In this document: one piece after another, positions 1 through 64,000 of the stretch
How the letters are laid out: each line of letters opens with the position of its first letter
How positions within the stretch are numbered: the first letter of the stretch is position 1
Assembly (NCBI GenBank): GCA_013204595.1
Contig: JABMNK010000133.1
Span: 62,001-126,000, forward strand
Reading direction: 5' to 3'
Origin: Flammeovirgaceae bacterium
Lineage (GTDB): Bacteria; Bacteroidota; Bacteroidia; Cytophagales; Cyclobacteriaceae
DNA: 64,000 bases
Notes under the pieces: generated by a model
What the model was told of the DNA's origin: nothing
What the model saw: only the letters and a program-made list of their open reading frames with translations
The model's database searches: none
Translations under genes and position numbers: made by a program

Positions 1-67
1 TTTTATGCGAAGGGTAAGGAGTTTATCGTGATCATTCTTTATCTTTCGCCATAACAAATAAGCTATT

Positions 68-802
68 TTGCAGTACTTTTTATATACGAGTATTTTTTTA
101 TTTTTTTTGCTGCATTGTCGAGCAAAAGAGGATATAGCCGCGTCTAAGATGGCCAATAATGATCTTGAGGAATCAGCGGTAACCCAAGAAATAATTTCTT
201 TAACGTATCTTGCTTTGGGTGATAGTTATACGATTGGTGAAAGTGTCGTAGAAGCGGAACGTTGGCCCAACCAATTGAAAGAAGTGCTATCAAAAGTTCA
301 AATCGTCATTGATTCTGTGACCATCATTGCTAAAACAGGTTGGCGTACGGATAATCTAAAAATGGCCATGGCAGCAGATCAAAAGTTTGATTATGGCATG
401 GTTTCATTATTAATTGGGGTCAATAACCAGTACCAAGGGCGCTCGCCTGAGAGCTATGAACCTGAATTTGAAGAATTGTTGAATTTGGCTATCGCTCGGG
501 CGGATGGAAATAATCGTAAGGTATTTGTGCTATCAATTCCGGACTATGGATTTACACCCTTTGGGGCGGAAAATCAATCCACTATTACGACCAAATTAAA
601 GGAATATAATGAGATAAATAAGCGATTGACCTTGGAAAAGAACGTCTGGTATTTTGATATTACCCCCATTTCTCAAGAGGGACTCGAGAACACCAACCTT
701 GTGGCAGAAGATCACCTACATCCATCAGGGTTTCAATATTCGTTGTGGGTTGAAGAAATCATGAAATCCAAAGCATTTTTGGATAGTTTAAGGATTCCAT
801 AG
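68..802 (+). CDS. SGNH/GDSL-family lipoprotein hydrolase
   Basis: Predicted secreted esterase or lipase of the SGNH superfamily. Block I is visible as GDSYTIGE near residue 51 (nucleophile Ser), block III as GVNNQYQG near residue 117, and the Asp-His pair as DHLHPSG near residue 218. The N-terminus is a short hydrophobic stretch ending in LLHC, which looks like a lipoprotein signal. The start is a TTG; an in-frame stop at 59-61 rules out a much longer form, and the next ATG would remove the signal. The substrate cannot be told from sequence. It lies alone, about 130 bp ahead of the malonate operon. Confidence 0.85.
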   Translation: MQYFLYTSIFLFFLLHCRAKEDIAASKMANNDLEESAVTQEIISLTYLALGDSYTIGESVVEAERWPNQLKEVLSKVQIVIDSVTIIAKTGWRTDNLKMAMAADQKFDYGMVSLLIGVNNQYQGRSPESYEPEFEELLNLAIARADGNNRKVFVLSIPDYGFTPFGAENQSTITTKLKEYNEINKRLTLEKNVWYFDITPISQEGLENTNLVAEDHLHPSGFQYSLWVEEIMKSKAFLDSLRIP

Positions 803-931
803 TTGCTGTTTGCTTTGCACCTAAAGAAGTGATATTTTGTTTTTTTAAGTCATCGAGATGATAGGGTTTATAGCTCATTGATGGGTGGGTAATCAGAGAA
901 TCTAGGCTTTATATATTTAGTTTTATTCATC

Positions 932-2413
932 ATGATTCAACTTATTGAACGGGCGTCTTATTATACCAATCAGCTAGCGATAATCGCTGAAGGACAGACG
1001 TTTACTTATCAACAGTTATTGGAGCGTTCTCGCTCCATTGCCAGATATCTCTTGGATGGAAAAGCAGATTTGGATGGTGCTAGAATTGTTTTTATGGTGA
1101 CGCCAGGATTTGATTATGTCGCCATTCAATGGGGGATTTGGTTGGCGGGTGGTGTGGCTGTACCACTAAATCCAGGAAGTCCCATTGTGGTCAGTGCCTA
1201 TGTGATAGCCGATACGGCTGCTGAAATGGTGATTGCCTCTGTGCCATATCAAGATCTTTTTCATGACTATTGCGGCTCCCAGGGCATAGCTTTAAAGGAG
1301 CCCGTGGCATTGGATAGTCCAATGGGAGAGTTACCAACTGTTGAAGTGTATAGAAATGCCATGATTCTTTATACTAGTGGTACCACCGGAAAACCCAAAG
1401 GGGTCGTCACGACCCACATCAACATCCAATCGCAAATCACTTCGCTCGTTCAAGCATGGGATTGGTCTGCAAATGATCATATTTTGAATGTGTTACCCTT
1501 GCATCACGTGCATGGGATTATCAATGTTTTGGGGTGTGCACTTTGGTCAGGCGCGACTTGTGAATTTTTAAATAAATTTGATTCTAAGAATGTTTTTGAG
1601 ATCCTATCTAAAGAGTCAATGACCCTTTTTATGGCGGTGCCAACTATTTATCATCAATTGATTCAATATTGGGAATCATTAGCTGATATTGATCGCAAAA
1701 GGATTTCAATGGCTTTATCCAAGTTGCGATTGATGGTTTCAGGATCAGCAGCCCTTCCTGTTTCCGTTTTGGAAAAATGGAAAGCGCTCAGTGGTCAGAC
1801 CCTGTTGGAACGCTATGGGATGACAGAAATCGGAATGGCGATTAGCAATCCCTACGTTGGAACACGTCGACCTGGGTATATCGGTGCTGCTTTACCTGGA
1901 GTAAAAGTGCGCATAGTTGATGAACAATTTAAGGATCTCATCGATGAAGCGCAAGGTGAGATATTGGTGAAAGGTCCGGGCGTTTTTAAAGAGTACTGGG
2001 GACTTCCTGAAGCTACGAAAGATAGTTTTACCTTGGATGGATGGTTCAAAACAGGAGATATTGCTTTTTCTAAAAATGGAGATTATAAAATTGTTGGTAG
2101 AAGTTCAGTTGACATAATTAAATCTGGAGGATATAAAATTTCGGCATTGGAAATTGAAGAGGTACTAAGATCGTATGGTGAGATTGCAGATTGTGCAGTT
2201 TTGGGTCTTCCCAATGAAGAGTGGGGAGAATTAATTGTCGCGGTTATCGTGCCTAAAAGAGATGCTTCCTTAAAAGAAAAAAAGTTGGATGAATGGATGA
2301 GAACCCAATTGCCAAAGTACAAAATACCGAGAACGTATTTATTTCTTAAGGAATTACCGAGAAACGCTATGGGAAAAGTTGTGAAAAAAGAATTAGCAAA
2401 AAGTATTCTATGA
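932..2413 (+). CDS. matB: Malonyl-CoA synthetase-like acyl-CoA ligase (MatB/ACSF3 type)
   Basis: AMP-forming ligase of the ANL superfamily, predicted to convert malonate, ATP and CoA to malonyl-CoA in the cytoplasm. Seen: the P-loop YTSGTTGKPKG at residues 147-157, the A5 motif ERYGMTE, the hinge segment GRSSVDIIKSGGYKISALE, and the catalytic Lys in NAMGKVVKK near residue 482. The wording of the SVDIIKSGGYK segment is typical of malonyl/methylmalonyl-CoA synthetases rather than fatty-acyl ligases. The stop overlaps the madL start as ATGA, so it is translationally coupled to a malonate carrier, which supports malonate as substrate. No malonyl-CoA decarboxylase is present here, so the product may feed fatty acid synthesis. 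A different short-chain dicarboxylate remains possible. Confidence 0.82.
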   Translation: MIQLIERASYYTNQLAIIAEGQTFTYQQLLERSRSIARYLLDGKADLDGARIVFMVTPGFDYVAIQWGIWLAGGVAVPLNPGSPIVVSAYVIADTAAEMVIASVPYQDLFHDYCGSQGIALKEPVALDSPMGELPTVEVYRNAMILYTSGTTGKPKGVVTTHINIQSQITSLVQAWDWSANDHILNVLPLHHVHGIINVLGCALWSGATCEFLNKFDSKNVFEILSKESMTLFMAVPTIYHQLIQYWESLADIDRKRISMALSKLRLMVSGSAALPVSVLEKWKALSGQTLLERYGMTEIGMAISNPYVGTRRPGYIGAALPGVKVRIVDEQFKDLIDEAQGEILVKGPGVFKEYWGLPEATKDSFTLDGWFKTGDIAFSKNGDYKIVGRSSVDIIKSGGYKISALEIEEVLRSYGEIADCAVLGLPNEEWGELIVAVIVPKRDASLKEKKLDEWMRTQLPKYKIPRTYLFLKELPRNAMGKVVKKELAKSIL

Positions 2414-2775
2414 AAATATATGGAGTAGCGCTATTGGCGCTTTGTTTTTTAGCTGGACAGATTCTAGGAACCTATTTGGGCGATTGGCTAGGTACTGGGG
2501 GGAATGTAGGAGGTGTTGGATTCGGGATGCTTTTTCTTATTCTGCTAAATGACCGATTTAATCTAAGTAGGCACTATACCACAGAAAGTAAGGACGGAAT
2601 TACCTTTTGGAGTGCGATGTACATTCCCGTAGTGATTGCCATGTCAGCTACATTAAATGTTAAATCAGCGCTTACAGGAGGTTGGGTTGCTTTGTTTGCA
2701 GGAATTATTGGAACTTCTGCAAGTATGTTGCTGATTCCTTGGTTGGCTAAAAAATTCAGGACAAAATCCAATTAA
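2410..2775 (+). CDS. madL: Malonate transporter subunit MadL
   Basis: Small integral membrane protein (121 aa) matching the MadL subunit of the two-component malonate carrier. It starts with IYGVALLALC, has a glycine-rich NVGGVGFGMLFLILL segment near residue 35, and about four hydrophobic spans. Its length agrees with the family (about 125 aa). The ATG overlaps the matB stop by 4 nt and madM starts 4 nt after this stop, giving a compact three-gene operon. MadL is known to act only together with MadM. Confidence 0.85.
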   Translation: MKIYGVALLALCFLAGQILGTYLGDWLGTGGNVGGVGFGMLFLILLNDRFNLSRHYTTESKDGITFWSAMYIPVVIAMSATLNVKSALTGGWVALFAGIIGTSASMLLIPWLAKKFRTKSN

Positions 2776-2779
2776 TACG

Positions 2780-3526
2780 ATGGAGTTATTTAATCAAATT
2801 TTGATAAAAAATGGATTAATCTTTGCGTTTTTAGCCGTGGGCGTACTGATGCTTATTACTAATTTATTGTCAAGGTATTTTTTTAAAAATAAGATTCCGG
2901 GTGTAGCATTAGCGATTGGAGCGGCATTGGTATTGGCTTATTTCGGTAATCAACATGGGATTGCAGATTTCTCTTTATTTGGCGGTATGGCGTTGTTGGG
3001 TGGCGCCATGTTCAGAGATTTCACTATCGTCGCTACCTCTATGGGTGCTAGTTTTAATGAACTGAAAAAGGCAGGAGTTGCAGGGGTGATTTCCTTATTT
3101 TTAGGAGTTGTCGTGACGTTTTTTATTGGAGGAGGCATTGGTTATTTGATGGGCTATCGAGATGCTATAAGTTTCACGACAATCGGTGCGGGTGCTTGCA
3201 CCTACATTGTTGGACCCATTACCGGGGCGTCCCTCGGGGCGCCATCCGAAATCATCGCTATTAGTGTTGCGGCAGGGGTTATTAAAACCATCTTTATTAC
3301 CATTATTACTCCCATCATTGCCAAAAAGATTGGTTTAGATAACCCACTTACCGCCATGATCTTTGGTGGTATTGTCGGTACGACCAGTGGCGTAGCCGCT
3401 GGATTGGCGGCCACTGACCCTAAACTGGTGCCTTACGGCGCTTTGACAGCTACTTTTTATACAGGATTAGGCGTTATGATTTGTCCTACGGTTTTGTATT
3501 TTATCGTTAAGTTAATCCTTAATTAA
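2780..3526 (+). CDS. madM: Malonate transporter subunit MadM
   Basis: Large subunit of the MadLM malonate carrier (248 aa; family about 250), with roughly seven to eight hydrophobic segments. Recognisable blocks are the RDFTIVATSMGASF stretch near residue 79, a GAGACTYIVGPITGASLGAPSEIIA segment near 136, and IFGGIVGTTSGVAAGLAATDP near 194. It should import malonate by cation symport at the inner membrane, and the synthetase encoded two genes upstream would activate it. Last gene of the operon; no clear intrinsic terminator follows. Confidence 0.87.
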   Translation: MELFNQILIKNGLIFAFLAVGVLMLITNLLSRYFFKNKIPGVALAIGAALVLAYFGNQHGIADFSLFGGMALLGGAMFRDFTIVATSMGASFNELKKAGVAGVISLFLGVVVTFFIGGGIGYLMGYRDAISFTTIGAGACTYIVGPITGASLGAPSEIIAISVAAGVIKTIFITIITPIIAKKIGLDNPLTAMIFGGIVGTTSGVAAGLAATDPKLVPYGALTATFYTGLGVMICPTVLYFIVKLILN

Positions 3527-3588
3527 TTTCTCTTAGACAAGCAAAATGAGGGAGTAACGATTAACAATGCCCACCGTATCAAATACAA

Positions 3589-5067
3589 TTAATATTTAGC
3601 CGCTTGCCCAGGTTTCGGTGTACTATCTCGAATGAATTCCCGAATATCATCATTTGCATTGATGAGGTCTTCTTTACGCAAATACATCATGTGGCCAGAG
3701 CGGTATCCTTCAAAACGAAATCGGTCTTTCATTTTTCCACTAGGGTCTATTTGCCACATAGAGTACTTAGCATCAAAATATTGGGTGGCGCCATCAAAAT
3801 AGCCGGATTGCACCATTACATGTAAATAGGGATTCTCGGCCATAGCTTGTCTTAAGTTCTCCCCCGTTTGATTTCTGGAATTATCCCATGGACGCACAGG
3901 TCCAAACATATTGTACTTGATGTCAGTTTGATAATTGAGCACATTCTTAAAGTAGTAATTAATTGCCGGCGTGAATGAGTGTAGCCAAGAAGTAAGTTCA
4001 GCATTATAATCTGGATCGGTTCCCGCATCTTGCCGGTCGATTCCTTTGTATCGCGAATCCAAACGACCAATAGTGAATCCTTCTTCTCTTAGAAGTTCTT
4101 TCCAGAAAAATCTTTCAGGCACATCTAAATTGTGCTGTAAGATAACTTTGGCATTGATTCCTGAGTATCGAGCCATTTGCTCAGCAACAGCTCTTCTTTC
4201 TTCATCCGAGACAAATCCACCTTTTGCAAGGGTTGGAATTAAGTGGTTCAGCGTGTATGCTTCGACTTCGGGCAATATTTCGTTAAGATCTTTGGATTGC
4301 AAATCTTGAGGAAGCTTTTTGTGATACCAGGCGGCAGCTGCGAAATAAGGTAGTCTATTCGCGGCAGCGACGGGTCCTGCTCGGTCGATACCAATTTCAG
4401 TTGGCGAAACTAAGATCACACCATTGAGGTACATCCATTGGTTTTCCTGTAATTCCAGGGCTAGACCGGAAACGCGAGTGGTTCCGTAGCTTTCCCCTAT
4501 GAGGTATTTGGGTGATTCCCATCTATTGGATCGAGTGACGAAAGTATTAAGCCATTCGGCTAGGTACTTGATGTCCGCATTTACACCAAAAAATGTTTCT
4601 CTTTTTGTTTCGGGATCAATAATCCTTGAATAGCCCGTATTTACGGGATTGACATAAACAACATCGGCTACATCTAAAATGGAATAAGGATTGGTTTTCA
4701 CACCATAGGGTTGAATGGGAAATCCCTCATCGTCAATTTTAAGAATAGAAGGTCCCGTATAGGCTAGGTGCATCCAAACAGATCCTGAACCTGGTCCTCC
4801 ATTGAATGAAATGACCAAAGGTCGCGTAGCTTTTCTCGGAATATCTGTCCGCTCATAATACGTATAATGTAAGGCAGCAATCACTTTTCCTTCTTCGTTC
4901 CAAACGGGTTGGGTGCCCGTTGTTGCATTGAAGGTTAATTTTACATCTTTGATGGTGGTCGAATGTTGCGTAGTTACCACCTTACCTACTTCAAGTGCGC
5001 GTTCTTGGGCCTGAACATTAAAAAACAGGAAAAGGATTACAAATAATATGGAATAAAAACTTTTCAT
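3589..5067 (-). CDS. Peptidase S10 (serine carboxypeptidase family) protein
   Basis: Secreted serine carboxypeptidase-like enzyme, 492 aa, with a signal peptide ending near QAQ (residues 1-21). Family motifs: the oxyanion stretch SFNGGPGSGS at 88-96, nucleophile S193 in GESYG, a C-terminal Asp in GYFDGATQYFD, and the catalytic His in YRSGHMMYLR near 464. It would trim C-terminal residues from peptides in the periplasm or outside the cell. It is a single gene, convergent with madM. The start ATG has a typical signal sequence, so the assignment is firm; the specificity is unknown. Confidence 0.9.
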   Translation of the reverse strand: MKSFYSILFVILFLFFNVQAQERALEVGKVVTTQHSTTIKDVKLTFNATTGTQPVWNEEGKVIAALHYTYYERTDIPRKATRPLVISFNGGPGSGSVWMHLAYTGPSILKIDDEGFPIQPYGVKTNPYSILDVADVVYVNPVNTGYSRIIDPETKRETFFGVNADIKYLAEWLNTFVTRSNRWESPKYLIGESYGTTRVSGLALELQENQWMYLNGVILVSPTEIGIDRAGPVAAANRLPYFAAAAWYHKKLPQDLQSKDLNEILPEVEAYTLNHLIPTLAKGGFVSDEERRAVAEQMARYSGINAKVILQHNLDVPERFFWKELLREEGFTIGRLDSRYKGIDRQDAGTDPDYNAELTSWLHSFTPAINYYFKNVLNYQTDIKYNMFGPVRPWDNSRNQTGENLRQAMAENPYLHVMVQSGYFDGATQYFDAKYSMWQIDPSGKMKDRFRFEGYRSGHMMYLRKEDLINANDDIREFIRDSTPKPGQAAKY

Positions 5068-5254
5068 AACTTGTCAATTGAGTTAAATGGATGAGTACTA
5101 AGATAAATCAACTATTCTCAAATTGATGTTTAATCAAACATTAAGGACCTGATTCATATTTGAGCGGTATTTTTGGTGTTAGGGTGGCAGACTTGTGTTT
5201 TTTATGGATAAATAGCCATCCATGGTATTCCTTTTTTTGTATTAGAAAGACCTA

Positions 5255-5809
5255 TTATTTTGGAAAAATGATATTGGCGATCGCACTTTTATGTAATAAG
5301 ATTTCTTTTTTAGTAAGTCCTTTTAGTTCGTGCGGAAAAACCAACCAATCTTCCGTTTTATGAAGGAAGTAATCTGGTATCCGAGTGGTTAGATTGCGTG
5401 AAGGTTTGTACCAAGGGCAGGCAATTTTAATATCATTTGGAGGGGCTTTGCCTATGCCAAGTGTCCATTCAGACAATATAGCATCAATGCTTCGGCCGGT
5501 ATCAAAAACGTCATCTACAAATAAAACGTTAAGGTTGGGATCTAAAGATTTTATGAGGTCATACAGCCCTTGAATTTGTATTTGATTTGCTCTTTTCTCG
5601 ATGGCAAGATAGGATGACGTACGAATGACACCGTACTCGCAGAGAATACCGACATAATCAAAATATTCATGAATGGCCATTGCTACGGGAGTTCCGCCCC
5701 TCCAAATACCGATAATTAAATCAGGCCTCCAGCCACTTTGATAGATCTGAATAGCGAGCTGAAAGGCATCTTTTAACAACTCATTGGCTGATAGGTATTT
5801 TTTTTCCAT
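5255..5809 (-). CDS. Purine phosphoribosyltransferase (hypoxanthine/xanthine type)
   Basis: Type I phosphoribosyltransferase of 184 aa. The PRPP-binding loop is VLFVDDVFDTGRS near residue 95, preceded by the GIWRGGTPVA segment near 33 that forms the diphosphate loop. The C-terminal half (ACPWYKPSRN, then DWLVFPHELKGLT) resembles compact xanthine/hypoxanthine-guanine transferases. It lies 38 bp downstream of an NCS2 purine permease on the same strand, so it probably salvages an imported purine base to the nucleotide. The exact base is an inference. Confidence 0.8.
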   Translation of the reverse strand: MEKKYLSANELLKDAFQLAIQIYQSGWRPDLIIGIWRGGTPVAMAIHEYFDYVGILCEYGVIRTSSYLAIEKRANQIQIQGLYDLIKSLDPNLNVLFVDDVFDTGRSIDAILSEWTLGIGKAPPNDIKIACPWYKPSRNLTTRIPDYFLHKTEDWLVFPHELKGLTKKEILLHKSAIANIIFPK

Positions 5810-5847
5810 AGTATTTTAATTCGTTTGTTGGCAGTCGCTCAGAACCT

Positions 5848-7146
5848 TCAAAGGAAAAGAAATTTAAGCAGGAATATCATGGCGATCAAATAAAGCATTA
5901 GGGAACATTGATTTGCTTTTCCGGAAATGATTTTAATCCCCACATAACAGATAAATCCGATACCTAATCCATTGGCAATGGAGTAACTCAAGGGCATCAT
6001 TAATGCGGTTATCATCGCGGGTGCGGATTCGGTAATGTCATCCCAATTAAGCTCTTTGAGTGACTGCGCCATCAGAGAGCCTACAAATAACAAAGTCGCA
6101 CCCGTTGCAAAAGCCGGAATAGTTTGGGCTAGAGGTGCGAAAATCAAACAAAGGACAAATAATAATGCCGTTGCTACAGAAGTCAATCCCGTTCTGCCTC
6201 CCGCTTGGACACCAGCAGCACTTTCGATGTAGCTTGTCGTTGAGGAAGTGCCTAGTACAGCACCAATAGCGGTTGCCGATGAATCAGCCAAAAGAGCATT
6301 TCGTAGCCGAGTAAGGCGCCCGTCTTTATCCAATAAGTTCGCTTGTTTCCCTACACCTATAAGGGTTCCTGTAGTATCAAAAACGTCAACTAATAGCAGG
6401 GTTAAAATAATTGTGATCATAGAACTGTTTAAGGCGCTCGAGACATCCATTTGAAGAAATATAGGAGCCATCGAAGGGGGAAGAGAGACAACACCTTTGA
6501 ATTCAGTAATTCCGGTGAGCCATCCAATAAAGGTTGCAAGTAGTATGCCAATGATCACGGCACCTTTGATTCTACGAGCAGTTAATCCAGTGATAACTAT
6601 GAACCCTCCAATTATAAGCAAAGCAGGTATTGAGGTAAGGTCACCTAACGTAAGTAACGTGGCTTCTTGAGAAATAATTATGTTACTTCCTTTTAGTGAA
6701 ATAATGACTAGAAAAAATCCAATACCCGCGGTAATCCCAATTTTTAATGATGTCGGAATCGAATTAATGATTTTTTCGCGAATCGGAAGTAGGCTAATCA
6801 AGATGAAAAGTAGGCCAGAAATAAAGACCGCCCCTAGGGCAGTTTGCCAATTGTGTCCCATTCCTAGTACTATCCCGTAGGCAAAGAACGCGTTCTGTCC
6901 CATTCCGGGTGCCAGTGCTATTGGATAATTGGCAGATAGCCCCATGATTAAGGTGGCAATTGCCGTGGCAAGACAAGTAGCGACAAATACCGCCCCAAAG
7001 TCCATGCCCGTTTAAGAAAGTATGCTGGGATTTAGTATGGTGATGTACACTATTGTCAAAAAAGCAGTTGAACCGGCTAATAGTTCTCTTTTTACTGTCG
7101 TATTGTGTTCTATCAATAAAAAATATCTTTCAATAAACTTGATCAA
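5848..7146 (-). pseudogene. NCS2 (AzgA/PbuG-type) purine permease interrupted by an in-frame TAA
   Basis: Purine base permease whose intact frame runs only from an internal ATG at 7005 (385 aa). Translation upstream of that ATG, in the same frame, gives the expected N-terminus of the family: from a TTG at 7146 it reads a helix, then TVKRELLAGSTAFLT and NPSILS, then TAA (7014-7012), then TGMDFGAVFVATCLA. Only that one codon is wrong. The downstream part has the NCS2 features: APGMGQNAFFAYG, a GVxDTTGT-like region (VDVFDTTGTLIGVGK) and about twelve hydrophobic spans. The ATG three codons after the stop could allow reinitiation, but the product would lack the first helix. Operon with the transferase downstream. 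Confidence 0.82.
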
Positions 7147-7151
7147 CTTAT

Positions 7152-8525
7152 TTATTTTATGCGTGATTTATTTTCATATTTTGAAACATATTTTTTAATA
7201 TCAAAAAAAAGATTTTGAGCGGCCACATTGACTGCGGTTTCTAGTAAAAATATCTCAGCAGGGAAGGGAACTTCAACAATAGGTAATCCAGAAGGGAGGG
7301 CTCTTTTATCGCCTGTGAAGGAGGTCATCCAAATATAATTCCAATTTTCTTGGCCTTTTGTTTCGCCGGAATACACTACTTGACCTGAAGACACGTCGAT
7401 TACTTTGTAAGTGACATGAAACATTGCATTGGACAGTTTTTCATTGATCTGTACGACTGCCGTCACTTTTTCCTTAATATCTCTAAAGCGTTCTTTGCCT
7501 TTATCGTCTTCGTATTTTTCTCTGGAAGCCACAATTTCCCGGTTATATTCATTTAAATAGGGCAGGAGCAGCTGTCGGTCAACTTGACTGAGCAATATTG
7601 TCCCAACCAATAATAAATCAACCCCTACCAATTTGCCGATTTCAGGAGCAGTCGATTCATCCAACGCCCCTGATAAGTTGAGATTTTGTTCTGCTAGCAA
7701 AAGATTCAGATCCCGACGGTCAATGACATCAAAAAACTCAAATTCTTCTTGATTGTGAAGAAAGGCATTGGAAACCTTATTCAAGATCAAGTCGCCGATT
7801 TCACCTTGAGAAGGGTTATTGTTTTTGAATGTCGTCAGTCCCATTCGAATCGTTGCTAATTTTTTGAGGGATAAATATTGCGCATAGGCATCACGGTAGC
7901 CGGGCAGGTATTCATCGGCCCATTTGTAATAGCGGGCGGCTTGCATTTTTCCTGTTTTTGTTTCATTATGCGCCATTTCAGTGCCCTTTTCATAATTCAT
8001 TTTGGCGGCCAATTCGATATTCTCATTAAGCGAATTCTGGGCAGATGAGATCTCGTTTGCATAGGTTTGAATGTTGAGGATGATTGGGAGATCCTTTTTT
8101 CGGAGAGGTGTAAATGCGTTTTCTCTGAGTTGAGAAAGAGGTCCGCAATAACTATTCATTTCCAAATAAAGATTTAAAATCCGCGCACTTTTAGTAACGG
8201 TTTCGTCATTTAGAAATCTTGTCGTTTGCTGTTTGAGATCATTAATTTCACGCACGTTTGCTTCGATCGTTTCGACATAATACTGACGCAAATAGTTTTG
8301 GGCTTTTATGATTTTACTTTTTTTTTCTGCCACACGAAGTGCGTAAGTGGCATTCAACAAGGCTTTATTAAAGTCATTTGCCTTAATTGATTTTTTGGCC
8401 GTCTTGAGGTATTTATTGGGGCTTAGATTAGGGTTTAAATAAAAAGATTCGACATCATAGTTGGGTTGTGCATGAGCGGTTGGATAGCAGAACTGCAATA
8501 AAAATAATAGTAAAAAATAGCGCAT
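7152..8525 (-). CDS. CsgG-domain secreted protein
   Basis: Secreted protein of 457 aa from the ATG at 8525, chosen because it places a clean signal peptide (ending AHAQ) at the N-terminus; a longer frame reaches 8636 but has no signal. The N-terminal half is helical and charged, perhaps tetratricopeptide-like. The C-terminal half resembles the CsgG/FlgO fold: a stretch of the form FEFFDVIDRRDLNLLLAEQ, then a GKLVGVDLLLVGTI segment, then a late strand VIDVSSGQVVYSGETKG. Family members build secretion pores or bind the outer membrane. No curli genes are nearby, so its role is unknown. Its 3' end lies 6 bp from the restored start of the purine permease. Confidence 0.72.
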   Translation of the reverse strand: MRYFLLLFLLQFCYPTAHAQPNYDVESFYLNPNLSPNKYLKTAKKSIKANDFNKALLNATYALRVAEKKSKIIKAQNYLRQYYVETIEANVREINDLKQQTTRFLNDETVTKSARILNLYLEMNSYCGPLSQLRENAFTPLRKKDLPIILNIQTYANEISSAQNSLNENIELAAKMNYEKGTEMAHNETKTGKMQAARYYKWADEYLPGYRDAYAQYLSLKKLATIRMGLTTFKNNNPSQGEIGDLILNKVSNAFLHNQEEFEFFDVIDRRDLNLLLAEQNLNLSGALDESTAPEIGKLVGVDLLLVGTILLSQVDRQLLLPYLNEYNREIVASREKYEDDKGKERFRDIKEKVTAVVQINEKLSNAMFHVTYKVIDVSSGQVVYSGETKGQENWNYIWMTSFTGDKRALPSGLPIVEVPFPAEIFLLETAVNVAAQNLFFDIKKYVSKYENKSRIK

Positions 8526-8632
8526 ATCGATAGGTGATTTTTTATTGTTTTTTGTTGCGCGAGGATCATCTACCTGAGTTTTCCAATTCGTCTGTTTATC
8601 AGTAATATTGGCTATAATAACGAAGCAACTTT

Positions 8633-9580
8633 TCACAGCAATCCTTTCAATGTTTGGGTGTTAATATTACTTCCGCATATAATGATGACCACCGTTTGAT
8701 TTTTAAGTAGATGGGCTCTTTTCAAGAAACTTGCTAGGGCAACACCTGCAGCACCTTCAATTATTTTATGATGCTTATCCACCATGTATCTGATGGCTTC
8801 TCCTATTTCTTTTTCGGAGATTAATTCATAGTCATCAATTAGTTTTTGACAAATATCAAAAGTAATAGCATCTTCTTCGAGCCCACCTGCGGAGCCATCG
8901 GATAAGGTTGTCTTTGGCGTTTCAACGGTCACAACCCTTCCTGCTTTAATGCTGAGGTACATTTCTGGTGAATTCTCTGGCAAGCACCCGATGATTTTGG
9001 TGTTCGGGCTTGCTTCATTAAACCAAGTAGCTACCCCTGACATCATACCGCCTCCTCCTACGCAGCCAAAAATCACGTCTATATTCTCCAAATCTTCTGT
9101 GATTTCCATAGCCATGGTACCTTGACCAGCTATAACTTCGAAGTCATTGTAGGGGGATACCCAGGTTTTTTTTTCTGCCTTAGCGATTCCTATGGCATGC
9201 AGTTCGGCGGTCAATGGATCATTTCCATAAAAGGACAAGGTTACATCGTAAGCTTTTAGTGCCTCAACTTTCGAGGCTTCCGCGGTTTTAGGTAAAAAAA
9301 TCATACCTTTTGTCTGGGTCAGCTCTAATGCCCGTGCAAATCCTTGAGCATGATTACCTGTCGAGGCGGTAACAAGTCCATATTTTTTATCCTCGTCGGA
9401 CAAAGTCAATATCTTATTAAGAGCACCGCGCGCTTTGAAAGAGCCCGTGAATTGCTCGCTCTCTAGCTTTAGATAAACTTCCCCACCATTCAACTGGCTA
9501 AGGTATTTGGAATAAAAAAGAGGTGTTCTCAGAATTTTACCTTGAATTCGTTGAGCGGCTGACCGAATGTCTATAAGCAT
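8633..9580 (-). CDS. Threonine/serine dehydratase (PLP fold type II)
   Basis: Pyridoxal-phosphate enzyme of 315 aa, predicted to deaminate threonine to 2-oxobutanoate (or serine to pyruvate). The PLP lysine is in SFKARGA near residue 50, the phosphate-binding glycine loop is GCVGGGGMMSG near 172, and ASTGNHAQGFA near 92 contacts the cofactor. The length matches the short catabolic TdcB/serine-racemase group; there is no C-terminal ACT regulatory domain as in biosynthetic IlvA. It is transcribed with the CsgG gene about 107 bp downstream, with no functional link evident. Confidence 0.85.
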   Translation of the reverse strand: MLIDIRSAAQRIQGKILRTPLFYSKYLSQLNGGEVYLKLESEQFTGSFKARGALNKILTLSDEDKKYGLVTASTGNHAQGFARALELTQTKGMIFLPKTAEASKVEALKAYDVTLSFYGNDPLTAELHAIGIAKAEKKTWVSPYNDFEVIAGQGTMAMEITEDLENIDVIFGCVGGGGMMSGVATWFNEASPNTKIIGCLPENSPEMYLSIKAGRVVTVETPKTTLSDGSAGGLEEDAITFDICQKLIDDYELISEKEIGEAIRYMVDKHHKIIEGAAGVALASFLKRAHLLKNQTVVIIICGSNINTQTLKGLL

Positions 9581-9717
9581 AAACCAATATTGCTCAAAAA
9601 ATTAGATAAATAAAAGAAATGTTCGGATTGTGTCAATATTTTATGAGGCAATTTGTTGGCAATTATTTAGTATTGTCTTTTTGGTTAAAATTAATTGAAG
9701 CGGTCTAAGTGTACTTT

Positions 9718-10311
9718 ATGGAATTATTTTCGCGTGATGAAGAATACAATTATTTGCCTTATGATGGGTGTGTACATTATTATGGAAGGGTTGTAGATTC
9801 CCTAGTGTATTACCAAGAACTTCTAGATCAAATAGAGTGGAAAAATGACGAGGCCTTCATTTTTGGCAAGCGCATCATTACCAAACGTAAAGTCGCTTGG
9901 TATGGAGATGAGTCTTATGCTTATACTTATTCGAAAGTAACTAAACAGGCATTACTTTGGACGCCTGCCTTAGTAGCACTCAAGAACATAGCAGAAGAAA
10001 AATGCAGGAATCAGTTTAATTCCTGCTTACTAAATCTGTATCATTCTGGAGAAGAAGGGATGGCATGGCATAGCGATGGAGAGAAGGAATTAGTCAAGCA
10101 TGGAGTGATCGCTTCGATGAGCATAGGCGCTGATCGTAAATTTTCTTTTAAACATAAAGACACGAAAGAAGTCATTTCTATCGTGCTTCAATCGGGAAGT
10201 CTTTTGACGATGAAAGATCAAACCCAAGATCATTGGCTACATAGGTTGCCACCCACTAAAAAAGTTATCATGCCGAGAATTAATTTGACTTTTCGCCAGA
10301 TGCATTCTTAG
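9718..10311 (+). CDS. AlkB-like 2-oxoglutarate/Fe(II) dioxygenase
   Basis: Predicted nucleic-acid demethylase that repairs alkylated bases by oxidative dealkylation. Iron ligands are seen in WHSDGEKE (H and D) and in the later DHWLHRLPP; the 2-oxoglutarate-binding Arg pair lies in MPRINLTFR at the C-terminus. The 197 aa length and the layout match the compact bacterial AlkB homologues. The frame opens at a GTG at 9709, but the ATG at 9718 is the better start. Divergent from the dehydratase; single gene. Confidence 0.88.
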   Translation: MELFSRDEEYNYLPYDGCVHYYGRVVDSLVYYQELLDQIEWKNDEAFIFGKRIITKRKVAWYGDESYAYTYSKVTKQALLWTPALVALKNIAEEKCRNQFNSCLLNLYHSGEEGMAWHSDGEKELVKHGVIASMSIGADRKFSFKHKDTKEVISIVLQSGSLLTMKDQTQDHWLHRLPPTKKVIMPRINLTFRQMHS

Positions 10312-10429
10312 CCGCGGCTGCGCTTTCTTCCGTTTGAGTGCCATTTCATATTTGGTGAGTTTTCATTACCATCTATATAATTTCAAGTGTAAAAAAAAGT
10401 GAAGGGGTCTGTTAACTGTAAATCGTGGT

Positions 10430-10437
10430 TATCTTTG
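10430..10437 (+). promoter_or_regulatory. Candidate Bacteroidota -7 promoter element for the M28 peptidase
   Basis: TATCTTTG matches the TAnnTTTG consensus of Bacteroidota housekeeping promoters and lies 20 bp ahead of the ATG at 10457. The -33 box is weak. This predicts a 5' leader of only about 15 nt. Confidence 0.5.
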
Positions 10438-10456
10438 ATTCGTTAACACTTGAAAT

Positions 10457-11908
10457 ATGAAAAAGACGCTAATTATCGCAATTATAGTGGGCCTTTGTTT
10501 CACTGCTTGTACACCCTCTTTGGAAACTCGACAGGAAACATTTCAGCGCATGGATGCTGAAATTAAAGCCAATGCAAAGGCGTACACTACCTTGCAAGAA
10601 GCTACGTCAACCATCGGGCATCGCCTTACCGGATCAACTAATGGGGCCAAAGCTGAGACCTACACCTATGAGAAATTTAAGGAATATGGTTTCTCAGATG
10701 TTGCTTATCAGCCGTTTGAAGTGGAATCATGGTCGAGGGGTGAGTTAGCGGTAACCATTGATGCCGAATTAATTCCCGCGGTCACGTTGGGTCATTCACC
10801 AGTATTGGTGTCTTTGGAAGGAGAAATAGCTGATATTGGCAATGGTTTGGAAGTGGATTATCAAAACAACCCAGAGGCGGTAAAGGACAAAATAGCCTTG
10901 ATCTATATTTCTATATTGCCGGATAGCCAAGAGGGATTGTCGAATTTGCACAGAAGTGAAAAAACAGCACTTGCTCTCAAATATGGGGCAAAGGGAGTGA
11001 TTATATTTAATAGTGTTGACAACGGAGTGTTGTTGACAGGGACTGCTTCCGTAACTGGCGCCATGCTTGATATACCTGCGGTTTGTATTAGCAAAGAAGT
11101 GGGGTTTGCCTTGAAAGAAAAGTTAAAGGTAGCGTCGGTCACAGCGACCATCGAGATGACCAATAATAGTGATCTAATCAATGCGCGTAATGTAGTGGCT
11201 ACACTGAAAGGCACTTCGCTACCAGATGAAATTATTGTGATTGGTGGTCATCTAGATTCGTGGGATTTGGCGACAGGAGCCATTGACAATGGTATCGGTT
11301 CATTCGCGGTACTGGATATTGCCAGGGCCTTTATGGCTAATCAATTAAAGCCCAAAAGAACGGTTAAGTTTGTGATGTTTATGGGTGAAGAACAGGGGTT
11401 ATTTGGATCACGACATATGGTGGACTTGGCTGTTGAAAGTAGTCAGATTGAGCAAATAAAGTATATGTTCAACTTGGATATGTCGGGGAATCCCAAAGGC
11501 ATCAATGCGGGTGGAAAGATTGACGATCAATCTTTTTACGACCAATTGAACGACGACTTGAACGCTATTGATACTGCTTTTTCAGGGGGCTTTTCCAATA
11601 GGTCTGGTCTGCACAGCGATCATCAGCCATTTATGTTGGAAGGAGTGCCTATTTTGGGGGTTCAGTCCAACCTAGATCGATCTATTTACGGATGTTACCA
11701 TGCAGATTGTGATGATTTTAACTTGGTGAATGAGCAACATATTACCAATACGGCTAGGTTTGGATCGATGATGCTTTATGCTTTGGCGAATGCCGAAAAG
11801 TTACCGGCTACGAAAATGGATAGTGAAACCACCAAACAATTCATGATCGATAATGACCTTAAAGAAAAATTGATCATTGGCGGAGATTGGCGTTGGAAAG
11901 AAGATTAG
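10457..11908 (+). CDS. M28-family zinc peptidase lipoprotein (carboxypeptidase Q-like)
   Basis: Lipoprotein (lipobox near CFTAC at residue 18) with a protease-associated insert followed by an M28 catalytic domain. The metal-binding motifs are GGHLDSWD near residue 265, AIDNG near 276, the GEEQGLFGS pair of glutamates near 311, and NLDMSG near 339. It should act on peptides outside the inner membrane as an aminopeptidase or dipeptidase. Length (483 aa) is normal. A promoter element sits just upstream and the gene is followed by a convergent phosphatase 10 bp away. Confidence 0.9.
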   Translation: MKKTLIIAIIVGLCFTACTPSLETRQETFQRMDAEIKANAKAYTTLQEATSTIGHRLTGSTNGAKAETYTYEKFKEYGFSDVAYQPFEVESWSRGELAVTIDAELIPAVTLGHSPVLVSLEGEIADIGNGLEVDYQNNPEAVKDKIALIYISILPDSQEGLSNLHRSEKTALALKYGAKGVIIFNSVDNGVLLTGTASVTGAMLDIPAVCISKEVGFALKEKLKVASVTATIEMTNNSDLINARNVVATLKGTSLPDEIIVIGGHLDSWDLATGAIDNGIGSFAVLDIARAFMANQLKPKRTVKFVMFMGEEQGLFGSRHMVDLAVESSQIEQIKYMFNLDMSGNPKGINAGGKIDDQSFYDQLNDDLNAIDTAFSGGFSNRSGLHSDHQPFMLEGVPILGVQSNLDRSIYGCYHADCDDFNLVNEQHITNTARFGSMMLYALANAEKLPATKMDSETTKQFMIDNDLKEKLIIGGDWRWKED

Positions 11909-11918
11909 TCTTTTTTAA

Positions 11919-12407
11919 TTAGCTATTTTTAGGCGTATAGTAAAAAAGCGGTTCTGCCTTTTGAGTTGTTAATGCTGACCAATGCTTGATATTGATATTA
12001 AATCCGATGGCTGAGCAGGTAGGCAAATTTTCTATGTAATGGTTGGAAAATAAATTGGCCAAATCAGTGAATCCAGGATTGTGTCCAAAAACAGCAACGA
12101 CCTCATACGTTGCGAATTTTCTCAAAAGGGTTAGTATTTCCAATGGGTCCGCATGAAAAAGAGTGCGGTGCAAATCGATTTGACTTTCAGATAATCCCCA
12201 ATGGTCGGCCATAAACAAGGCGGTATAAAAGGCGCGGCTTGCCGTGCTGCTCATTATTTGTTCAGGCGCTTTTACATTCTTACAAAGAACCATGGCCATT
12301 TTGCGCACATCTCTGCGACCCCTGTTTGACAAAGGTCGATCGTGATCGTTCAGTTCGTTGAAATTCCATGAAGATTTGGCGTGTCGAACGAGGTAGAGTG
12401 TTTTCAT
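11919..12407 (-). CDS. SixA-like histidine phosphatase
   Basis: Short histidine-phosphatase-superfamily protein of 162 aa. The N-terminal LVRHAKSSW contains the catalytic RHG-type motif in its SixA form, followed by DHDRPLSNRGRRD; the second His is in VFGHNPGF near residue 111. SixA removes phosphate from phosphohistidine in phosphotransfer domains; the partner here is unknown. It follows the glycosyltransferase gene with an 8 bp gap, so they probably share a transcript. Confidence 0.85.
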   Translation of the reverse strand: MKTLYLVRHAKSSWNFNELNDHDRPLSNRGRRDVRKMAMVLCKNVKAPEQIMSSTASRAFYTALFMADHWGLSESQIDLHRTLFHADPLEILTLLRKFATYEVVAVFGHNPGFTDLANLFSNHYIENLPTCSAIGFNINIKHWSALTTQKAEPLFYYTPKNS

Positions 12408-12415
12408 TACTTAAA

Positions 12416-13432
12416 TCAGTTATTGGGAAGATAAAAATCAAATACTAGGTCATTCATGCATTTGAAATGATTTTTTGGACATTTTTCAAAGCCTATTTTT
12501 GAACAAGGGCGACACTGGAGTTGATTATTTTCAAATACGACAAAAGAAGTTCTGTAGGGATACATTCCGAATTTCGGCGTGGTATTGCCCCAAATGGAAT
12601 AAATATGTTTTTTAAAGGCAGCGGCTATGTGCATGAGACCGGTGTCATGTGTAAAAACATAACGTGCTTTTTTAATTAATGAGGCAGATTGGTTGAGGTT
12701 GAATTTACCGCAAGCATTGAAGATGAGGGCTTTTTTACCTAATTTGAATTCAATATCATCTTCGCTTAAATTTTGAGTAGATTTTTCCATAAAAAAATCT
12801 TGAATTTGCTCGCCTAAGCCGCTGTCTTCAGGACCACCCAGTAGTATGATGGGTTGGTTGATTCGGTCGCACAATTCTATCAATCTTTTTAGCGGGAGTC
12901 TTTTGGTGTGGTAGGTGGCGCCAATGACAAGTGCGATATACCCATTTTGATGTGTTTCGGGGAGCCAATTATTTTGGACTTCGTCATGTTCTGGGATAAA
13001 AAAATCTAATCCAAGTGCGTCACCTTTTACTCCTAATGGAGCGATCGAAGCCAAATAACGGTCTACTATATGAATATTTGGCAGAAGATCAATCTTGAAA
13101 TTGGTAAAAAGCCATTTCTTTATATTCAGTTTATCGAATCGATAAGTTTTTACACCAAGTTTTTTTTGAATAAGCCAAGTGCGTAAGTTGTTATGTAGAT
13201 CAATTATTAGATCAAATTTTTCAATTTTAAGTTCTTGAATGAGTTCTGCCTCGCTGGTGCCTAATCTGTGAATCTGATCCAAATAAGGATTTGATGCTAG
13301 AATATTTGCAAATTTTTCTTTTGTAGCAAAATGTAGTTTGACATCATCAAGTTGCGTTTTGAGTATCCGCAGAACAGGAGTAGTCAGGACAATATCCCCT
13401 ATAGAAGAAAATCTCAGCACTAATATTTTCAT
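12416..13432 (-). CDS. Glycosyltransferase family 9 (ADP-heptose:LPS heptosyltransferase-like)
   Basis: Cytoplasmic glycosyltransferase of the GT9 family, about 339 aa, predicted to add heptose or a related sugar to the lipopolysaccharide core. N-terminal KILVLRFSSIGDIVLTTPVL is diagnostic; the donor-binding C-terminal half includes FTHDTGLMHIAAA. The start is taken at the ATG at 13432; the frame reaches 13453, but the shorter form begins with the family's usual first strand. Four clustered Cys near the C-terminus (residues 308-326) are an unusual detail and may bind metal. Confidence 0.87.
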   Translation of the reverse strand: MKILVLRFSSIGDIVLTTPVLRILKTQLDDVKLHFATKEKFANILASNPYLDQIHRLGTSEAELIQELKIEKFDLIIDLHNNLRTWLIQKKLGVKTYRFDKLNIKKWLFTNFKIDLLPNIHIVDRYLASIAPLGVKGDALGLDFFIPEHDEVQNNWLPETHQNGYIALVIGATYHTKRLPLKRLIELCDRINQPIILLGGPEDSGLGEQIQDFFMEKSTQNLSEDDIEFKLGKKALIFNACGKFNLNQSASLIKKARYVFTHDTGLMHIAAAFKKHIYSIWGNTTPKFGMYPYRTSFVVFENNQLQCRPCSKIGFEKCPKNHFKCMNDLVFDFYLPNN

Positions 13433-13536
13433 ATATCGAGTTACAAATTTCAAATATAGGCATTAAGAGAACCAGTTTGATGATTTTAAGGTTTTATAGC
13501 GTATACTTACGAATAAAAATAAAAATTTAATAAGTT

Positions 13537-13944
13537 ATGAATCATTGGTTAATTAAATCTGAACCTAACACCTATTCATGGGATGATTTTGTTAAGCTCG
13601 GTCGTGATCACTGGGATGGTGTAAGAAATTATCAAGCGAGAAATAATTTGAAGACAATGTTGGCAGGTGATTTGGCATTATTTTACCATAGCGTTAATGA
13701 AAAAGCCGTAGTAGGACTTGCCGTAGTTGTCAGAGAGTTTTATCCAGATCCTACGAGTACAAATGATGCTTGGGTAGTGGTCGATTTGGTGCCAATACAA
13801 AAACTTAAAAATTCAGTAACCTTGGCGATGATCAAAGAAGATGACCGGTTGTCTGAAATGGTTTTGGTAAAAAATTCTCGATTATCCGTTCAGCCGGTTT
13901 CCCAAGAGGCCTTTGATATTATTATTGGAATGAGTGAAATTTGA
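13537..13944 (+). CDS. EVE-domain protein
   Basis: Small cytoplasmic protein of 135 aa with a complete EVE domain (PUA-like fold, formerly DUF55). It opens with HWLIKSEPNTYSWDD and continues with WDGVRNYQARNNLK, both characteristic of the family that includes human THYN1. EVE domains are thought to bind modified bases in DNA or RNA; the ligand of this one is unknown. It is followed 22 bp later by a secreted protein on the same strand. Confidence 0.9.
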   Translation: MNHWLIKSEPNTYSWDDFVKLGRDHWDGVRNYQARNNLKTMLAGDLALFYHSVNEKAVVGLAVVVREFYPDPTSTNDAWVVVDLVPIQKLKNSVTLAMIKEDDRLSEMVLVKNSRLSVQPVSQEAFDIIIGMSEI

Positions 13945-13965
13945 AATAGTACTCCTTTTTAGTCT

Positions 13966-15507
13966 ATGAGATGGATCTTTTTTGGATGCTTCATCGCCGT
14001 TAACCTTTCTTCATCAGCACAGAAAATACCCATCCAAAATCCTAGTGCTTATGTGGTTCAATCAGAGCGGATTGAGTTTGAGGTTAATGAGAATTCTGAT
14101 CATTTTCATATCATTAATGGATTCGAGGAGGGCCTTTTGATAATTAACAAGCAGCTCAATAAGGTATCTGATGGAAAAATCGCATGGAAAATGCAATTGC
14201 TTGATTCGGAGCTAAATGTCTCTTGGGAAAAATCAGTGATGGTACCTTCAGGAAGTGTGCTCTTGGGTTGGGATTTTGCAAATGGCCATTTTTTTTTACT
14301 TTTTTCACGTACACAGTACAAAGAAGAGGAGCTCTTGGTTTTTAAAATTGAGGCGTACAACGGTCACCATGAAGCATTTAATATTTCGACTGTTTTTCCG
14401 ATAAAATTATCGCATTTTGAGGCAATAGATGATTTTGTGATTTTAGGGGGAACCGCTAATGAACGACCTGTGGTAATTAATTATAATCTTCAAAATCGCA
14501 TTCCTGTGGTTGTTTCAGGTATTTATGATTTAAGGAATAACATTGAGGATATTATCCTGAATAATGATAATACCTATTTTTCTGTTATTCTGTCTGAATT
14601 ATTCATAGAAAAACAGCAGACGATTGCAATAAACACCTATTCTTTGAAAAATGAGTTGATTGATCGAAAGGTAATTGATCCGGGTGAAAAAATAAATTTG
14701 ATTGAGGGTACTACCCTTGATTTTTCAAGCGAGGTGCAGTATATGGCAGGTACGTATTCTCTGAAAAGTAAAGAATCTAGTCGCGGGTTATACCTTTCAA
14801 GATTTGATATAGGAAAACAAACCTTCATTAAGTATTTTGACTATGCAAGTCTAGAATTTTTTTTTGAGTACAGAGGATTAAGAAGAGAACAGCGTTTAAG
14901 AAAACGCATCGATGCTAGATCAGCTGAAGGAAAAAACAGTTCTTATAGTTATAAATTGATCATTCATGACCTTATGGCAAATGACAGTCAATTACTATTG
15001 ATTGGAGAGGCCTATTATACACGTCATCCAAATCACACTGACTTTAGTTTAAGTAACCTTAGGAGGGCTCAAGTATTTAGTAATTTAGAACATGTTTATA
15101 CTCATACAATTATTGTGGCCTTAGATACCGCTGGGACCATTTTATGGGATCATAGTTTCCCTATGTCGGATGTGGTTAGCGATTTTCCAACAGAAAAAGT
15201 GGTGGTGAATGTCAAAGGGGATTGCATCGAATTATTATACCTAGAAAAAAACCTAATCCGATCAAAAGTCATTAGCGGAGCAAACGTGCTAGAAAGCAAT
15301 GCATTTACGCCTATTATGTTAGGGAAGGAGGACGACAATTGGCCATTGAAGGATCCTATTTTAGAGCGGCTAGAGAAATGGTATGAGGACTACTTGTTTG
15401 CTTACGGAGAACAAGAAATCATATCCTCTAAGGGGACTGAAAATGTGTTTAGAAAAGTTTTTTATATAAATAAAATAGGGTTTGACCACAATGACGCTTT
15501 TAAATAA
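13966..15507 (+). CDS. Secreted protein of unknown function
   Basis: I do not recognise a family. The 513 aa product has a signal peptide (ending SSSAQ near residue 19) and is otherwise rich in beta-strand-like alternation, with repeated stretches such as ILGGTANERPVVINY and LLLIGEAYYTRHP that could form a propeller. A basic segment (RGLRREQRLRKRIDARS, near residue 304) interrupts the strand pattern. It lacks a lipobox and a visible sorting domain. The pyrR promoter lies about 12 bp after its stop, so pyrRB probably has its own transcript. Confidence 0.7.
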   Translation: MRWIFFGCFIAVNLSSSAQKIPIQNPSAYVVQSERIEFEVNENSDHFHIINGFEEGLLIINKQLNKVSDGKIAWKMQLLDSELNVSWEKSVMVPSGSVLLGWDFANGHFFLLFSRTQYKEEELLVFKIEAYNGHHEAFNISTVFPIKLSHFEAIDDFVILGGTANERPVVINYNLQNRIPVVVSGIYDLRNNIEDIILNNDNTYFSVILSELFIEKQQTIAINTYSLKNELIDRKVIDPGEKINLIEGTTLDFSSEVQYMAGTYSLKSKESSRGLYLSRFDIGKQTFIKYFDYASLEFFFEYRGLRREQRLRKRIDARSAEGKNSSYSYKLIIHDLMANDSQLLLIGEAYYTRHPNHTDFSLSNLRRAQVFSNLEHVYTHTIIVALDTAGTILWDHSFPMSDVVSDFPTEKVVVNVKGDCIELLYLEKNLIRSKVISGANVLESNAFTPIMLGKEDDNWPLKDPILERLEKWYEDYLFAYGEQEIISSKGTENVFRKVFYINKIGFDHNDAFK

Positions 15508-15518
15508 TTAGATTCCCT

Positions 15519-15526
15519 TATATTTG
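15519..15526 (+). promoter_or_regulatory. Candidate -7 promoter element for pyrR-pyrB
   Basis: TATATTTG matches TAnnTTTG. It lies only 12 bp ahead of the pyrR ATG, so a transcript starting there would be almost leaderless. A T-rich stretch at 15498-15501 is the only -33-like sequence. Confidence 0.5.
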
Positions 15527-15537
15527 CTTAATTTCTA

Positions 15538-16083
15538 ATGCAAAAGCGACTGCTCTTAGATAGCCAACTTCTTCAAATTACAATCCAAAGGTTGTGTCAG
15601 CAACTTATTGAAAACCACGATAATTTTTCTTCTTCGGTCATCTTAGGATTACAGCCCAGGGGTATTTTCCTTGCCTCAAGAATTCAAAAAGTCATTGCAG
15701 AACTTGAGGGACATCAAGTGCAAGTAGGCTATTTAGATACTACCTTCCATCGAGATGATTTTAGACGTAGAGACTTGCCAAAAAAGGCAAGTGAAACGCG
15801 CGTACCCTTTTTAATTGAAAATAAGGAGGTGATTTTGGTTGATGATGTTTTATTCACTGGAAGATCAGTTCGGGCAGCGCTAGATGCAATGATTTCATTT
15901 GGGAGACCCAATAAAGTTGAGCTTCTCGTGTTGATAGACAGACTTTACTCCAGACAGCTTCCAATATCGGCCAATTATGTAGGTAGGGAAGTCAATACAT
16001 TGGCTTCACAACATATAAATGTGAGCCTAAAAGAGCAGGATGGGGATGATTCCATATGGTTAATGAACACGGAAGAAGCATGA
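15538..16083 (+). CDS. pyrR: PyrR-type uracil phosphoribosyltransferase
   Basis: Phosphoribosyltransferase of the PyrR family, 181 aa, predicted to make UMP from uracil and PRPP. The PRPP loop is VILVDDVLFTGRSVRAALDA near residue 99, and the N-terminal LGLQPRGIFLA segment and the LDTTFHRDD block match PyrR. In Bacillus PyrR also binds a leader RNA to attenuate pyrimidine genes; here the space upstream is too short for such a leader. Its stop overlaps the pyrB start as ATGA, so the two are coupled. Confidence 0.88.
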   Translation: MQKRLLLDSQLLQITIQRLCQQLIENHDNFSSSVILGLQPRGIFLASRIQKVIAELEGHQVQVGYLDTTFHRDDFRRRDLPKKASETRVPFLIENKEVILVDDVLFTGRSVRAALDAMISFGRPNKVELLVLIDRLYSRQLPISANYVGREVNTLASQHINVSLKEQDGDDSIWLMNTEEA

Positions 16084-17009
16084 ATCAATTGAATAAAAGC
16101 CACCTATTAGGAATTAAAGAATTGTCCGAAGAGGAAATTCAATTGATTTTTGAAACTACCGATAATTTTAAAGATGTGCTCAATAGGCCCATCAAGAAGG
16201 TGCCTTCGTTAAGAGATGTCACTATTGCAAACATATTTTTTGAAAATTCCACAAGAACTCGACTCTCATTCGAGTTGGCTGAAAAGAGACTTAGCGCAGA
16301 TGTAATCAATTTCAGCTCATCAAGTAGCTCTGTAAAAAAAGGCGAAACCCTATTGGATACTGTCAACAATATCTTAGCGATGAAAGTTGACATGGTGGTC
16401 ATGCGCCACTCAAGTCCAGGTGCTTCTCATTTCCTTGCCAAACATATTAAAGCCAATATCATTAATGCAGGAGATGGCACACACGAACATCCGACACAAG
16501 CTCTACTAGATACCTATTCAATTAGAGAGCGTTTGGGATCCGTTGCAGGTAAGAAAGTAGTAATTGTTGGTGACATTTTGCATTCTAGAGTGGCGCTTTC
16601 CAATATTTTTGCGTTGCAAAAATTGGGTGCAGAAGTCATGGTTTGTGGCCCAGCAACCTTACTGCCCAAACATATTGAGAAGTTGGGCGTAAAAGTGGAA
16701 CTAGATTTAAGAAAAGCACTTAATTGGTGTGATGTGGCTAATATTCTGCGGATTCAACTCGAACGCCAAAAAATGTCCTACTTTCCTTCATTAAGAGAAT
16801 ACGCACTTTATTATGGAGTCAATATGGAACTTTTAAATTCGCTGGACAAAGAGATTACGATTCTCCACCCAGGACCAATTAATCGAGGCATTGAGATTAC
16901 CTCACAGGTTGCCGACTCAAAATATGCCATGATTTTGGATCAAGTTGAAAATGGAGTTGCCATCAGAATGGCAGTTTTATATCTACTTGCAAGTAGCCCT
17001 GCCGCTTAA
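16080..17009 (+). CDS. pyrB: Aspartate carbamoyltransferase, catalytic chain
   Basis: Second enzyme of pyrimidine synthesis: carbamoyl phosphate plus aspartate gives carbamoyl-aspartate. The carbamoyl-phosphate signature FENSTRTRLSFE lies near residue 52, HEHPTQALLD near 135 and the late HPGPINRG near 262. About 309 aa, normal for the catalytic chain. The start is set at the ATG overlapping the pyrR stop (ATGA), not the longer frame from 16056. No pyrI regulatory chain is present. The stop TAA at 17007-17009 overlaps that of convergent purB. Confidence 0.94.
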   Translation: MNQLNKSHLLGIKELSEEEIQLIFETTDNFKDVLNRPIKKVPSLRDVTIANIFFENSTRTRLSFELAEKRLSADVINFSSSSSSVKKGETLLDTVNNILAMKVDMVVMRHSSPGASHFLAKHIKANIINAGDGTHEHPTQALLDTYSIRERLGSVAGKKVVIVGDILHSRVALSNIFALQKLGAEVMVCGPATLLPKHIEKLGVKVELDLRKALNWCDVANILRIQLERQKMSYFPSLREYALYYGVNMELLNSLDKEITILHPGPINRGIEITSQVADSKYAMILDQVENGVAIRMAVLYLLASSPAA

Positions 17010-18352
17010 ATCCCCGTATAATTGAATGGGCTGATCGTCCGTAACTCTTCCTTAATAGATTCAGTGACCTCTAGCCCTTCTATAAATGATCGGATCACTG
17101 ACGATGTAATAGCTTCATTTTTCCTTGTGAGTTCCTTCAATGCCTCATAAGGTGCTGGATAGCCAGTTCGTCTCAAAACTGTCTGAATTGCCTCAGCAAC
17201 CACCGCCCAGTTTTGCTCCAAGTCATCGGAGATGACTCGATAATTGCATTCAAGTTTCTTCCATCCTTTAATAAGTGAATGGTATGAAATCATGGAATGA
17301 GCGAATGGTACTCCTACATTTCTCAATACTGTAGAATCGGTTAAATCTCGTTGAAGTCTCGAAATGGGTAGTTTTGCTGATAAGTGCTCGTAAATCGCAT
17401 TTGCAAATCCCAAATTACCTTCTGCATTTTCAAAGTCAATAGGATTGATCTTGTGAGGCATGGCGGATGAGCCTACCTCATTTTTCGATATTTTCTGTTT
17501 AAAATAACCCATTGAGACATAAGTCCAAACGTCTCGACTAAGGTCAATCAATATGGTGTTGATTCGTTTGAGTCCGTCAAAAAGCGCAGCTAAATGGTCA
17601 TAATGTTCTATTTGAGTGGTGGGGTAGCTTCGTTTAAGTCCCAAAATCTCATCTACAAACTGATTTGCAAAAGCGTGCCAATCGATGGATGGATAAGCCA
17701 CGTGATGCGCGTTGAAATTTCCTGTGGCACCCCCAAACTTGGCGGCATGGGGGATGGCAAGTAGTAGCGCTATTTGGGCCTGAAGTCGGCTTATATAAAC
17801 TTCAAATTCTTTACCAAGTCGAGTAGGGGATGCAGGTTGACCATGGGTTTTTGCGAGCATGGGGATGTCCTTCCATTCTGATGCAGCCTCTCTCAATAAT
17901 TCAAGAAAGTTATCTATCAAAGGAAGTAAGACCTCATTTAGCGCTTCTTTTATAGACAGAGGTATGGCAGTATTATTAATGTCTTGAGAGGTTAAGCCAA
18001 AATGGATGAATTCTTTGTAGCTGCCTAGCCCTAGTGTGTCGAAATGGTCTTTGATGAAGTATTCAACCGCTTTGACATCATGATTGGTTTGGTTCTCAAT
18101 TTCTTTGATTTTAAGGGCTTCTGTTTCGTTGAAATTAAGGTAAATACTTCTTAAGGCCTCAAATTGCCTTTGATCAATTCCTTTAAGTTGCGGCAATGGC
18201 AATTGGCAAAGTCTGATGAAATATTCAATTTCAACTTTGACCCTGTATTTGATCAAGGCAAATTCTGAAAAATAGTTGCTTAGGACTTCAACTTTACTAT
18301 TATATCGCCCATCAATGGGAGATATGGCCTTTAAAGAATGATGTTTATTCAT
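17006..18352 (-). CDS. purB: Adenylosuccinate lyase
   Basis: Catalyses two fumarate-releasing steps of purine synthesis (SAICAR to AICAR and adenylosuccinate to AMP). The fumarase/aspartase signature GSSAMPHKINPIDFEN lies near residue 294 and the N-terminal LKAISPIDGRY is typical. The frame extends to 18583, but the ATG at 18352 gives the expected start (448 aa). The longer N-terminus is low-complexity read-through of the divergent promoter. A TATTTTTG element lies 20 bp upstream of this start. Confidence 0.93.
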   Translation of the reverse strand: MNKHHSLKAISPIDGRYNSKVEVLSNYFSEFALIKYRVKVEIEYFIRLCQLPLPQLKGIDQRQFEALRSIYLNFNETEALKIKEIENQTNHDVKAVEYFIKDHFDTLGLGSYKEFIHFGLTSQDINNTAIPLSIKEALNEVLLPLIDNFLELLREAASEWKDIPMLAKTHGQPASPTRLGKEFEVYISRLQAQIALLLAIPHAAKFGGATGNFNAHHVAYPSIDWHAFANQFVDEILGLKRSYPTTQIEHYDHLAALFDGLKRINTILIDLSRDVWTYVSMGYFKQKISKNEVGSSAMPHKINPIDFENAEGNLGFANAIYEHLSAKLPISRLQRDLTDSTVLRNVGVPFAHSMISYHSLIKGWKKLECNYRVISDDLEQNWAVVAEAIQTVLRRTGYPAPYEALKELTRKNEAITSSVIRSFIEGLEVTESIKEELRTISPFNYTGI

Positions 18353-18371
18353 TTCTAATATTTGTAAAATA

Positions 18372-18379
18372 CAAAAATA
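18372..18379 (-). promoter_or_regulatory. Candidate -7 promoter element for purB
   Basis: On the minus strand this reads TATTTTTG, a match to TAnnTTTG, about 20 bp ahead of the purB ATG. A TTTG box lies 25 bp further upstream, longer than the usual 19-21 bp spacing. It is back to back with the reductase promoter at 18394-18425. Confidence 0.42.
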
Positions 18380-18393
18380 CGGAATCCCATTCA

Positions 18394-18425
18394 TTTGTAA
18401 CCACCAAACTCTAGAATTACCTTTG
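18394..18425 (+). promoter_or_regulatory. Bacteroidota-type promoter of the PaaE-like reductase
   Basis: TTTG at 18394-18397, then 20 nt, then TACCTTTG at 18418-18425. Both boxes and the spacing fit the TTTG / TAnnTTTG consensus. The ATG is at 18447, so the leader would be about 15 nt. This is the best promoter match in the window. Confidence 0.7.
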
Positions 18426-18446
18426 CAACTTAATAGAGAAAGTACA

Positions 18447-19520
18447 ATGGTGTTTAGTTTATTTAGAAAGAAAGAAAATAAAAAGACGGAAGAGAAATAC
18501 TTGAAGGTTCGGATAAAAGAGATTATAAAAGTAGCATCGGATGCTGTAAATGTTGTTTTTGATCCACTTGAAAATGAGGTCAACTATCGGCCAGGTCAAT
18601 TTCTTACCATCATTGATGAGGTCAAGGGTGTTAAATTGCGTCGTGCCTATTCTTTGTGTTCTTCGCCTTATTTAGATAAATATCCCGCGATCACGGTCAA
18701 AAGAGTTGAAAAAGGACAAATGTCCAATCACATCAATGATCGTTACAAAGAAGGGCAAATGATCAGAATCATGGAACCTATGGGGATATTTACCACCGAT
18801 TTTTCTGCCGAAAATAGTCGGCAGATTGTATTGATTGGAGGTGGATCAGGTATTACGCCACTTTATTCTCTTATTAAATCGTTGCTTCATATTGAATCCA
18901 AAAGTCAAATTATCCTGATATACGGTAATAAGTCTATGGATCATGTGATCTTTAAAGATGACCTTAATCTTTTGAAGGATCAGTATCACAATTTTAATTG
19001 GATCAATATCTTGGAAGAGGATCCTGATTCTCATGCGGATCATATCGGACGCCCGACAGTTGATATGTTGACCTTTATACTTAAAGGGCTGGCGGTGAGC
19101 GATAAAGCCGAGTACTTTATTTGCGGACCTAAACCGATGATGGAGGTGGTTCAAACTACCTTGGAAATATCCAAAGTCCCAAAAAGTCAGATCAGTATTG
19201 AAAGTTTTTCCGCCAAACAAACCGCTAGCACAGACATTGTTTCGGAGAAGGTGAGCGTATCTATTTTATTGGAGGGCACTACTCATGAGCTTAAAGCGGA
19301 TAGTCAAAAACCCATTTTGGAACAGGCCCTAATGTCGGATATTGACATGCCATATTCTTGTAAGAGTGGATTTTGCACTGCGTGCCGTGGAAAGGTGACA
19401 GAAGGTCAAGTATCTATTGAAGATGCCCAAGGATTGTCTGACGACGAAATTGCTGAGGGTTATGTCTTGCTTTGTGTCGGAAAGGCCCTTTCGAGTGTTG
19501 TGAAAATAGAGATGGACTAG
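18447..19520 (+). CDS. PaaE-like ferredoxin-NAD(P)H reductase with C-terminal 2Fe-2S domain
   Basis: Three-domain electron-transfer protein of 357 aa: an FAD domain with RRAYSLCSSP near residue 67, an NAD(P)-binding domain with LIGGGSGITPLYSL near 132, and a plant-type ferredoxin domain near 305 whose four Cys are in the CKSGFCTAC run and a later LLCVG. This is the architecture of phenylacetyl-CoA epoxidase reductase PaaE and relatives. No paaABCD genes are nearby, so its oxygenase partner is elsewhere or it has another acceptor. The TTG at 18423 falls inside the -7 promoter element, so the ATG at 18447 is preferred. Confidence 0.85.
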   Translation: MVFSLFRKKENKKTEEKYLKVRIKEIIKVASDAVNVVFDPLENEVNYRPGQFLTIIDEVKGVKLRRAYSLCSSPYLDKYPAITVKRVEKGQMSNHINDRYKEGQMIRIMEPMGIFTTDFSAENSRQIVLIGGGSGITPLYSLIKSLLHIESKSQIILIYGNKSMDHVIFKDDLNLLKDQYHNFNWINILEEDPDSHADHIGRPTVDMLTFILKGLAVSDKAEYFICGPKPMMEVVQTTLEISKVPKSQISIESFSAKQTASTDIVSEKVSVSILLEGTTHELKADSQKPILEQALMSDIDMPYSCKSGFCTACRGKVTEGQVSIEDAQGLSDDEIAEGYVLLCVGKALSSVVKIEMD

Positions 19521-19573
19521 GTTCTTTTTTGATTGTTACCTTTGACTAACATGAGGACCATTTAAGGTTAGAG

Positions 19574-20071
19574 ATGAAAAAAAAATTTAACAATTGGACG
19601 GACTTTTACCGAAAAATAAACCTTGCTTTTAATGGTATTATTGCCGCATCATTGGTGCCCTTTGGCTGGTTATTACTGGAAATGCAATCAAATAGCAAGT
19701 TTGTTTCGGCGATCACAGATGACTTGCTCCCTTTCATAGTCCTAGCGGTGATACTTTTGATGAGTATTCTATTGATATGGGTAGTCAAATCAAGTAACCG
19801 AGAGATGATTAACATTCCTAATGACGACGGTATTGGAAGAAAATTAGGTTTGTTTTACCGTATTTTTTTGCGGCAATATTTGATAATGGAGCTGATTGGC
19901 CTGAACGCCATAGTTGGTCTTTTTTTTACCCGACATTATCTATTCGTTTGTGCTTATTTGGGTGTACTTTTTTGGTTCTCTAGGATAAGGCCAACCTATG
20001 ATTTTGTGGTTAGGAACCTACTGCTCAAGGATGACCAAATCGCCCAATTAGCGTCCGAGGAAAATTTTTAG
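19574..20071 (+). CDS. Hypothetical integral membrane protein
   Basis: Unrecognised protein of 165 aa with four likely membrane spans: about residues 15-37, 50-72, 103-120 and 122-138. The N-terminus is basic and likely cytoplasmic; the C-terminal 25 residues are polar. A TACCTTTG sequence at 19537-19544 could be its promoter element. The stop TAG at 20069-20071 overlaps the convergent hydrolase stop by 4 bp arrangement (TTAG). Confidence 0.7.
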   Translation: MKKKFNNWTDFYRKINLAFNGIIAASLVPFGWLLLEMQSNSKFVSAITDDLLPFIVLAVILLMSILLIWVVKSSNREMINIPNDDGIGRKLGLFYRIFLRQYLIMELIGLNAIVGLFFTRHYLFVCAYLGVLFWFSRIRPTYDFVVRNLLLKDDQIAQLASEENF

Positions 20072-20967
20072 AGATTGGGCCAATTAGCTACTTTTTGCGT
20101 TATGAAATCTTCTATTAAGGCTTCATATTTCAATGGAAAATCGCGAATATCCTTGCAATGTGCAGATCCCCAGTTGTTGTGGTGAAAAATAGCTAGGGCT
20201 GGGTTTAATTGCTTTGCAATATCCACTGATTGCCAAGAGCCTGTTTCTTGATCAGATTGAGAATGAATCAATAAGGTAGGTATTTGTATCTGTGACGCAA
20301 GTAGTTCAATGTCAGTTTCTTGTAGCTTTATATTCGATCTCATTTCCACGAAAAAATAACTAATGGAAAAAAAAGGAATGAGGAAGTTTCCGTAAATTTT
20401 AAATCCTCTTTCGGATACGGCGGATATCAGGCCTTTGAAGGGGGAATCGGCAATTACGAAACCAATTTCCGGATTATCGGCTGCGGCGGCCAATACAGTA
20501 GCGCCACCCCAGGATTCACCGATCCAACCAATTTGAGAAGCAACCAATGCTGATTTTCTCATCAATAAGTTTGAAAATGCTTTGTGGTCTTTTCGTTCCA
20601 TAACGGTCCAAGTACCTGCAATTCCCTCACTTTCTCCATGTGCTCGGTGATCATAAATCACCAAATCACAACCTTTTTTCCAGAAATAGGGGGCATACAC
20701 CAATCCTCCTACTCTGTTTCCACTCCAACCATGCGAAATGACAACGCCGCATGAGGCACTGTCATTTGGATTTTTGAAATAGGATCCTTTGATCTTGAGA
20801 TGGTCCTCTGAAATAATTTCAATCGGTTCTGAACGACCAAAAGCGTTGATTTTCTGAGGGTCTGGTTGTGATCTGCGTGGGATTACGATCAAGGAAGAAA
20901 AATACCAACCCAAAGAGAAGTAAGAAACGAATGCCAACGAAATAATAATAACTATAAACTTCTTCAT
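20068..20967 (-). CDS. Alpha/beta hydrolase, membrane-anchored
   Basis: Serine hydrolase of 299 aa with one N-terminal hydrophobic segment (about residues 4-24), a signal anchor that places the catalytic domain in the periplasm. Nucleophile in IGESWGG near residue 155, oxyanion region SHGWSGNR near 78, acid Asp in HSQSDQE near 242, and catalytic His in GSAHCKD near 274. Related proteins are often annotated as dienelactone-hydrolase-like or BAAT-like esterases. Substrate unknown; monocistronic. Confidence 0.8.
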   Translation of the reverse strand: MKKFIVIIISLAFVSYFSLGWYFSSLIVIPRRSQPDPQKINAFGRSEPIEIISEDHLKIKGSYFKNPNDSASCGVVISHGWSGNRVGGLVYAPYFWKKGCDLVIYDHRAHGESEGIAGTWTVMERKDHKAFSNLLMRKSALVASQIGWIGESWGGATVLAAAADNPEIGFVIADSPFKGLISAVSERGFKIYGNFLIPFFSISYFFVEMRSNIKLQETDIELLASQIQIPTLLIHSQSDQETGSWQSVDIAKQLNPALAIFHHNNWGSAHCKDIRDFPLKYEALIEDFITQKVANWPNL

Positions 20968-21068
20968 GTGTTAACTAATGCCAAAGCGGTACGTAATAAT
21001 TACATGCTAAATTTTGACTAATAAAATCCATCAAATTTCAGTAGTCATAATGAATTGTTAAGCAAAAT

Positions 21069-21851
21069 TTATGAGCTACTATTTTCATTATCTGTGATGA
21101 TCTTATGCGATTTTAATTTTATTGGTGAATGTGATTTTTCCCGAAGTCGGCTATTGATTAATTCGACCAGAAGGCCAAATCCCATGGCAAAATAAATATA
21201 TCCTTTGTCCATATGCTGATGGAGACTTTCTATCAATAACATAAATCCAATTAAAACTAGGAAGGTCAACGCCAAAATTTGAATCGTGGGTCTAGTATTT
21301 ATAAAAGCGCTAATTCTGCCAGAGAAACTAAGCATGACCAACATAGAAATAATGACCGCAAGGATCATGATGAGTAGTTCATTGGATAATCCTACAGCCG
21401 TCAAAATGGAATCAAAGGAAAAGATCAAGTCAATCACGATGATTTGGCCTAATACCGCATATAAACTATGATGTTGGGTGGATGCATGAGGAGATTCTTC
21501 GGTTCCTTCAAGTTTAACATGCATTTCATGAATGCTTTTGGCGATTAAAAAAAGTCCGCCAGCGAATAAAATTAAATCCTTTATACTTAGTTCAAAAGAA
21601 TGATTATTTGTCCATGGAAGCGTCATGATAGGTGTTGTAAGACCTATGATCCATTTGATCGTTAAGAGCAATAGGATTCGGAAAATTAAGGCAAGTAAAA
21701 GCCCTGAAGTTCTGGCCTTGGCTTGCAGATGTTGTGGAAGTTTCCCTGTGATGATTGATATGAAAATGATATTATCAATTCCCAAGATAATTTCCATCAA
21801 AGTCAATGTCAAAAGGGCGATAATACCATCTAACGAAAGGATTGATTCCAT
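21069..21851 (-). CDS. TerC family membrane protein
   Basis: Integral membrane protein of 260 aa with about seven spans. The family motif MEIILGIDNIIFIS occurs near residue 19 and its pseudo-repeat IVIDLIFSFDSILTAVG near 137; the conserved acidic residues in these blocks lie within the membrane and are associated with metal ion export, especially manganese. The gene stands alone. Directly upstream of its ATG is a perfect 16-bp tandem repeat (21860-21891). Confidence 0.88.
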   Translation of the reverse strand: MESILSLDGIIALLTLTLMEIILGIDNIIFISIITGKLPQHLQAKARTSGLLLALIFRILLLLTIKWIIGLTTPIMTLPWTNNHSFELSIKDLILFAGGLFLIAKSIHEMHVKLEGTEESPHASTQHHSLYAVLGQIIVIDLIFSFDSILTAVGLSNELLIMILAVIISMLVMLSFSGRISAFINTRPTIQILALTFLVLIGFMLLIESLHQHMDKGYIYFAMGFGLLVELINSRLREKSHSPIKLKSHKIITDNENSSS

Positions 21852-21859
21852 GAAGGCGA

Positions 21860-21891
21860 ATATAGAAACGTTCAGATATAGAAACGTTCAG
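21860..21891. repeat. Perfect 16-bp tandem repeat ahead of the terC-like gene
   Basis: The unit atatagaaacgttcag occurs twice without a mismatch and without a spacer, 8 bp from the start codon at 21851. It could be an operator, or a recent slippage duplication in the 5' leader. Confidence 0.9.
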
Positions 21892-21925
21892 ATTTATTTA
21901 TCTTTTTTTAAAGTCACTAGATTAC

Positions 21926-22623
21926 TTACAAATCAATAGCTGATCTTTTGGACCAAATCTCATAGATGGGGTCACCCTTACTGCTTTTACCACTATGATG
22001 CCAGTTGCCTTCTAATACCTCGTAGTTAAATTTTAAGCTGTCTTTCACCCTATTATTGTCTCTTGAGAAGAATTCAATATTTTCCGTATAAACCCCTTCT
22101 TCAGTAGTGTAAGTGCCGCCCCCTGTCCCAAAAAATTCTTTGGTTTCTGTATTATAGGCAATCCATTGAAAATGAGTTCCTGATAAAATCTTCATAGTCC
22201 TACGTACACTAGGCTTTGAGTAGGTAATGGCGTCACCATTCCTTTTACGCCCAGTGATTAACCATGCGCTAGTGAGCAAGCCAGGCGTGCCGTTGTCTAC
22301 ACGGTGCCATTGGCGATTTTCCCATATTATTTTTTCTTCCTCTATTTGAATAATTGTTCTTGTTTGTGTGCCTACATTTTCTGGATTTTGAGTATCAAAT
22401 TCCCAATTAATAATTATTTGATCCCTATCCGGGACCAATCGCCACCAGCGGTCCATAAAAAGGTTGCAGGATCGGTTTTAAAATAAGCAATAGTTAAATT
22501 TGATTCCGTAAGAATCCAAATGGCCCTAATATCATTTTGTTTTGCTTCCCAGGCGCCTATAGGGTTTTGTGCATTCACTGCAAAACATAGTGACATGGCG
22601 ACAATAATTCCAAGTAATTTCAT
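21926..22623 (-). pseudogene. Secreted protein interrupted by a -1 frameshift
   Basis: Two frames make one protein. The N-terminal part (from the ATG at 22623) has a signal peptide ending VNAQ and reads to TAGGDWSR; the remainder continues in another frame as DRDQIIINWEF and runs to the stop at 21926. The junction is near 22429-22433 (ccggg on the plus strand). Restoring one G in the run would rejoin them as WSR-DRDQ. The C-terminal part has the strongly conserved blocks TMKILSGTHFQWIAYN and FFGTGGGTY of a family commonly named 'membrane or secreted protein' in Cytophagales. Function unknown. Confidence 0.78.
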
Positions 22624-22686
22624 TGTTATATTATTTTTTTTCTAATCATAAAGGTATAAAAAAGTGTTCTAAGGAGTCTTTTAGGA

Positions 22687-23700
22687 TTATTTTTTTTCAA
22701 TACGACCGTCTGCATATTTGGCAAATCGACCGTCGTTAGCCCCATGTGTATGGTCCGTTTTTGGCCATGGCCATCCACCAAATTGAGTTTGCTGATATTC
22801 CCTAATCGTTTGCTGAATTTCGGCGTCATTGTTCATTACAAAAGGACCGTATTGGGCCACAGGTTCGTTAATGGGTTTACCTTGAAGGAACAAAAAATGG
22901 CTCTCGGTCTGTCCGTTGGTGATCTTGACACGCTCATTACTCAAAAGGGTTACGACATGGTCATTTGATATTCCCGTATCTGCAATATGAAAGGATGTGC
23001 CCTTATAGCAATACAAGGATCTATTGAGGTCACTCCCTGCTGCAGGAAGAACCCATTCCGCTTCTGGATCCATTTTTATGGTCCAAATACATACCTCATT
23101 GGCTGGGTTGCTAGCCCAAGAGTCAGGCGCAGGGGGCAGCCCAATGGTTCCATCCAAGATACCGGCAATTACAGTTATCTCTGTTTGATTACCCTTTGTG
23201 TCTTGGTGATGATGTTTTGGTATTTGCTCATTCCAGAGCATAGCAAAGTGAGGGGTTGTTAACTTCTTTTCGCGCGGTAAATTCAACCAAATTTGAAACA
23301 TTAATAATGGATTAGTTCCTTCTTTATTTAAGAGTGGAAACATTTCACAGTGTTGTACCCCACGTCCAGCAGTCATCCATTGAACATCTCCATTTCCAAA
23401 ACGACCGGCAGCACCTAGTGAATCCGAATGGTCTACCAATCCTTTTTGAGCAATGGTTACCGTTTCAAATCCTCGATGCGGATGAGACGGAAATCCAGGA
23501 ACCTTGGTGCCATGGTACATTCTGAAGCCATCTTTAATTTCAAAGTCTTGACCCAATGTTCGCCCTTGTAACCATGACGGTTCAGGTCCTAGTTGGTCAT
23601 TTCCTGGAGGATAAATATCTTCATGAAATGCGCAAAAAAGAAAAGGATCTTTCGTTTCCCATGGAAATGCAAGTGGTTTGATGCTTAAAACAGGGGTCAT
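22687..23700 (-). CDS. Pirin family protein
   Basis: Bicupin of 337 aa. The metal-binding N-terminal cupin has HPHRGFETVTI near residue 77, then VDHSDSLG and the VQWMTAGRGVQHCE block near 109, which supply the His and Glu ligands. The C-terminal cupin is less conserved. Bacterial pirins include quercetin dioxygenases and regulators of central metabolism; I cannot pick between these. It precedes the frameshifted secreted protein by 63 bp on the same strand. Confidence 0.87.
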   Translation of the reverse strand: MTPVLSIKPLAFPWETKDPFLFCAFHEDIYPPGNDQLGPEPSWLQGRTLGQDFEIKDGFRMYHGTKVPGFPSHPHRGFETVTIAQKGLVDHSDSLGAAGRFGNGDVQWMTAGRGVQHCEMFPLLNKEGTNPLLMFQIWLNLPREKKLTTPHFAMLWNEQIPKHHHQDTKGNQTEITVIAGILDGTIGLPPAPDSWASNPANEVCIWTIKMDPEAEWVLPAAGSDLNRSLYCYKGTSFHIADTGISNDHVVTLLSNERVKITNGQTESHFLFLQGKPINEPVAQYGPFVMNNDAEIQQTIREYQQTQFGGWPWPKTDHTHGANDGRFAKYADGRIEKK

Positions 23701-24022
23701 AATGGCAATCTATTAATGTAAGTCAAAGGTAATTTATTATTCTCAAAGGCATCGAGATGGGCTAAAGACAGAGTTGAAATTTTGACTGTTTGAGTGGACA
23801 TAAAATAGTATCAAATAGGGATAATTAAGGTCTTTAGTCTTAATAAAAGGTAGTCTGCATTATTTGTATTTTATTCCCCCCTCATTAAATTGCCTTTAAA
23901 TCTCCCTTGAATTTTATTTTTTATGCTAATTTTCTGTAATGAATAGAAAGTGAAATTTTAGTTAAATTATTTTTTTCGTAAATTGAGGATACTTAACCAG
24001 GCAGCGCAAGCTTTAGATAACC
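23701..24022. other. Intergenic region without recognised feature
   Basis: This 322 bp, AT-rich stretch separates the divergent pirin and bestrophin-like genes. I see no convincing ORF, RNA gene or hairpin. It must carry both promoters, but no clean TAnnTTTG element stands out. Confidence 0.6.
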
Positions 24023-24805
24023 ATGAAAATATTAAGAGATATTTATTATATAACTAATTTCAAAACTATTTTCGTTACATTTTTATCCATTTTAGCTACT
24101 TGGGTTTGTATTAAGTATCAAATACATGCAGACTTACCCATTGCGCTAGTCAGTATCGCAATTATTTTCCCTGTAGTATTTGCTATAAATTCCGCATATG
24201 CTAGACGAGAAAGAGGACTCATTAACTTAGGTGAGTGCAGAGGGTTTTTGTTGGGATTCTATAGAATGGCTGCGGATCACCCCAAAGAGGCTGATCCCGC
24301 CGTAACCGCGGATATAAAAGCGAAGATCTTAGTTCTATTTAAAGCATTAAAACTATTCCTAGAAAGTGATCAAAAACATTCAAGGGACTTAGAAACAGCT
24401 GTCTATGATGGGATAAAGGAGTTAAGCGTGGCGTCAAAAACATTAGTTACTTATGGATTGCATGGAAGATCGGTCTCAAGAATGGTGGTATTTCTCACGA
24501 AATTTACTATTGCTTTTGAGGAGATGAGAACTATTTTTTACTATCGGACGCCTATTGGATTGAGGGCCTATGGTAAATTTTTTTTATTGGCGTTTCCCAT
24601 TTTATATGCGCCGTCATTTGCTCTTTTGGCTTCTAAATTTTACGGTCCAGCTACCAATTTTAATTATTTAATTCCCACTATTTATACTATTATTTTGGTG
24701 AGTTTAGACAACATTCAAGAACAATTGGAGAATCCATTTGATCAGTACGGAGCTGATGACATTGCCATCAATTTGGCTGACATTGAGCGGATGTTAGATA
24801 AATAA
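24023..24805 (+). CDS. Bestrophin-like membrane protein
   Basis: Integral membrane protein of 260 aa. Two hydrophobic spans lie near residues 14-58 and two more near 187-232; the C-terminal SLDNIQEQLENPFDQYGADDIAIN matches the end of bestrophin-type (UPF0187/RFP-TM) channel proteins, where the ENPF...DDI motif is conserved. Known bacterial bestrophins conduct ions. The family assignment rests mainly on this C-terminal motif and on the topology. First of three plus-strand genes (24.0-27.1 kb) that include a kinase-like and a phosphatase protein. Confidence 0.6.
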   Translation: MKILRDIYYITNFKTIFVTFLSILATWVCIKYQIHADLPIALVSIAIIFPVVFAINSAYARRERGLINLGECRGFLLGFYRMAADHPKEADPAVTADIKAKILVLFKALKLFLESDQKHSRDLETAVYDGIKELSVASKTLVTYGLHGRSVSRMVVFLTKFTIAFEEMRTIFYYRTPIGLRAYGKFFLLAFPILYAPSFALLASKFYGPATNFNYLIPTIYTIILVSLDNIQEQLENPFDQYGADDIAINLADIERMLDK

Positions 24806-24857
24806 CAGATACCCTTATGAACGTCTTATTTTAAACCATTTTTAATTATAGCAGTGT

Positions 24858-25931
24858 ATGAAAAAATCAATTTTTTATTCAAGATATATGTTGATTGGGC
24901 TATTCGTCGTCTCTGTCATGACGACATCAGCACAAGGCCGTATGAATCGAGCAGTCGAATCTTCATTATTTCTAGATACAGCGATGCTAGAATTAACATT
25001 GAAGATGGATGTCGAAAAAGTTACCAAGGATATAGAAGATAGGGAAGAACATCCTGGGATTATTGTTCTTAAAGGTCAAAATGGAGAAGATATTGAAATA
25101 AATGTCATGTTGCAAACAAGAGGAAAGACGCGTGCCAATCCTGAGGTTTGTAAATTTCCGCCGTTACAAATTAATTTTAAGAAAAAGGACAATTACGATA
25201 ACGTTTTTGCAGGGCAGGATAAGCTCAAATTGGTAGCGCATTGCCAATACAATAGGGGATTTGATGATTATGTAGTTCAGGAATATTTGACCTATAAGCA
25301 TTTCAATATATTAACAGACAACAGTTTTAGGGTGAGGCTACTCAGAATCAATTATGTTGATACCGAAGGAGAAATGGACCCATTTACTAAATATGCTTTT
25401 TTAATCGAAGAAGATGACATCCTTGCCCATCGTCAGGGTAAGGTGGTAAGTCCCGGTACTGTCAGAAACCAAGATTTATGTCAGAGAGATGCTTTAGATT
25501 TGATGACGGTTTTTGAATTTATGATTGGTAATACAGATTGGGGAATAAGTGCCAAACATAATGTCAAACTCATTTCAAATGATTCTACGACTTCTTCACC
25601 TATACCTGTTCCCTACGATTTCGATTATGCTGGAGCTATTATGACTACTTATGCGCAACCTGCAGAGTCCTTACAAATCACGAGTGTCAGACAACGTCTC
25701 TTTAGGGGCCTATGTAGGCAGCCAGGTGTTTATGAGGAAACTTTTCAAATTTATAATGATAAAAAGGAAGAAATCTATGCGTTGTATCAAAACGCGAGCA
25801 ACGTGGATGATAAGTTTAAGAAATCTACTTTAAAGTATTATGATGATTTTTATGAAATTATAAATGATCCAAAAAAGGCAAGAAAACAAATACTAGAGGT
25901 TTGTCGAGCGAGTCATGTTCATGTTTATTAA
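24858..25931 (+). CDS. Secreted CotH/kinase-like protein
   Basis: Secreted protein of 357 aa (signal peptide ends near TSAQ, residue 26). It is not a standard kinase, but two blocks recall the CotH/HipA-type atypical kinase fold: EFMIGNTDWGISAKHNVKLI at 220-239, which would supply a catalytic Asp and a metal-binding Asn, and VPYDFDYAG at 251-259, equivalent to the metal-binding DFG-like Asp. An earlier LQTRGKTR near 85 may form part of the nucleotide site. I infer, without proof, that it phosphorylates an extracytoplasmic target. The phosphatase gene follows 15 bp downstream. Confidence 0.55.
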   Translation: MKKSIFYSRYMLIGLFVVSVMTTSAQGRMNRAVESSLFLDTAMLELTLKMDVEKVTKDIEDREEHPGIIVLKGQNGEDIEINVMLQTRGKTRANPEVCKFPPLQINFKKKDNYDNVFAGQDKLKLVAHCQYNRGFDDYVVQEYLTYKHFNILTDNSFRVRLLRINYVDTEGEMDPFTKYAFLIEEDDILAHRQGKVVSPGTVRNQDLCQRDALDLMTVFEFMIGNTDWGISAKHNVKLISNDSTTSSPIPVPYDFDYAGAIMTTYAQPAESLQITSVRQRLFRGLCRQPGVYEETFQIYNDKKEEIYALYQNASNVDDKFKKSTLKYYDDFYEIINDPKKARKQILEVCRASHVHVY

Positions 25932-25946
25932 AATAAAGAATTCATT

Positions 25947-27137
25947 TTGCTTCTCTTTTACGCACTTATCCTTCGCTCTTTTTTATTTAGTGAGCTAGGT
26001 AGCGCTAGCACACCTGTGCAGCGCTATCATTTAGAAGGTAAATATGGATTGTTTGTAAGTAGATTGGGTCAACAATATAAGATCAAATGGATTACATCGG
26101 TCTCAGAGGAGGGTCGGTTTTCCTATGAGGATAAGGGGGGGCTTTACAAATCTCTCGTGACGCCCCAATCTATAGTGCATAGTGTCACGATACCTGTTTC
26201 AAATGAGCCATTAACGATTACTTTTGGAGGTGCTTCCTCAGAGATGGAACAAATAAGATTGGATCCAGATATTGAAAGAGATTTATATGATTTCAAGAAT
26301 GTTGATTCTTTGTATGTTTTAGGTGATACCCATGGAAATTTTGAAGAAGTGCTTCAGATTCTTCAAAGTGCCAGGTTAATAAACCAAGAGACTCAATGGA
26401 TTGGAGGGAGTGCGCATTTGGTTTTTCTAGGAGATATATTGGATCGGGGGAATGACGCTTTACGGCTGGCGTGGTTCATCTATGAATTGGAACAATCAGC
26501 ATCCGAAAATGGAGGTAGTGTTCATTTGGTGCTAGGTAATCACGAAGTTATGGTCATGTCTAATGACCTACGCTACGTGACGGCCAAAGAAAAGCAAATT
26601 GCCGTCACGCATCAAGTCACTTATAATCAGTTGTTTGATCCACAGCAAACATATTTAGGAAAGTGGCTTGCTAGCAAACCAGCGTTACTCAAAATCGACA
26701 AAGTACTCTTTTGTCATGGAGGGATGATTACTGGGGAATCTTTAGCTGAGGTAAATAATGCGGTATATAATTATCTTCAAGAAGATTTATTTACCCACCT
26801 AATGGATGAACCCTTTGATTCTGTACAATACTCAAAAGACCGGCAGCTGGAACAACTTGATTATTTATATAATTCACATGGGCCGTTATGGTTTAGGGGC
26901 TATGTTCAATCAGACACTTTGGACGCTTATCTGACTTGGACGATGAAGCATCTCAATACTTCCTTGCATGTAGTGGGCCATACGATCGTTTCTGCAATAC
27001 AACAATCATATGATGGCAAGTTGATCGCGACAAATGTCACCAAAGCAGGAACAGAAATGCTGCTATTGATTAAGGAAAAAAAATCAAAGTACTCCCGATT
27101 TAAAATTGGGTTGAACGGTGAGATTAACCCCCTTTAG
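25947..27137 (+). CDS. Secreted calcineurin-like metallophosphatase
   Basis: Metallophosphoesterase of 396 aa with the full set of metal-binding motifs: GDTHG at 126-130, GDILDRG at 162-168, GNHE at 197-200, then FCHGGM and VVGHT. The layout resembles Shewanella-like protein phosphatases. The N-terminus is hydrophobic (residues 1-20), consistent with export. The start is a TTG; an in-frame TAA at 25929-25931 leaves little choice. Close spacing to the kinase-like gene suggests that the two act on the same substrates. The strand layout and conserved motifs are seen; substrates are inferred. Confidence 0.8.
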   Translation: MLLFYALILRSFLFSELGSASTPVQRYHLEGKYGLFVSRLGQQYKIKWITSVSEEGRFSYEDKGGLYKSLVTPQSIVHSVTIPVSNEPLTITFGGASSEMEQIRLDPDIERDLYDFKNVDSLYVLGDTHGNFEEVLQILQSARLINQETQWIGGSAHLVFLGDILDRGNDALRLAWFIYELEQSASENGGSVHLVLGNHEVMVMSNDLRYVTAKEKQIAVTHQVTYNQLFDPQQTYLGKWLASKPALLKIDKVLFCHGGMITGESLAEVNNAVYNYLQEDLFTHLMDEPFDSVQYSKDRQLEQLDYLYNSHGPLWFRGYVQSDTLDAYLTWTMKHLNTSLHVVGHTIVSAIQQSYDGKLIATNVTKAGTEMLLLIKEKKSKYSRFKIGLNGEINPL

Positions 27138-27332
27138 TGGGGCCTATCGATAGACCGATCAAGCGCTCGTATCTTCACCATCATGTCATCTGAGTAGCGA
27201 TAAGTCAAGATTTATTTACTTGTTTTTTATGCATAATATCAATTCAGAAGGATGCATAGATATTTTTGCCTATCTTTATATTCTTATTTTTAAGTTACTA
27301 GATAGCGCGGCTTTGTTTTAAAATCACATATT

Positions 27333-28439
27333 ATGGCGGAATATAAATCTTCAGAATCAACGATAAAATTTCAAAATTCTATCCATAAGGATTTTTCTCA
27401 GATTCTAAATATTAGAGTAAGTCAATATTTTAAGAAAACGGGTCAATCTAGGCATGCAAATTCTGTCATGTTCATAAAGACGATCGTTATGTTTGCGATT
27501 TTGATTATTCCATATTCATTTATTTATGTCATAGACAATGGGTGGATTTTAATGGCTCTTTATTTCATCATAGGGTTTGGGGTGGCAGGAATAGGATTTT
27601 CTGTTCAGCATGATGCCAATCACGGAGCGTATTCAAAAAATCCCTTAATCAATAAAATATTAGGCTATAGCTTGAACATAATAGGGGCAAATGCTACCAA
27701 TTGGAAAATTCAGCATAATGTCTTTCATCATTCCTACACTAATATAGACACACATGATGAGGATATTCGTCCTCGATTTATTTTACGATTTACGCCACAT
27801 GCCATATTGAAGTCATTTCATAAATTTCAATACATCTATGCTTGGGTGCTTTATGGTTTTATGACCCTTTCTTGGATTTTATTTAAGGATTTCGCCCAGT
27901 TTGTTGGGTATCAAAAGACCGGGATTTTAGCTAAGCATGTTCCTTTGACGAAGGCATGGAGTTGGTTGATTTTCACAAAGCTGATTTATTATGGCTATAT
28001 CATTGTGTTGCCCGTACTTCTCACGCCGTTTAGCTTTGTGCAAGTTTTGTTGGGTTTTTTATTAATGCATTATGTAGCAGGAGTATTTCTTGGAATCGTT
28101 TTTCAACCAGCACATGTGATGGAAGTTAACGATTACCCAATTGCTGCAGAGAATTTAATTGAGGAAAACTGGATGGTTCATCAGCTTAGAACTACCTGTA
28201 ATTTCGCAGGTAATAACTCTATTTTTTCGTGGTTTGTAGGTGGACTTAATTATCAAATTGAACATCATTTATTTCCAAACATTTGCCACGTACATTACCA
28301 TAAACTGGCACCTATTGTAGAGAAGACAGCCAAAGAATTCGGTTTTCCATATCATAATTTCGGAACTTTTGGAAAAGCACTGATCGGCCATAGAAACATG
28401 CTATTTGCTTTGGGAAGGCCAACAGCGGTTGCCTCATAA
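27333..28439 (+). CDS. Acyl-lipid fatty acid desaturase (membrane di-iron)
   Basis: Membrane desaturase of 368 aa. The three histidine boxes are complete: HDANHG at 93-98, HNVFHHSYTN at 128-137 and QIEHHLFPN at 308-316. The third box with Gln in the first position is typical of front-end (delta-5/delta-6) acyl-lipid desaturases. There is no fused cytochrome b5 domain, so ferredoxin or another donor is needed. It probably adjusts membrane fluidity. Convergent with the TspO-related operon. Confidence 0.9.
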   Translation: MAEYKSSESTIKFQNSIHKDFSQILNIRVSQYFKKTGQSRHANSVMFIKTIVMFAILIIPYSFIYVIDNGWILMALYFIIGFGVAGIGFSVQHDANHGAYSKNPLINKILGYSLNIIGANATNWKIQHNVFHHSYTNIDTHDEDIRPRFILRFTPHAILKSFHKFQYIYAWVLYGFMTLSWILFKDFAQFVGYQKTGILAKHVPLTKAWSWLIFTKLIYYGYIIVLPVLLTPFSFVQVLLGFLLMHYVAGVFLGIVFQPAHVMEVNDYPIAAENLIEENWMVHQLRTTCNFAGNNSIFSWFVGGLNYQIEHHLFPNICHVHYHKLAPIVEKTAKEFGFPYHNFGTFGKALIGHRNMLFALGRPTAVAS

Positions 28440-28482
28440 GTAGTATCTTTTCAATAGATTACGTCTATAAAGAACATTTTTA

Positions 28483-29307
28483 TCAATAAGATACCTTGCC
28501 TCTATTTTTAATTTCTTTAGCGAAATTTAAAAAAACCAAGAGCGCAAAGAAACCCATAATCCCCCCAGAAAAATAAGCCAATAAAGGCATTGTGCTCCAA
28601 TGCCTAATCATCAGCCAGAAAAAAGCCCAGACACTCACCAAGGCAAAGGCATTGTCTCGATAATATCTAAAGAGTGCAAAGACAATAGTTGATGCGACGG
28701 TAAGGATGAGATACGACCAGGTTACGTCTTGTAGGCCCATTCCATCCCATCGATGATAACTCAGTGCTGCAGCAATATTAAGAACAGCAGCTAAGGTAAT
28801 CCAGCCAAAATACACACTGAACACAAGAGATTCCATCCAATAATTGATTGAGATTCTAGCCTTTTTAATCTGAACTAGTAAGATGTTTATTTTAATCAAA
28901 GAAAAGAGCATTAAAAAGATAATAGCTACAGTGGTCCATAGCCAATCATATGAGGCACATACTAGCCAAAGGCCATTCAATAAAACATTAAGAGCATACC
29001 ATAACCTTACCTGAATCCATTCATTCATATTTTTTACGCGGATTATTTGATAAATAGGAAATAGGATCAAGCCTGTATAAATAACTCCCCAAATCGAAAA
29101 GGCAAATCCCTCAGGCACAATGAGCGGCGTAGTACTTATACTAGTCGTACCTATGGGATGCAGCCCAAAAAAACCAACACTAGTTCCATAGTATAAGCTC
29201 AGAAGTATGGTAAGTGAAGTGAGCGCTATAGCATGTGACATCTTTGACGAGACCATTTTATCTTTATTTTGGAGAACATCGTTACTTTTAATATTAAGCA
29301 TTGACAA
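28483..29307 (-). CDS. TspO/MBR-related tryptophan-rich membrane protein
   Basis: Membrane protein of 274 aa with about seven spans and many tryptophans. The block EGFAFSIWGVIYTGL near residue 69 and the NVLLNGLWLV segment near 107 resemble the TspO/MBR fold, but the protein is longer than classical TspO (about 160 aa). Last gene of a four-gene minus-strand operon of small membrane proteins. Role unknown; related proteins may sense or transport porphyrins or lipids. Confidence 0.65.
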   Translation of the reverse strand: MSMLNIKSNDVLQNKDKMVSSKMSHAIALTSLTILLSLYYGTSVGFFGLHPIGTTSISTTPLIVPEGFAFSIWGVIYTGLILFPIYQIIRVKNMNEWIQVRLWYALNVLLNGLWLVCASYDWLWTTVAIIFLMLFSLIKINILLVQIKKARISINYWMESLVFSVYFGWITLAAVLNIAAALSYHRWDGMGLQDVTWSYLILTVASTIVFALFRYYRDNAFALVSVWAFFWLMIRHWSTMPLLAYFSGGIMGFFALLVFLNFAKEIKNRGKVSY

Positions 29308-29317
29308 TTATGCCAAT

Positions 29318-29740
29318 TTAATATGAATGCGACAACAAATTGACGAGACTTCCTAGAAATAAATAAGTCCACAAAAGGGTGCGTATCCAGTTGAATTGAA
29401 CCAATTGCTTCAAGAGTCGTTGCGTTGACTGTTGATTCGATATTTTCCTGTGGATGGGAACAAATAGAATGAAAGTCATAAGCCATAAGACCAAAATAAT
29501 AAAGAGTGCTATTGACGAATAAAGGTTAGGTGAAAAGTAGCAAGTTAAGGCTACTAGAGCCAATTGCCCTAGCATCAGCGGGAGTACTACATAGCTCATG
29601 CGCGGCATGTATTGTTGATGCCATCGGCGAAGATCTGATGGCTGATAATAGCTAAAACTAGGATATATGATCAATTGTACGAGCCAAGTCAGGATGAATA
29701 AGCCAGCATTGAAAAGGGTTTCTAAAAATGCTAGTGACAT
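29318..29740 (-). CDS. Small integral membrane protein
   Basis: 140 aa with four likely spans (about 5-25, 48-68, 73-95, 115-135). A conserved-looking block of the form VQFNWIRTLLWTYLF is near residue 113 and FVPIHRKIS near 92; these recall a broad family of bacterial four-helix proteins without known function. Its stop lies 10 bp before the TspO-like gene and its start 3 bp after the DoxX-like stop, so it is within an operon. Confidence 0.7.
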   Translation of the reverse strand: MSLAFLETLFNAGLFILTWLVQLIIYPSFSYYQPSDLRRWHQQYMPRMSYVVLPLMLGQLALVALTCYFSPNLYSSIALFIILVLWLMTFILFVPIHRKISNQQSTQRLLKQLVQFNWIRTLLWTYLFLGSLVNLLSHSY

Positions 29741-29743
29741 AGC

Positions 29744-30121
29744 TTAAAGGCGTTTTAATCCAGTGATTTGCCAAGCCCAAATTAATAGCAATGGATGAAT
29801 GACAACTAAGCGGACCCATCCAATCCATTGAGCCACACAAAGTCCGCCGTTTATACAGGAACCTATTTGTATGAAATAGACATGCGCAGGGATAAACAAA
29901 ATCAATAATAACAATATCCCAAGGCCTCCTATTTTTTCTGTTTTGGCAAAGAGGGCGAAAAATCCGAAAATCAACTCAGCGACTCCGCTAAGGTAATTTA
30001 TGCATTCGGGAAAAGGTAGGTAATTGGGGATCAGTCCATAATAAAATTGGGGGTTGAGAAAGTGATTGACACCAGCCACCATATAAAAAAGCGAGAAAGA
30101 CCATTTTAGTATTTTTTTCAA
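29744..30121 (-). CDS. DoxX-like membrane protein
   Basis: 125 aa, four membrane spans. The N-terminal half (FYMVAGVNHFLNPQFYYGLIP) and the middle segment GVAELIFGFFALF fit the DoxX/YphA superfamily. These proteins have been linked to thiosulfate oxidation in archaea and to redox stress in bacteria; here nothing ties it to sulfur. 12 bp separate it from the upstream gene of the operon. Confidence 0.75.
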   Translation of the reverse strand: MKKILKWSFSLFYMVAGVNHFLNPQFYYGLIPNYLPFPECINYLSGVAELIFGFFALFAKTEKIGGLGILLLLILFIPAHVYFIQIGSCINGGLCVAQWIGWVRLVVIHPLLLIWAWQITGLKRL

Positions 30122-30133
30122 GATTTCAGTAGT

Positions 30134-30511
30134 TTAGAGTTTCCATCCCGTTAAATGAACCTCTTTTAAAATTAGAAAAAAAGGGACCCACCAAATAAAA
30201 TCATTAGTGATCAAGGTATAGATAAATTCAAAAGGAATACTTCCCTGAACATAGTTGATGATAAACCCTAAGGGGCCAAATATTTTACCCAACAATCCGA
30301 CGGCCACGATAGGCCAATGTTTGATAGGATTGTACGATGCTAACCAATAGCCTAATCCGTAGACGCCGATTACCATACCCATGCCTTGCCAAACCATCGG
30401 ATGGGTGAGTGGTTCCATACCCGTCAATTTAAAAAAGTGATCAGGTTTTAATACCACCCAAACGCCCCATAGGACATTGTATATTGCGGCAAATTTTAAG
30501 GTTAATTTCAT
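30134..30511 (-). CDS. Small integral membrane protein, first gene of the operon
   Basis: 125 aa with four likely spans. The N-terminus has the pattern LKFAAIYNVLWGVWVVLKP followed by a WQGMGMVIGVYGLGYW segment near residue 41. It resembles small four-helix proteins found beside DoxX-like genes. No function known. It is the first gene of the minus-strand set ending at 28483. Confidence 0.7.
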   Translation of the reverse strand: MKLTLKFAAIYNVLWGVWVVLKPDHFFKLTGMEPLTHPMVWQGMGMVIGVYGLGYWLASYNPIKHWPIVAVGLLGKIFGPLGFIINYVQGSIPFEFIYTLITNDFIWWVPFFLILKEVHLTGWKL

Positions 30512-30616
30512 TAATCTATTAACCGAAAAATCTATAAGATAGTTCTAAAAATGATAGCGGAACGGTTGTGGTTCACTTCGCTGTGAGATAGTTGGGATAA
30601 ACTATCGGGTAGATCA

Positions 30617-30647
30617 CAAAAAAAAAGCCTGTCAATATTGACAGGCT
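30617..30647 (-). terminator. Rho-independent terminator of the cold-shock gene
   Basis: A perfect 22-bp palindrome (AGCCTGTCAATATTGACAGG..., 30626-30647) followed on the minus strand by a run of nine to ten T. It starts about 25 bp after the cold-shock stop codon. Confidence 0.88.
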
Positions 30648-30671
30648 CGCAAAGTATTTTGAGAAGACTTA

Positions 30672-30863
30672 TTAAGCAACTCTGACGTTTACAGCATTCA
30701 GACCTTTTTGGCCATCTTGCACATCATAGCTTACTTTATCGCCTTCACGAATTTCTTCTGTTAAACCTGTTTGATGAACAAACACGTCTTTTCCACCTTC
30801 ATCAGGTGTGATAAATCCAAATCCTTTGGTATTATTGAAAAATTTTACTGTACCTCTACTCAT
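30672..30863 (-). CDS. Cold-shock domain protein (CspA family)
   Basis: 63 aa from the ATG at 30863 (a longer frame opens at 30887, but MSRGTVKFF is the normal start). Both RNA-binding motifs are present: KGFGFI near residue 13 and DVFVH near 26. It is a single-domain RNA chaperone that melts secondary structure at low temperature or under other stress. It has its own terminator, and a TAACTTTG element lies about 22 bp upstream. Confidence 0.94.
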
Positions 30864-30884
30864 GATTATTTTATTAATTGGCAA

Positions 30885-30892
30885 CAAAGTTA
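30885..30892 (-). promoter_or_regulatory. Candidate -7 promoter element for the cold-shock gene
   Basis: The minus strand reads TAACTTTG (consensus TAnnTTTG), about 22 bp from the ATG. The -33 box is not clear. Confidence 0.42.
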
Positions 30893-31375
30893 TTTATTTT
30901 CAAATAAAATACACTATAAATATTTAAATCAATTAGAAAAATAGCTTTAATCGATTTAAAAAGCTTTTATTTTTTATTTTTCGGCACTTGAATTGTACTG
31001 TTTTTTGATGATAAGCACCTCGATTGGCGCTTTAGGTAGTTTATGGTATTTATGTCGGTGGGGCCAAAATGAGCGATGATTTTGTGTTGCTTATTGACAG
31101 TTGAATCGGCAGTGCTACTTAAAAGGAGAACTGATAATGATGAGTGCTCTTGGTTATTCAAAAAATCTTTTGACAAAGATTGATCTTATCGTCACCCATC
31201 CTGCCTTGATTGCAAGATAGAAATTCATTAGTTTTAACTGTTATTTGTTTTGATTTAGTAGGAATGTAACATCCAACTAATGACTTTTATGCAGCATTTA
31301 TCTTTGATGAATGTAGCTATTAGCGTATCCGTCGCTCAGCTTACATAGGGCTTATGAAATTTTAAACCAGAAGGA
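30893..31375. other. Intergenic region, mostly unexplained
   Basis: About 480 bp between the divergent cold-shock and sulfatase genes. It is AT-rich. A 69-codon frame on the minus strand (30967-31176) has no recognisable features and is probably chance. A TATCTTTG element at 31299-31306 may serve the sulfatase. I see no RNA gene. Confidence 0.55.
31299..31306 (+). promoter_or_regulatory. Candidate -7 promoter element for the sulfatase
   Basis: TATCTTTG matches TAnnTTTG and lies 70 bp ahead of the ATG at 31376. There is no good TTTG at the proper distance upstream, so support is limited. Confidence 0.38.
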
Positions 31376-33010
31376 ATGACAAAAAGTAATAGATTGAACG
31401 TCTTATTGATAATGGGTATCTTAATAGGTTGTGGCCCCTCTGAGCGCGAAATCAGTAAACCAAAAAGACCCAATATTTTATTTATCATGTCGGATGATCA
31501 TGCCTATCAAGCAATAAGTGCTTATAGCGACCAATTGATTGAAACTCCCAATATTGATCGAATAGCCCAAGAGGGGATGTTGTTTACCAACGCGTGCGTG
31601 ACCAATTCCATTTGTGCACCATCCCGTGCAACCATTCTCACAGGTAAGCATACGCACGTGAATGGTAAAATAGACAATAGAATGCCTTTTGATACAACAA
31701 ATGTTACTTTTCCACAGCTTTTTCAACAGGCAGGATACCAAACCGCAATGTTTGGAAAATTACATTTTGGAAATAACCCAACAGGTGTAGATGATTTCAT
31801 GATTTTACCGGGTCAGGGCAGTTACTTTAATCCCGAGTTTATCACTTCTAACGGGGATACGACCATTATCGGATACGTGACGGATATCATCACGGATATG
31901 GCACTTAATTGGTTAGAGGAAAAACGAGATGTTGAAAAGCCTTTTATGCTCATGTATTTGCACAAAGCGCCCCATCGACCCTGGTGGCCAAGTCCTGAAA
32001 AGTTTAAAGAATACAGCAAAAAGACATTTACTGAACCTTCAACTCTTTTTGACGATTATCAAACGCGCGGAAGTGCTGCCAAACAAGCTGAAATGAATTT
32101 ATTGAATGACATGCGCTATGGTCATGATTCTAAAATTAGGCCAGAAACAATGGTTGAGATGGGGAAGGTCCTGCCTGAAATACCTCCTATCAACTGGGGA
32201 AATGTAGATGGTTTTACAGGGTCTTATAATCGACTAAACAAGGAACAAAAGGCCTTACATGATCCGATAGTAGATTCGATTAATTTAATTTTTAAGACCC
32301 AGTGGCCTCAAATGACAGAGGAAGAAAAAATGCGCTGGAAATATCAGCGATATATGCAGGATTATTTAGGCACTATTGCTTCAGTCGATGATAATGTGGG
32401 CAGAATTCTAGACTATCTCGAAGAGAGTGGCCTTGCTGAAAATACCATTGTCATTTATACTTCGGATCAAGGATTTTATCTAGGGGAACATGGTTGGTTT
32501 GATAAAAGATTTATTTATGATGAATCTTTTAAAATGCCTTTGCTGATCAAATGGCCTGGAGTTGTTCAAGCAGGAAGTCGCAATGATGAAATGGTTCAGA
32601 ATTTGGACTTTGCGCAAACGATGCTTGAGGCTGCGGAAATAACTGCCCCTTTAGACATGCAAGGAGAAAGTATAGTTCCTTTGTTAAAGGAACAAAACAC
32701 ATGGACCCGTGATGCAGTGTATTATCACTATTATGAATATCCGGCGGTTCATATGGTGAAAAGACATTATGGTATCGTTACGAAGGAATATAAGTTGGTT
32801 CATTTTTACTATGATGTAGATGAATGGGAATTATACGATAGAACGCAGGATATGCTAGAGGTCACGAATGTCATTAATGATTCCCTTTACGCAGAAATAG
32901 TTGAAGATTTGAAAAGAAGATTGCTCGATTTAAGAGTCAAGTATGGAGATTCTGACATTTTGGATCAACAATTTATAGATATCTATAGGGAAAATGGGTG
33001 GATTGAATAA
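31376..33010 (+). CDS. Sulfatase (S1 family) lipoprotein
   Basis: Formylglycine-dependent sulfatase of 544 aa. The CxPSR motif is CAPSRATILTG, with Cys80 the residue converted to formylglycine; the first metal-binding aspartates are in MSDDHA at 38-43, and SDQGFYLGEHGW supplies later metal and sulfate contacts. A lipobox (LIGC, residues 16-19) indicates membrane anchoring on the outside of the inner membrane or at the outer membrane. It probably desulfates a polysaccharide such as a marine galactan. It needs a formylglycine-generating enzyme, which is not in this window. Followed by aldose 1-epimerase. Confidence 0.92.
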   Translation: MTKSNRLNVLLIMGILIGCGPSEREISKPKRPNILFIMSDDHAYQAISAYSDQLIETPNIDRIAQEGMLFTNACVTNSICAPSRATILTGKHTHVNGKIDNRMPFDTTNVTFPQLFQQAGYQTAMFGKLHFGNNPTGVDDFMILPGQGSYFNPEFITSNGDTTIIGYVTDIITDMALNWLEEKRDVEKPFMLMYLHKAPHRPWWPSPEKFKEYSKKTFTEPSTLFDDYQTRGSAAKQAEMNLLNDMRYGHDSKIRPETMVEMGKVLPEIPPINWGNVDGFTGSYNRLNKEQKALHDPIVDSINLIFKTQWPQMTEEEKMRWKYQRYMQDYLGTIASVDDNVGRILDYLEESGLAENTIVIYTSDQGFYLGEHGWFDKRFIYDESFKMPLLIKWPGVVQAGSRNDEMVQNLDFAQTMLEAAEITAPLDMQGESIVPLLKEQNTWTRDAVYYHYYEYPAVHMVKRHYGIVTKEYKLVHFYYDVDEWELYDRTQDMLEVTNVINDSLYAEIVEDLKRRLLDLRVKYGDSDILDQQFIDIYRENGWIE

Positions 33011-33085
33011 GATAGATCAATGCTTGAAAAACCCACAGAACGTATAAATCTCGAATCCTTCTTATGTAACCAATTTAGTTAGTCT

Positions 33086-34234
33086 ATGATTTTAAAAACT
33101 GAAAGATTCTTATTTATAATGATTTGCTGTTTCAGTGGGTTATATTCATGCCATCAACAAGATCAAATGGAAATTAAATTAATAGACTCAAAGGGATTTG
33201 ATGAAGTAGTCGGGGATAAGGTGGTAAAATTATTTACTTTGAAAAATGCTAATGGACTGAAGGCCCAAATCACCAATTATGGCGGCAGGGTTGTGACTTT
33301 GTATGTGCCGGATAAATCAGGTAGAAGGGATGATATTGTATTGGGCTTCGATGACCTAAGGCAATATCAAACCTCTAAAGAAAAGTATTTCGGTTCTCTA
33401 ATTGGCCGATATGGAAACAGAATAGGTAGGGCCACTTTCAATCTTGACGGAGTGGACTATGTACTAGCAGCAAATACAGGAGTTAATCATCTTCATGGAG
33501 GGGTAAAAGGATTTGAATCGGTGGTATGGGAAGCTCAATTAATCGATGAAAGTACGTTGCAATTGAATTATTTCTCGAAACATCTGGAGGAGGGTTATCC
33601 AGGAAATTTATCCGTCAGGGTTGTGTATCAACTCACCGATGATCAGTCATTGAAGGTAGCATATTTTGCGACAACTGACCAGCCGACGGTGATCAATCTT
33701 ACTCATCATTCATTTTTTAATCTCAAAGGTGCTGGCGTTGGCACGATCAATGATCACTATTTACAAATAAATGCAGACTATTTTACCCCTGTGGACGATG
33801 CTTTGATAACGACTGGCGAGCAAAGATCTGTCAATAATACACCTTTTGATTTTTTAAAATTAACCCAGATTGGCGATCGCTTGGATCAGCTCGATGAGCA
33901 GTTGGACAAAGGGCGGGGATATGATCACAATTTTGTATTGAACCATTCAGATTCAACGATCAATTTTGCCGCCAAAGTTTTTGAGCCCCTTTCCGGAAGG
34001 ACTATGGAAGTATATACCAACGAGCCTGGGATTCAATTTTATGGTGGTAATTTTTTAGATGGTTCTGTAGAGGGAAAGCAGGAAAAAAAATATCCCTTTA
34101 GAGGTGCTTTTTGTTTAGAAACGCAACACTTTCCAGACAGTCCAAACAAGCCAAATTTTCCGTCAACTTTGTTAAAACCAGGGGATGATTACTACAGTAT
34201 TTGTATTTATAAGTTTGGCATTCAACTACCTTGA
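33086..34234 (+). CDS. galM: Aldose 1-epimerase (mutarotase) lipoprotein
   Basis: Interconverts alpha and beta anomers of galactose or another aldose. Family blocks: GRYGNRIGRA near residue 110, NHLHGGVKGF near 133, the catalytic His in LTHHSFFNL near 206, and the catalytic Glu in GAFCLETQHFPDSP near 346. The N-terminal hydrophobic stretch ends with LYSC, a lipobox, so this copy is exported, which fits extracellular sugar release. It lies between a sulfatase and a sugar dehydrogenase, and a galactokinase is found 14 kb downstream. Confidence 0.9.
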   Translation: MILKTERFLFIMICCFSGLYSCHQQDQMEIKLIDSKGFDEVVGDKVVKLFTLKNANGLKAQITNYGGRVVTLYVPDKSGRRDDIVLGFDDLRQYQTSKEKYFGSLIGRYGNRIGRATFNLDGVDYVLAANTGVNHLHGGVKGFESVVWEAQLIDESTLQLNYFSKHLEEGYPGNLSVRVVYQLTDDQSLKVAYFATTDQPTVINLTHHSFFNLKGAGVGTINDHYLQINADYFTPVDDALITTGEQRSVNNTPFDFLKLTQIGDRLDQLDEQLDKGRGYDHNFVLNHSDSTINFAAKVFEPLSGRTMEVYTNEPGIQFYGGNFLDGSVEGKQEKKYPFRGAFCLETQHFPDSPNKPNFPSTLLKPGDDYYSICIYKFGIQLP

Positions 34235-34336
34235 ATGATGGCTCATAAAGTTGATTTACGCCCCTAATGTTGAATTATTATTTGTCTATTGGTAGTTCAT
34301 CGCTATTTAAATTCACTCTTTCAAATCGTTATTTAT

Positions 34337-37300
34337 ATGTCTTTTTTTTATAATTCTCGCCCCTTTACTTTTAGTGCAGTAATCGTCGTTGCAGTAATGT
34401 TTTTAACGGCATGTCAACCTTCACGACAGCCTTCAATTCTCGTAGTTTATGAGCCGGGCGCCCAAATATCAGGTGAAATAATGGAGGTTTATAAAGTAGC
34501 CGAAACGATGGGATTGATGGTAGATTCTACAGCTTTCCCAAATGATCGTTTGTCAGCAGAACTGTGGAAATATCGGTCGGTCGTGTTGTTGTTGAATCCT
34601 AACAAACTAGAAAGTGATTGGCAGACAGATATTGAACGTTATGTGCAAACTGGCGGTGGGCTTTTGATAAAGGACATCCCAATTAACACCTATCAATGGC
34701 CGTGGTTGGCAGATGCTAAATCGTTGGGGGTCAATGATTACGATCACGGAACCATCACTTTTATAGGTGACATGGAAGATTTTGGTGTCTTGATGAATAA
34801 GTCATTGGGAAGTGAAAAAATAAACAAGAGTGATCTTTCGACCATTCCAGCACCCGATCGAAGTAGATTTACCAAAATTGTTTTGGATGCCGACGTCAAC
34901 GAGCCTATGGAATTGGCAATATTACCTAGCGGAAAAGTTCTTTTCATTGAACGGGAGGGAAATTTCAAAATGTTTGATCCCGCGACCAACCAAACCAAAC
35001 TGTTGCACACCTTTGATATCAGTACGGAAGGTAATTACGAAGATGGTATGCTGGGACTAGCTGTGGATCCCAATTATCAAGTGAATAACTGGGTTTACAT
35101 TTACTATTCTCCCTACGGAGGCAAGCCGCGACAACAACTTTCAAGATTTGTGCTTGCTTATGAGGATAGCCTTTTGGTACAAAGCGAAAAGTTAATAATG
35201 GAGGTCGAAGTGCAGCGTGAGACATGCTGTCATTCAGGTGGGTCTATTGTTTTTGGGCCTGGAGGGAATTTGTTTTTGAGTACGGGAGATAATACCAGTT
35301 CCAAGGAATCGGATGGCTACTCTCCGCTTGATCAAAGACCTGGTCGTTCGCCATTTGATGCCCAAAAAGGAACGTCTAACGCCGATGATTTGCGCGGTAA
35401 AATATTGCGTATTAAACCTACAGAAGATGGCTCGTATACTATTCCAGCAGGAAATTTATTTCCCGCCGATGGCAGTTCCGGAAGGCCTGAAATTTATGCA
35501 ATGGGCTGTCGTAATCCATTTCGCTTTACAGTAGATCAAAAAACGGGCTATGTTTATTGGGGTGATGTAGGTCCTGATTCAGGAAAGGACAGTGAGTTGG
35601 GACCACAAAGTTATGATGAATGGAACCAAGCTAAAACACCAGGTTATTATGGGTGGCCTTATTTTGTTGCCGATAATAAGCCTTACCCAATGCTGGACTT
35701 TGCATCCAATGAATTGGGACCTATGCAAGATCCTCTCCATCCTGTTAATGCTTCTCCTAACAATACAGGAATGCAAAATTTGCCCCCTGCGCGTACGCCG
35801 ATGATTTGGTATCCTTATGGCGAATCGGACGTCTGGCCAATGCTAGGGAAAGGCTCTAGAAGTGCGATGGGAGGGCCTATGTATTACCGTCCTGATAAAG
35901 CAGATAAAACGGGATTTCCAGCTTATTTTAATGGAAAACTTTTCATCTATGAATGGGCTAGGAGTTGGATCAAAGTAGTGTCTTTTGATGCGGATTGGAA
36001 TCCCACTAAAATTGAGTCTTTTTTACCTGATGAGACTTTTGTAAAACCTATTGACATGGAATTTGATCAATATGGGAATATGTATTTATTGGAATATGGG
36101 GCAAATTACTTTGCCAATAATGTAGAGGCAAGACTTGTTAAAATTGAGTACAATGAAGGAAATAGAATTCCGGTGCCAAAGATTGTTTCGGGCGCATTGC
36201 GAGGAGGGTTGCCTTTTACAACCCATTTCTCTGCAGGAAATTCTTATGATTACGATGGTGATTCCCTTCAATTCCTATGGATTTCATCAATGGATGTCCA
36301 TTTTGAAGGCTCCGAAGTAGATTTCACTTTCCTGCAACCTGGTATTCATACCGTACGCTTATTAGTTACCGATAGCCAAGGTGATACGGCGTCAGCTATT
36401 ACTCGGGTAATCGCCGGTAATGCGCCCCCACAAATTGAATTAAGCTATTCAGGTAATCAATCTTTTTATTTTGGAAATGAAATTCATCAGTATCATTTTA
36501 ATGTAGTGGACGCTGAAGATGGTGAGGTGGCTGCTCAGACTATTTCAGCAAATGAAGTAAAGGTTAATTTTAGTTATTTGGAAAGGGATTATGATTTGGC
36601 ACTTTTAGGCGAGGAATTTTTCCAAAATCCTCAGCTTAATCTGAAAGGAAAAAAATTAATTGAGGCGAGTGATTGCGCCTCTTGTCATGCTCAAGAAACG
36701 GCGTCAATTGGACCTAGTTTGTATCAGATTTCTGATCGGTACAAGTCGGATCCGAAGTCGCCAGCACTTTTAGCGATGAAAATTATCGCTGGAGGAAGCG
36801 GTAATTGGGGACACTCCATCATGGCCGCTCATCCTAAGTTATCTGTTGATGAGGCTACTCAGATGGCTTCCTACATTGTGGGATTAAAAAAGGCTACTAA
36901 AGTCTCAACGTTACCGATTCAAGGATCTATTACTTTGGATCTTCATGAAAAGGATAAATGGGGGACTTATGTCCTATCAGCGACTTATACTGATCATGGA
37001 AACGGTGATGTGTCCTCTATTCAGGCTTCGAAAATAATCATGCTTAAGCCACCCATTATTGAGGCTGAAAATTACCATTATTTTCAAGATGTACAGCAGC
37101 AGCGTCCAAATGGCGGCAATTTTGCTTACGTGAGTGAGATCAACGATGGATCTTATTTGGGATTTGATAATATAGATCTAACGAATGTTGGCAGTATTGA
37201 TTTGAGGATAATGGCCTTTAATGGGGGCACAGTATACCTTAAACAAGGTGGCCCATCAGGCAGTATTATTGCAAGTCAAGAGATTCCTTCCCCTAAAGAG

Positions 37301-37432
37301 CGTTCATGGGAGTTATATAAACTTGATATAAAGAAGAATTTGGGTCAGAATGATTTATTTGTAGTTTTTGAAAATAGCAGTAAAGGTCGATATTTAATGA
37401 ATATTGATCAAATCACTTTTGCTAAAAATTAA
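34337..37432 (+). CDS. Multidomain sugar dehydrogenase: ThuA-like / GSDH propeller / PKD / cytochrome c / CBM6
   Basis: A lipoprotein of 1031 aa (lipobox near LTAC, residue 26). In order: a ThuA-like domain (about 30-130); a soluble-glucose-dehydrogenase-type beta-propeller (about 180-610) with GMLGLAVDPNYQ and AMGCRNPFRFT; a PKD domain (about 615-690); a cytochrome c domain with heme motif CASCH at 780-784 and a likely Met ligand near 829; and a C-terminal CBM6-like module starting IIEAENYHYF near 905. It probably oxidises a sugar bound by the CBM and passes electrons to its heme. The cofactor is likely PQQ, but this is inferred from the propeller family. The ATG at 34337 is chosen over an upstream TTG. 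Confidence 0.83.
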   Translation: MSFFYNSRPFTFSAVIVVAVMFLTACQPSRQPSILVVYEPGAQISGEIMEVYKVAETMGLMVDSTAFPNDRLSAELWKYRSVVLLLNPNKLESDWQTDIERYVQTGGGLLIKDIPINTYQWPWLADAKSLGVNDYDHGTITFIGDMEDFGVLMNKSLGSEKINKSDLSTIPAPDRSRFTKIVLDADVNEPMELAILPSGKVLFIEREGNFKMFDPATNQTKLLHTFDISTEGNYEDGMLGLAVDPNYQVNNWVYIYYSPYGGKPRQQLSRFVLAYEDSLLVQSEKLIMEVEVQRETCCHSGGSIVFGPGGNLFLSTGDNTSSKESDGYSPLDQRPGRSPFDAQKGTSNADDLRGKILRIKPTEDGSYTIPAGNLFPADGSSGRPEIYAMGCRNPFRFTVDQKTGYVYWGDVGPDSGKDSELGPQSYDEWNQAKTPGYYGWPYFVADNKPYPMLDFASNELGPMQDPLHPVNASPNNTGMQNLPPARTPMIWYPYGESDVWPMLGKGSRSAMGGPMYYRPDKADKTGFPAYFNGKLFIYEWARSWIKVVSFDADWNPTKIESFLPDETFVKPIDMEFDQYGNMYLLEYGANYFANNVEARLVKIEYNEGNRIPVPKIVSGALRGGLPFTTHFSAGNSYDYDGDSLQFLWISSMDVHFEGSEVDFTFLQPGIHTVRLLVTDSQGDTASAITRVIAGNAPPQIELSYSGNQSFYFGNEIHQYHFNVVDAEDGEVAAQTISANEVKVNFSYLERDYDLALLGEEFFQNPQLNLKGKKLIEASDCASCHAQETASIGPSLYQISDRYKSDPKSPALLAMKIIAGGSGNWGHSIMAAHPKLSVDEATQMASYIVGLKKATKVSTLPIQGSITLDLHEKDKWGTYVLSATYTDHGNGDVSSIQASKIIMLKPPIIEAENYHYFQDVQQQRPNGGNFAYVSEINDGSYLGFDNIDLTNVGSIDLRIMAFNGGTVYLKQGGPSGSIIASQEIPSPKERSWELYKLDIKKNLGQNDLFVVFENSSKGRYLMNIDQITFAKN

Positions 37433-37513
37433 TTATTGACCGTTGCAACTCTTTTTTTTGCGTTCAAACTTTATCATGAAATTGTCATATTTTTAGCTCT
37501 TACTTTTGTGCAT

Positions 37514-39754
37514 ATGAACAGAAGTCATCGTGCGTTTTATTTTATTGGGTTAATCCTATTATTGCTTTCGAGTTTCGGATCTCAGGCTCAGTCTTTGCAA
37601 GATCAATATCAGCTTAAAATTGCTAAGACATCAGAAAAAATAACTGTAGATGGGGCGCTTGACGAGGATGTTTGGAAAGATGCAGATATAGCGACAGATT
37701 TTTGGATGAGTTTCCCCGTTGATGGGGTAAAGGCTGATTCCAATATTAGAACCATTGTTCGGATGACCTATGATGATACGTATATCTATATAGCGGCCGA
37801 ATGTATGGGAACCAAACCCTATATCATCCAATCTTTGAAAAGAGATAATCCTCTTTTTTGGCAAGGAGATGCGTTTGGATTGGTTTTTGATCCAGTGAAT
37901 GAGCGCACCAATGGATTTGTTTTTGCGGTAAATACAGAGGGGGTGCAATCAGAGTCCTTAATTACGGGCCAGACAGGAAGACGTGGAGGGAACGGGCCGA
38001 CAGGATTTAATACTGCTTGGGATAATAAATGGTATTCGGAGACCAAAAGCTTTCCTGATCGATGGACGACAGAAATGGCCATTCCTTTTAATTCGTTGCG
38101 TTTTGGAGAAAAGGAAGATTGGGGTGTGAATTTTTTAAGAAGCGATGCCAAGAGCAATAGTTATCATACGTGGTCCCCTGTCCCTGTTCAATTCAGAGGG
38201 GTCGATATGGGCTATTTGGGTAAACTTATTTGGGATAAGGCACCCGCCGAAACCAAGAAAAATATTTCCTTAATTCCTTATGCCTTAAGTAATGGAGCTA
38301 AAAATTATGAAGAGGGTACCCCGACTGAGACAATTAGCCGAATAGGGTTAGATGCCAAAGTTGCGGTTACGTCAGGTCTTAATTTGGATCTTACCATCAA
38401 TCCTGATTTTTCGCAGGTAGACGTAGATGTACAGCAAACTAATTTGACCACGGTCAATTTGAGATTTCCAGAGCAAAGGTTATTTTTTCTAGAAAATAGT
38501 GATGTTTTTGGTGATTTTGGGATTCCGCCTATGCGTCCCTTTTTTAGTCGCAAAATAGGGTTAGATGATAATGGGAATACCATTCCTATATTGTATGGTG
38601 CTCGATTAAGCGGGAATATCAATAAAAACCTGAGAATGGCGGTAATGAATACCCAAACCAAGGCAGATGAGTTGCCAGGAAATAATTACAGCTCGTTTGC
38701 TATTCACCAAAGGGTATTGAAACGTTCAATTATTAAGGGATATTTTCATAATAGACAAGGTTATTCTGATGGATCATCTATTGAAAATGATTACAATCGA
38801 ATTGGGGGATTGGAATTTAGTTACAGATCTGTGGATGGAAAGTGGCAGAGTTTCGGGGGGTATGGTCTTGCTTTTACGGATGCCAATCAGGACAAAAATT
38901 ATTATTATAATACGGCTGCAGGATACGATGGAAAAGCCTTTAGTTTTTACGCCAATTTATCAGGAATGGGGGATGACTACATTAATGATTTCGGGTTTAT
39001 TCCGCGGCAATATTTTTATGATGCAGAGGCAGATACCACTTATAGGCTTGGATTCGACCATTGGTATTCGAAGTTTGGGTACACATTTTATCCTGAAAAT
39101 AGCAACATTAACCAACACAGTGTAAGTTTTACGACTAATGGAGATTGGACGGCTACCACCAAGGAAATGATTTGGAATGAATATACCTTGGCATATGACG
39201 TTTCTTTCCGAAATTCAAGTACCCTGAATTTTACCTTTAAACATGAGGACGTCAAATTATTATTTCCTTTTGGCTTTACCAGTGATTATGCCCCATTACC
39301 CGCCGAATTGTACCATTTTGATCATGCCCAAGTGACGTACGCCACTGATAAGAGGAAAAAATTGCAATTTCAAACTGGTTTGCGCTATGGTAGTTTTTAC
39401 AATGGAACCAGAAGAGAAATTTCAATTGCAGCTAGCTATAGAGTTCAGCCGTGGGGCAACTTTAGTTTTAACTTTGTTCAGAATGATTTGAACTTTCAAG
39501 GAATATATGGAGAAGATCAACTCTTTTTGGTAGGCCCTAAGGCTGAAGTTAATTTTTCAAGAAAACTTTTCTGGACGACCTTTTTACAATATAATACCCA
39601 AAACGACAATTTCAATATCAATAGTAGATTGCAATGGAGGTATCTTCCGATGTCTGATTTGTATATTGTTTATTCGGATAACTACTTGGTAGAGACATTT
39701 GGCCCAAGAAGTAGAGGAGTAGTTCTTAAGCTTAATTATTGGTTAAATATCTAA
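37514..39754 (+). CDS. DUF5916 outer-membrane protein, copy 1
   Basis: Protein of 746 aa with signal peptide (ending SQAQ near residue 25). The N-terminal domain, TVDGALDEDVWKDA onwards, is a CBM9-like carbohydrate-binding fold; the rest is DUF5916, predicted to form an outer-membrane beta-barrel with an aromatic C-terminal strand (VLKLNYWLNI). Characteristic blocks are NPDFSQVDVDVQQTNLTT and RPFFSRKIG. Function unknown; it may bind or import glycans. A tandem copy of exactly the same length (2241 bp) follows 82 bp downstream. The ATG at 37514 is chosen because it begins the signal peptide. Confidence 0.85.
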   Translation: MNRSHRAFYFIGLILLLLSSFGSQAQSLQDQYQLKIAKTSEKITVDGALDEDVWKDADIATDFWMSFPVDGVKADSNIRTIVRMTYDDTYIYIAAECMGTKPYIIQSLKRDNPLFWQGDAFGLVFDPVNERTNGFVFAVNTEGVQSESLITGQTGRRGGNGPTGFNTAWDNKWYSETKSFPDRWTTEMAIPFNSLRFGEKEDWGVNFLRSDAKSNSYHTWSPVPVQFRGVDMGYLGKLIWDKAPAETKKNISLIPYALSNGAKNYEEGTPTETISRIGLDAKVAVTSGLNLDLTINPDFSQVDVDVQQTNLTTVNLRFPEQRLFFLENSDVFGDFGIPPMRPFFSRKIGLDDNGNTIPILYGARLSGNINKNLRMAVMNTQTKADELPGNNYSSFAIHQRVLKRSIIKGYFHNRQGYSDGSSIENDYNRIGGLEFSYRSVDGKWQSFGGYGLAFTDANQDKNYYYNTAAGYDGKAFSFYANLSGMGDDYINDFGFIPRQYFYDAEADTTYRLGFDHWYSKFGYTFYPENSNINQHSVSFTTNGDWTATTKEMIWNEYTLAYDVSFRNSSTLNFTFKHEDVKLLFPFGFTSDYAPLPAELYHFDHAQVTYATDKRKKLQFQTGLRYGSFYNGTRREISIAASYRVQPWGNFSFNFVQNDLNFQGIYGEDQLFLVGPKAEVNFSRKLFWTTFLQYNTQNDNFNINSRLQWRYLPMSDLYIVYSDNYLVETFGPRSRGVVLKLNYWLNI

Positions 39755-39836
39755 AGGATTTAGATAAATAAACTGATTTAGGTAACGCTAAGAAAATAAA
39801 TTTTTTAGCCCCAAATGAAAATGGTATTTTCGATCT

Positions 39837-42077
39837 ATGAAATATTTAGTTAAAAAAGGTTACCTGCTTTTTTTTAACGCTGTATTTTCTTTTTGCTTAG
39901 TGGCCCAACCAGATCAAAAATCCCAAGAAGCGTATCAACTTACGCTTCGAAAGACGAGTGAACGCATTGTGGTGGATGGTGAATTGAATGAGGCAGTTTG
40001 GTCATCAACAGACAGCGCGTCCAACTTTTGGATGAATTATCCGGTAGATGGTTTGAGAGTCGGTGATGAACTGAAAACAATCGTTAGGGTCACTTATGAT
40101 GATACGTATCTCTATATCGCTGCTATTTGTATGGGGGCACCACCTTTTGTGGTACAGTCATTAAAAAGAGATAATCCATTATTTTGGACCGGGGATGCCT
40201 TTGCTGTAGTTATTGATCCGGTAAATGAGAAAACGAATGGATTTATTTTTGGGATCAATCCTGAAGGTGTTCAAACAGAAGCACTTATCACAGGGGAGCC
40301 TGCTCGTCGAGGTGCTGAATTGTCTGGGTATAATGATGCTTGGGATAATAAATGGTATGCGCAGTCCAAAATACAGGAAGATAGATGGACTACAGAGATG
40401 GCCATTCCTTTTAAAACCCTTCGCTTTGGGGAAAAGGAGCATTGGGGGATCAATTTCAATAGGCTAGATGCCAAATCTAATAGTCATTCATCTTGGACAC
40501 CAGTACCACGACAATTTTATGGAGTGGATTTAGGGTACACTGGTACAATTGTATGGGACCGAGCGCCCAAAAAAATTAAAAATAATATTTCTATCATTCC
40601 CTATATGCTTAGTGGTGGATATGAGGATTTTGAAGCAAATACGGATGCGGCTTTTAATGCAAGAGTGGGATTAGACGCAAAGGTAGCTGTGACGTCCAGT
40701 TTGAATCTTGACCTTACAGTAAATCCTGATTTCTCTCAGGTGGATGTAGACGAGCAGCAAACCAATTTGACAACCGTTGATCTGAACTACCCCGAAAAAA
40801 GATTACTTTTTTTAGAAAATAGTGATATTTTCGGTGATTTTGGAACACCTCCTTTGAGACCTTTTTTTAGTCGAAAAATAGGATTGGATGGGGACGGAAA
40901 TACCATTCCGGTTTTGTACGGAGCTAGACTGAGTGGTAATCTCAACAAGAACTTGCGAATGGGGTTGATGAATACCCAAACGCGTGAGGAGGAACTCCCT
41001 GGAAATAATTATACTTCATTGGCCATGCATCAAAGAATTTTGAAACGCTCTACACTCAGAGGATACCTACACAATAGACAGGGGTATTCTGGAGGATCGT
41101 CGCTGAAGGAGGATTACAACAGAGTGGGCGGATTGGAATTTAGCTATCGCTCACAGGATAGCCAGTGGCAGGCGGTTGGTGGATATGGATTGTCTATCGC
41201 TGCTGCTGCTGGACAGGATAATTATTTTTATAATCTGTCTGGCGGGTACAACGGAAAGTCTCTTAGTATGGCTTATAATTTAACAGGTATGGGGGATAAT
41301 TACATCAATGATTTTGGCTTTATGCCCCGTTAATATCATTACGATGCGATAGATGATACCGTTTATGTATTGGGTTTTGATCATTGGTATGGATCTGTGG
41401 GGTATATTTTTTATCCACAAAATAGCCGCTTAAATCAACATGGCGTTAATGTTATGTACAATGGAGATCGAACCGCTACGTCTCTAGAACTTATCCAAGA
41501 TAAAGTGTTGGTGAATTACAATTTTACTTTTAAAAATACTAGTAAAATTGACATTAAATATACGCATGAAGATATCAATTTACTCTTTCCATTTGGATTT
41601 ACCGAAGGCTATGATCCTCTTCCCGTAGGACTGTATCAGTTTGATTATGGGGAACTTCAATACCAAGGAGATGGTAGGCGACTCTTGCAATTGCAGACCG
41701 GCTTCAGTTTTGGGCAATTTTATAACGGGTATAGAACAGGAATTTCAGTTTCTGCCAAATACAGAGTGCAACCATGGGGTAATTTCAGTCTAAATTTTAT
41801 TGAGAATAATCTTGTGTTTCCCAAAAATTACGGAAAAGGTCGGCTCTTTTTGATCAGCCCCAAGGCGGAAATTAATTTTTCAAAGAATTTGTTTTGGACA
41901 ACGTTTATGCAATACAATACCCAGCGAGACAACTTTAATATTAATAGTAGATTGCAATGGCGCTACCTACCCATGTCAGATCTGTTTTTAGTATATTCTG
42001 ATAATTATTTAGTCGATAATTTTGGCCCAAGAAATCGTGCATTTGTCATCAAGCTAAACTACTGGTTGAACCTGTAG
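39837..42077 (+). pseudogene. DUF5916 outer-membrane protein, copy 2, interrupted by an in-frame TAA
   Basis: Tandem paralogue of the preceding gene, colinear over the whole 2241 bp. It reads normally through signal peptide, CBM9-like domain and first barrel strands to DFGFMPR, where codon 499 is TAA (41331-41333), then continues in frame as YHYDAIDDTVY to the normal C-terminus VIKLNYWLNL. Codon 499 of copy 1 is CAA (Gln), so a single C-to-T change accounts for the break. Everything else in the frame looks conserved, so the lesion is recent or a sequence error. Confidence 0.9.
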
Positions 42078-42236
42078 TGAAAAGTAGGGATTAGGAAATG
42101 TTGCTTTTTTTGTTAGCGGATTATTTTAGGATTGATGACGTAAATGTGTTCATTTATTCATGTTACTTAATCAATAAATATCTATTTGGGTTTTATTTGC
42201 ATTAAGTCAGGCATATTCAAATCGATAAAATTATTT

Positions 42237-44657
42237 ATGAAAGACAAATTAATATTTCTATTAGGTTTTTTTTTGTTCTTTTCAAGAACCATTGTACTCA
42301 GTCAAGGGTTAGACTCAACGATTACTTTATTTCAAAATTTTCATAAGAAAAGCCCAGAAGAGAAGGTCTATATCTCCACGGACAAGGAAGTTTATGTGCA
42401 AAATGATACGCTCTGGTTTTCGGCATTTTTGTTGGATGCCCAAACGCATGTAGCCAGTAAGCTAAGTACAGTAGTCTATGTGGATTTGTTAGCACCTTCA
42501 AAAAAAGTAATTGCTTCATTAACTCTTGATATGAAAGGAGCGGTCGGAAAAGGATCGTTTCTATTGGCTGATTCGCTCCTTGATGGCGCGTATACGTTGA
42601 GGGCTTATTCCAATTATATGAGGAATAATCTTGTCGATTTCATTTTTTCAAAGCCGATTCAATTGTTTAAGTTTTCAAGGACATCGGCTGATAATAAAAT
42701 TGAAACAAAAACAGCTACTTTAAGTGTCCAATTCTTCCCGGAAGGAGGAGTTATTTTACAAGGGGCTCCCAACGTAGTGGCTTACCAAATTACCGATCAA
42801 AATGGAAACGGATTACCCATAGAGGGTTATTTAATCGATAGCGACGATAAAATAATCACCAAAATTGAGCCGAAAAAATTTGGGTTGGGAAAATTTCAGT
42901 TTACGCCTCAAACCTCAAGCCGATACCGAGCTATTTTTACCCACAATGGTCATGATTGGGAAAATGAATTACCTACTGTAACTGAATTTGGCTATCAATT
43001 AATTATTCGAAAGACGACTGAAAAAACCTACTTAACAGTCAAAGGATCCCCCGGAGTGAGCTTTGATAACGCCTATTTATTGACACATATTAGGGGGCAG
43101 ATCATTGCGGCTACAGTAGCTGCTGCTGGGAAGGATTTCATCTACTCAAGTATGGATAATATAGAAATACCTTCTGGTATCATTCATGTGACCCTTTTTA
43201 AAGACAATGAGCCCTTGGTTGAAAGATTAATTTATAATGAAAATAAAAGTGAAAATATTCAAGTAAATGCCGTGGTTACGCCTTTTTTACAAAAGAGGCA
43301 ATTGGCTGATTTTGATTTAAAATTCGTAGGATCAGGTCAAGCAGCCGTCAATGGAAACTTTTCCGTAGTGGTTCAAAAAAGTAGCCAAAAAGAAAATCAG
43401 TTAAATATTGAGAATTATCTATTGTTGAGTTCAGATTTGAAAGGTCAGATTGAATACCCTGATTATTATACAGATCGATCAAATCCTGATCGCCTCGAAA
43501 TGATTGATTTATTGATGCTTATCCATGGATGGAGAAGGTTTGACTGGCATCAGCTTTTGAATAATGAGCTACCCGTTGTGAATTATTATCCTGAAAAGGG
43601 ATTCACCTTAGAGGGTAAGGTGGTGAAATGGGAGAATAGATCTAAGCCGCTAGAAGCAGCGCTTTTTCTTACCTTTCTAGAAAACATGAGCTATCAGCAA
43701 GTTACGCGTAGTGATGAGGATGGTAATTTTTGGTTTGATGGGCTTCAAATTGAGGATTCCATAACAGCCATTGTCCAAACGGCAAGTCAAAAAAAAGGGA
43801 GAAAAGATCAGAAAATTATTAATTCTTATATTGATATTAGAAAGCAAAGTTTTCCCAATTATCATGAAAAATTCCTTTCTTCCTTCGGCTCAAAAAATGA
43901 TTATGAAGAGTATTTAAATGATATGCTTACACTTGCTCAAATCAAGGCGTCTTTTGATGGGTCTGTAGTAATATTGGATGAAATAGCAGTTGAAGCGGAC
44001 ATCGATAAGCGGACAGACCCGTTTTACAGGCCTGAGATGCTTTACGATTTACCAGATGCTAGGGTTGTTTTGGATTCCATTACTACTGGGTATACAAATG
44101 TTTTTGATATCATTAAGGGGCGCTTAACGGGTGTTCAATTTTCGCAAGATGAACAGGGTGAGTATAAAGCAATAATTAGGGGTAACACCTCTATAATGTT
44201 AGATAATTATGCGATTTTTTTACTTGATGGCATGGTTACCTCTAGTTACGTGATAAGTGCCATAAATCCCTTAGACATATCACATGTGGATATTTTGAAG
44301 GGGACTAGGGCCAACTTATATGGCACACCTAATGGGGTTATTGCTTTTTATAGAAAAGAAAGTAGAACTGGAGTAACGTTGAGCACCACTATGGGAATTA
44401 CAAATTTAAAAATGGTTGGCTATCATAAGCCAGATGCATTTTATGTACCCAATCATAGTAATCCATCTGAGAGTGATTTGATCCGTCCCGATCGTAGGGG
44501 TACCCAATATTGGAATCCAGATGTTATAATTAGTGAGGGAAAAGCATCTTTTTCTTATTTTACCTCAGATGATTTAGGTGACTTTACGGCATATATTGAG
44601 GGAATTACCGACGACGGAAGACTGATTAGAAAGAAGATTAATTTTGAAATCAGGTGA
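42237..44657 (+). CDS. MG2-domain / TonB plug-domain secreted protein
   Basis: Protein of 806 aa with signal peptide (ending VLSQG). The N-terminal half has the macroglobulin-like MG2 pattern (VYISTDKEVYVQNDTLWFSA near residue 45). The C-terminal part contains a TonB-receptor plug domain (FDIIKGRLTGVQF near 625, then the DGMVTSSYV and ILKGTRANLYG segments) but no 22-strand barrel follows. Such proteins are common in Bacteroidota and are of unknown role, possibly linking envelope proteases or TonB to substrates. The ATG at 42237 begins the signal peptide; the frame extends upstream to 42186. Converges on the ketoacyl synthase. Confidence 0.78.
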   Translation: MKDKLIFLLGFFLFFSRTIVLSQGLDSTITLFQNFHKKSPEEKVYISTDKEVYVQNDTLWFSAFLLDAQTHVASKLSTVVYVDLLAPSKKVIASLTLDMKGAVGKGSFLLADSLLDGAYTLRAYSNYMRNNLVDFIFSKPIQLFKFSRTSADNKIETKTATLSVQFFPEGGVILQGAPNVVAYQITDQNGNGLPIEGYLIDSDDKIITKIEPKKFGLGKFQFTPQTSSRYRAIFTHNGHDWENELPTVTEFGYQLIIRKTTEKTYLTVKGSPGVSFDNAYLLTHIRGQIIAATVAAAGKDFIYSSMDNIEIPSGIIHVTLFKDNEPLVERLIYNENKSENIQVNAVVTPFLQKRQLADFDLKFVGSGQAAVNGNFSVVVQKSSQKENQLNIENYLLLSSDLKGQIEYPDYYTDRSNPDRLEMIDLLMLIHGWRRFDWHQLLNNELPVVNYYPEKGFTLEGKVVKWENRSKPLEAALFLTFLENMSYQQVTRSDEDGNFWFDGLQIEDSITAIVQTASQKKGRKDQKIINSYIDIRKQSFPNYHEKFLSSFGSKNDYEEYLNDMLTLAQIKASFDGSVVILDEIAVEADIDKRTDPFYRPEMLYDLPDARVVLDSITTGYTNVFDIIKGRLTGVQFSQDEQGEYKAIIRGNTSIMLDNYAIFLLDGMVTSSYVISAINPLDISHVDILKGTRANLYGTPNGVIAFYRKESRTGVTLSTTMGITNLKMVGYHKPDAFYVPNHSNPSESDLIRPDRRGTQYWNPDVIISEGKASFSYFTSDDLGDFTAYIEGITDDGRLIRKKINFEIR

Positions 44658-44662
44658 TAATC

Positions 44663-45745
44663 TTAAGCTTGATAAATCATGGAATTGATGTTCATCCCAG
44701 CGCCTACTGAGGCGAAAATAATCTTATCACCTTTATGAATCTGATGATTTGCTAATTCTCCTTTCAGGATTAAATCCAACAAGGTCGGTATGGTTGCCAC
44801 AGATGAATTACCCAGCTCGGCAATGGTCATGGGCATAATATCAATGGGTATTTCTTGATTGCCTTCAAGCTTAAAGAGTCTTTTAAGAATGGCATCATCC
44901 ATTTTTCCATTTGCTTGATGGATCAATAATTTCTTAATTTGACTTAACTCAACACCGCTTTTATGGAGGCATGATTGGATTGCTGCTGGGACATTTTTGA
45001 GAGCGTATTGATATAATTTCCGACCATTCATTTTGAGGTATGTGCCTTCTTTGGTGCCGTTTGTTTGGGCATATGATTTGCCCATATAAAGCATCTCAGA
45101 GTATTCCAAGGTATCTGATCGCGTTTTATGAGCCAAAATGCCCGTAGGTGATTGGCTTTTGCAAGCAGATAAAATGGTTGCACCAGCCCCGTCGGCATAA
45201 ATCATACTGTCTCGGTCATGGGGGTCAGAAACTCTAGAAAGAATCTCCGCACCAATGACTAGGATTTTTTGCGCATCTCCAGACTTAATGTAATAATCTG
45301 CTTGAATCATTGCTTGGAGCCATCCTGGGCATCCAAAAGGTAAGTCATAAGCGACCGTATCAGGATTAACAATGCCCAATTTCTTTTTAACGCGGGCAGC
45401 CAGACTAGGCAAGATATCGACTTCTTTATTGCCATTTTTGAGCTCTCCAAAATTATGAGCAACAATAAGGTAATCAAGTTTTTCACGGTCAGTATTTGAT
45501 GTTTTCAAAGCATCTTCAGCTGCCAACCAGGCGATATCAGAGGTTGTTAAGTCAGCTGAAACATATCTGCGCTCTTTGATGGTAGTGATTTGTTCAAACT
45601 TTTCAATTATGTATTCATTGGTCTGTTCGAAATTACTACCATTTGTGTCCTTGAAATCGGAGTCAATAAAATTATTGTTAGAAATAGTTTGGGTCGGAAT
45701 GTACTTCCCGGTACCAGTAATAGTGCTGTATATTTTTTCTGTCAT
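44663..45745 (-). CDS. 3-oxoacyl-ACP synthase III-like protein (KAS III)
   Basis: Thiolase-fold condensing enzyme of 360 aa. The catalytic Cys is in DLPFGCPGWLQAM near residue 124, His in LIHQANGKMDD near 279, and Asn in AELGNSSVAT near 313. The longer-than-usual N-terminal region and divergence from FabH suggest a specialised initiator (branched, polyketide or flexirubin-type lipid) rather than housekeeping FabH. The ATG at 45745 is chosen over the upstream frame. Two AT-rich perfect inverted repeats lie 58-93 bp upstream. Confidence 0.8.
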   Translation of the reverse strand: MTEKIYSTITGTGKYIPTQTISNNNFIDSDFKDTNGSNFEQTNEYIIEKFEQITTIKERRYVSADLTTSDIAWLAAEDALKTSNTDREKLDYLIVAHNFGELKNGNKEVDILPSLAARVKKKLGIVNPDTVAYDLPFGCPGWLQAMIQADYYIKSGDAQKILVIGAEILSRVSDPHDRDSMIYADGAGATILSACKSQSPTGILAHKTRSDTLEYSEMLYMGKSYAQTNGTKEGTYLKMNGRKLYQYALKNVPAAIQSCLHKSGVELSQIKKLLIHQANGKMDDAILKRLFKLEGNQEIPIDIMPMTIAELGNSSVATIPTLLDLILKGELANHQIHKGDKIIFASVGAGMNINSMIYQA

Positions 45746-45802
45746 AATAGTAGTTGAGCGACAAATTGGCAATAAATATTAGGCATCGATCAACGCTGAA
45801 AG

Positions 45803-45838
45803 ACTAATTAATTCAATTAATTAGTATAAATATACTAA
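45803..45838. promoter_or_regulatory. Two adjoining AT-rich inverted repeats, candidate operator
   Basis: First: 11-bp arms around one base at 45803-45825 (ACTAATTAATT, C, AATTAATTAGT). Second: 8-bp arms around AA at 45821-45838 (TTAGTATA, AA, TATACTAA), overlapping the first. With almost no GC it is a poor terminator but a plausible protein-binding site for the ketoacyl synthase gene. Confidence 0.55.
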
Positions 45839-45899
45839 ATATTTATAAAATTAAATGTTTGGTCTTAAAGTTTTGATGAATAATTTGACTGCGATGGCC

Positions 45900-46847
45900 T
45901 TATAGGTAGTGCTTCTGTTTAAACGCAGCTATATGATATCCGAGGTTTTGAATCATTTCAGTAGCTCTTGAATCAGGATCAAGGGCTGGATTCGTATGAT
46001 TTAGATGAATAAAATAAATTTTGTTTCTTTCTTTTTCGGTCAAATGACCAAATAGAGACATTGATTCTACTATAAAGGGGTGTGGGATTTCTGAAATCGA
46101 TCTATGATTGATTTCAGCAGCATCAAAAAAAGTACCATCAATAAAGGCGTAATCAACCTTTTGAATTTGCTCGATGATATCGAGTGGCCATTTCTGCCAT
46201 TTGTCAATGTCCGGTATAAATAAGGCTGATTTGTTTGGCCCTTTTATCCTGTATCCTACCGTTTCTGAAAATTCATCTCGATGAGGGACCAAAATTGGTG
46301 TGATGGTTATGGTTGAGGTAAGTTGGATTGGAACGGCATGATCTAATGGTTTTAGCACAATATTCTCAAGCGCAACAAGTTGGCTCCAAGGTCCGTGTCC
46401 TGTTAGGAATTTTTGCATTTCTGTCATTACGAAGAGGGGTATTTGTGAGGTATTTATGGCTTCTTTGCCTAAGTACATTAATCCTGTATAATGTCCGATG
46501 TGCGCGTGTGTTAAAAAGATACCATTTGGGATTTCACTTTTTTGAAAAGGCGCTTCAGATTTTAATAATTTAATTTGTTCTGGAAAATCGGGAGTGGCTT
46601 CGAAAATATAGCTTTGTTGATTTTCGGGATCAATTAATCCAATGGAAACAACTTTTCGAGTAGGGTCAGGATGCGCCCAGAAATCGATACAGCAGCTTTT
46701 GTTACAGCCAACGTGAGGCGCCCCACCATCTTGTAGGGTTCCTAAAATAATCAGAAAAGGATCTGGATTAAGTTCAGGTGGGCGGGTTGGTGGTTTGTCT
46801 TGACAAGCCGTGAAGAGGCCAATGATAAGAAGAATAAATAGTCGCAA
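45900..46847 (-). CDS. PqqB-like metallo-beta-lactamase-fold lipoprotein
   Basis: MBL-fold protein of 315 aa with an N-terminal lipobox (LFTAC). It resembles PqqB: LGTLQDGGAPHVGC near residue 35, a CCIDFW segment, and the metal motif LTHAHIGHYTGL near 111 where the usual Asp of HxHxDH is Gly, as in PqqB. True PqqB is cytoplasmic and works in PQQ biosynthesis; this one is exported, and no pqqA/C/D/E is seen. It could handle a redox cofactor or hydrolyse a lactone outside the cell. Alone on its transcript between two regulatory regions. Confidence 0.75.
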   Translation of the reverse strand: MRLFILLIIGLFTACQDKPPTRPPELNPDPFLIILGTLQDGGAPHVGCNKSCCIDFWAHPDPTRKVVSIGLIDPENQQSYIFEATPDFPEQIKLLKSEAPFQKSEIPNGIFLTHAHIGHYTGLMYLGKEAINTSQIPLFVMTEMQKFLTGHGPWSQLVALENIVLKPLDHAVPIQLTSTITITPILVPHRDEFSETVGYRIKGPNKSALFIPDIDKWQKWPLDIIEQIQKVDYAFIDGTFFDAAEINHRSISEIPHPFIVESMSLFGHLTEKERNKIYFIHLNHTNPALDPDSRATEMIQNLGYHIAAFKQKHYL

Positions 46848-46894
46848 TTTTGTTCATTTAATCCAGACAATGAAAATAAGCAAACTAAGGACGT

Positions 46895-46925
46895 AAAAAA
46901 AGGGAAACAACAACTGTCTCCCTTT
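46895..46925 (-). terminator. Rho-independent terminator after the 199-aa secreted protein gene
   Basis: On the minus strand: AAAGGGA, 14-nt loop, TCCCTTT continuing into a T run of about seven. It lies about 22 bp after the stop at 46948. Confidence 0.65.
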
Positions 46926-46947
46926 AACTCAGCTATGAAGAAATGGG

Positions 46948-47547
46948 TTAGTTCAATGTGATGTATTCTAAATATGCGTTTTTAGGTGTTATTAAGCTGA
47001 TTTTGTATACGCCAGCGGTCAGTTGAGATAAGTCGAATTTTTTACCTAAATTTTGACTTCCACTTAATGTATCTTTAAAAATAAGTACGTCATTTGCATC
47101 ATAGAGCTCAATATTTAAGCTTTCTTTTTTAAGTGCTAGTAGGCTTACTGTAAGTCGCTCCTCTTTCATAATTACTTGCGGCTTATAAGTTGTTTCGATG
47201 ATTTCATCGTTTGCAATTACAACTCCTTGAATTTTATTGATCTGGGTGATTCGCGTCTTAAATACGTCATCAATCACCATTTCATATTTTCCATCGGGCA
47301 ACTCAATAAGGTTAAAAGAACGCTCATAAGGTTGTCCAGTCTCAATATTTTCTTGATATAATATGTGATTATTCCCATCTTTCAAATAGCAAGTTGATTT
47401 ATAATCGATGCTGGTGACTTGGACTACGAAAGAATTTTTCTTAAGAGGCTTTATTTTAAAAGGGATCAATAAATCTGCTTTGACGGTACCTAAGGGTAAC
47501 ATCATAGTGAGTAAGAGTATACTGGATATCTGAGCTATTTTTTTCAT
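46948..47547 (-). CDS. Small secreted beta-sandwich protein
   Basis: 199 aa with a signal peptide (ending VKAD near residue 25). The mature part appears to be two similar beta-sandwich modules: about 35-105 (FNLIELPDGKYEMVIDD) and 120-199 (FDLSQLTAGVYKISLIT). The second has the look of a type IX secretion C-terminal module, with the LTAGVY..S.. pattern, though it lacks a typical cargo domain. Function unknown. It is divergent from the AraC regulator; a 16-bp inverted repeat lies in the shared upstream region, so it may be its target. Confidence 0.7.
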   Translation of the reverse strand: MKKIAQISSILLLTMMLPLGTVKADLLIPFKIKPLKKNSFVVQVTSIDYKSTCYLKDGNNHILYQENIETGQPYERSFNLIELPDGKYEMVIDDVFKTRITQINKIQGVVIANDEIIETTYKPQVIMKEERLTVSLLALKKESLNIELYDANDVLIFKDTLSGSQNLGKKFDLSQLTAGVYKISLITPKNAYLEYITLN

Positions 47548-47577
47548 CAGGTGCTATTTTTAGTTAAAATTATAAAG

Positions 47578-47585
47578 CAAAATTA
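47578..47585 (-). promoter_or_regulatory. Candidate -7 promoter element for the small secreted protein
   Basis: The minus strand reads TAATTTTG (consensus TAnnTTTG), about 30 bp ahead of the ATG at 47547. No strong -33 box is visible. Confidence 0.4.
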
Positions 47586-47652
47586 ATTGAGTCTTTGACT
47601 GATTATTACCTCATTATTTGCCTATATATGTTTTATTTTATCATTTTATATT

Positions 47653-47698
47653 ATTTAACAATAATATAATGTTAAAAAAGCATATATTATTGTTAAAT
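47653..47698. promoter_or_regulatory. Perfect 16-bp inverted repeat, candidate operator
   Basis: Arms ATTTAACAATAATATA (47653-47668) and its exact complement (47683-47698) flank 14 nt. A further TGTTAA half-site lies at 47670-47675, giving three TTAACA-type sites. It ends 31 bp ahead of the AraC start and 106 bp from the divergent gene. Confidence 0.75.
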
Positions 47699-47729
47699 TA
47701 GCATTCATGAGTGCTTTTAATGAATAGTT

Positions 47730-48602
47730 ATGATATTCACAAATCCAACATTTGAAAAGATCAATACCCCTCTAGGGGGTTCTATTTTGGTTAGGCAATT
47801 TTCGCACGTCCCAAGGGATACCAGGCCTTATTGGCATTATCATCCAGAACTTGAGTTGGTTTATGTAAATGGTGGGAGTGGTAAAAGGCATATTGGGAGC
47901 CACTTATCTTATTTTCATGATGGCGAGCTCGTCTTAATCGGGCCTAACTTACCGCACCAAGGGTTTACCAATAGATTAAGCGGACATAAAGCGGAAACTG
48001 TCGTTCAATGGCCAGAGGGCTTTTTAGGGGAAGGCTTTTTCAATATTCAAGAAATGGCCGCCATCAAAAGGATGTTTGAATTGTCACGTATGGGATTGTC
48101 TTTCAGTGGCAGTACAAAAATGACGCTAGGTACCAAAGTAGAGAGACTCATTAATATGAGCCATTTTAATCGAATCATGGAATTACTATCTATACTCCAT
48201 GAATTGGCTATATCAGATGAATATACAGCGTTAAATGCGCAAGGATTTTTACTCCAAGTGGAAGCACAGGACAATGATCGAATCAATATGGTTTTTAATT
48301 ATGTACGCGAACATTTTCAAGAACATATTGCTTTGAGCGAGATTTCAGAATTGGTAAGTATGACTGAGCCTTCTTTCTGTCGTTATTTTAAAAAGTTGAC
48401 TTCCAAAACATTTGTACAATTTGTTAATGAATATCGATTGGTCCACTCCTCTAAACTTTTGGCCGAAAAGAAAATAAGTATCACTCAGGTGTGCTATGAA
48501 AGCGGCTTTGGTAATTTTTCCCATTTCAATAAGCAGTTCAAAGCGTTTTCTGGAAAGAGCCCATCTGAATATCGTGCGGGAATGACACAAATTATTCAAT
48601 AA
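47730..48602 (+). CDS. AraC-family transcription regulator with cupin sensor domain
   Basis: 290 aa. The N-terminal cupin domain has the sugar-binding-like motif HYHPELELVYVNGGSG near residue 33; the C-terminal domain carries two helix-turn-helix motifs, ISELVSMTEPSFCRYFKKLT near 208 and ITQVCYESGFGNFSHFNKQFK near 251. It probably senses a carbohydrate and regulates the divergent secreted-protein gene and perhaps itself or galK, which follows 81 bp downstream. The inverted repeat just upstream is the likely binding site. Confidence 0.87.
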   Translation: MIFTNPTFEKINTPLGGSILVRQFSHVPRDTRPYWHYHPELELVYVNGGSGKRHIGSHLSYFHDGELVLIGPNLPHQGFTNRLSGHKAETVVQWPEGFLGEGFFNIQEMAAIKRMFELSRMGLSFSGSTKMTLGTKVERLINMSHFNRIMELLSILHELAISDEYTALNAQGFLLQVEAQDNDRINMVFNYVREHFQEHIALSEISELVSMTEPSFCRYFKKLTSKTFVQFVNEYRLVHSSKLLAEKKISITQVCYESGFGNFSHFNKQFKAFSGKSPSEYRAGMTQIIQ

Positions 48603-48683
48603 GTTGGGTAGCTCAAATAAATAAGATTATCATGTAGTTGCGAATTCTTTAAAAGGGTTGCGGCTAATACATCCGTTGGCAGT

Positions 48684-49844
48684 ATGATAGAAATAATACA
48701 AAAAGTAAAAACATATTTTCATAAACAATTTGGTGAAGCACACGCGTTGTTGGTTGCGGCACCTGGAAGAATCAATATGATTGGTGAACATACGGATTAC
48801 AACATGGGACTGGTGCTTCCTGCTGCCATTGATCGATGTATCTATATGGCCATAGGCCCCGCCAAGCATGCAACTAGGATAGTTTCCATGGACCTTGCTG
48901 ACGAGTTGGTAGTTTATGACCTTGAACATTTAAAGCCTCATCAAAAGGCATGGCCCAATTATCTATTGGGTGTGGTTGATGAAATGCTAAAAGACAAAAA
49001 AATGATCAATCATTTTAATGTTGTTTTTGCAGGGAATGTGCCTTTGGGTGCTGGAATGTCGAGTTCAGCCGCTCTTGAAAATGCCATTGCCTTTGGACTC
49101 AATGAGTTGTTTGAGTTGGAGTATGATCGGATTAGCTTGGCCAAGTTGTCTCAAAAAGCAGAACATAATTTCGTGGGTACAAAATGCGGTATTATGGATC
49201 AGTTTACGAGCATGATGGGAAGTGCGCAACAGGTAATCAAGCTAGATTGTCGTGATCTGAGCTATGAATATGTGCGTTTGGATTTGAAAGGTTACTGCCT
49301 TTTACTGGTAGATTCCAATCTTTCACATCATTTGACAACTTCCGAATATAATTTGAGAAGAAGGCAGTGTGAAATGGGGGTGCAGATTATTGCAAATAAA
49401 TTTGCCCATGTGACTTCTTTGCGAGATGTCGATATAGCAATGTTGGATGCTTGCGTCTCAGTTATTGATCCGGTGGTTTACAAAAGATGTCAATACATTA
49501 TTGAAGAAAATCTAAGAGTGGTTCAATTTTGTGATCTTATGGAGGCTGGAGACGTCGCTGCGGCTGGTAATATCCTTTTTATCGCGCATAGGGCTATGCG
49601 GGATCAATATGAGATTACTTGCCCTGAAATTGATTGGCTGGCATCAATGGCTGAATCTCTAATGGGGGTGGTTGGTGCCAGGATGATGGGTGGTGGATTT
49701 GGTGGATGTACGATTAACCTCATTGAAACGACGTATTTGGAGGATTTTAAAGAATTTATTTCAAACGGCTATCGACAAAAATATGCTATTGAACCGGGCT
49801 TTTATGAGGTGAATATTTCAAACGGTGTTTGTTTACTTGAATAA
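48684..49844 (+). CDS. galK: Galactokinase
   Basis: GHMP-family sugar kinase of 386 aa; phosphorylates galactose with ATP at C1. The galactokinase signature is PGRINMIGEHTDYNMG near residue 29, the ATP-binding GAGMSSSAALENA near 116 and the C-terminal MGGGFGGCTINL near 336. It is the cytoplasmic first step of the Leloir pathway and complements the exported mutarotase upstream. No galT or galE is present in this window. It is probably co-transcribed with the AraC regulator. Confidence 0.93.
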   Translation: MIEIIQKVKTYFHKQFGEAHALLVAAPGRINMIGEHTDYNMGLVLPAAIDRCIYMAIGPAKHATRIVSMDLADELVVYDLEHLKPHQKAWPNYLLGVVDEMLKDKKMINHFNVVFAGNVPLGAGMSSSAALENAIAFGLNELFELEYDRISLAKLSQKAEHNFVGTKCGIMDQFTSMMGSAQQVIKLDCRDLSYEYVRLDLKGYCLLLVDSNLSHHLTTSEYNLRRRQCEMGVQIIANKFAHVTSLRDVDIAMLDACVSVIDPVVYKRCQYIIEENLRVVQFCDLMEAGDVAAAGNILFIAHRAMRDQYEITCPEIDWLASMAESLMGVVGARMMGGGFGGCTINLIETTYLEDFKEFISNGYRQKYAIEPGFYEVNISNGVCLLE

Positions 49845-49913
49845 CTTAATGGGGTAAGTCCACCAGACTAATTTAAGTTTGAAGACGCCACCTACTACTG
49901 ATGTTGAAGTTAT

Positions 49914-51050
49914 TTAATCAATTAATTTAAAAATTTCGGTGCCCGCGAGTAAAAAGGCACCAACTCCATACACTTCAGTCATTTCTGAGGTTACCTCTTT
50001 GGGGTCTTGACCAATGGGCTGTACCCATCCCAATTTACCTTCTGAATTAACCATGTTGACTAATGCCTCCCATGCCTTGGTCACAATAGGAGTGTACGTT
50101 TTTCTATCTAATAAACCCATATTAATGCCAGCGGCGAGTGCATAACAAAAAAAGGAACTAGAACTTGTTTCAGGGTGTGGAAAGCTGGTTGGGTCTAGTA
50201 AACTGGCATGCCACAATCCAGCTTCGTCTTGATAATTGGGAATGACACTTGCCATTGCTAAATAAAGTTCTTTGTAAAAAGCACTGTATTTACTGTCTTT
50301 GGGTAAGTCTTTGAGTATTGCGACTAAGCCACCCATTACCCACCCATTACCCCGTCCCCAAAATATCTTTTCCCCATTTTTTTCTAGTGTTAACTCAGGA
50401 AAATATCTATGATCTCGGTAGAAGAGGTTCGCATCTTTGTCGAATAAAAAATGATAGGTTACTTTAAATTCTTTGTCCATAAAAGCCAAATATTTATCAT
50501 CTTTGAGAATGCGTGCCATTTTGGTGTAAACAGGAGGTGCCATAAAGAGGGCATCACACCATGACCACCTTTCTAGTGTCTGAGGATCATCATAGTTTAA
50601 CAACAGCGATCCACTTGAGGGGTGTGCAATAACGTAATCAAGTCGCGCTTGTGTAGGGCCTAGTATGCGGTAGCGACGACTATCCTCTGTTCTAAGGGTG
50701 TACATTTCTAAAAACATTTGACTGATCGAAATGTCGTCAGCATGATACAATCTATTAAAAGGCTGCCATTCGAATTGATTACCAATGGCATATAGCCAGT
50801 CTAAATATTTTTGATCATTTGCGATTTTTGCCCATTCCATCATCCCTATATAGAGTGCGGCGTTGGTCCAGTCCTGAGCGGGGTGCTTTACCAAATGAAA
50901 GTTGTCAATCTGCCAATTTGCAACATTCGTCATTACGTATAAAATGTCTTTTTTGTCAAGATTAGAGGGATTATTCTCTACTGCGCTTTTGACGGAGAGG
51001 CTCATAAATACCAAAATAAGGGATATAGAAATAGCTTTGGATAATTTCAT
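49914..51050 (-). CDS. Glycoside hydrolase family 88/105 (unsaturated uronyl hydrolase)
   Basis: Secreted protein of 378 aa (signal peptide, then VENNPSN). The (alpha/alpha)6 barrel has the family motifs WCDALFMAPPVY near residue 168 with the catalytic Asp, GRGNGWVMGGL near 232, and an Asp earlier in the QDWTNAALYIG segment near 59. GH105/GH88 enzymes remove 4,5-unsaturated uronic acids left by polysaccharide lyases (rhamnogalacturonan, ulvan). No lyase is present nearby, so the source of substrate is open. Two small CTATT/AATAG inverted repeats lie upstream. Confidence 0.88.
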   Translation of the reverse strand: MKLSKAISISLILVFMSLSVKSAVENNPSNLDKKDILYVMTNVANWQIDNFHLVKHPAQDWTNAALYIGMMEWAKIANDQKYLDWLYAIGNQFEWQPFNRLYHADDISISQMFLEMYTLRTEDSRRYRILGPTQARLDYVIAHPSSGSLLLNYDDPQTLERWSWCDALFMAPPVYTKMARILKDDKYLAFMDKEFKVTYHFLFDKDANLFYRDHRYFPELTLEKNGEKIFWGRGNGWVMGGLVAILKDLPKDSKYSAFYKELYLAMASVIPNYQDEAGLWHASLLDPTSFPHPETSSSSFFCYALAAGINMGLLDRKTYTPIVTKAWEALVNMVNSEGKLGWVQPIGQDPKEVTSEMTEVYGVGAFLLAGTEIFKLID

Positions 51051-51147
51051 TGAGTTATGATTTTGATATTATTGACCATTCATACAATAGATAAGCCATC
51101 ATTTTTACCGACTAACGATTTCAGAGGCTCAGAGATAATTATTTTTT

Positions 51148-51223
51148 CTATTTTCAATAGTTGATGACCATTTTATTATTTTTAGAAGCTTAAGTTAAGC
51201 AATTCTATTTTTTTTCAATAGAA
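51148..51223. repeat. Two small CTATT...AATAG inverted repeats
   Basis: CTATT-ttc-AATAG at 51148-51160 and TTCTATT-8 nt-AATAGAA at 51203-51223, about 100 and 155 bp ahead of the GH105 start. They may be paired regulatory sites; AT-richness makes chance a fair alternative. Confidence 0.35.
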
Positions 51224-51312
51224 GAACCTATGAATAATGGAATACTGATGTTTTAAAAATACAATAGCTTTGGTAGCTTAATAATATTCAAATTCTAAAA
51301 AAAATAACATCA

Positions 51313-51624
51313 TTAATGCATCCAATAGCAATCGATGCCATCGGTAATAATATGCAGCACGAGTCCTATGGCAAGTATTCTTGTTTTTTTCCAAAATAGT
51401 AAGCCCGAATAAAGCCCCATGGACCAATAGTTATGAAGTGGATGAAACCCAATACTACAACGGTTGGAATCAAAAACATGGGGATAAGCCAATAGATGAT
51501 CCAAATCGATAACCATCGTCATAAGCAACAACAGCCACACCTGGCGCCAGTTTTGGCGAAAAAAAAACCATGAAATGGCCCCTGGAGCGATAAAGTGAAG
51601 TCCGTAATGGACGAGGCTTTGCAC
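51313..51624 (-). CDS. DUF6122 family membrane protein
   Basis: Small membrane protein of 103 aa with about three spans. It opens SLVHYGLHFIAPGAISWFFF and has metal-binding-looking DLDHLLAYP near residue 41, then CSIGFHPLHNYWS and the C-terminal IITDGIDCYWMH. The layout of His and Asp resembles YdjM-like membrane-bound hydrolases, so it may be a metal-dependent hydrolase. Function not established. Its start is followed by the divergent S9 peptidase. Confidence 0.78.
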   Translation of the reverse strand: MQSLVHYGLHFIAPGAISWFFFRQNWRQVWLLLLMTMVIDLDHLLAYPHVFDSNRCSIGFHPLHNYWSMGLYSGLLFWKKTRILAIGLVLHIITDGIDCYWMH

Positions 51625-51758
51625 AATAATTAGTTGAATTTATTTTTTTTGAAAAAATATAATGACTGCCAATGAAGAGAAATTCAATCTTCCTTTTCGA
51701 TTTTGAACAGAAGTTTACTAATAATAGGTAAATTTAAAGAGGATCAAGCAATCTTCAC

Positions 51759-53786
51759 ATGAAAACTTTTTTTCCTTTTATCAGTATTTTTTTTGGATTT
51801 TTGGCCCTTGGACAAGGGACATTGGAATCTTTTTTGTCTTATTCTTTTCCTTCGGATTTAGCAGCCTCACAGGACGCTGGTAAAATTGCTTGGGTGGTCA
51901 ATAAAGAGGGTGTACGCAATATTTATTCGGCCATAGCGCCCGACTATCATCCGAAACAAATCACAAATTATCAAGAGGATGATGGTCAGCAGATCAGTGA
52001 TTTACTTTTTTATGGTGAACAAATAGTCTTTGTCCGGGGAGGAGCAGCGAATCGAAAAGGGGAATTCCCCAATCCCAATTTTGATACTAATGGGGTCAAT
52101 AGAGAAATATTCTTAGTGGCTACTTCTGATGCCGCGCCCCATAAATTAGCTTCGGGTGGATCGCCAGTACGCTTAGGAGATCTCCTTTTTTTCCTCAAGG
52201 AAGGAAAAGTATTTTCTTGCCATTTGAAGAATCAGTCGATGGTACAGCTTTTTGTAGCCAGAGGGAATATCAGTTCCTTGAGACCTTCTCCAGATGGATT
52301 GAAATTGGCTTTTATTAGTGCTCGTGGAGATCACGCTTTTTTAGGAATTTATGACCTAAAATCAAAGAAGTTGACTTATCCAGATCCATCGGTAGACCTA
52401 GATAGCAATCCTGTATGGTCACCGGATGGTAAATACGTCGCAGTCTTGAGAATTCCTTATCAGGAGCAATTGCTTTTTGTTTCCAAAAGAAGTGCCCAAC
52501 CTTTTTCCATTAGAGTCATTGATGTTGCCACGGCCACAGGAAAAACATTGTGGCAAGCAAGCCCAGGAGGCGGTAGCGCCTTTCATGAGATTTCTGCAGA
52601 TAATCAATTGTTTTGGATGGCGGATCAAACCCTTATTTTTCCTTGGGAGAAGGATGGATGGTTGCATTTATATGAAATTTCCACGGAAGGAGGTACTGCA
52701 CAGCTATTGACCCCAGGACCTTTTGAATTACAATATGTAAGCCAATCGCCGGATCGTACCCAGTTGTTTTATTCAGGAAATGAAAATGACCTCAACAGGC
52801 AACACGTTTGGAGCATCAAAAACAACACCCTCACAAGTATCACTAGTGGCCCAGGTATAGAATGGTCCCCTGTCATGGATGGAGCAGGTAATTTATTTAT
52901 GCTTGGTTCCTCTGGAACCAAACCTGCTTCAGTTAAGCAGCGTGTAGTGGGTGATGTGCGAGATATTTTTACTTCTGATCCTTATCCTTCGAGTCAATTA
53001 GTGATGCCTCAAGAAGTGGTATTTGAAGCCACAGATGGGATTACCATCCATGGCCAACTTTTCATGCCCAAAGACCTTAAAAAGGGAGAAAAAAAACCGG
53101 CGTTATTATTTTTTCATGGTGGGTCTCGAAGGCAAATGCTTTTGGGTTTTCACCACCGAGATTATTACCATTATGCCTATGCGATGAATCAATATTTGGC
53201 ATCCAAAGGGTACCTTGTCTTGTCCGTAAATTACAGAAGCGGTACGGGGTATGGTATGGAATTTAGAGAGGCCCTAAACTATGGAGCAGGCGGAGCCAGT
53301 GAATTTAATGATGTGATAGGAGCAGGTCTTTTTTTACAAGCACATTCATCGGTGGATCCTTCGAAAATAGGCCTTTGGGGTGGTTCTTATGGCGGCTATT
53401 TGACTGCGTTGGGATTGGCGAAAAGGTCAGATCTTTTTGCTGCAGGTGTGGACATTCATGGGGTAATGGACTGGAATGTCATCATTCATAATTTTGTCCC
53501 TACCTATGAACCATTGGAACATCCTGCATTTGCCAAACTCGCTTATGATTCCAGTCCGATTGCGGTGATAGATAGCTGGCGCTCACCTGTACTGCTTATT
53601 CATGGGGATGATGACCGTAATGTACCCTTTAGTGAAACGGTGGATAAGGTTAAGGCGCTTCGAGATCAGGGTGTTTATTTTGAGCAACTCATTTTCCCGG
53701 ATGAGGTACATGGGTTTTTGCTACATCAAAACTGGAAGGATGCTTACCAAGCAACTGTTGATTTTTTTGATCGCATGATAAAATGA
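51759..53786 (+). CDS. Prolyl-oligopeptidase-family (S9) peptidase
   Basis: Secreted peptidase of 675 aa. The signal peptide ends near ALGQG. The N-terminal propeller (about 30-400) has WD-like repeats such as LRPSPDGLKLAFIS and NPVWSPDGKYVAV; the C-terminal alpha/beta-hydrolase domain has the nucleophile in GLWGGSYGGYLT near residue 548, Asp in HGDDDRNVPF near 618 and His in DEVHGFLLH near 652. It matches dipeptidyl peptidase IV or acylaminoacyl peptidase types. It is convergent with the redox cluster and not obviously part of it. Confidence 0.9.
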   Translation: MKTFFPFISIFFGFLALGQGTLESFLSYSFPSDLAASQDAGKIAWVVNKEGVRNIYSAIAPDYHPKQITNYQEDDGQQISDLLFYGEQIVFVRGGAANRKGEFPNPNFDTNGVNREIFLVATSDAAPHKLASGGSPVRLGDLLFFLKEGKVFSCHLKNQSMVQLFVARGNISSLRPSPDGLKLAFISARGDHAFLGIYDLKSKKLTYPDPSVDLDSNPVWSPDGKYVAVLRIPYQEQLLFVSKRSAQPFSIRVIDVATATGKTLWQASPGGGSAFHEISADNQLFWMADQTLIFPWEKDGWLHLYEISTEGGTAQLLTPGPFELQYVSQSPDRTQLFYSGNENDLNRQHVWSIKNNTLTSITSGPGIEWSPVMDGAGNLFMLGSSGTKPASVKQRVVGDVRDIFTSDPYPSSQLVMPQEVVFEATDGITIHGQLFMPKDLKKGEKKPALLFFHGGSRRQMLLGFHHRDYYHYAYAMNQYLASKGYLVLSVNYRSGTGYGMEFREALNYGAGGASEFNDVIGAGLFLQAHSSVDPSKIGLWGGSYGGYLTALGLAKRSDLFAAGVDIHGVMDWNVIIHNFVPTYEPLEHPAFAKLAYDSSPIAVIDSWRSPVLLIHGDDDRNVPFSETVDKVKALRDQGVYFEQLIFPDEVHGFLLHQNWKDAYQATVDFFDRMIK

Positions 53787-53863
53787 TGTCATCGCGCTAT
53801 AAGTTATCAGGTTCTTATCCACAGGTCTGTGGTGATGAACACTCATTAAGTGGAGATTGAATG

Positions 53864-54724
53864 CTAGGAATGCTGGGCCCATTCTTTTAAAAAGGACAAG
53901 CCCTGCACAGCAAAGTCGTCTTGTGAATCCGCAAAGGGTTTCCAAATACAAACGGCGTCCGAAAGTTCTTGAACATGTGGGGTGAAACTTTCAATGGAAA
54001 TAAATCCTTGGTAATCAATGGCTGTTAATCCTGCTTTTAAGCGGGCCCAATTGGTCTGTCCAGTTCCTGGAATACCTCTATGATTTTCAGACACTTGCAT
54101 ATGGATCAATCGGTGTCCAGCGGTATTCACTGCCTCTGCTAAATCACGCTCTTCGAGGGTCATATGAAAACTGTCCAAGAGTATTTTGGCCGAGGGACTA
54201 TCGATACATTCGATCAACTTGACCACGTCACTGCAGGTATTGATAAGATCCGTTTCAAATCGATTGAGGGGCTCTATGGCGATGGAAAGCCCTCTCTGTT
54301 GTGCTTGATGACATACCTTTTGCAAATTCCGGACGGCCAAATCAAATTCTTTTTTTCTATCTTCATCCGACAACCGTCGCGCTTTCCCTACGGCAGAATA
54401 AATGGGTCCAGCCAAGAAATTTGTATCCAAATAATTACAGATGTCAAAACATCTTTCGAGGTAATCAAAGCATTCCTGATGAATGGCCGGATCCGTATGG
54501 GTCAAATCTCGAGAGGGGCCAAATGCCCCACAAATGATGGGTATAAGTTGATGATCGGTTAAGGCAGTTTTAATGGTTTTTAAATCCAGAAGATCAGGAT
54601 CCTCAATGGCGATTTCTACTCCATCGAATCCCATTTTTTTAATTTTAGGGAACAAGGCAATGTGTTGGGTAGAAAAAGGGCTGGTCCATAGCCAGGTGCT
54701 GACAGCAAATTGTACCTCCATCAT
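53864..54724 (-). CDS. Sugar phosphate isomerase/epimerase-like TIM-barrel protein
   Basis: TIM-barrel protein of 286 aa in the AP-endonuclease-2/xylose-isomerase-like family. Metal-binding residues are seen in IAIEPLNRFETD near residue 146, ILLDSFHMTLEE near 181, the HMQVSENHRG segment near 208 and GFISIESF near 239. Relatives are D-psicose/tagatose 3-epimerases and enzymes acting on 3-keto-glycosides. The start is taken at the ATG overlapping the stop of the large upstream gene (ATGA), so it is translationally coupled to it. The substrate is unknown, but the context implies a sugar or keto-sugar. Confidence 0.83.
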   Translation of the reverse strand: MMEVQFAVSTWLWTSPFSTQHIALFPKIKKMGFDGVEIAIEDPDLLDLKTIKTALTDHQLIPIICGAFGPSRDLTHTDPAIHQECFDYLERCFDICNYLDTNFLAGPIYSAVGKARRLSDEDRKKEFDLAVRNLQKVCHQAQQRGLSIAIEPLNRFETDLINTCSDVVKLIECIDSPSAKILLDSFHMTLEERDLAEAVNTAGHRLIHMQVSENHRGIPGTGQTNWARLKAGLTAIDYQGFISIESFTPHVQELSDAVCIWKPFADSQDDFAVQGLSFLKEWAQHS

Positions 54725-57700
54725 TTCACGATTAAGATACCGTTCATTATGCGCCAATGACCTGGGAAGGTACAGACAAAAGGATAAGCTCCAGGGCGAC
54801 TGGGCGCTTTAAAGGTCAGTCTAACCCGATCATTGGGATTGAGTATGCGGGTTGCAAAAAGCACTTCTGTAATTTTGGGCACATAATTTTTTTCGGCGGC
54901 ATCTGGTGCGCTCATGAGGGCATCAGCAGCTTGCCCCACTACTTCCAATTTCCCGGGCGCAACGATAAGTAAATTGTGTTGCATAAAATCGGGATTTTCA
55001 AATAGAATACTGACTATTTTCCCTGCCGCTACCATTAAAGTATCTTGATTGAACTGCATTTTGAGTGGAATCGTTTTGAGCGTAAATTCAAAATCTGGCA
55101 CCAAAATTGTCGAACTATTGTCTGGTTCCTTGAATTCCGCCACTACATCTACCAATTCTTGACCAATCGGACCAAAGGGGATCGTGGAGGTAATGGGTGA
55201 CCATCCTATTGGATCCATCCCTAAACGAATACCACTGGTAAAAACGGAAGAAAATAAGCCAGGGGTTCGAACCGTAAGCACGGTGGAGCCATCTATTTTT
55301 AGCGTAGCCAGACCATTTTTCTGGAAAGTGAATTCAAATCCAAACCAATTAGAAGGTTTAAAAACAGCATGGCCTTGGTAGCTTTTTCCTTGTTGATTGA
55401 CCACAATGCGCCAATGATCTCGGTCCCTATACAAACCGTACCCGTTATTTTTGTCGCCATGCGCGATGAGCCTATTGGATCCTAATTCATCCGGTTTAGG
55501 GACCCAAATCCGACCGGTGATCTGAATTTCTTTTCCCATGATATCGGTCACATTAGCATCATATCCGTCTTTAGCTAAGGGCACAATTTGAGCGTTGAAA
55601 TTGGATTTTATTCTATGGGATAGGCCTTCTTTCGAATCGGTAGATGAAAGCTGATCCATGTTATAGGCTGTCAAATAGCCTTCTTGATGAATGAATGCCG
55701 ATGCTTGAAGTGCTTTTGAGAGCCATAAATCTTTAGCCACGTCGTCTAATTTACTTGACAAATAGATGATTTTCCCCATTTCAAGTGAATTTGGAAGCTC
55801 GATTGATTTGATAAAGGCGGCAAGTCGGGTATTCAGATCTGGATCATAAAATAGGCCAAGACCGATCAACTGATCAAGGGTTTCCTCGGTATTAGGCAAA
55901 GCTTGAAGTGACGCTTTTCGGACACCGGAATTTTCGTTTTTCAATGCCTTGTACAAGACATCCAATACTTTTGGGTCAGACAGTTTGTTCAAACCATTAA
56001 GGGTCCAAATGGCGTGTACGGCAGGAGCGTTGATATTGATCTCATCGGGTTTTGAGGTAGTGATCAGGTTCAAGAGGTCGTCTGTCAATTGATCATAATG
56101 ATTCTCAATGATGAGTCGTTGCGCATGTAACCGCCAAAATAAATTAGGGCTTTTGAGTCCAGCTAATAATGACGTTGGATCTTTGGGATCGAGCGCCGCA
56201 TGTTCCTCCGGTGCATTTAAATAGATGAGTCTATAAATCCTACCATGTGTCTTGTCTCTTAGCGGATTGACGTGCGCATTGCCTTTGCCATTTTCAAACC
56301 CTTTGGGAGTAGGGTTGTGCTGAACGATAAAATTGTACCAATCAAGGATCCACACATTTCCATCAGGACCTACGGTGCCTTGTATCGGCGCTATCCATTC
56401 GTCCGAACCAGCCAGCAGGTTCCATCCGTCTTTTTCCATAAATCCTGATCCATAGGGTTCAAAGAGGGCCTTGTGTAGCAAATGTCCAGTGGGCTCGGCT
56501 ATAAAGGCTATTTTGTTCCAATATTCCTTGGGATAAGAACGAGCTGTATAAAAACTATGCCCAGCAGCAGCAGTAAATCCACCAAAAACATCTACTTGTC
56601 GATAGTTTTTAGTGATAGGATGCATAAAATAATGCCCATCGAGTTTGGAGGCAACGTCTTTGCTGAATCCCATTACCCGACGCATGACTTTCTGAGGAAC
56701 ATTAACAAACGCCGTATGGGTGTTGTTGGCGGTAGAGACAAAGAGATCATTGTTTTCATTAAAGCCCAAGCCCCAAGTATTATTGGTAGTCATGGTATGG
56801 ACGGTCAATTGTTGATAATCTGTCGTCAAATTATAAACGGCTTGATCGAAGTGGTGCGTTTCTGAACCAATACTGCCGTCAAATCCTGAATAGCCCACCG
56901 TGCCCCAAATTTTATTATCGAATCCATAGGTAAGATTGGATGGACCCGCGTGGGTATCCGATATGCCCCAGCCGATATTAATGATCGTTCGTACATCTGC
57001 AATATCGTCGCCATCTGAATCCGCCAAAAACAAGAAATGAGGCGCCTGTGCCACCACAATGCCGCCGTTGACAAAAACAAAGCTGGTAGGGATGTTGAGA
57101 TGGTCGGCAAAAACCGTCATTTTATCTGCCTTTCCATCTCCATCAGTATCTTCCAAAATTTTAATTTTGTCATCTCCAATGCCGTCTTCTTCTCGGACTT
57201 CATTGGGATAGTCGACCGTTTCAATCACCCAAAGGCGACCTTTATAATCCCAATCCATATGTATCGGGTTGACGATCATCGGCTCGTGAGCAAAAAGGGC
57301 CAATTTAAAACCCGGAGGTACCTGTATGTGAGACATGGATGCCTCAGGTGTCAATGGGTCTTGTAATTGAGGAGCAGGATCTTTCTTTTCGTAATTGGGG
57401 ATCACGGCCTCTGTATAGGTCAATGGTGCTACAGGAAGGTTTTTGGCTAAGTTTTTGGCTTTTTCACCGACGGACCAAAAAATACCATTTTCGACAAGTT
57501 GCAGGAATTCGGCCTGCTCCCAGGTGCGCTGGTCATGGCCATATGCGGTATAAAACACACGTCCTTCACCCTCATTTCTGATCCAAGTCCAAGGTTCGTT
57601 TCGTTCTCCTTCTTTTCGGATCATCAATAGGGTCAGGTCATCGCCTAAGTTTTTGTGTACATACGTTTCATCGGTGGTTTCAAAGGGTGAAAGACCTTTC

Positions 57701-58161
57701 ATAATTACATGACTGGTATCTGAATAGTGAGCGGTAAATTGTTCAAATCCATGGCTATCAAATTGTCCTCCGATGGCCTTAAGGTATGCGGGTGCATTAC
57801 GAAAGCAGTGCGAGGCAGCATGTAAGGCAATCAAGCCTTTTCCGTTGCGAACAAATCCTAGTAAGGCGGATTCTTGAGAAGGTGCAATCGAATCATGATT
57901 GGCATAAATGATTAATCCATCAAATAGGGTTAGGTATTCCTTATTTAAATCCCCTAAATCTTCCGTATAGGTGATGTTGATGGCGGCTTTGGCTACGTGA
58001 GTAGCCAATAAGGGCATATAAGCAGCAGAATTGTGGTGCTCTGAAGCGTGACCTAAAAATAAAATCTCCAAGCGACGGGGTTGATCATAAGAGCTGCAGC
58101 TCATGATAACCAAAAGAAACATCAGGGTAATGCTTCCGTTATAAGAAATAATTTTTTTCAT
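54721..58161 (-). CDS. Multidomain redox lipoprotein: ThuA / PVC-type propeller / HEAT / LamG / azurin-like cupredoxin
   Basis: 1146 aa lipoprotein (lipobox near IMSC, residue 22). Order: ThuA-like domain (about 30-250; EILFLGHASEHHNSAAYMP, LIALHAASHCF); a PVC-type dehydrogenase beta-propeller (about 290-640; GRLWVIETVDYP, DTDGDGKADK); HEAT-like repeats (about 660-800); a LamG-like beta-sandwich (about 860-1000); and a C-terminal cupredoxin (about 1035-1146) with the azurin set of copper ligands: His in MQHN near 1058, then Cys, His and Met in the VCTFPGHWRIMNG run near 1130. Most relatives end in a CxxCH cytochrome; this protein has no CxxCH. It probably oxidises a sugar and passes electrons to copper. 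The ThuA and propeller identities are strong; the function is inferred. Confidence 0.82.
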   Translation of the reverse strand: MKKIISYNGSITLMFLLVIMSCSSYDQPRRLEILFLGHASEHHNSAAYMPLLATHVAKAAINITYTEDLGDLNKEYLTLFDGLIIYANHDSIAPSQESALLGFVRNGKGLIALHAASHCFRNAPAYLKAIGGQFDSHGFEQFTAHYSDTSHVIMKGLSPFETTDETYVHKNLGDDLTLLMIRKEGERNEPWTWIRNEGEGRVFYTAYGHDQRTWEQAEFLQLVENGIFWSVGEKAKNLAKNLPVAPLTYTEAVIPNYEKKDPAPQLQDPLTPEASMSHIQVPPGFKLALFAHEPMIVNPIHMDWDYKGRLWVIETVDYPNEVREEDGIGDDKIKILEDTDGDGKADKMTVFADHLNIPTSFVFVNGGIVVAQAPHFLFLADSDGDDIADVRTIINIGWGISDTHAGPSNLTYGFDNKIWGTVGYSGFDGSIGSETHHFDQAVYNLTTDYQQLTVHTMTTNNTWGLGFNENNDLFVSTANNTHTAFVNVPQKVMRRVMGFSKDVASKLDGHYFMHPITKNYRQVDVFGGFTAAAGHSFYTARSYPKEYWNKIAFIAEPTGHLLHKALFEPYGSGFMEKDGWNLLAGSDEWIAPIQGTVGPDGNVWILDWYNFIVQHNPTPKGFENGKGNAHVNPLRDKTHGRIYRLIYLNAPEEHAALDPKDPTSLLAGLKSPNLFWRLHAQRLIIENHYDQLTDDLLNLITTSKPDEININAPAVHAIWTLNGLNKLSDPKVLDVLYKALKNENSGVRKASLQALPNTEETLDQLIGLGLFYDPDLNTRLAAFIKSIELPNSLEMGKIIYLSSKLDDVAKDLWLSKALQASAFIHQEGYLTAYNMDQLSSTDSKEGLSHRIKSNFNAQIVPLAKDGYDANVTDIMGKEIQITGRIWVPKPDELGSNRLIAHGDKNNGYGLYRDRDHWRIVVNQQGKSYQGHAVFKPSNWFGFEFTFQKNGLATLKIDGSTVLTVRTPGLFSSVFTSGIRLGMDPIGWSPITSTIPFGPIGQELVDVVAEFKEPDNSSTILVPDFEFTLKTIPLKMQFNQDTLMVAAGKIVSILFENPDFMQHNLLIVAPGKLEVVGQAADALMSAPDAAEKNYVPKITEVLFATRILNPNDRVRLTFKAPSRPGAYPFVCTFPGHWRIMNGILIVK

Positions 58162-58394
58162 CTAGTGTTGAATTTAATGATAAAAGTTAGCCCAAAAGTC
58201 AATTTAATCCTAGCAATTCCGGAGCGAATGTGGATCGGATCTCAGAAGGCGAACATCAATGGGTCATTTCTATGGGTGCCCAAAGACTTTTTTGAATTTA
58301 AAGAAAGCGGATTGTTCCTGAGGTGATCCCGTTTATAGATTCTTTTTAGTTAATTGGGATCAGTGCGTTAGGTGACGGTGAGTTGCGTAACTCC

Positions 58395-59336
58395 CTAATG
58401 TGGTGCCCCGTCTGGGTTATAAGGGTTCAAATGAGACATCCAGTCCAGCATAAGTTCAGGCCATTTCATTAATTGGGGATCCTTTAGGCCAAGTGCAAAA
58501 CCATGCCCACCTATTGGGTAAATATGCATTTCTACGGACACATGGTGTTCTTTTAAGGCTGAAAAAAACATCAAGCTATTTTCTACAGGCACTGCCTGAT
58601 CATCCGCTGAATGTATCAGAAAAGTAGGAGGTGTGTTGGTCTTTACTTGGAGGTCATTTGAATAATAAAGACTTGATGCTTTGTCGGGATTCATTCCTAA
58701 TAAGGAATTGCGTGAACCCTCGTGCATGAAGGTGGTGCTCATGGAAATGACCGGATAGAGTAGGATCATAAAATCGGGACGGGCACTTAGGGTGTCAATT
58801 ACCTCTTCAATCAGAAATTTCTCTTCAAAATGGGTGCCTACGCTGGAGGCCAAATGGCCACCTGCCGAGAAGCCCATGATGCCAATTTGATTCGGCTGTA
58901 TGTCCCATTGGGCGGCATGGGATCTTACCAGTCTCATAGCCTGCAGCGCGTCCATTAAGGGAGCTTGGTGTGCGTTTTTAAAGGAAATTGCGTCTGGAAG
59001 TCTATATTTCAAAACAATACCTGCAATTCCTTTGGCATTTAACATTTTGGCAATGTCGGTACCTTCCCAATCATAGGCCAGTCCGGTATAACCACCGCCA
59101 GGACAAATCAAGACCGCTTGTCCTGTGGCATTTGCTTTGGTCGGTAGGTAAACCTCAATTGTAGGGTTTTGAACTTTTCGAATCCAGAGAATATCGGTTT
59201 GCTCCTTTATTTCTTTTGCATTGGTTTCGGTCCGATTAGGCACCTTGCTCCACAATTCGAGAATATCGGTTTGTGCGCGAGCAGCCATTAATATGGCCGT
59301 TAACGATAAGAATAAATAAAATCTTGTAGTATTCAT
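58395..59336 (-). CDS. Secreted acetyl-esterase-like alpha/beta hydrolase
   Basis: 313 aa with signal peptide (ending ARAQT). The oxyanion motif LICPGGGYTG near residue 74 and nucleophile in IMGFSAGGHLA near 155 match the esterase/lipase family that includes xylan acetyl esterases; acid Asp in HSADDQAVP near 246 and His in GGHGFALGL near 281. It may remove acetyl groups from glycans. 27 bp downstream of the beta-helix/cytochrome gene, in the same operon. Confidence 0.85.
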   Translation of the reverse strand: MNTTRFYLFLSLTAILMAARAQTDILELWSKVPNRTETNAKEIKEQTDILWIRKVQNPTIEVYLPTKANATGQAVLICPGGGYTGLAYDWEGTDIAKMLNAKGIAGIVLKYRLPDAISFKNAHQAPLMDALQAMRLVRSHAAQWDIQPNQIGIMGFSAGGHLASSVGTHFEEKFLIEEVIDTLSARPDFMILLYPVISMSTTFMHEGSRNSLLGMNPDKASSLYYSNDLQVKTNTPPTFLIHSADDQAVPVENSLMFFSALKEHHVSVEMHIYPIGGHGFALGLKDPQLMKWPELMLDWMSHLNPYNPDGAPH

Positions 59337-59363
59337 TGCAACGGAGGTAAAACGATTTTAAAA

Positions 59364-60851
59364 TTATTTTTCTAATGCCAACATGAATTTCGCCACTTCA
59401 AGAAGGGTTTCTTCATCGATATGACGTTGAGGGGGCATTTCCGGGTAATCGTCGCGCTTTTTAATAGGATTTGCCGCATATTGAGCAATGCCTTCTGGAT
59501 TATTGGCATATAGGATTTGCAGTGTTTTGGTAGCGGGTCCGATCATGCGAATGTCATAGGCGTGGCACCCTGCACAAATCCCGTAGTAGGTAAGCTGACT
59601 ACGCTCTTTGGCAGTGATTTTCCGAGCGATTACGGGTTCATCTAATAAAAATGTCTTGACAGTTCGTGAAGTAGTGATATCGGGTTCCGCATAAGAACCG
59701 ATACCAAAGCTTCGATATTTGCTTCGATTTCTAATGGTACTACCGATACCTCCTCCGACAGCCGCAATATCAGGTCCTAATTCGCTTAACTGCGTCAGCA
59801 TCAAAGCTTTCACTTCGGAAACTGGATCATTTCCATTGGAGTGCATGAAATTATCTAATATTGTCAATCGGTCCGGGTTGGGTTCTACCTCAGGATCTTT
59901 GGATACTTGTGCTCCAAAAGTCAAATCGGTGATGGCAATGCCTGCATTATCATTACCGGAAATGATATTGTTTTCAATAATGACGTCATCTGCTGCCATG
60001 ATCACGATACCGGTACCTCTTGGAATTCCCGACACCATGGATCCTGGGATGCCAAAATTTGGCGTATTATTATGTGCGATGAAGTTGTCTCTGATAATGA
60101 CATCATAAGTGGTTTTGATCGGTAGTCCTGGCGTAATAAAGACGAGAATCCCGCCGGTATTGTCGTGTACATTATTGCCTTCAACCAGTGCGTGTCGTGT
60201 ATTTTCAATTTCGATACCTGCTACATTATCGAATACTTCATTGAACTTGACATCTACATTATCGCACATGCCTACATAAATGGCGGCATCTTCAATTTTT
60301 GATAAGATATTGTATTCGATAAGGCCGTTTTTTCCAAATTCAGGAAAAATACCATAGACGCCCGTATCAACGATCCAATTGTGTCGGATGATAAAGTTGT
60401 TACCTGCTTGCCCCATGATGGCATTTCCTTTGTAATTAATGATTTTGAAGTTTTCAATAGTAATGTTATTACCAGAATAAAGAAAGGCATCATTTAGTTG
60501 CTTTTTGCCATCCAGAATTGGCCATTGGTCTTCGATAATAATGCCTTGTAGCGTGATCCCATCTTTATCAATATATACGGTTTCTTGATAAGTCCCAGGA
60601 AATACACGAATAAGATCGCCAAAGGTTGCCTGGGTCACGGCTTCCTGAATAACCTCCCCGTCCCGCACTTCAAAAATACTACCATTTATAGGATCATAGG
60701 AAACGGGAATTGTACCCGATGTTCCGCCATTTTCATTTTGATAGCTGATCGGAATAGGAATAATGGAGGGTGTGTTAAAGAAGTGTTTACCTAGCCAGAT
60801 CCCTAGCAGAAGGAGCAAGAGCCAGATTGATAATTTTTGTAATTTTTTCAT
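59364..60851 (-). CDS. Right-handed parallel beta-helix protein fused to cytochrome c
   Basis: 495 aa. An N-terminal membrane anchor (about 8-24) is followed by a right-handed beta-helix (about 70-330) with the repeated NNITIENFKI, NNFIIRHNWI, NGLIEYNIL and VIIENNIISGNDNAG strands. Then comes a class I cytochrome c domain with heme motif CAGCH at 426-430 and a likely Met ligand at 472 (PEMPPQ). Helices of this kind occur in pectate lyases and alginate epimerases. The fusion with a heme suggests that the glycan-binding helix delivers substrate to, or receives electrons from, the cluster. An unusual combination. Confidence 0.85.
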   Translation of the reverse strand: MKKLQKLSIWLLLLLLGIWLGKHFFNTPSIIPIPISYQNENGGTSGTIPVSYDPINGSIFEVRDGEVIQEAVTQATFGDLIRVFPGTYQETVYIDKDGITLQGIIIEDQWPILDGKKQLNDAFLYSGNNITIENFKIINYKGNAIMGQAGNNFIIRHNWIVDTGVYGIFPEFGKNGLIEYNILSKIEDAAIYVGMCDNVDVKFNEVFDNVAGIEIENTRHALVEGNNVHDNTGGILVFITPGLPIKTTYDVIIRDNFIAHNNTPNFGIPGSMVSGIPRGTGIVIMAADDVIIENNIISGNDNAGIAITDLTFGAQVSKDPEVEPNPDRLTILDNFMHSNGNDPVSEVKALMLTQLSELGPDIAAVGGGIGSTIRNRSKYRSFGIGSYAEPDITTSRTVKTFLLDEPVIARKITAKERSQLTYYGICAGCHAYDIRMIGPATKTLQILYANNPEGIAQYAANPIKKRDDYPEMPPQRHIDEETLLEVAKFMLALEK

Positions 60852-60863
60852 TTTTAAAAAGGG

Positions 60864-62039
60864 TTAGTCAACAGTTTTCATTACTAGTTGTGAAGGTAGT
60901 GTTTTGGGTATTTGAGGCTTAAAAGTCTCGTCTGTTAATGTTTTAAGGAAATCTACCAAACGATCCATTTCATATTGACTTAGGTTTGGTTCCCATATGT
61001 GCCAATGTAAATATAACTTTTCTGTTTCGGGGACTGCATGCCCCCTTCCTTGCGTATAAAAATGGACTGCTTCTTCCAGATTTTCAAATGTTCCGGAATG
61101 CATGTAGGGAGCTGTACGATCAATATTGCGAAGACTAGGGATTTTAAATCCACCGCGAAGGGTCTTGTCTTTAAAGGGTATTTCGGCGCCAGGATCAAAG
61201 GGCAGGCCTTCTGAATTAGGAGTTCCGATGACCGCTATTTGCTGATTGGTAAACAAGGGCGGCGTGTGGCATTCGGCACAGCGAGCCACAAAAGACCTGA
61301 AAACGTTGAGTCCTTCAATTTCTTTTTGTGTAAGAGCTTCGTGATAGCCATGTGCATATTGATCGTACCGACTGTTTAAAGAAATGAGTGAGGATTCGAA
61401 GGCTGCGATTGCGGTATAAATTTCTTCGATTTGGATTTGACGCGTTCGTTTTTTTGGAAAAGCTTGTTCAAACAACTGCTGATAAGCGGTTATTTTGTTC
61501 AAGGTTTCTATCAAAAGTTCAGGATTGGAGCCCATTTCATCTGGTCCAAATAAGGGGCCTTGCATTTGTTCTTCCAAGGAACGAGCCCTACCATCCCAGA
61601 AAAAAGATTTTAAATAAGCTACATTCCATAGAGAGGGTGCAGATCTCTTCAAAAATGCGCCTTTGAGGCCAATACTTTGGGGTTTCCCATCACTAAATCC
61701 AAAATCTGGATGATGACAAGAACCACAAGAAATGGTACCATCTTTAGACAAAATTGGATCAAAGAATAAATAGCGTCCAAGGTCTATTTGCTGTGGACTG
61801 AAGCCTTCTCGTACAGCAGGAAGCGCAGTTTTTAAACCGCCGACACCCTGATTTTGGAGGGATTCATACATCATATAAAGATTTCTTGATTGGCAAGTGT
61901 TGTCAGCGGTCAGTTCAAAGCCGGGCGGACAGTTGCAGGACAATTCGATGGTGGTTTTTAAAATCGCCTCTTTTGGATGAAAACGCATGAAAATTACCGT
62001 TCCAGTAAAAATCAAAAGGGATGCGAAAAGTAATTTCAT
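60864..62039 (-). CDS. Di-heme cytochrome c peroxidase / MauG family protein
   Basis: 391 aa with signal anchor and two heme motifs: CGSCH at 105-109 (low-potential heme) and CAECH at 254-258. The family residues WNVAYLKSFFWDGRA near 138 and LRNIDRTAPYMHSG are present. Members reduce hydrogen peroxide or, in MauG, modify a protein to make a tryptophan-derived cofactor. A short Cys-rich segment CNCPPGFELTADNTC (35-49) before the first heme looks EGF-like and is unusual. The ATG overlaps the stop of the c4-like gene by 4 nt. Confidence 0.9.
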   Translation of the reverse strand: MKLLFASLLIFTGTVIFMRFHPKEAILKTTIELSCNCPPGFELTADNTCQSRNLYMMYESLQNQGVGGLKTALPAVREGFSPQQIDLGRYLFFDPILSKDGTISCGSCHHPDFGFSDGKPQSIGLKGAFLKRSAPSLWNVAYLKSFFWDGRARSLEEQMQGPLFGPDEMGSNPELLIETLNKITAYQQLFEQAFPKKRTRQIQIEEIYTAIAAFESSLISLNSRYDQYAHGYHEALTQKEIEGLNVFRSFVARCAECHTPPLFTNQQIAVIGTPNSEGLPFDPGAEIPFKDKTLRGGFKIPSLRNIDRTAPYMHSGTFENLEEAVHFYTQGRGHAVPETEKLYLHWHIWEPNLSQYEMDRLVDFLKTLTDETFKPQIPKTLPSQLVMKTVD

Positions 62040-62734
62040 TCGGTCATTTCAACTGAACGAATATAAGCAATGACATCTTTAATTCCTTGATCCTCAGTCA
62101 ATGCAGATGACATCATTTGCATTTGATAGCCATAATTATCATCAGGATGTGATCCCCTGATTTCTAAAGAGAAGTTCCTGTATTGCTCATAAAGATACCA
62201 ATCATTGATCCCAGCGAGTTTAGGCGCATTCAAGGATTGATTTCCAATAGCCTTAGGACCGTGACAAGCGCCGCAAATCATTTGATATTGCTGTTCGCCC
62301 TTTAAAACATCGCCTTCGATAGTTTGGGTTGTGGTTACATTGGGTAAGCTTTTGATATGAGTAATAAGTTCATCTAATTCGGCATCGGTCTTGATTATTT
62401 TAACTGCAGCTGCCATTTGGATACCTTTTGCGTTTTTTTCATTGGTGCCGCGAATACCATTACGAAAATTGTTCAGCTGCCTCTTTAGATACCAAGCATC
62501 TTGATTGGACAAGGCGGGTGCCCCCAATGATGCATTTCCTTCCCCTAACGTCCCATGACAGGCGGTACAAGTTGTAAATAAATCCTTTATTTGACTGGGG
62601 GTAACATTTAGGGTCGCAGTCAACACAGTCGCGACAGAACTAGTTGCGTCTTGACTCACAGGATTATGGCAACTGATGAGTGTATAGCAGACGCATATCC
62701 AGAGGTAGGTGTGTATTTTATTCTTTTTTTTCAA
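62036..62734 (-). CDS. Di-heme cytochrome c4-like lipoprotein
   Basis: 232 aa from the TTG at 62734, which gives a lipoprotein signal (residues 3-22, TLISC); an alternative TTG at 62761 adds nine residues. Two class I cytochrome domains each contain a CxxCH: CTACH near residue 57 and CGACH near 160. The pseudo-repeat with DAWYLKRQLNNFRNGIRG and DWYLYEQYRNFSLEIRG is the c4 pattern. It is the first gene of the operon and probably the electron carrier that accepts electrons from the cluster's oxidising proteins. Confidence 0.85.
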   Translation of the reverse strand: MKKKNKIHTYLWICVCYTLISCHNPVSQDATSSVATVLTATLNVTPSQIKDLFTTCTACHGTLGEGNASLGAPALSNQDAWYLKRQLNNFRNGIRGTNEKNAKGIQMAAAVKIIKTDAELDELITHIKSLPNVTTTQTIEGDVLKGEQQYQMICGACHGPKAIGNQSLNAPKLAGINDWYLYEQYRNFSLEIRGSHPDDNYGYQMQMMSSALTEDQGIKDVIAYIRSVEMTE

Positions 62735-62831
62735 GCGATCATAAATTTGTATTACTACCAAAAATAGGGATAATCTTCGATTTATGTATTGCGATTTTTA
62801 TTGAGGACGGTCCACGACGCCGCAATTTTCT

Positions 62832-64000
62832 TTATTCTTGATAAATTGCCTGAAGTACTTCAGCTTTTCCATCAATGCCTTCTGGATTTCGTAGCCCCAA
62901 TATCTGAGTAACCAAGGGAAAAACGTGGATATTGTCAAAAGCGGGAATCTTGCTTCCTGATATGATATTGGGCCCCAAGGCATAAAAAATACCCCATAAA
63001 TCGGGCGTTTGACTTGCGTCATAGCCATGGACACCTACTGTATCGGTGCCGGAGCTACCAATAGTTCCTGAAATTTTATTTCTGAATTCAAATCCATTTT
63101 CGGCGATGAGCAATACTTGGCCTATTCTTTGATGGCTTCTATACCCCCATGCTTCAGGGGTTTCTTCTTTTTTCATTACCTTAAAATGGTTTTCTTGACG
63201 TTTGAGCGCGGCATAAGTTGAAGCTACCTTATCTGGATTTGAAATATAAAACTGAACCTGTGTCCCGCTATTGATCACTATCGTCGTACTATCCTTTTCA
63301 ATAGTTAATGCTGACAGATCAAGGTAGGATTCCTTTTTAAGTGATAGGGGGAACATTCCATGATCGGAAGTTACCATCAGATTGATTGGAAGATCAAGTT
63401 CTTGAATTTGATCCATTAAGCGACCGAGTAAACGATCAGCTTCTCGAACGCTTTGTTCCGTTTGGTCTGCCAAAGGTCCATGCTGATGACTTTTACTATC
63501 CACCAAAGAAAAATAGAGTGTAATAAAACGGGGCCGATCAATGGCAGGTAACTGTAGCCAATCGAGAACCTGATTAATTCGCTCCAAATTGGGAACGGAT
63601 CCGTCGTATATTTTATAATAAGTAGGCCATGACCCAGCAATGGGCGCTTCTGATCCTACCCAAAAATAGGAGGCCGTTTTAATTCCCGATTGTTGTGCAA
63701 GTTGCCATAATGGGAGCCCTCCGTAGAAATCAGGATCTTCCACTTTTGATCGGTCACTCATGCGGTAAATTGCCTTTTTTGATCGGTCGTAAAATTGGTT
63801 ATCCACCAAACCATGGTTTCCAGGCAGAAGGCCGGTAACTAGGGTATAATGATTTGGGAAGGTTTTACTAGGATAAGATGGGATCAAACCGCCACTTTGG
63901 GCACCTTGGGTAATTAATTTCTGGAAGTTGGGCAGTTGCCATCTTTCGACATAGTCATGTCTGAACCCGTCAAAAGAAACCAATACTACATAAGGCTCTT
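62832..64000 (-). CDS. Ectonucleotide pyrophosphatase/phosphodiesterase family protein (5' end outside window)
   Basis: The frame is open to the right edge, so the start lies beyond 64000; the visible part begins with EPYVVLVSFDGFRHDY. It is an alkaline-phosphatase-fold phosphodiesterase: the metal-binding Asp in VSFDGF, the catalytic Thr in YPSKTFPNHYTLVTG, and later metal residues in DSKSHQHGP and TSDHGMFP. Relatives hydrolyse nucleotide phosphodiesters or phospholipids. It lies about 100 bp upstream of the cytochrome operon and may belong to it. Confidence 0.85.
   Translation of the reverse strand, partial: EPYVVLVSFDGFRHDYVERWQLPNFQKLITQGAQSGGLIPSYPSKTFPNHYTLVTGLLPGNHGLVDNQFYDRSKKAIYRMSDRSKVEDPDFYGGLPLWQLAQQSGIKTASYFWVGSEAPIAGSWPTYYKIYDGSVPNLERINQVLDWLQLPAIDRPRFITLYFSLVDSKSHQHGPLADQTEQSVREADRLLGRLMDQIQELDLPINLMVTSDHGMFPLSLKKESYLDLSALTIEKDSTTIVINSGTQVQFYISNPDKVASTYAALKRQENHFKVMKKEETPEAWGYRSHQRIGQVLLIAENGFEFRNKISGTIGSSGTDTVGVHGYDASQTPDLWGIFYALGPNIISGSKIPAFDNIHVFPLVTQILGLRNPEGIDGKAEVLQAIYQE

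Follow-up and report, generated by a model that had tools for sequence, protein, structure and literature searches.

The six minus-strand genes at positions 53864-62734 of the window (the whole 64,000-nucleotide stretch that was analysed, positions 62001-126000 of a Flammeovirgaceae bacterium contig; source assembly 3.0 Mb in 137 contigs) probably constitute two independent redox modules, which came to lie in one genome-specific island and are separated there by an esterase that is unrelated to them, a reading that includes the roles proposed below for each module. Module A comprises a c4-like cytochrome, a MauG-like diheme enzyme and a beta-helix/cytochrome c fusion, and module B comprises a giant lipoprotein with a C-terminal azurin domain and an epimerase-like protein. 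The division between the two falls near 58.2 kb.

Open reading frame coordinates and domain scans confirmed all six co-directional genes at the places given in an earlier note on this DNA, together with the ATGA overlaps described there (62036-62039 and 54721-54724) and the intergenic gaps of 12, 27 and 233 bp. A seventh co-directional gene, which encodes a phosphodiesterase (62832-64085, minus strand), lies about 70 bp upstream and heads the run. Most of the domains listed in that note were also found by the scans, but the LamG domain (Laminin_G_3) was undetectable in the giant of the window itself. Because all seven genes are co-directional and closely spaced, their co-transcription, or a new cooperation between them in this genome, is possible; scans of the locus for promoters and terminators gave no signal above chance level.

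It is the conservation of the genes that divides the run in two. For module A, 85 loci with the fusion were compared, 80 of which were kept from 169 related loci in a scan of genome contigs with the fusion, while five came from whole genomes; the 80 scanned loci belonged to Flavobacteriaceae, Cyclobacteriaceae, Gammaproteobacteria, Alphaproteobacteria and Marinimicrobia. A mauG homologue was present in 81 of the 85 loci and a c4 homologue in 35, the phosphodiesterase was found in none, and an epimerase match occurred in a single locus, with 25% identity. No close relative of the giant was found in these loci; nine had distant giant-like matches (~26% identity), most of which were Arenibacter genes encoded on the opposite strand. 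Among 70 giant loci, in turn, neither the fusion nor the c4 cytochrome was found, and the two MauG homologues detected had 33% identity each. Full-length fusion and giant never occurred in one genome among 59 relatives, the window's own excepted, and in a sample of 390 genomes of the order (Cytophagales) the sole other genome with both modules (G322) carries them at 4.53 and 2.17 Mb, ~2.4 Mb apart. The earlier note had treated the six genes as one set, a view that depends on homologues staying together in other genomes; the 85 and the 70 loci are disjoint, and the single set does not stand.

In a sister species (G001) the giant and epimerase genes lie on another contig at another site and module A is absent. 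DNA homology to this species spans 53879-58212 with 83% identity; it breaks off inside the 233-bp gap, 51 bp upstream of the giant gene, in line with the previous suspicion that this gap divides the set. The S9 peptidase gene ahead of the island is also present in five congeners; there, two other genes come next, and these lead on to the genes found here after the phosphodiesterase. Since the congeners carry two other genes there, the stretch from 53787 to the window's end at 64000 and on to ~64307 is a replacement island that, of the genomes compared, only this one has. Between the modules lies a BD-FAE/PaeX-like esterase gene (58395-59336, minus strand), whose product is a secreted protein with a signal peptide. 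A homologue was present in neither the 85 module A nor the 70 module B loci; the esterase appears to be unrelated to either module.

The c4-like diheme cytochrome of module A (62036-62761, minus strand) has two CxxCH motifs (PF00034, E = 1e-23) and a lipoprotein-like N-terminus; its start is uncertain, with a TTG at 62761 or at 62734. Where the c4 homologue occurs in fusion loci, it mostly abuts or overlaps mauG. The MauG-like protein (60864-62039, minus strand) is a CCP/MauG-family diheme enzyme (CCP_MauG, E = 1e-55) of a distinct subfamily, which has motifs of its own (CPPGF, GRGH and HWHI) and reaches 195.6 bits against TIGR03791 (MauG, TTQ biosynthesis; cut-off 443.85) and 220 bits against TIGR04039 (MbnH; cut-off 362.85). 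Its best solved matches are bacterial CCPs. Alignment of homologues showed that Tyr328, Trp148 (the FWD Trp) and an HWH motif are conserved; Tyr328, found in 71 of 71 sequences, is part of an FY motif at or beside the Met of the CCP TMGR motif, where the alignment is gapped. The fusion (59364-60851, minus strand) consists of a beta-helix, which at 196 bits exceeds the TIGR03805 cut-off of 141.5, and a C-terminal His/Met monoheme cytochrome c, in which C426, C429, H430 and M472 do not vary across an alignment of 45 homologues; a hydrophobic segment lies at the N-terminus. The AlphaFold model of the fusion (pLDDT 84.7) displayed an ordinary right-handed beta-helix near those of alginate epimerases and lyases, and a Foldseek search with this part returned right-handed helices of a generic kind (AlgE4, alginate lyases, DFA-IIIase) without a functional pointer. 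The mauG and fusion genes are nearly always abutting, mostly within 40 bp in the 68 pairs measured, and in the order sample mauG of the window-type subfamily was seen in fusion carriers only. The downstream neighbours of module A differ by genus (SusCD, aldehyde dehydrogenase, glycyl radical enzyme, carotenoid-type FAD enzyme), and no shared substrate emerged from them.

The reaction proposed for module A is an oxidation that depends on peroxide or high-valent heme and that either takes place at the beta-helix protein or has this protein as its target; the cytochromes would carry the electrons. Judged from the sequences, a peroxidase role with cytochrome donors and a role in protein maturation seem about equally likely. 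In a respiratory peroxide-reducing unit, the c4 and beta-helix cytochromes would supply the MauG-like enzyme with electrons for H2O2 reduction, and the beta-helix itself would serve only to anchor the system to a polysaccharide. This explanation is possible, though we hold it tentatively: membership in the CCP/MauG family, the bacterial CCPs as top solved matches, the cytochrome genes alongside and a fusion that offers no invariant Trp for modification (W110 is present in 62 and W159 in 56 of 75 homologues) are consistent with it, whereas the MauG-type FY at or beside the CCP Met in the sixth-ligand region and the strict pairing with a beta-helix, unlike CCPs, speak against it. The MauG-like enzyme may instead oxidatively mature a residue of the fusion, as MauG does for methylamine dehydrogenase, which we consider somewhat doubtful. 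The MauG-like Tyr and conserved FWD Trp of the enzyme, four invariant Tyr in the beta-helix and the near-obligate gene pair agree with maturation; however, known MauG targets are Trp residues (PMC6405878), and this role is weakened because four Tyr but no Trp are invariant in the fusion, and the scores of the enzyme stay below the MauG and MbnH cut-offs.

The giant of module B (54721-58161, minus strand) is a lipoprotein of 1146 aa with a conserved lipobox cysteine (C22), composed, in this order, of ThuA, a DUF7133 propeller, HEAT, a variable beta-sandwich and azurin. The ThuA domain (57454-58080; PF06283, E = 8e-36) matches ThuA-like PDB chains, and its His, Asp, Glu and Tyr residues are invariant in the alignment. 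The propeller (56212-57378; DUF7133/Piru_Ver_Nterm, PF23500, E = 2.5e-111), which scores 227 bits against TIGR02604 (cut-off 122), exceeds every other part of the giant in conservation, and this argues for catalysis there. A profile of the propeller compared with the PDB gave only WD40 repeats and chance matches, with no credible solved relative by sequence, and the idea of a PQQ-dehydrogenase (AA12-like) propeller was dropped on this result; a single-sequence AlphaFold model of the propeller was unusable (pLDDT 31). Among 29 homologues the middle region holds Laminin_G_3 in 8 and either GH2_N or CARDB in some others, and it is therefore best described as a swappable beta-sandwich. In the azurin domain (54724-55086; auracyanin A, E = 2e-14) all type-1 copper ligands (H1062, C1130, H1135 and M1139) are present, and they are invariant in 29 homologues; with 29 bits against the TIGR02695 equivalog (cut-off 105) the domain is nearer to auracyanin A. 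In five relatives the azurin is encoded by a separate gene near the giant, an argument for a copper domain that is required.

The second gene of module B (53864-54724, minus strand) encodes an epimerase-like TIM barrel (PF01261, AP_endonuc_2, E = 9e-36), putatively acting on a ketose or keto-sugar. Its nearest solved chains are ketose 3-epimerases, and at 171 bits against NF051856 (D-psicose 3-epimerase, cut-off 300) it belongs to the wider fold family. Of 69 loci in which a giant was called, drawn from across the phylum, 55 had a Gfo/Idh/MocA dehydrogenase gene near the giant on the same strand, 45 an epimerase gene and 44 both; the 24 loci without such an epimerase count against the proposed module. 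An AraC regulator recurred in ~33 giant loci. Within the 390 genomes of the order, 128 carried the giant, 129 the Gfo/Idh/MocA dehydrogenase and 127 both, leaving three exceptions (Fisher p ~3e-100, a value that overstates independence because the genomes are related). Co-occurrence this close to perfect, between the copper-ended giant and a single Gfo/Idh dehydrogenase, speaks for a real function. In the window genome the Gfo/Idh/MocA homologue (63% identity) lies on another contig, unlinked to the giant, ~100 bp downstream of the gene for a PVC-type propeller/HEAT/cytochrome c protein. No signal peptide was seen by sequence in the epimerase or in the dehydrogenase; the epimerase is predicted to be cytoplasmic, and the isomerisation would therefore not take place outside the cytoplasm as had been assumed. 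The Gfo/Idh/MocA family acts on 3-keto sugars in known pathways. The keto-sugar route suggested in the earlier note thus gains support for the giant-epimerase half, since the giant is near-obligately partnered with such a dehydrogenase, but not for module A, and it is plausible for module B only.

In the scheme that we propose for module B, the giant would bind a glycoside at the envelope and oxidise or cleave it via its propeller and ThuA domains; the electrons would pass to its own copper domain and onward to the respiratory chain. The keto-sugar product would then enter the cell, where the cytoplasmic epimerase and the NAD-dependent dehydrogenase would convert it by reduction or oxidation to a usable sugar. 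We infer this catalysis, including sugar oxidation by the propeller. Module B could be an undescribed, widespread pathway of Bacteroidota and a copper-terminated counterpart of LacABC-type pathways: one lipoprotein would both oxidise a glycoside outside the cell and take up the electrons in the copper domain fused to it, and the keto-sugar route would be completed by an epimerase and the near-obligate Gfo/Idh dehydrogenase of the cytoplasm; this is put forward as a working proposal at less than even chances. Alternatively, and rather unlikely in our view, the giant may not be an oxidase: another dehydrogenase would supply the 3-keto-glycoside on which ThuA and the variable beta-sandwich act, and the part of the copper domain would be limited to receiving or donating electrons for another enzyme. 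The combination of ThuA and Gfo/Idh is reminiscent of the rhizobial ThuAB pair. Hydrolysis of keto-glycosides in the periplasm, with epimerases and a reductase, has been proposed for Caulobacter (PMC9007349). Against a giant that is no oxidase stand the predicted compartments, which differ for giant and Gfo/Idh dehydrogenase, and the strong conservation of the propeller. A single extracytoplasmic six-gene pathway in which a carbohydrate loses its ester groups, is oxidised and is then isomerised, as first suggested, is highly improbable: the common strand, the overlaps and short gaps and the location of every gene inside one island favour it, but the disjoint loci, the distant placement of the modules in G322, the sister species with module B alone and the cytoplasmic prediction for the epimerase oppose it.

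A false six-gene pathway thereby gives way to two testable units. Both modules are widespread, and the literature searched contained no description of either, although each resembles known parts. A function for the giant-Gfo/Idh partnership would concern roughly one in three genomes sampled from the order, and the strict pairing of MauG with the beta-helix/cytochrome protein provides a handle on beta-helix/cytochrome gene families.

Module A is a novel version of the beta-helix/SO2930-cytochrome pair, which was already known. Relatives carry a TIGR03805 gene directly beside one for a TIGR03806 (SO2930-family diheme) cytochrome, and the likeness lies in the combination of a c-type cytochrome with a beta-helix that, in the window, also passes TIGR03805. 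Unlike this pair, the window protein has its heme domain fused to the beta-helix and has MauG-like and c4-like partners, and no TIGR03806 match was found among the eight proteins of 51.8-64 kb. With MauG, MbnH and BthA (PMC6405878) the window enzyme shares the CCP_MauG family, a Tyr in the region of the CCP Met ligand and the conserved FWD Trp, but it scores far under the MauG and MbnH cut-offs, has its own motifs and is paired with a beta-helix. The giant of module B resembles PVC-type heme-binding CxxCH proteins (TIGR02604, DUF7133) in its propeller and HEAT parts; it differs in that CxxCH is absent from its translation and from 69 relatives, in that azurin would serve as the electron carrier, and in the ThuA domain fused in front. 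Periplasmic 3-keto-glycoside pathways (LacABC with DUF1080 in Caulobacter; BT2157-BT2159) are set apart from module B by the giants, which gave no DUF1080 match, by a cluster without a LacABC-type dehydrogenase, and by the Gfo/Idh partner, which, taken from a relative, reached 52 and 48 bits against BT_2158 and BT_2159 (cut-offs 750 and 650). The periplasmic LacABC/DUF1080 route of Caulobacter, which also relies on a transporter, a reductase and two epimerases (PMC9007349), is nonetheless a close precedent, and it is in the proposed oxidation on the envelope side, with epimerases and a sugar reductase downstream, that module B would be like these pathways.

The region at 53787-64000 of the window, with an S9 peptidase on one side and a block of conserved genes on the other, is a variable site, at which the gene content of the window genome differs from that of five congeners. 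On another contig of the same genome (C46, locus L167:8753-13360), a PVC-type propeller/HEAT protein with a C-terminal c-type heme domain is encoded upstream of the Gfo/Idh/MocA dehydrogenase partner of the giant lipoprotein, at a spacing of about 100 bp. It is as if heme could replace the azurin there.

Module A (diheme c4-like cytochrome, MauG-like enzyme and beta-helix/cytochrome c fusion) was also present in L102 and L136, loci from MAG records whose titles give the species as Chryseobacterium gleum and Chitinophaga pinensis. In two loci, L122 and L136, a glycyl radical enzyme followed the beta-helix/cytochrome gene (at about 11.4-14.8 kb); the radical-SAM protein encoded between these two genes in L122 is probably an activase. 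In Arenibacter genomes, a PVC propeller protein distantly resembling the giant was encoded near module A on the opposite strand (such loci: L086, L087, L127, L130, L131, L133, L137 and L143).

Downstream of module A, several genera carried a SusC/SusD-like pair, a PKD protein and an aldehyde dehydrogenase (L083, L086, L087, L123, L124 and other Flavobacteriaceae loci, at 11.4-18.5 kb). The aldehyde dehydrogenase of these Flavobacteriaceae loci is nearest to MdlD.
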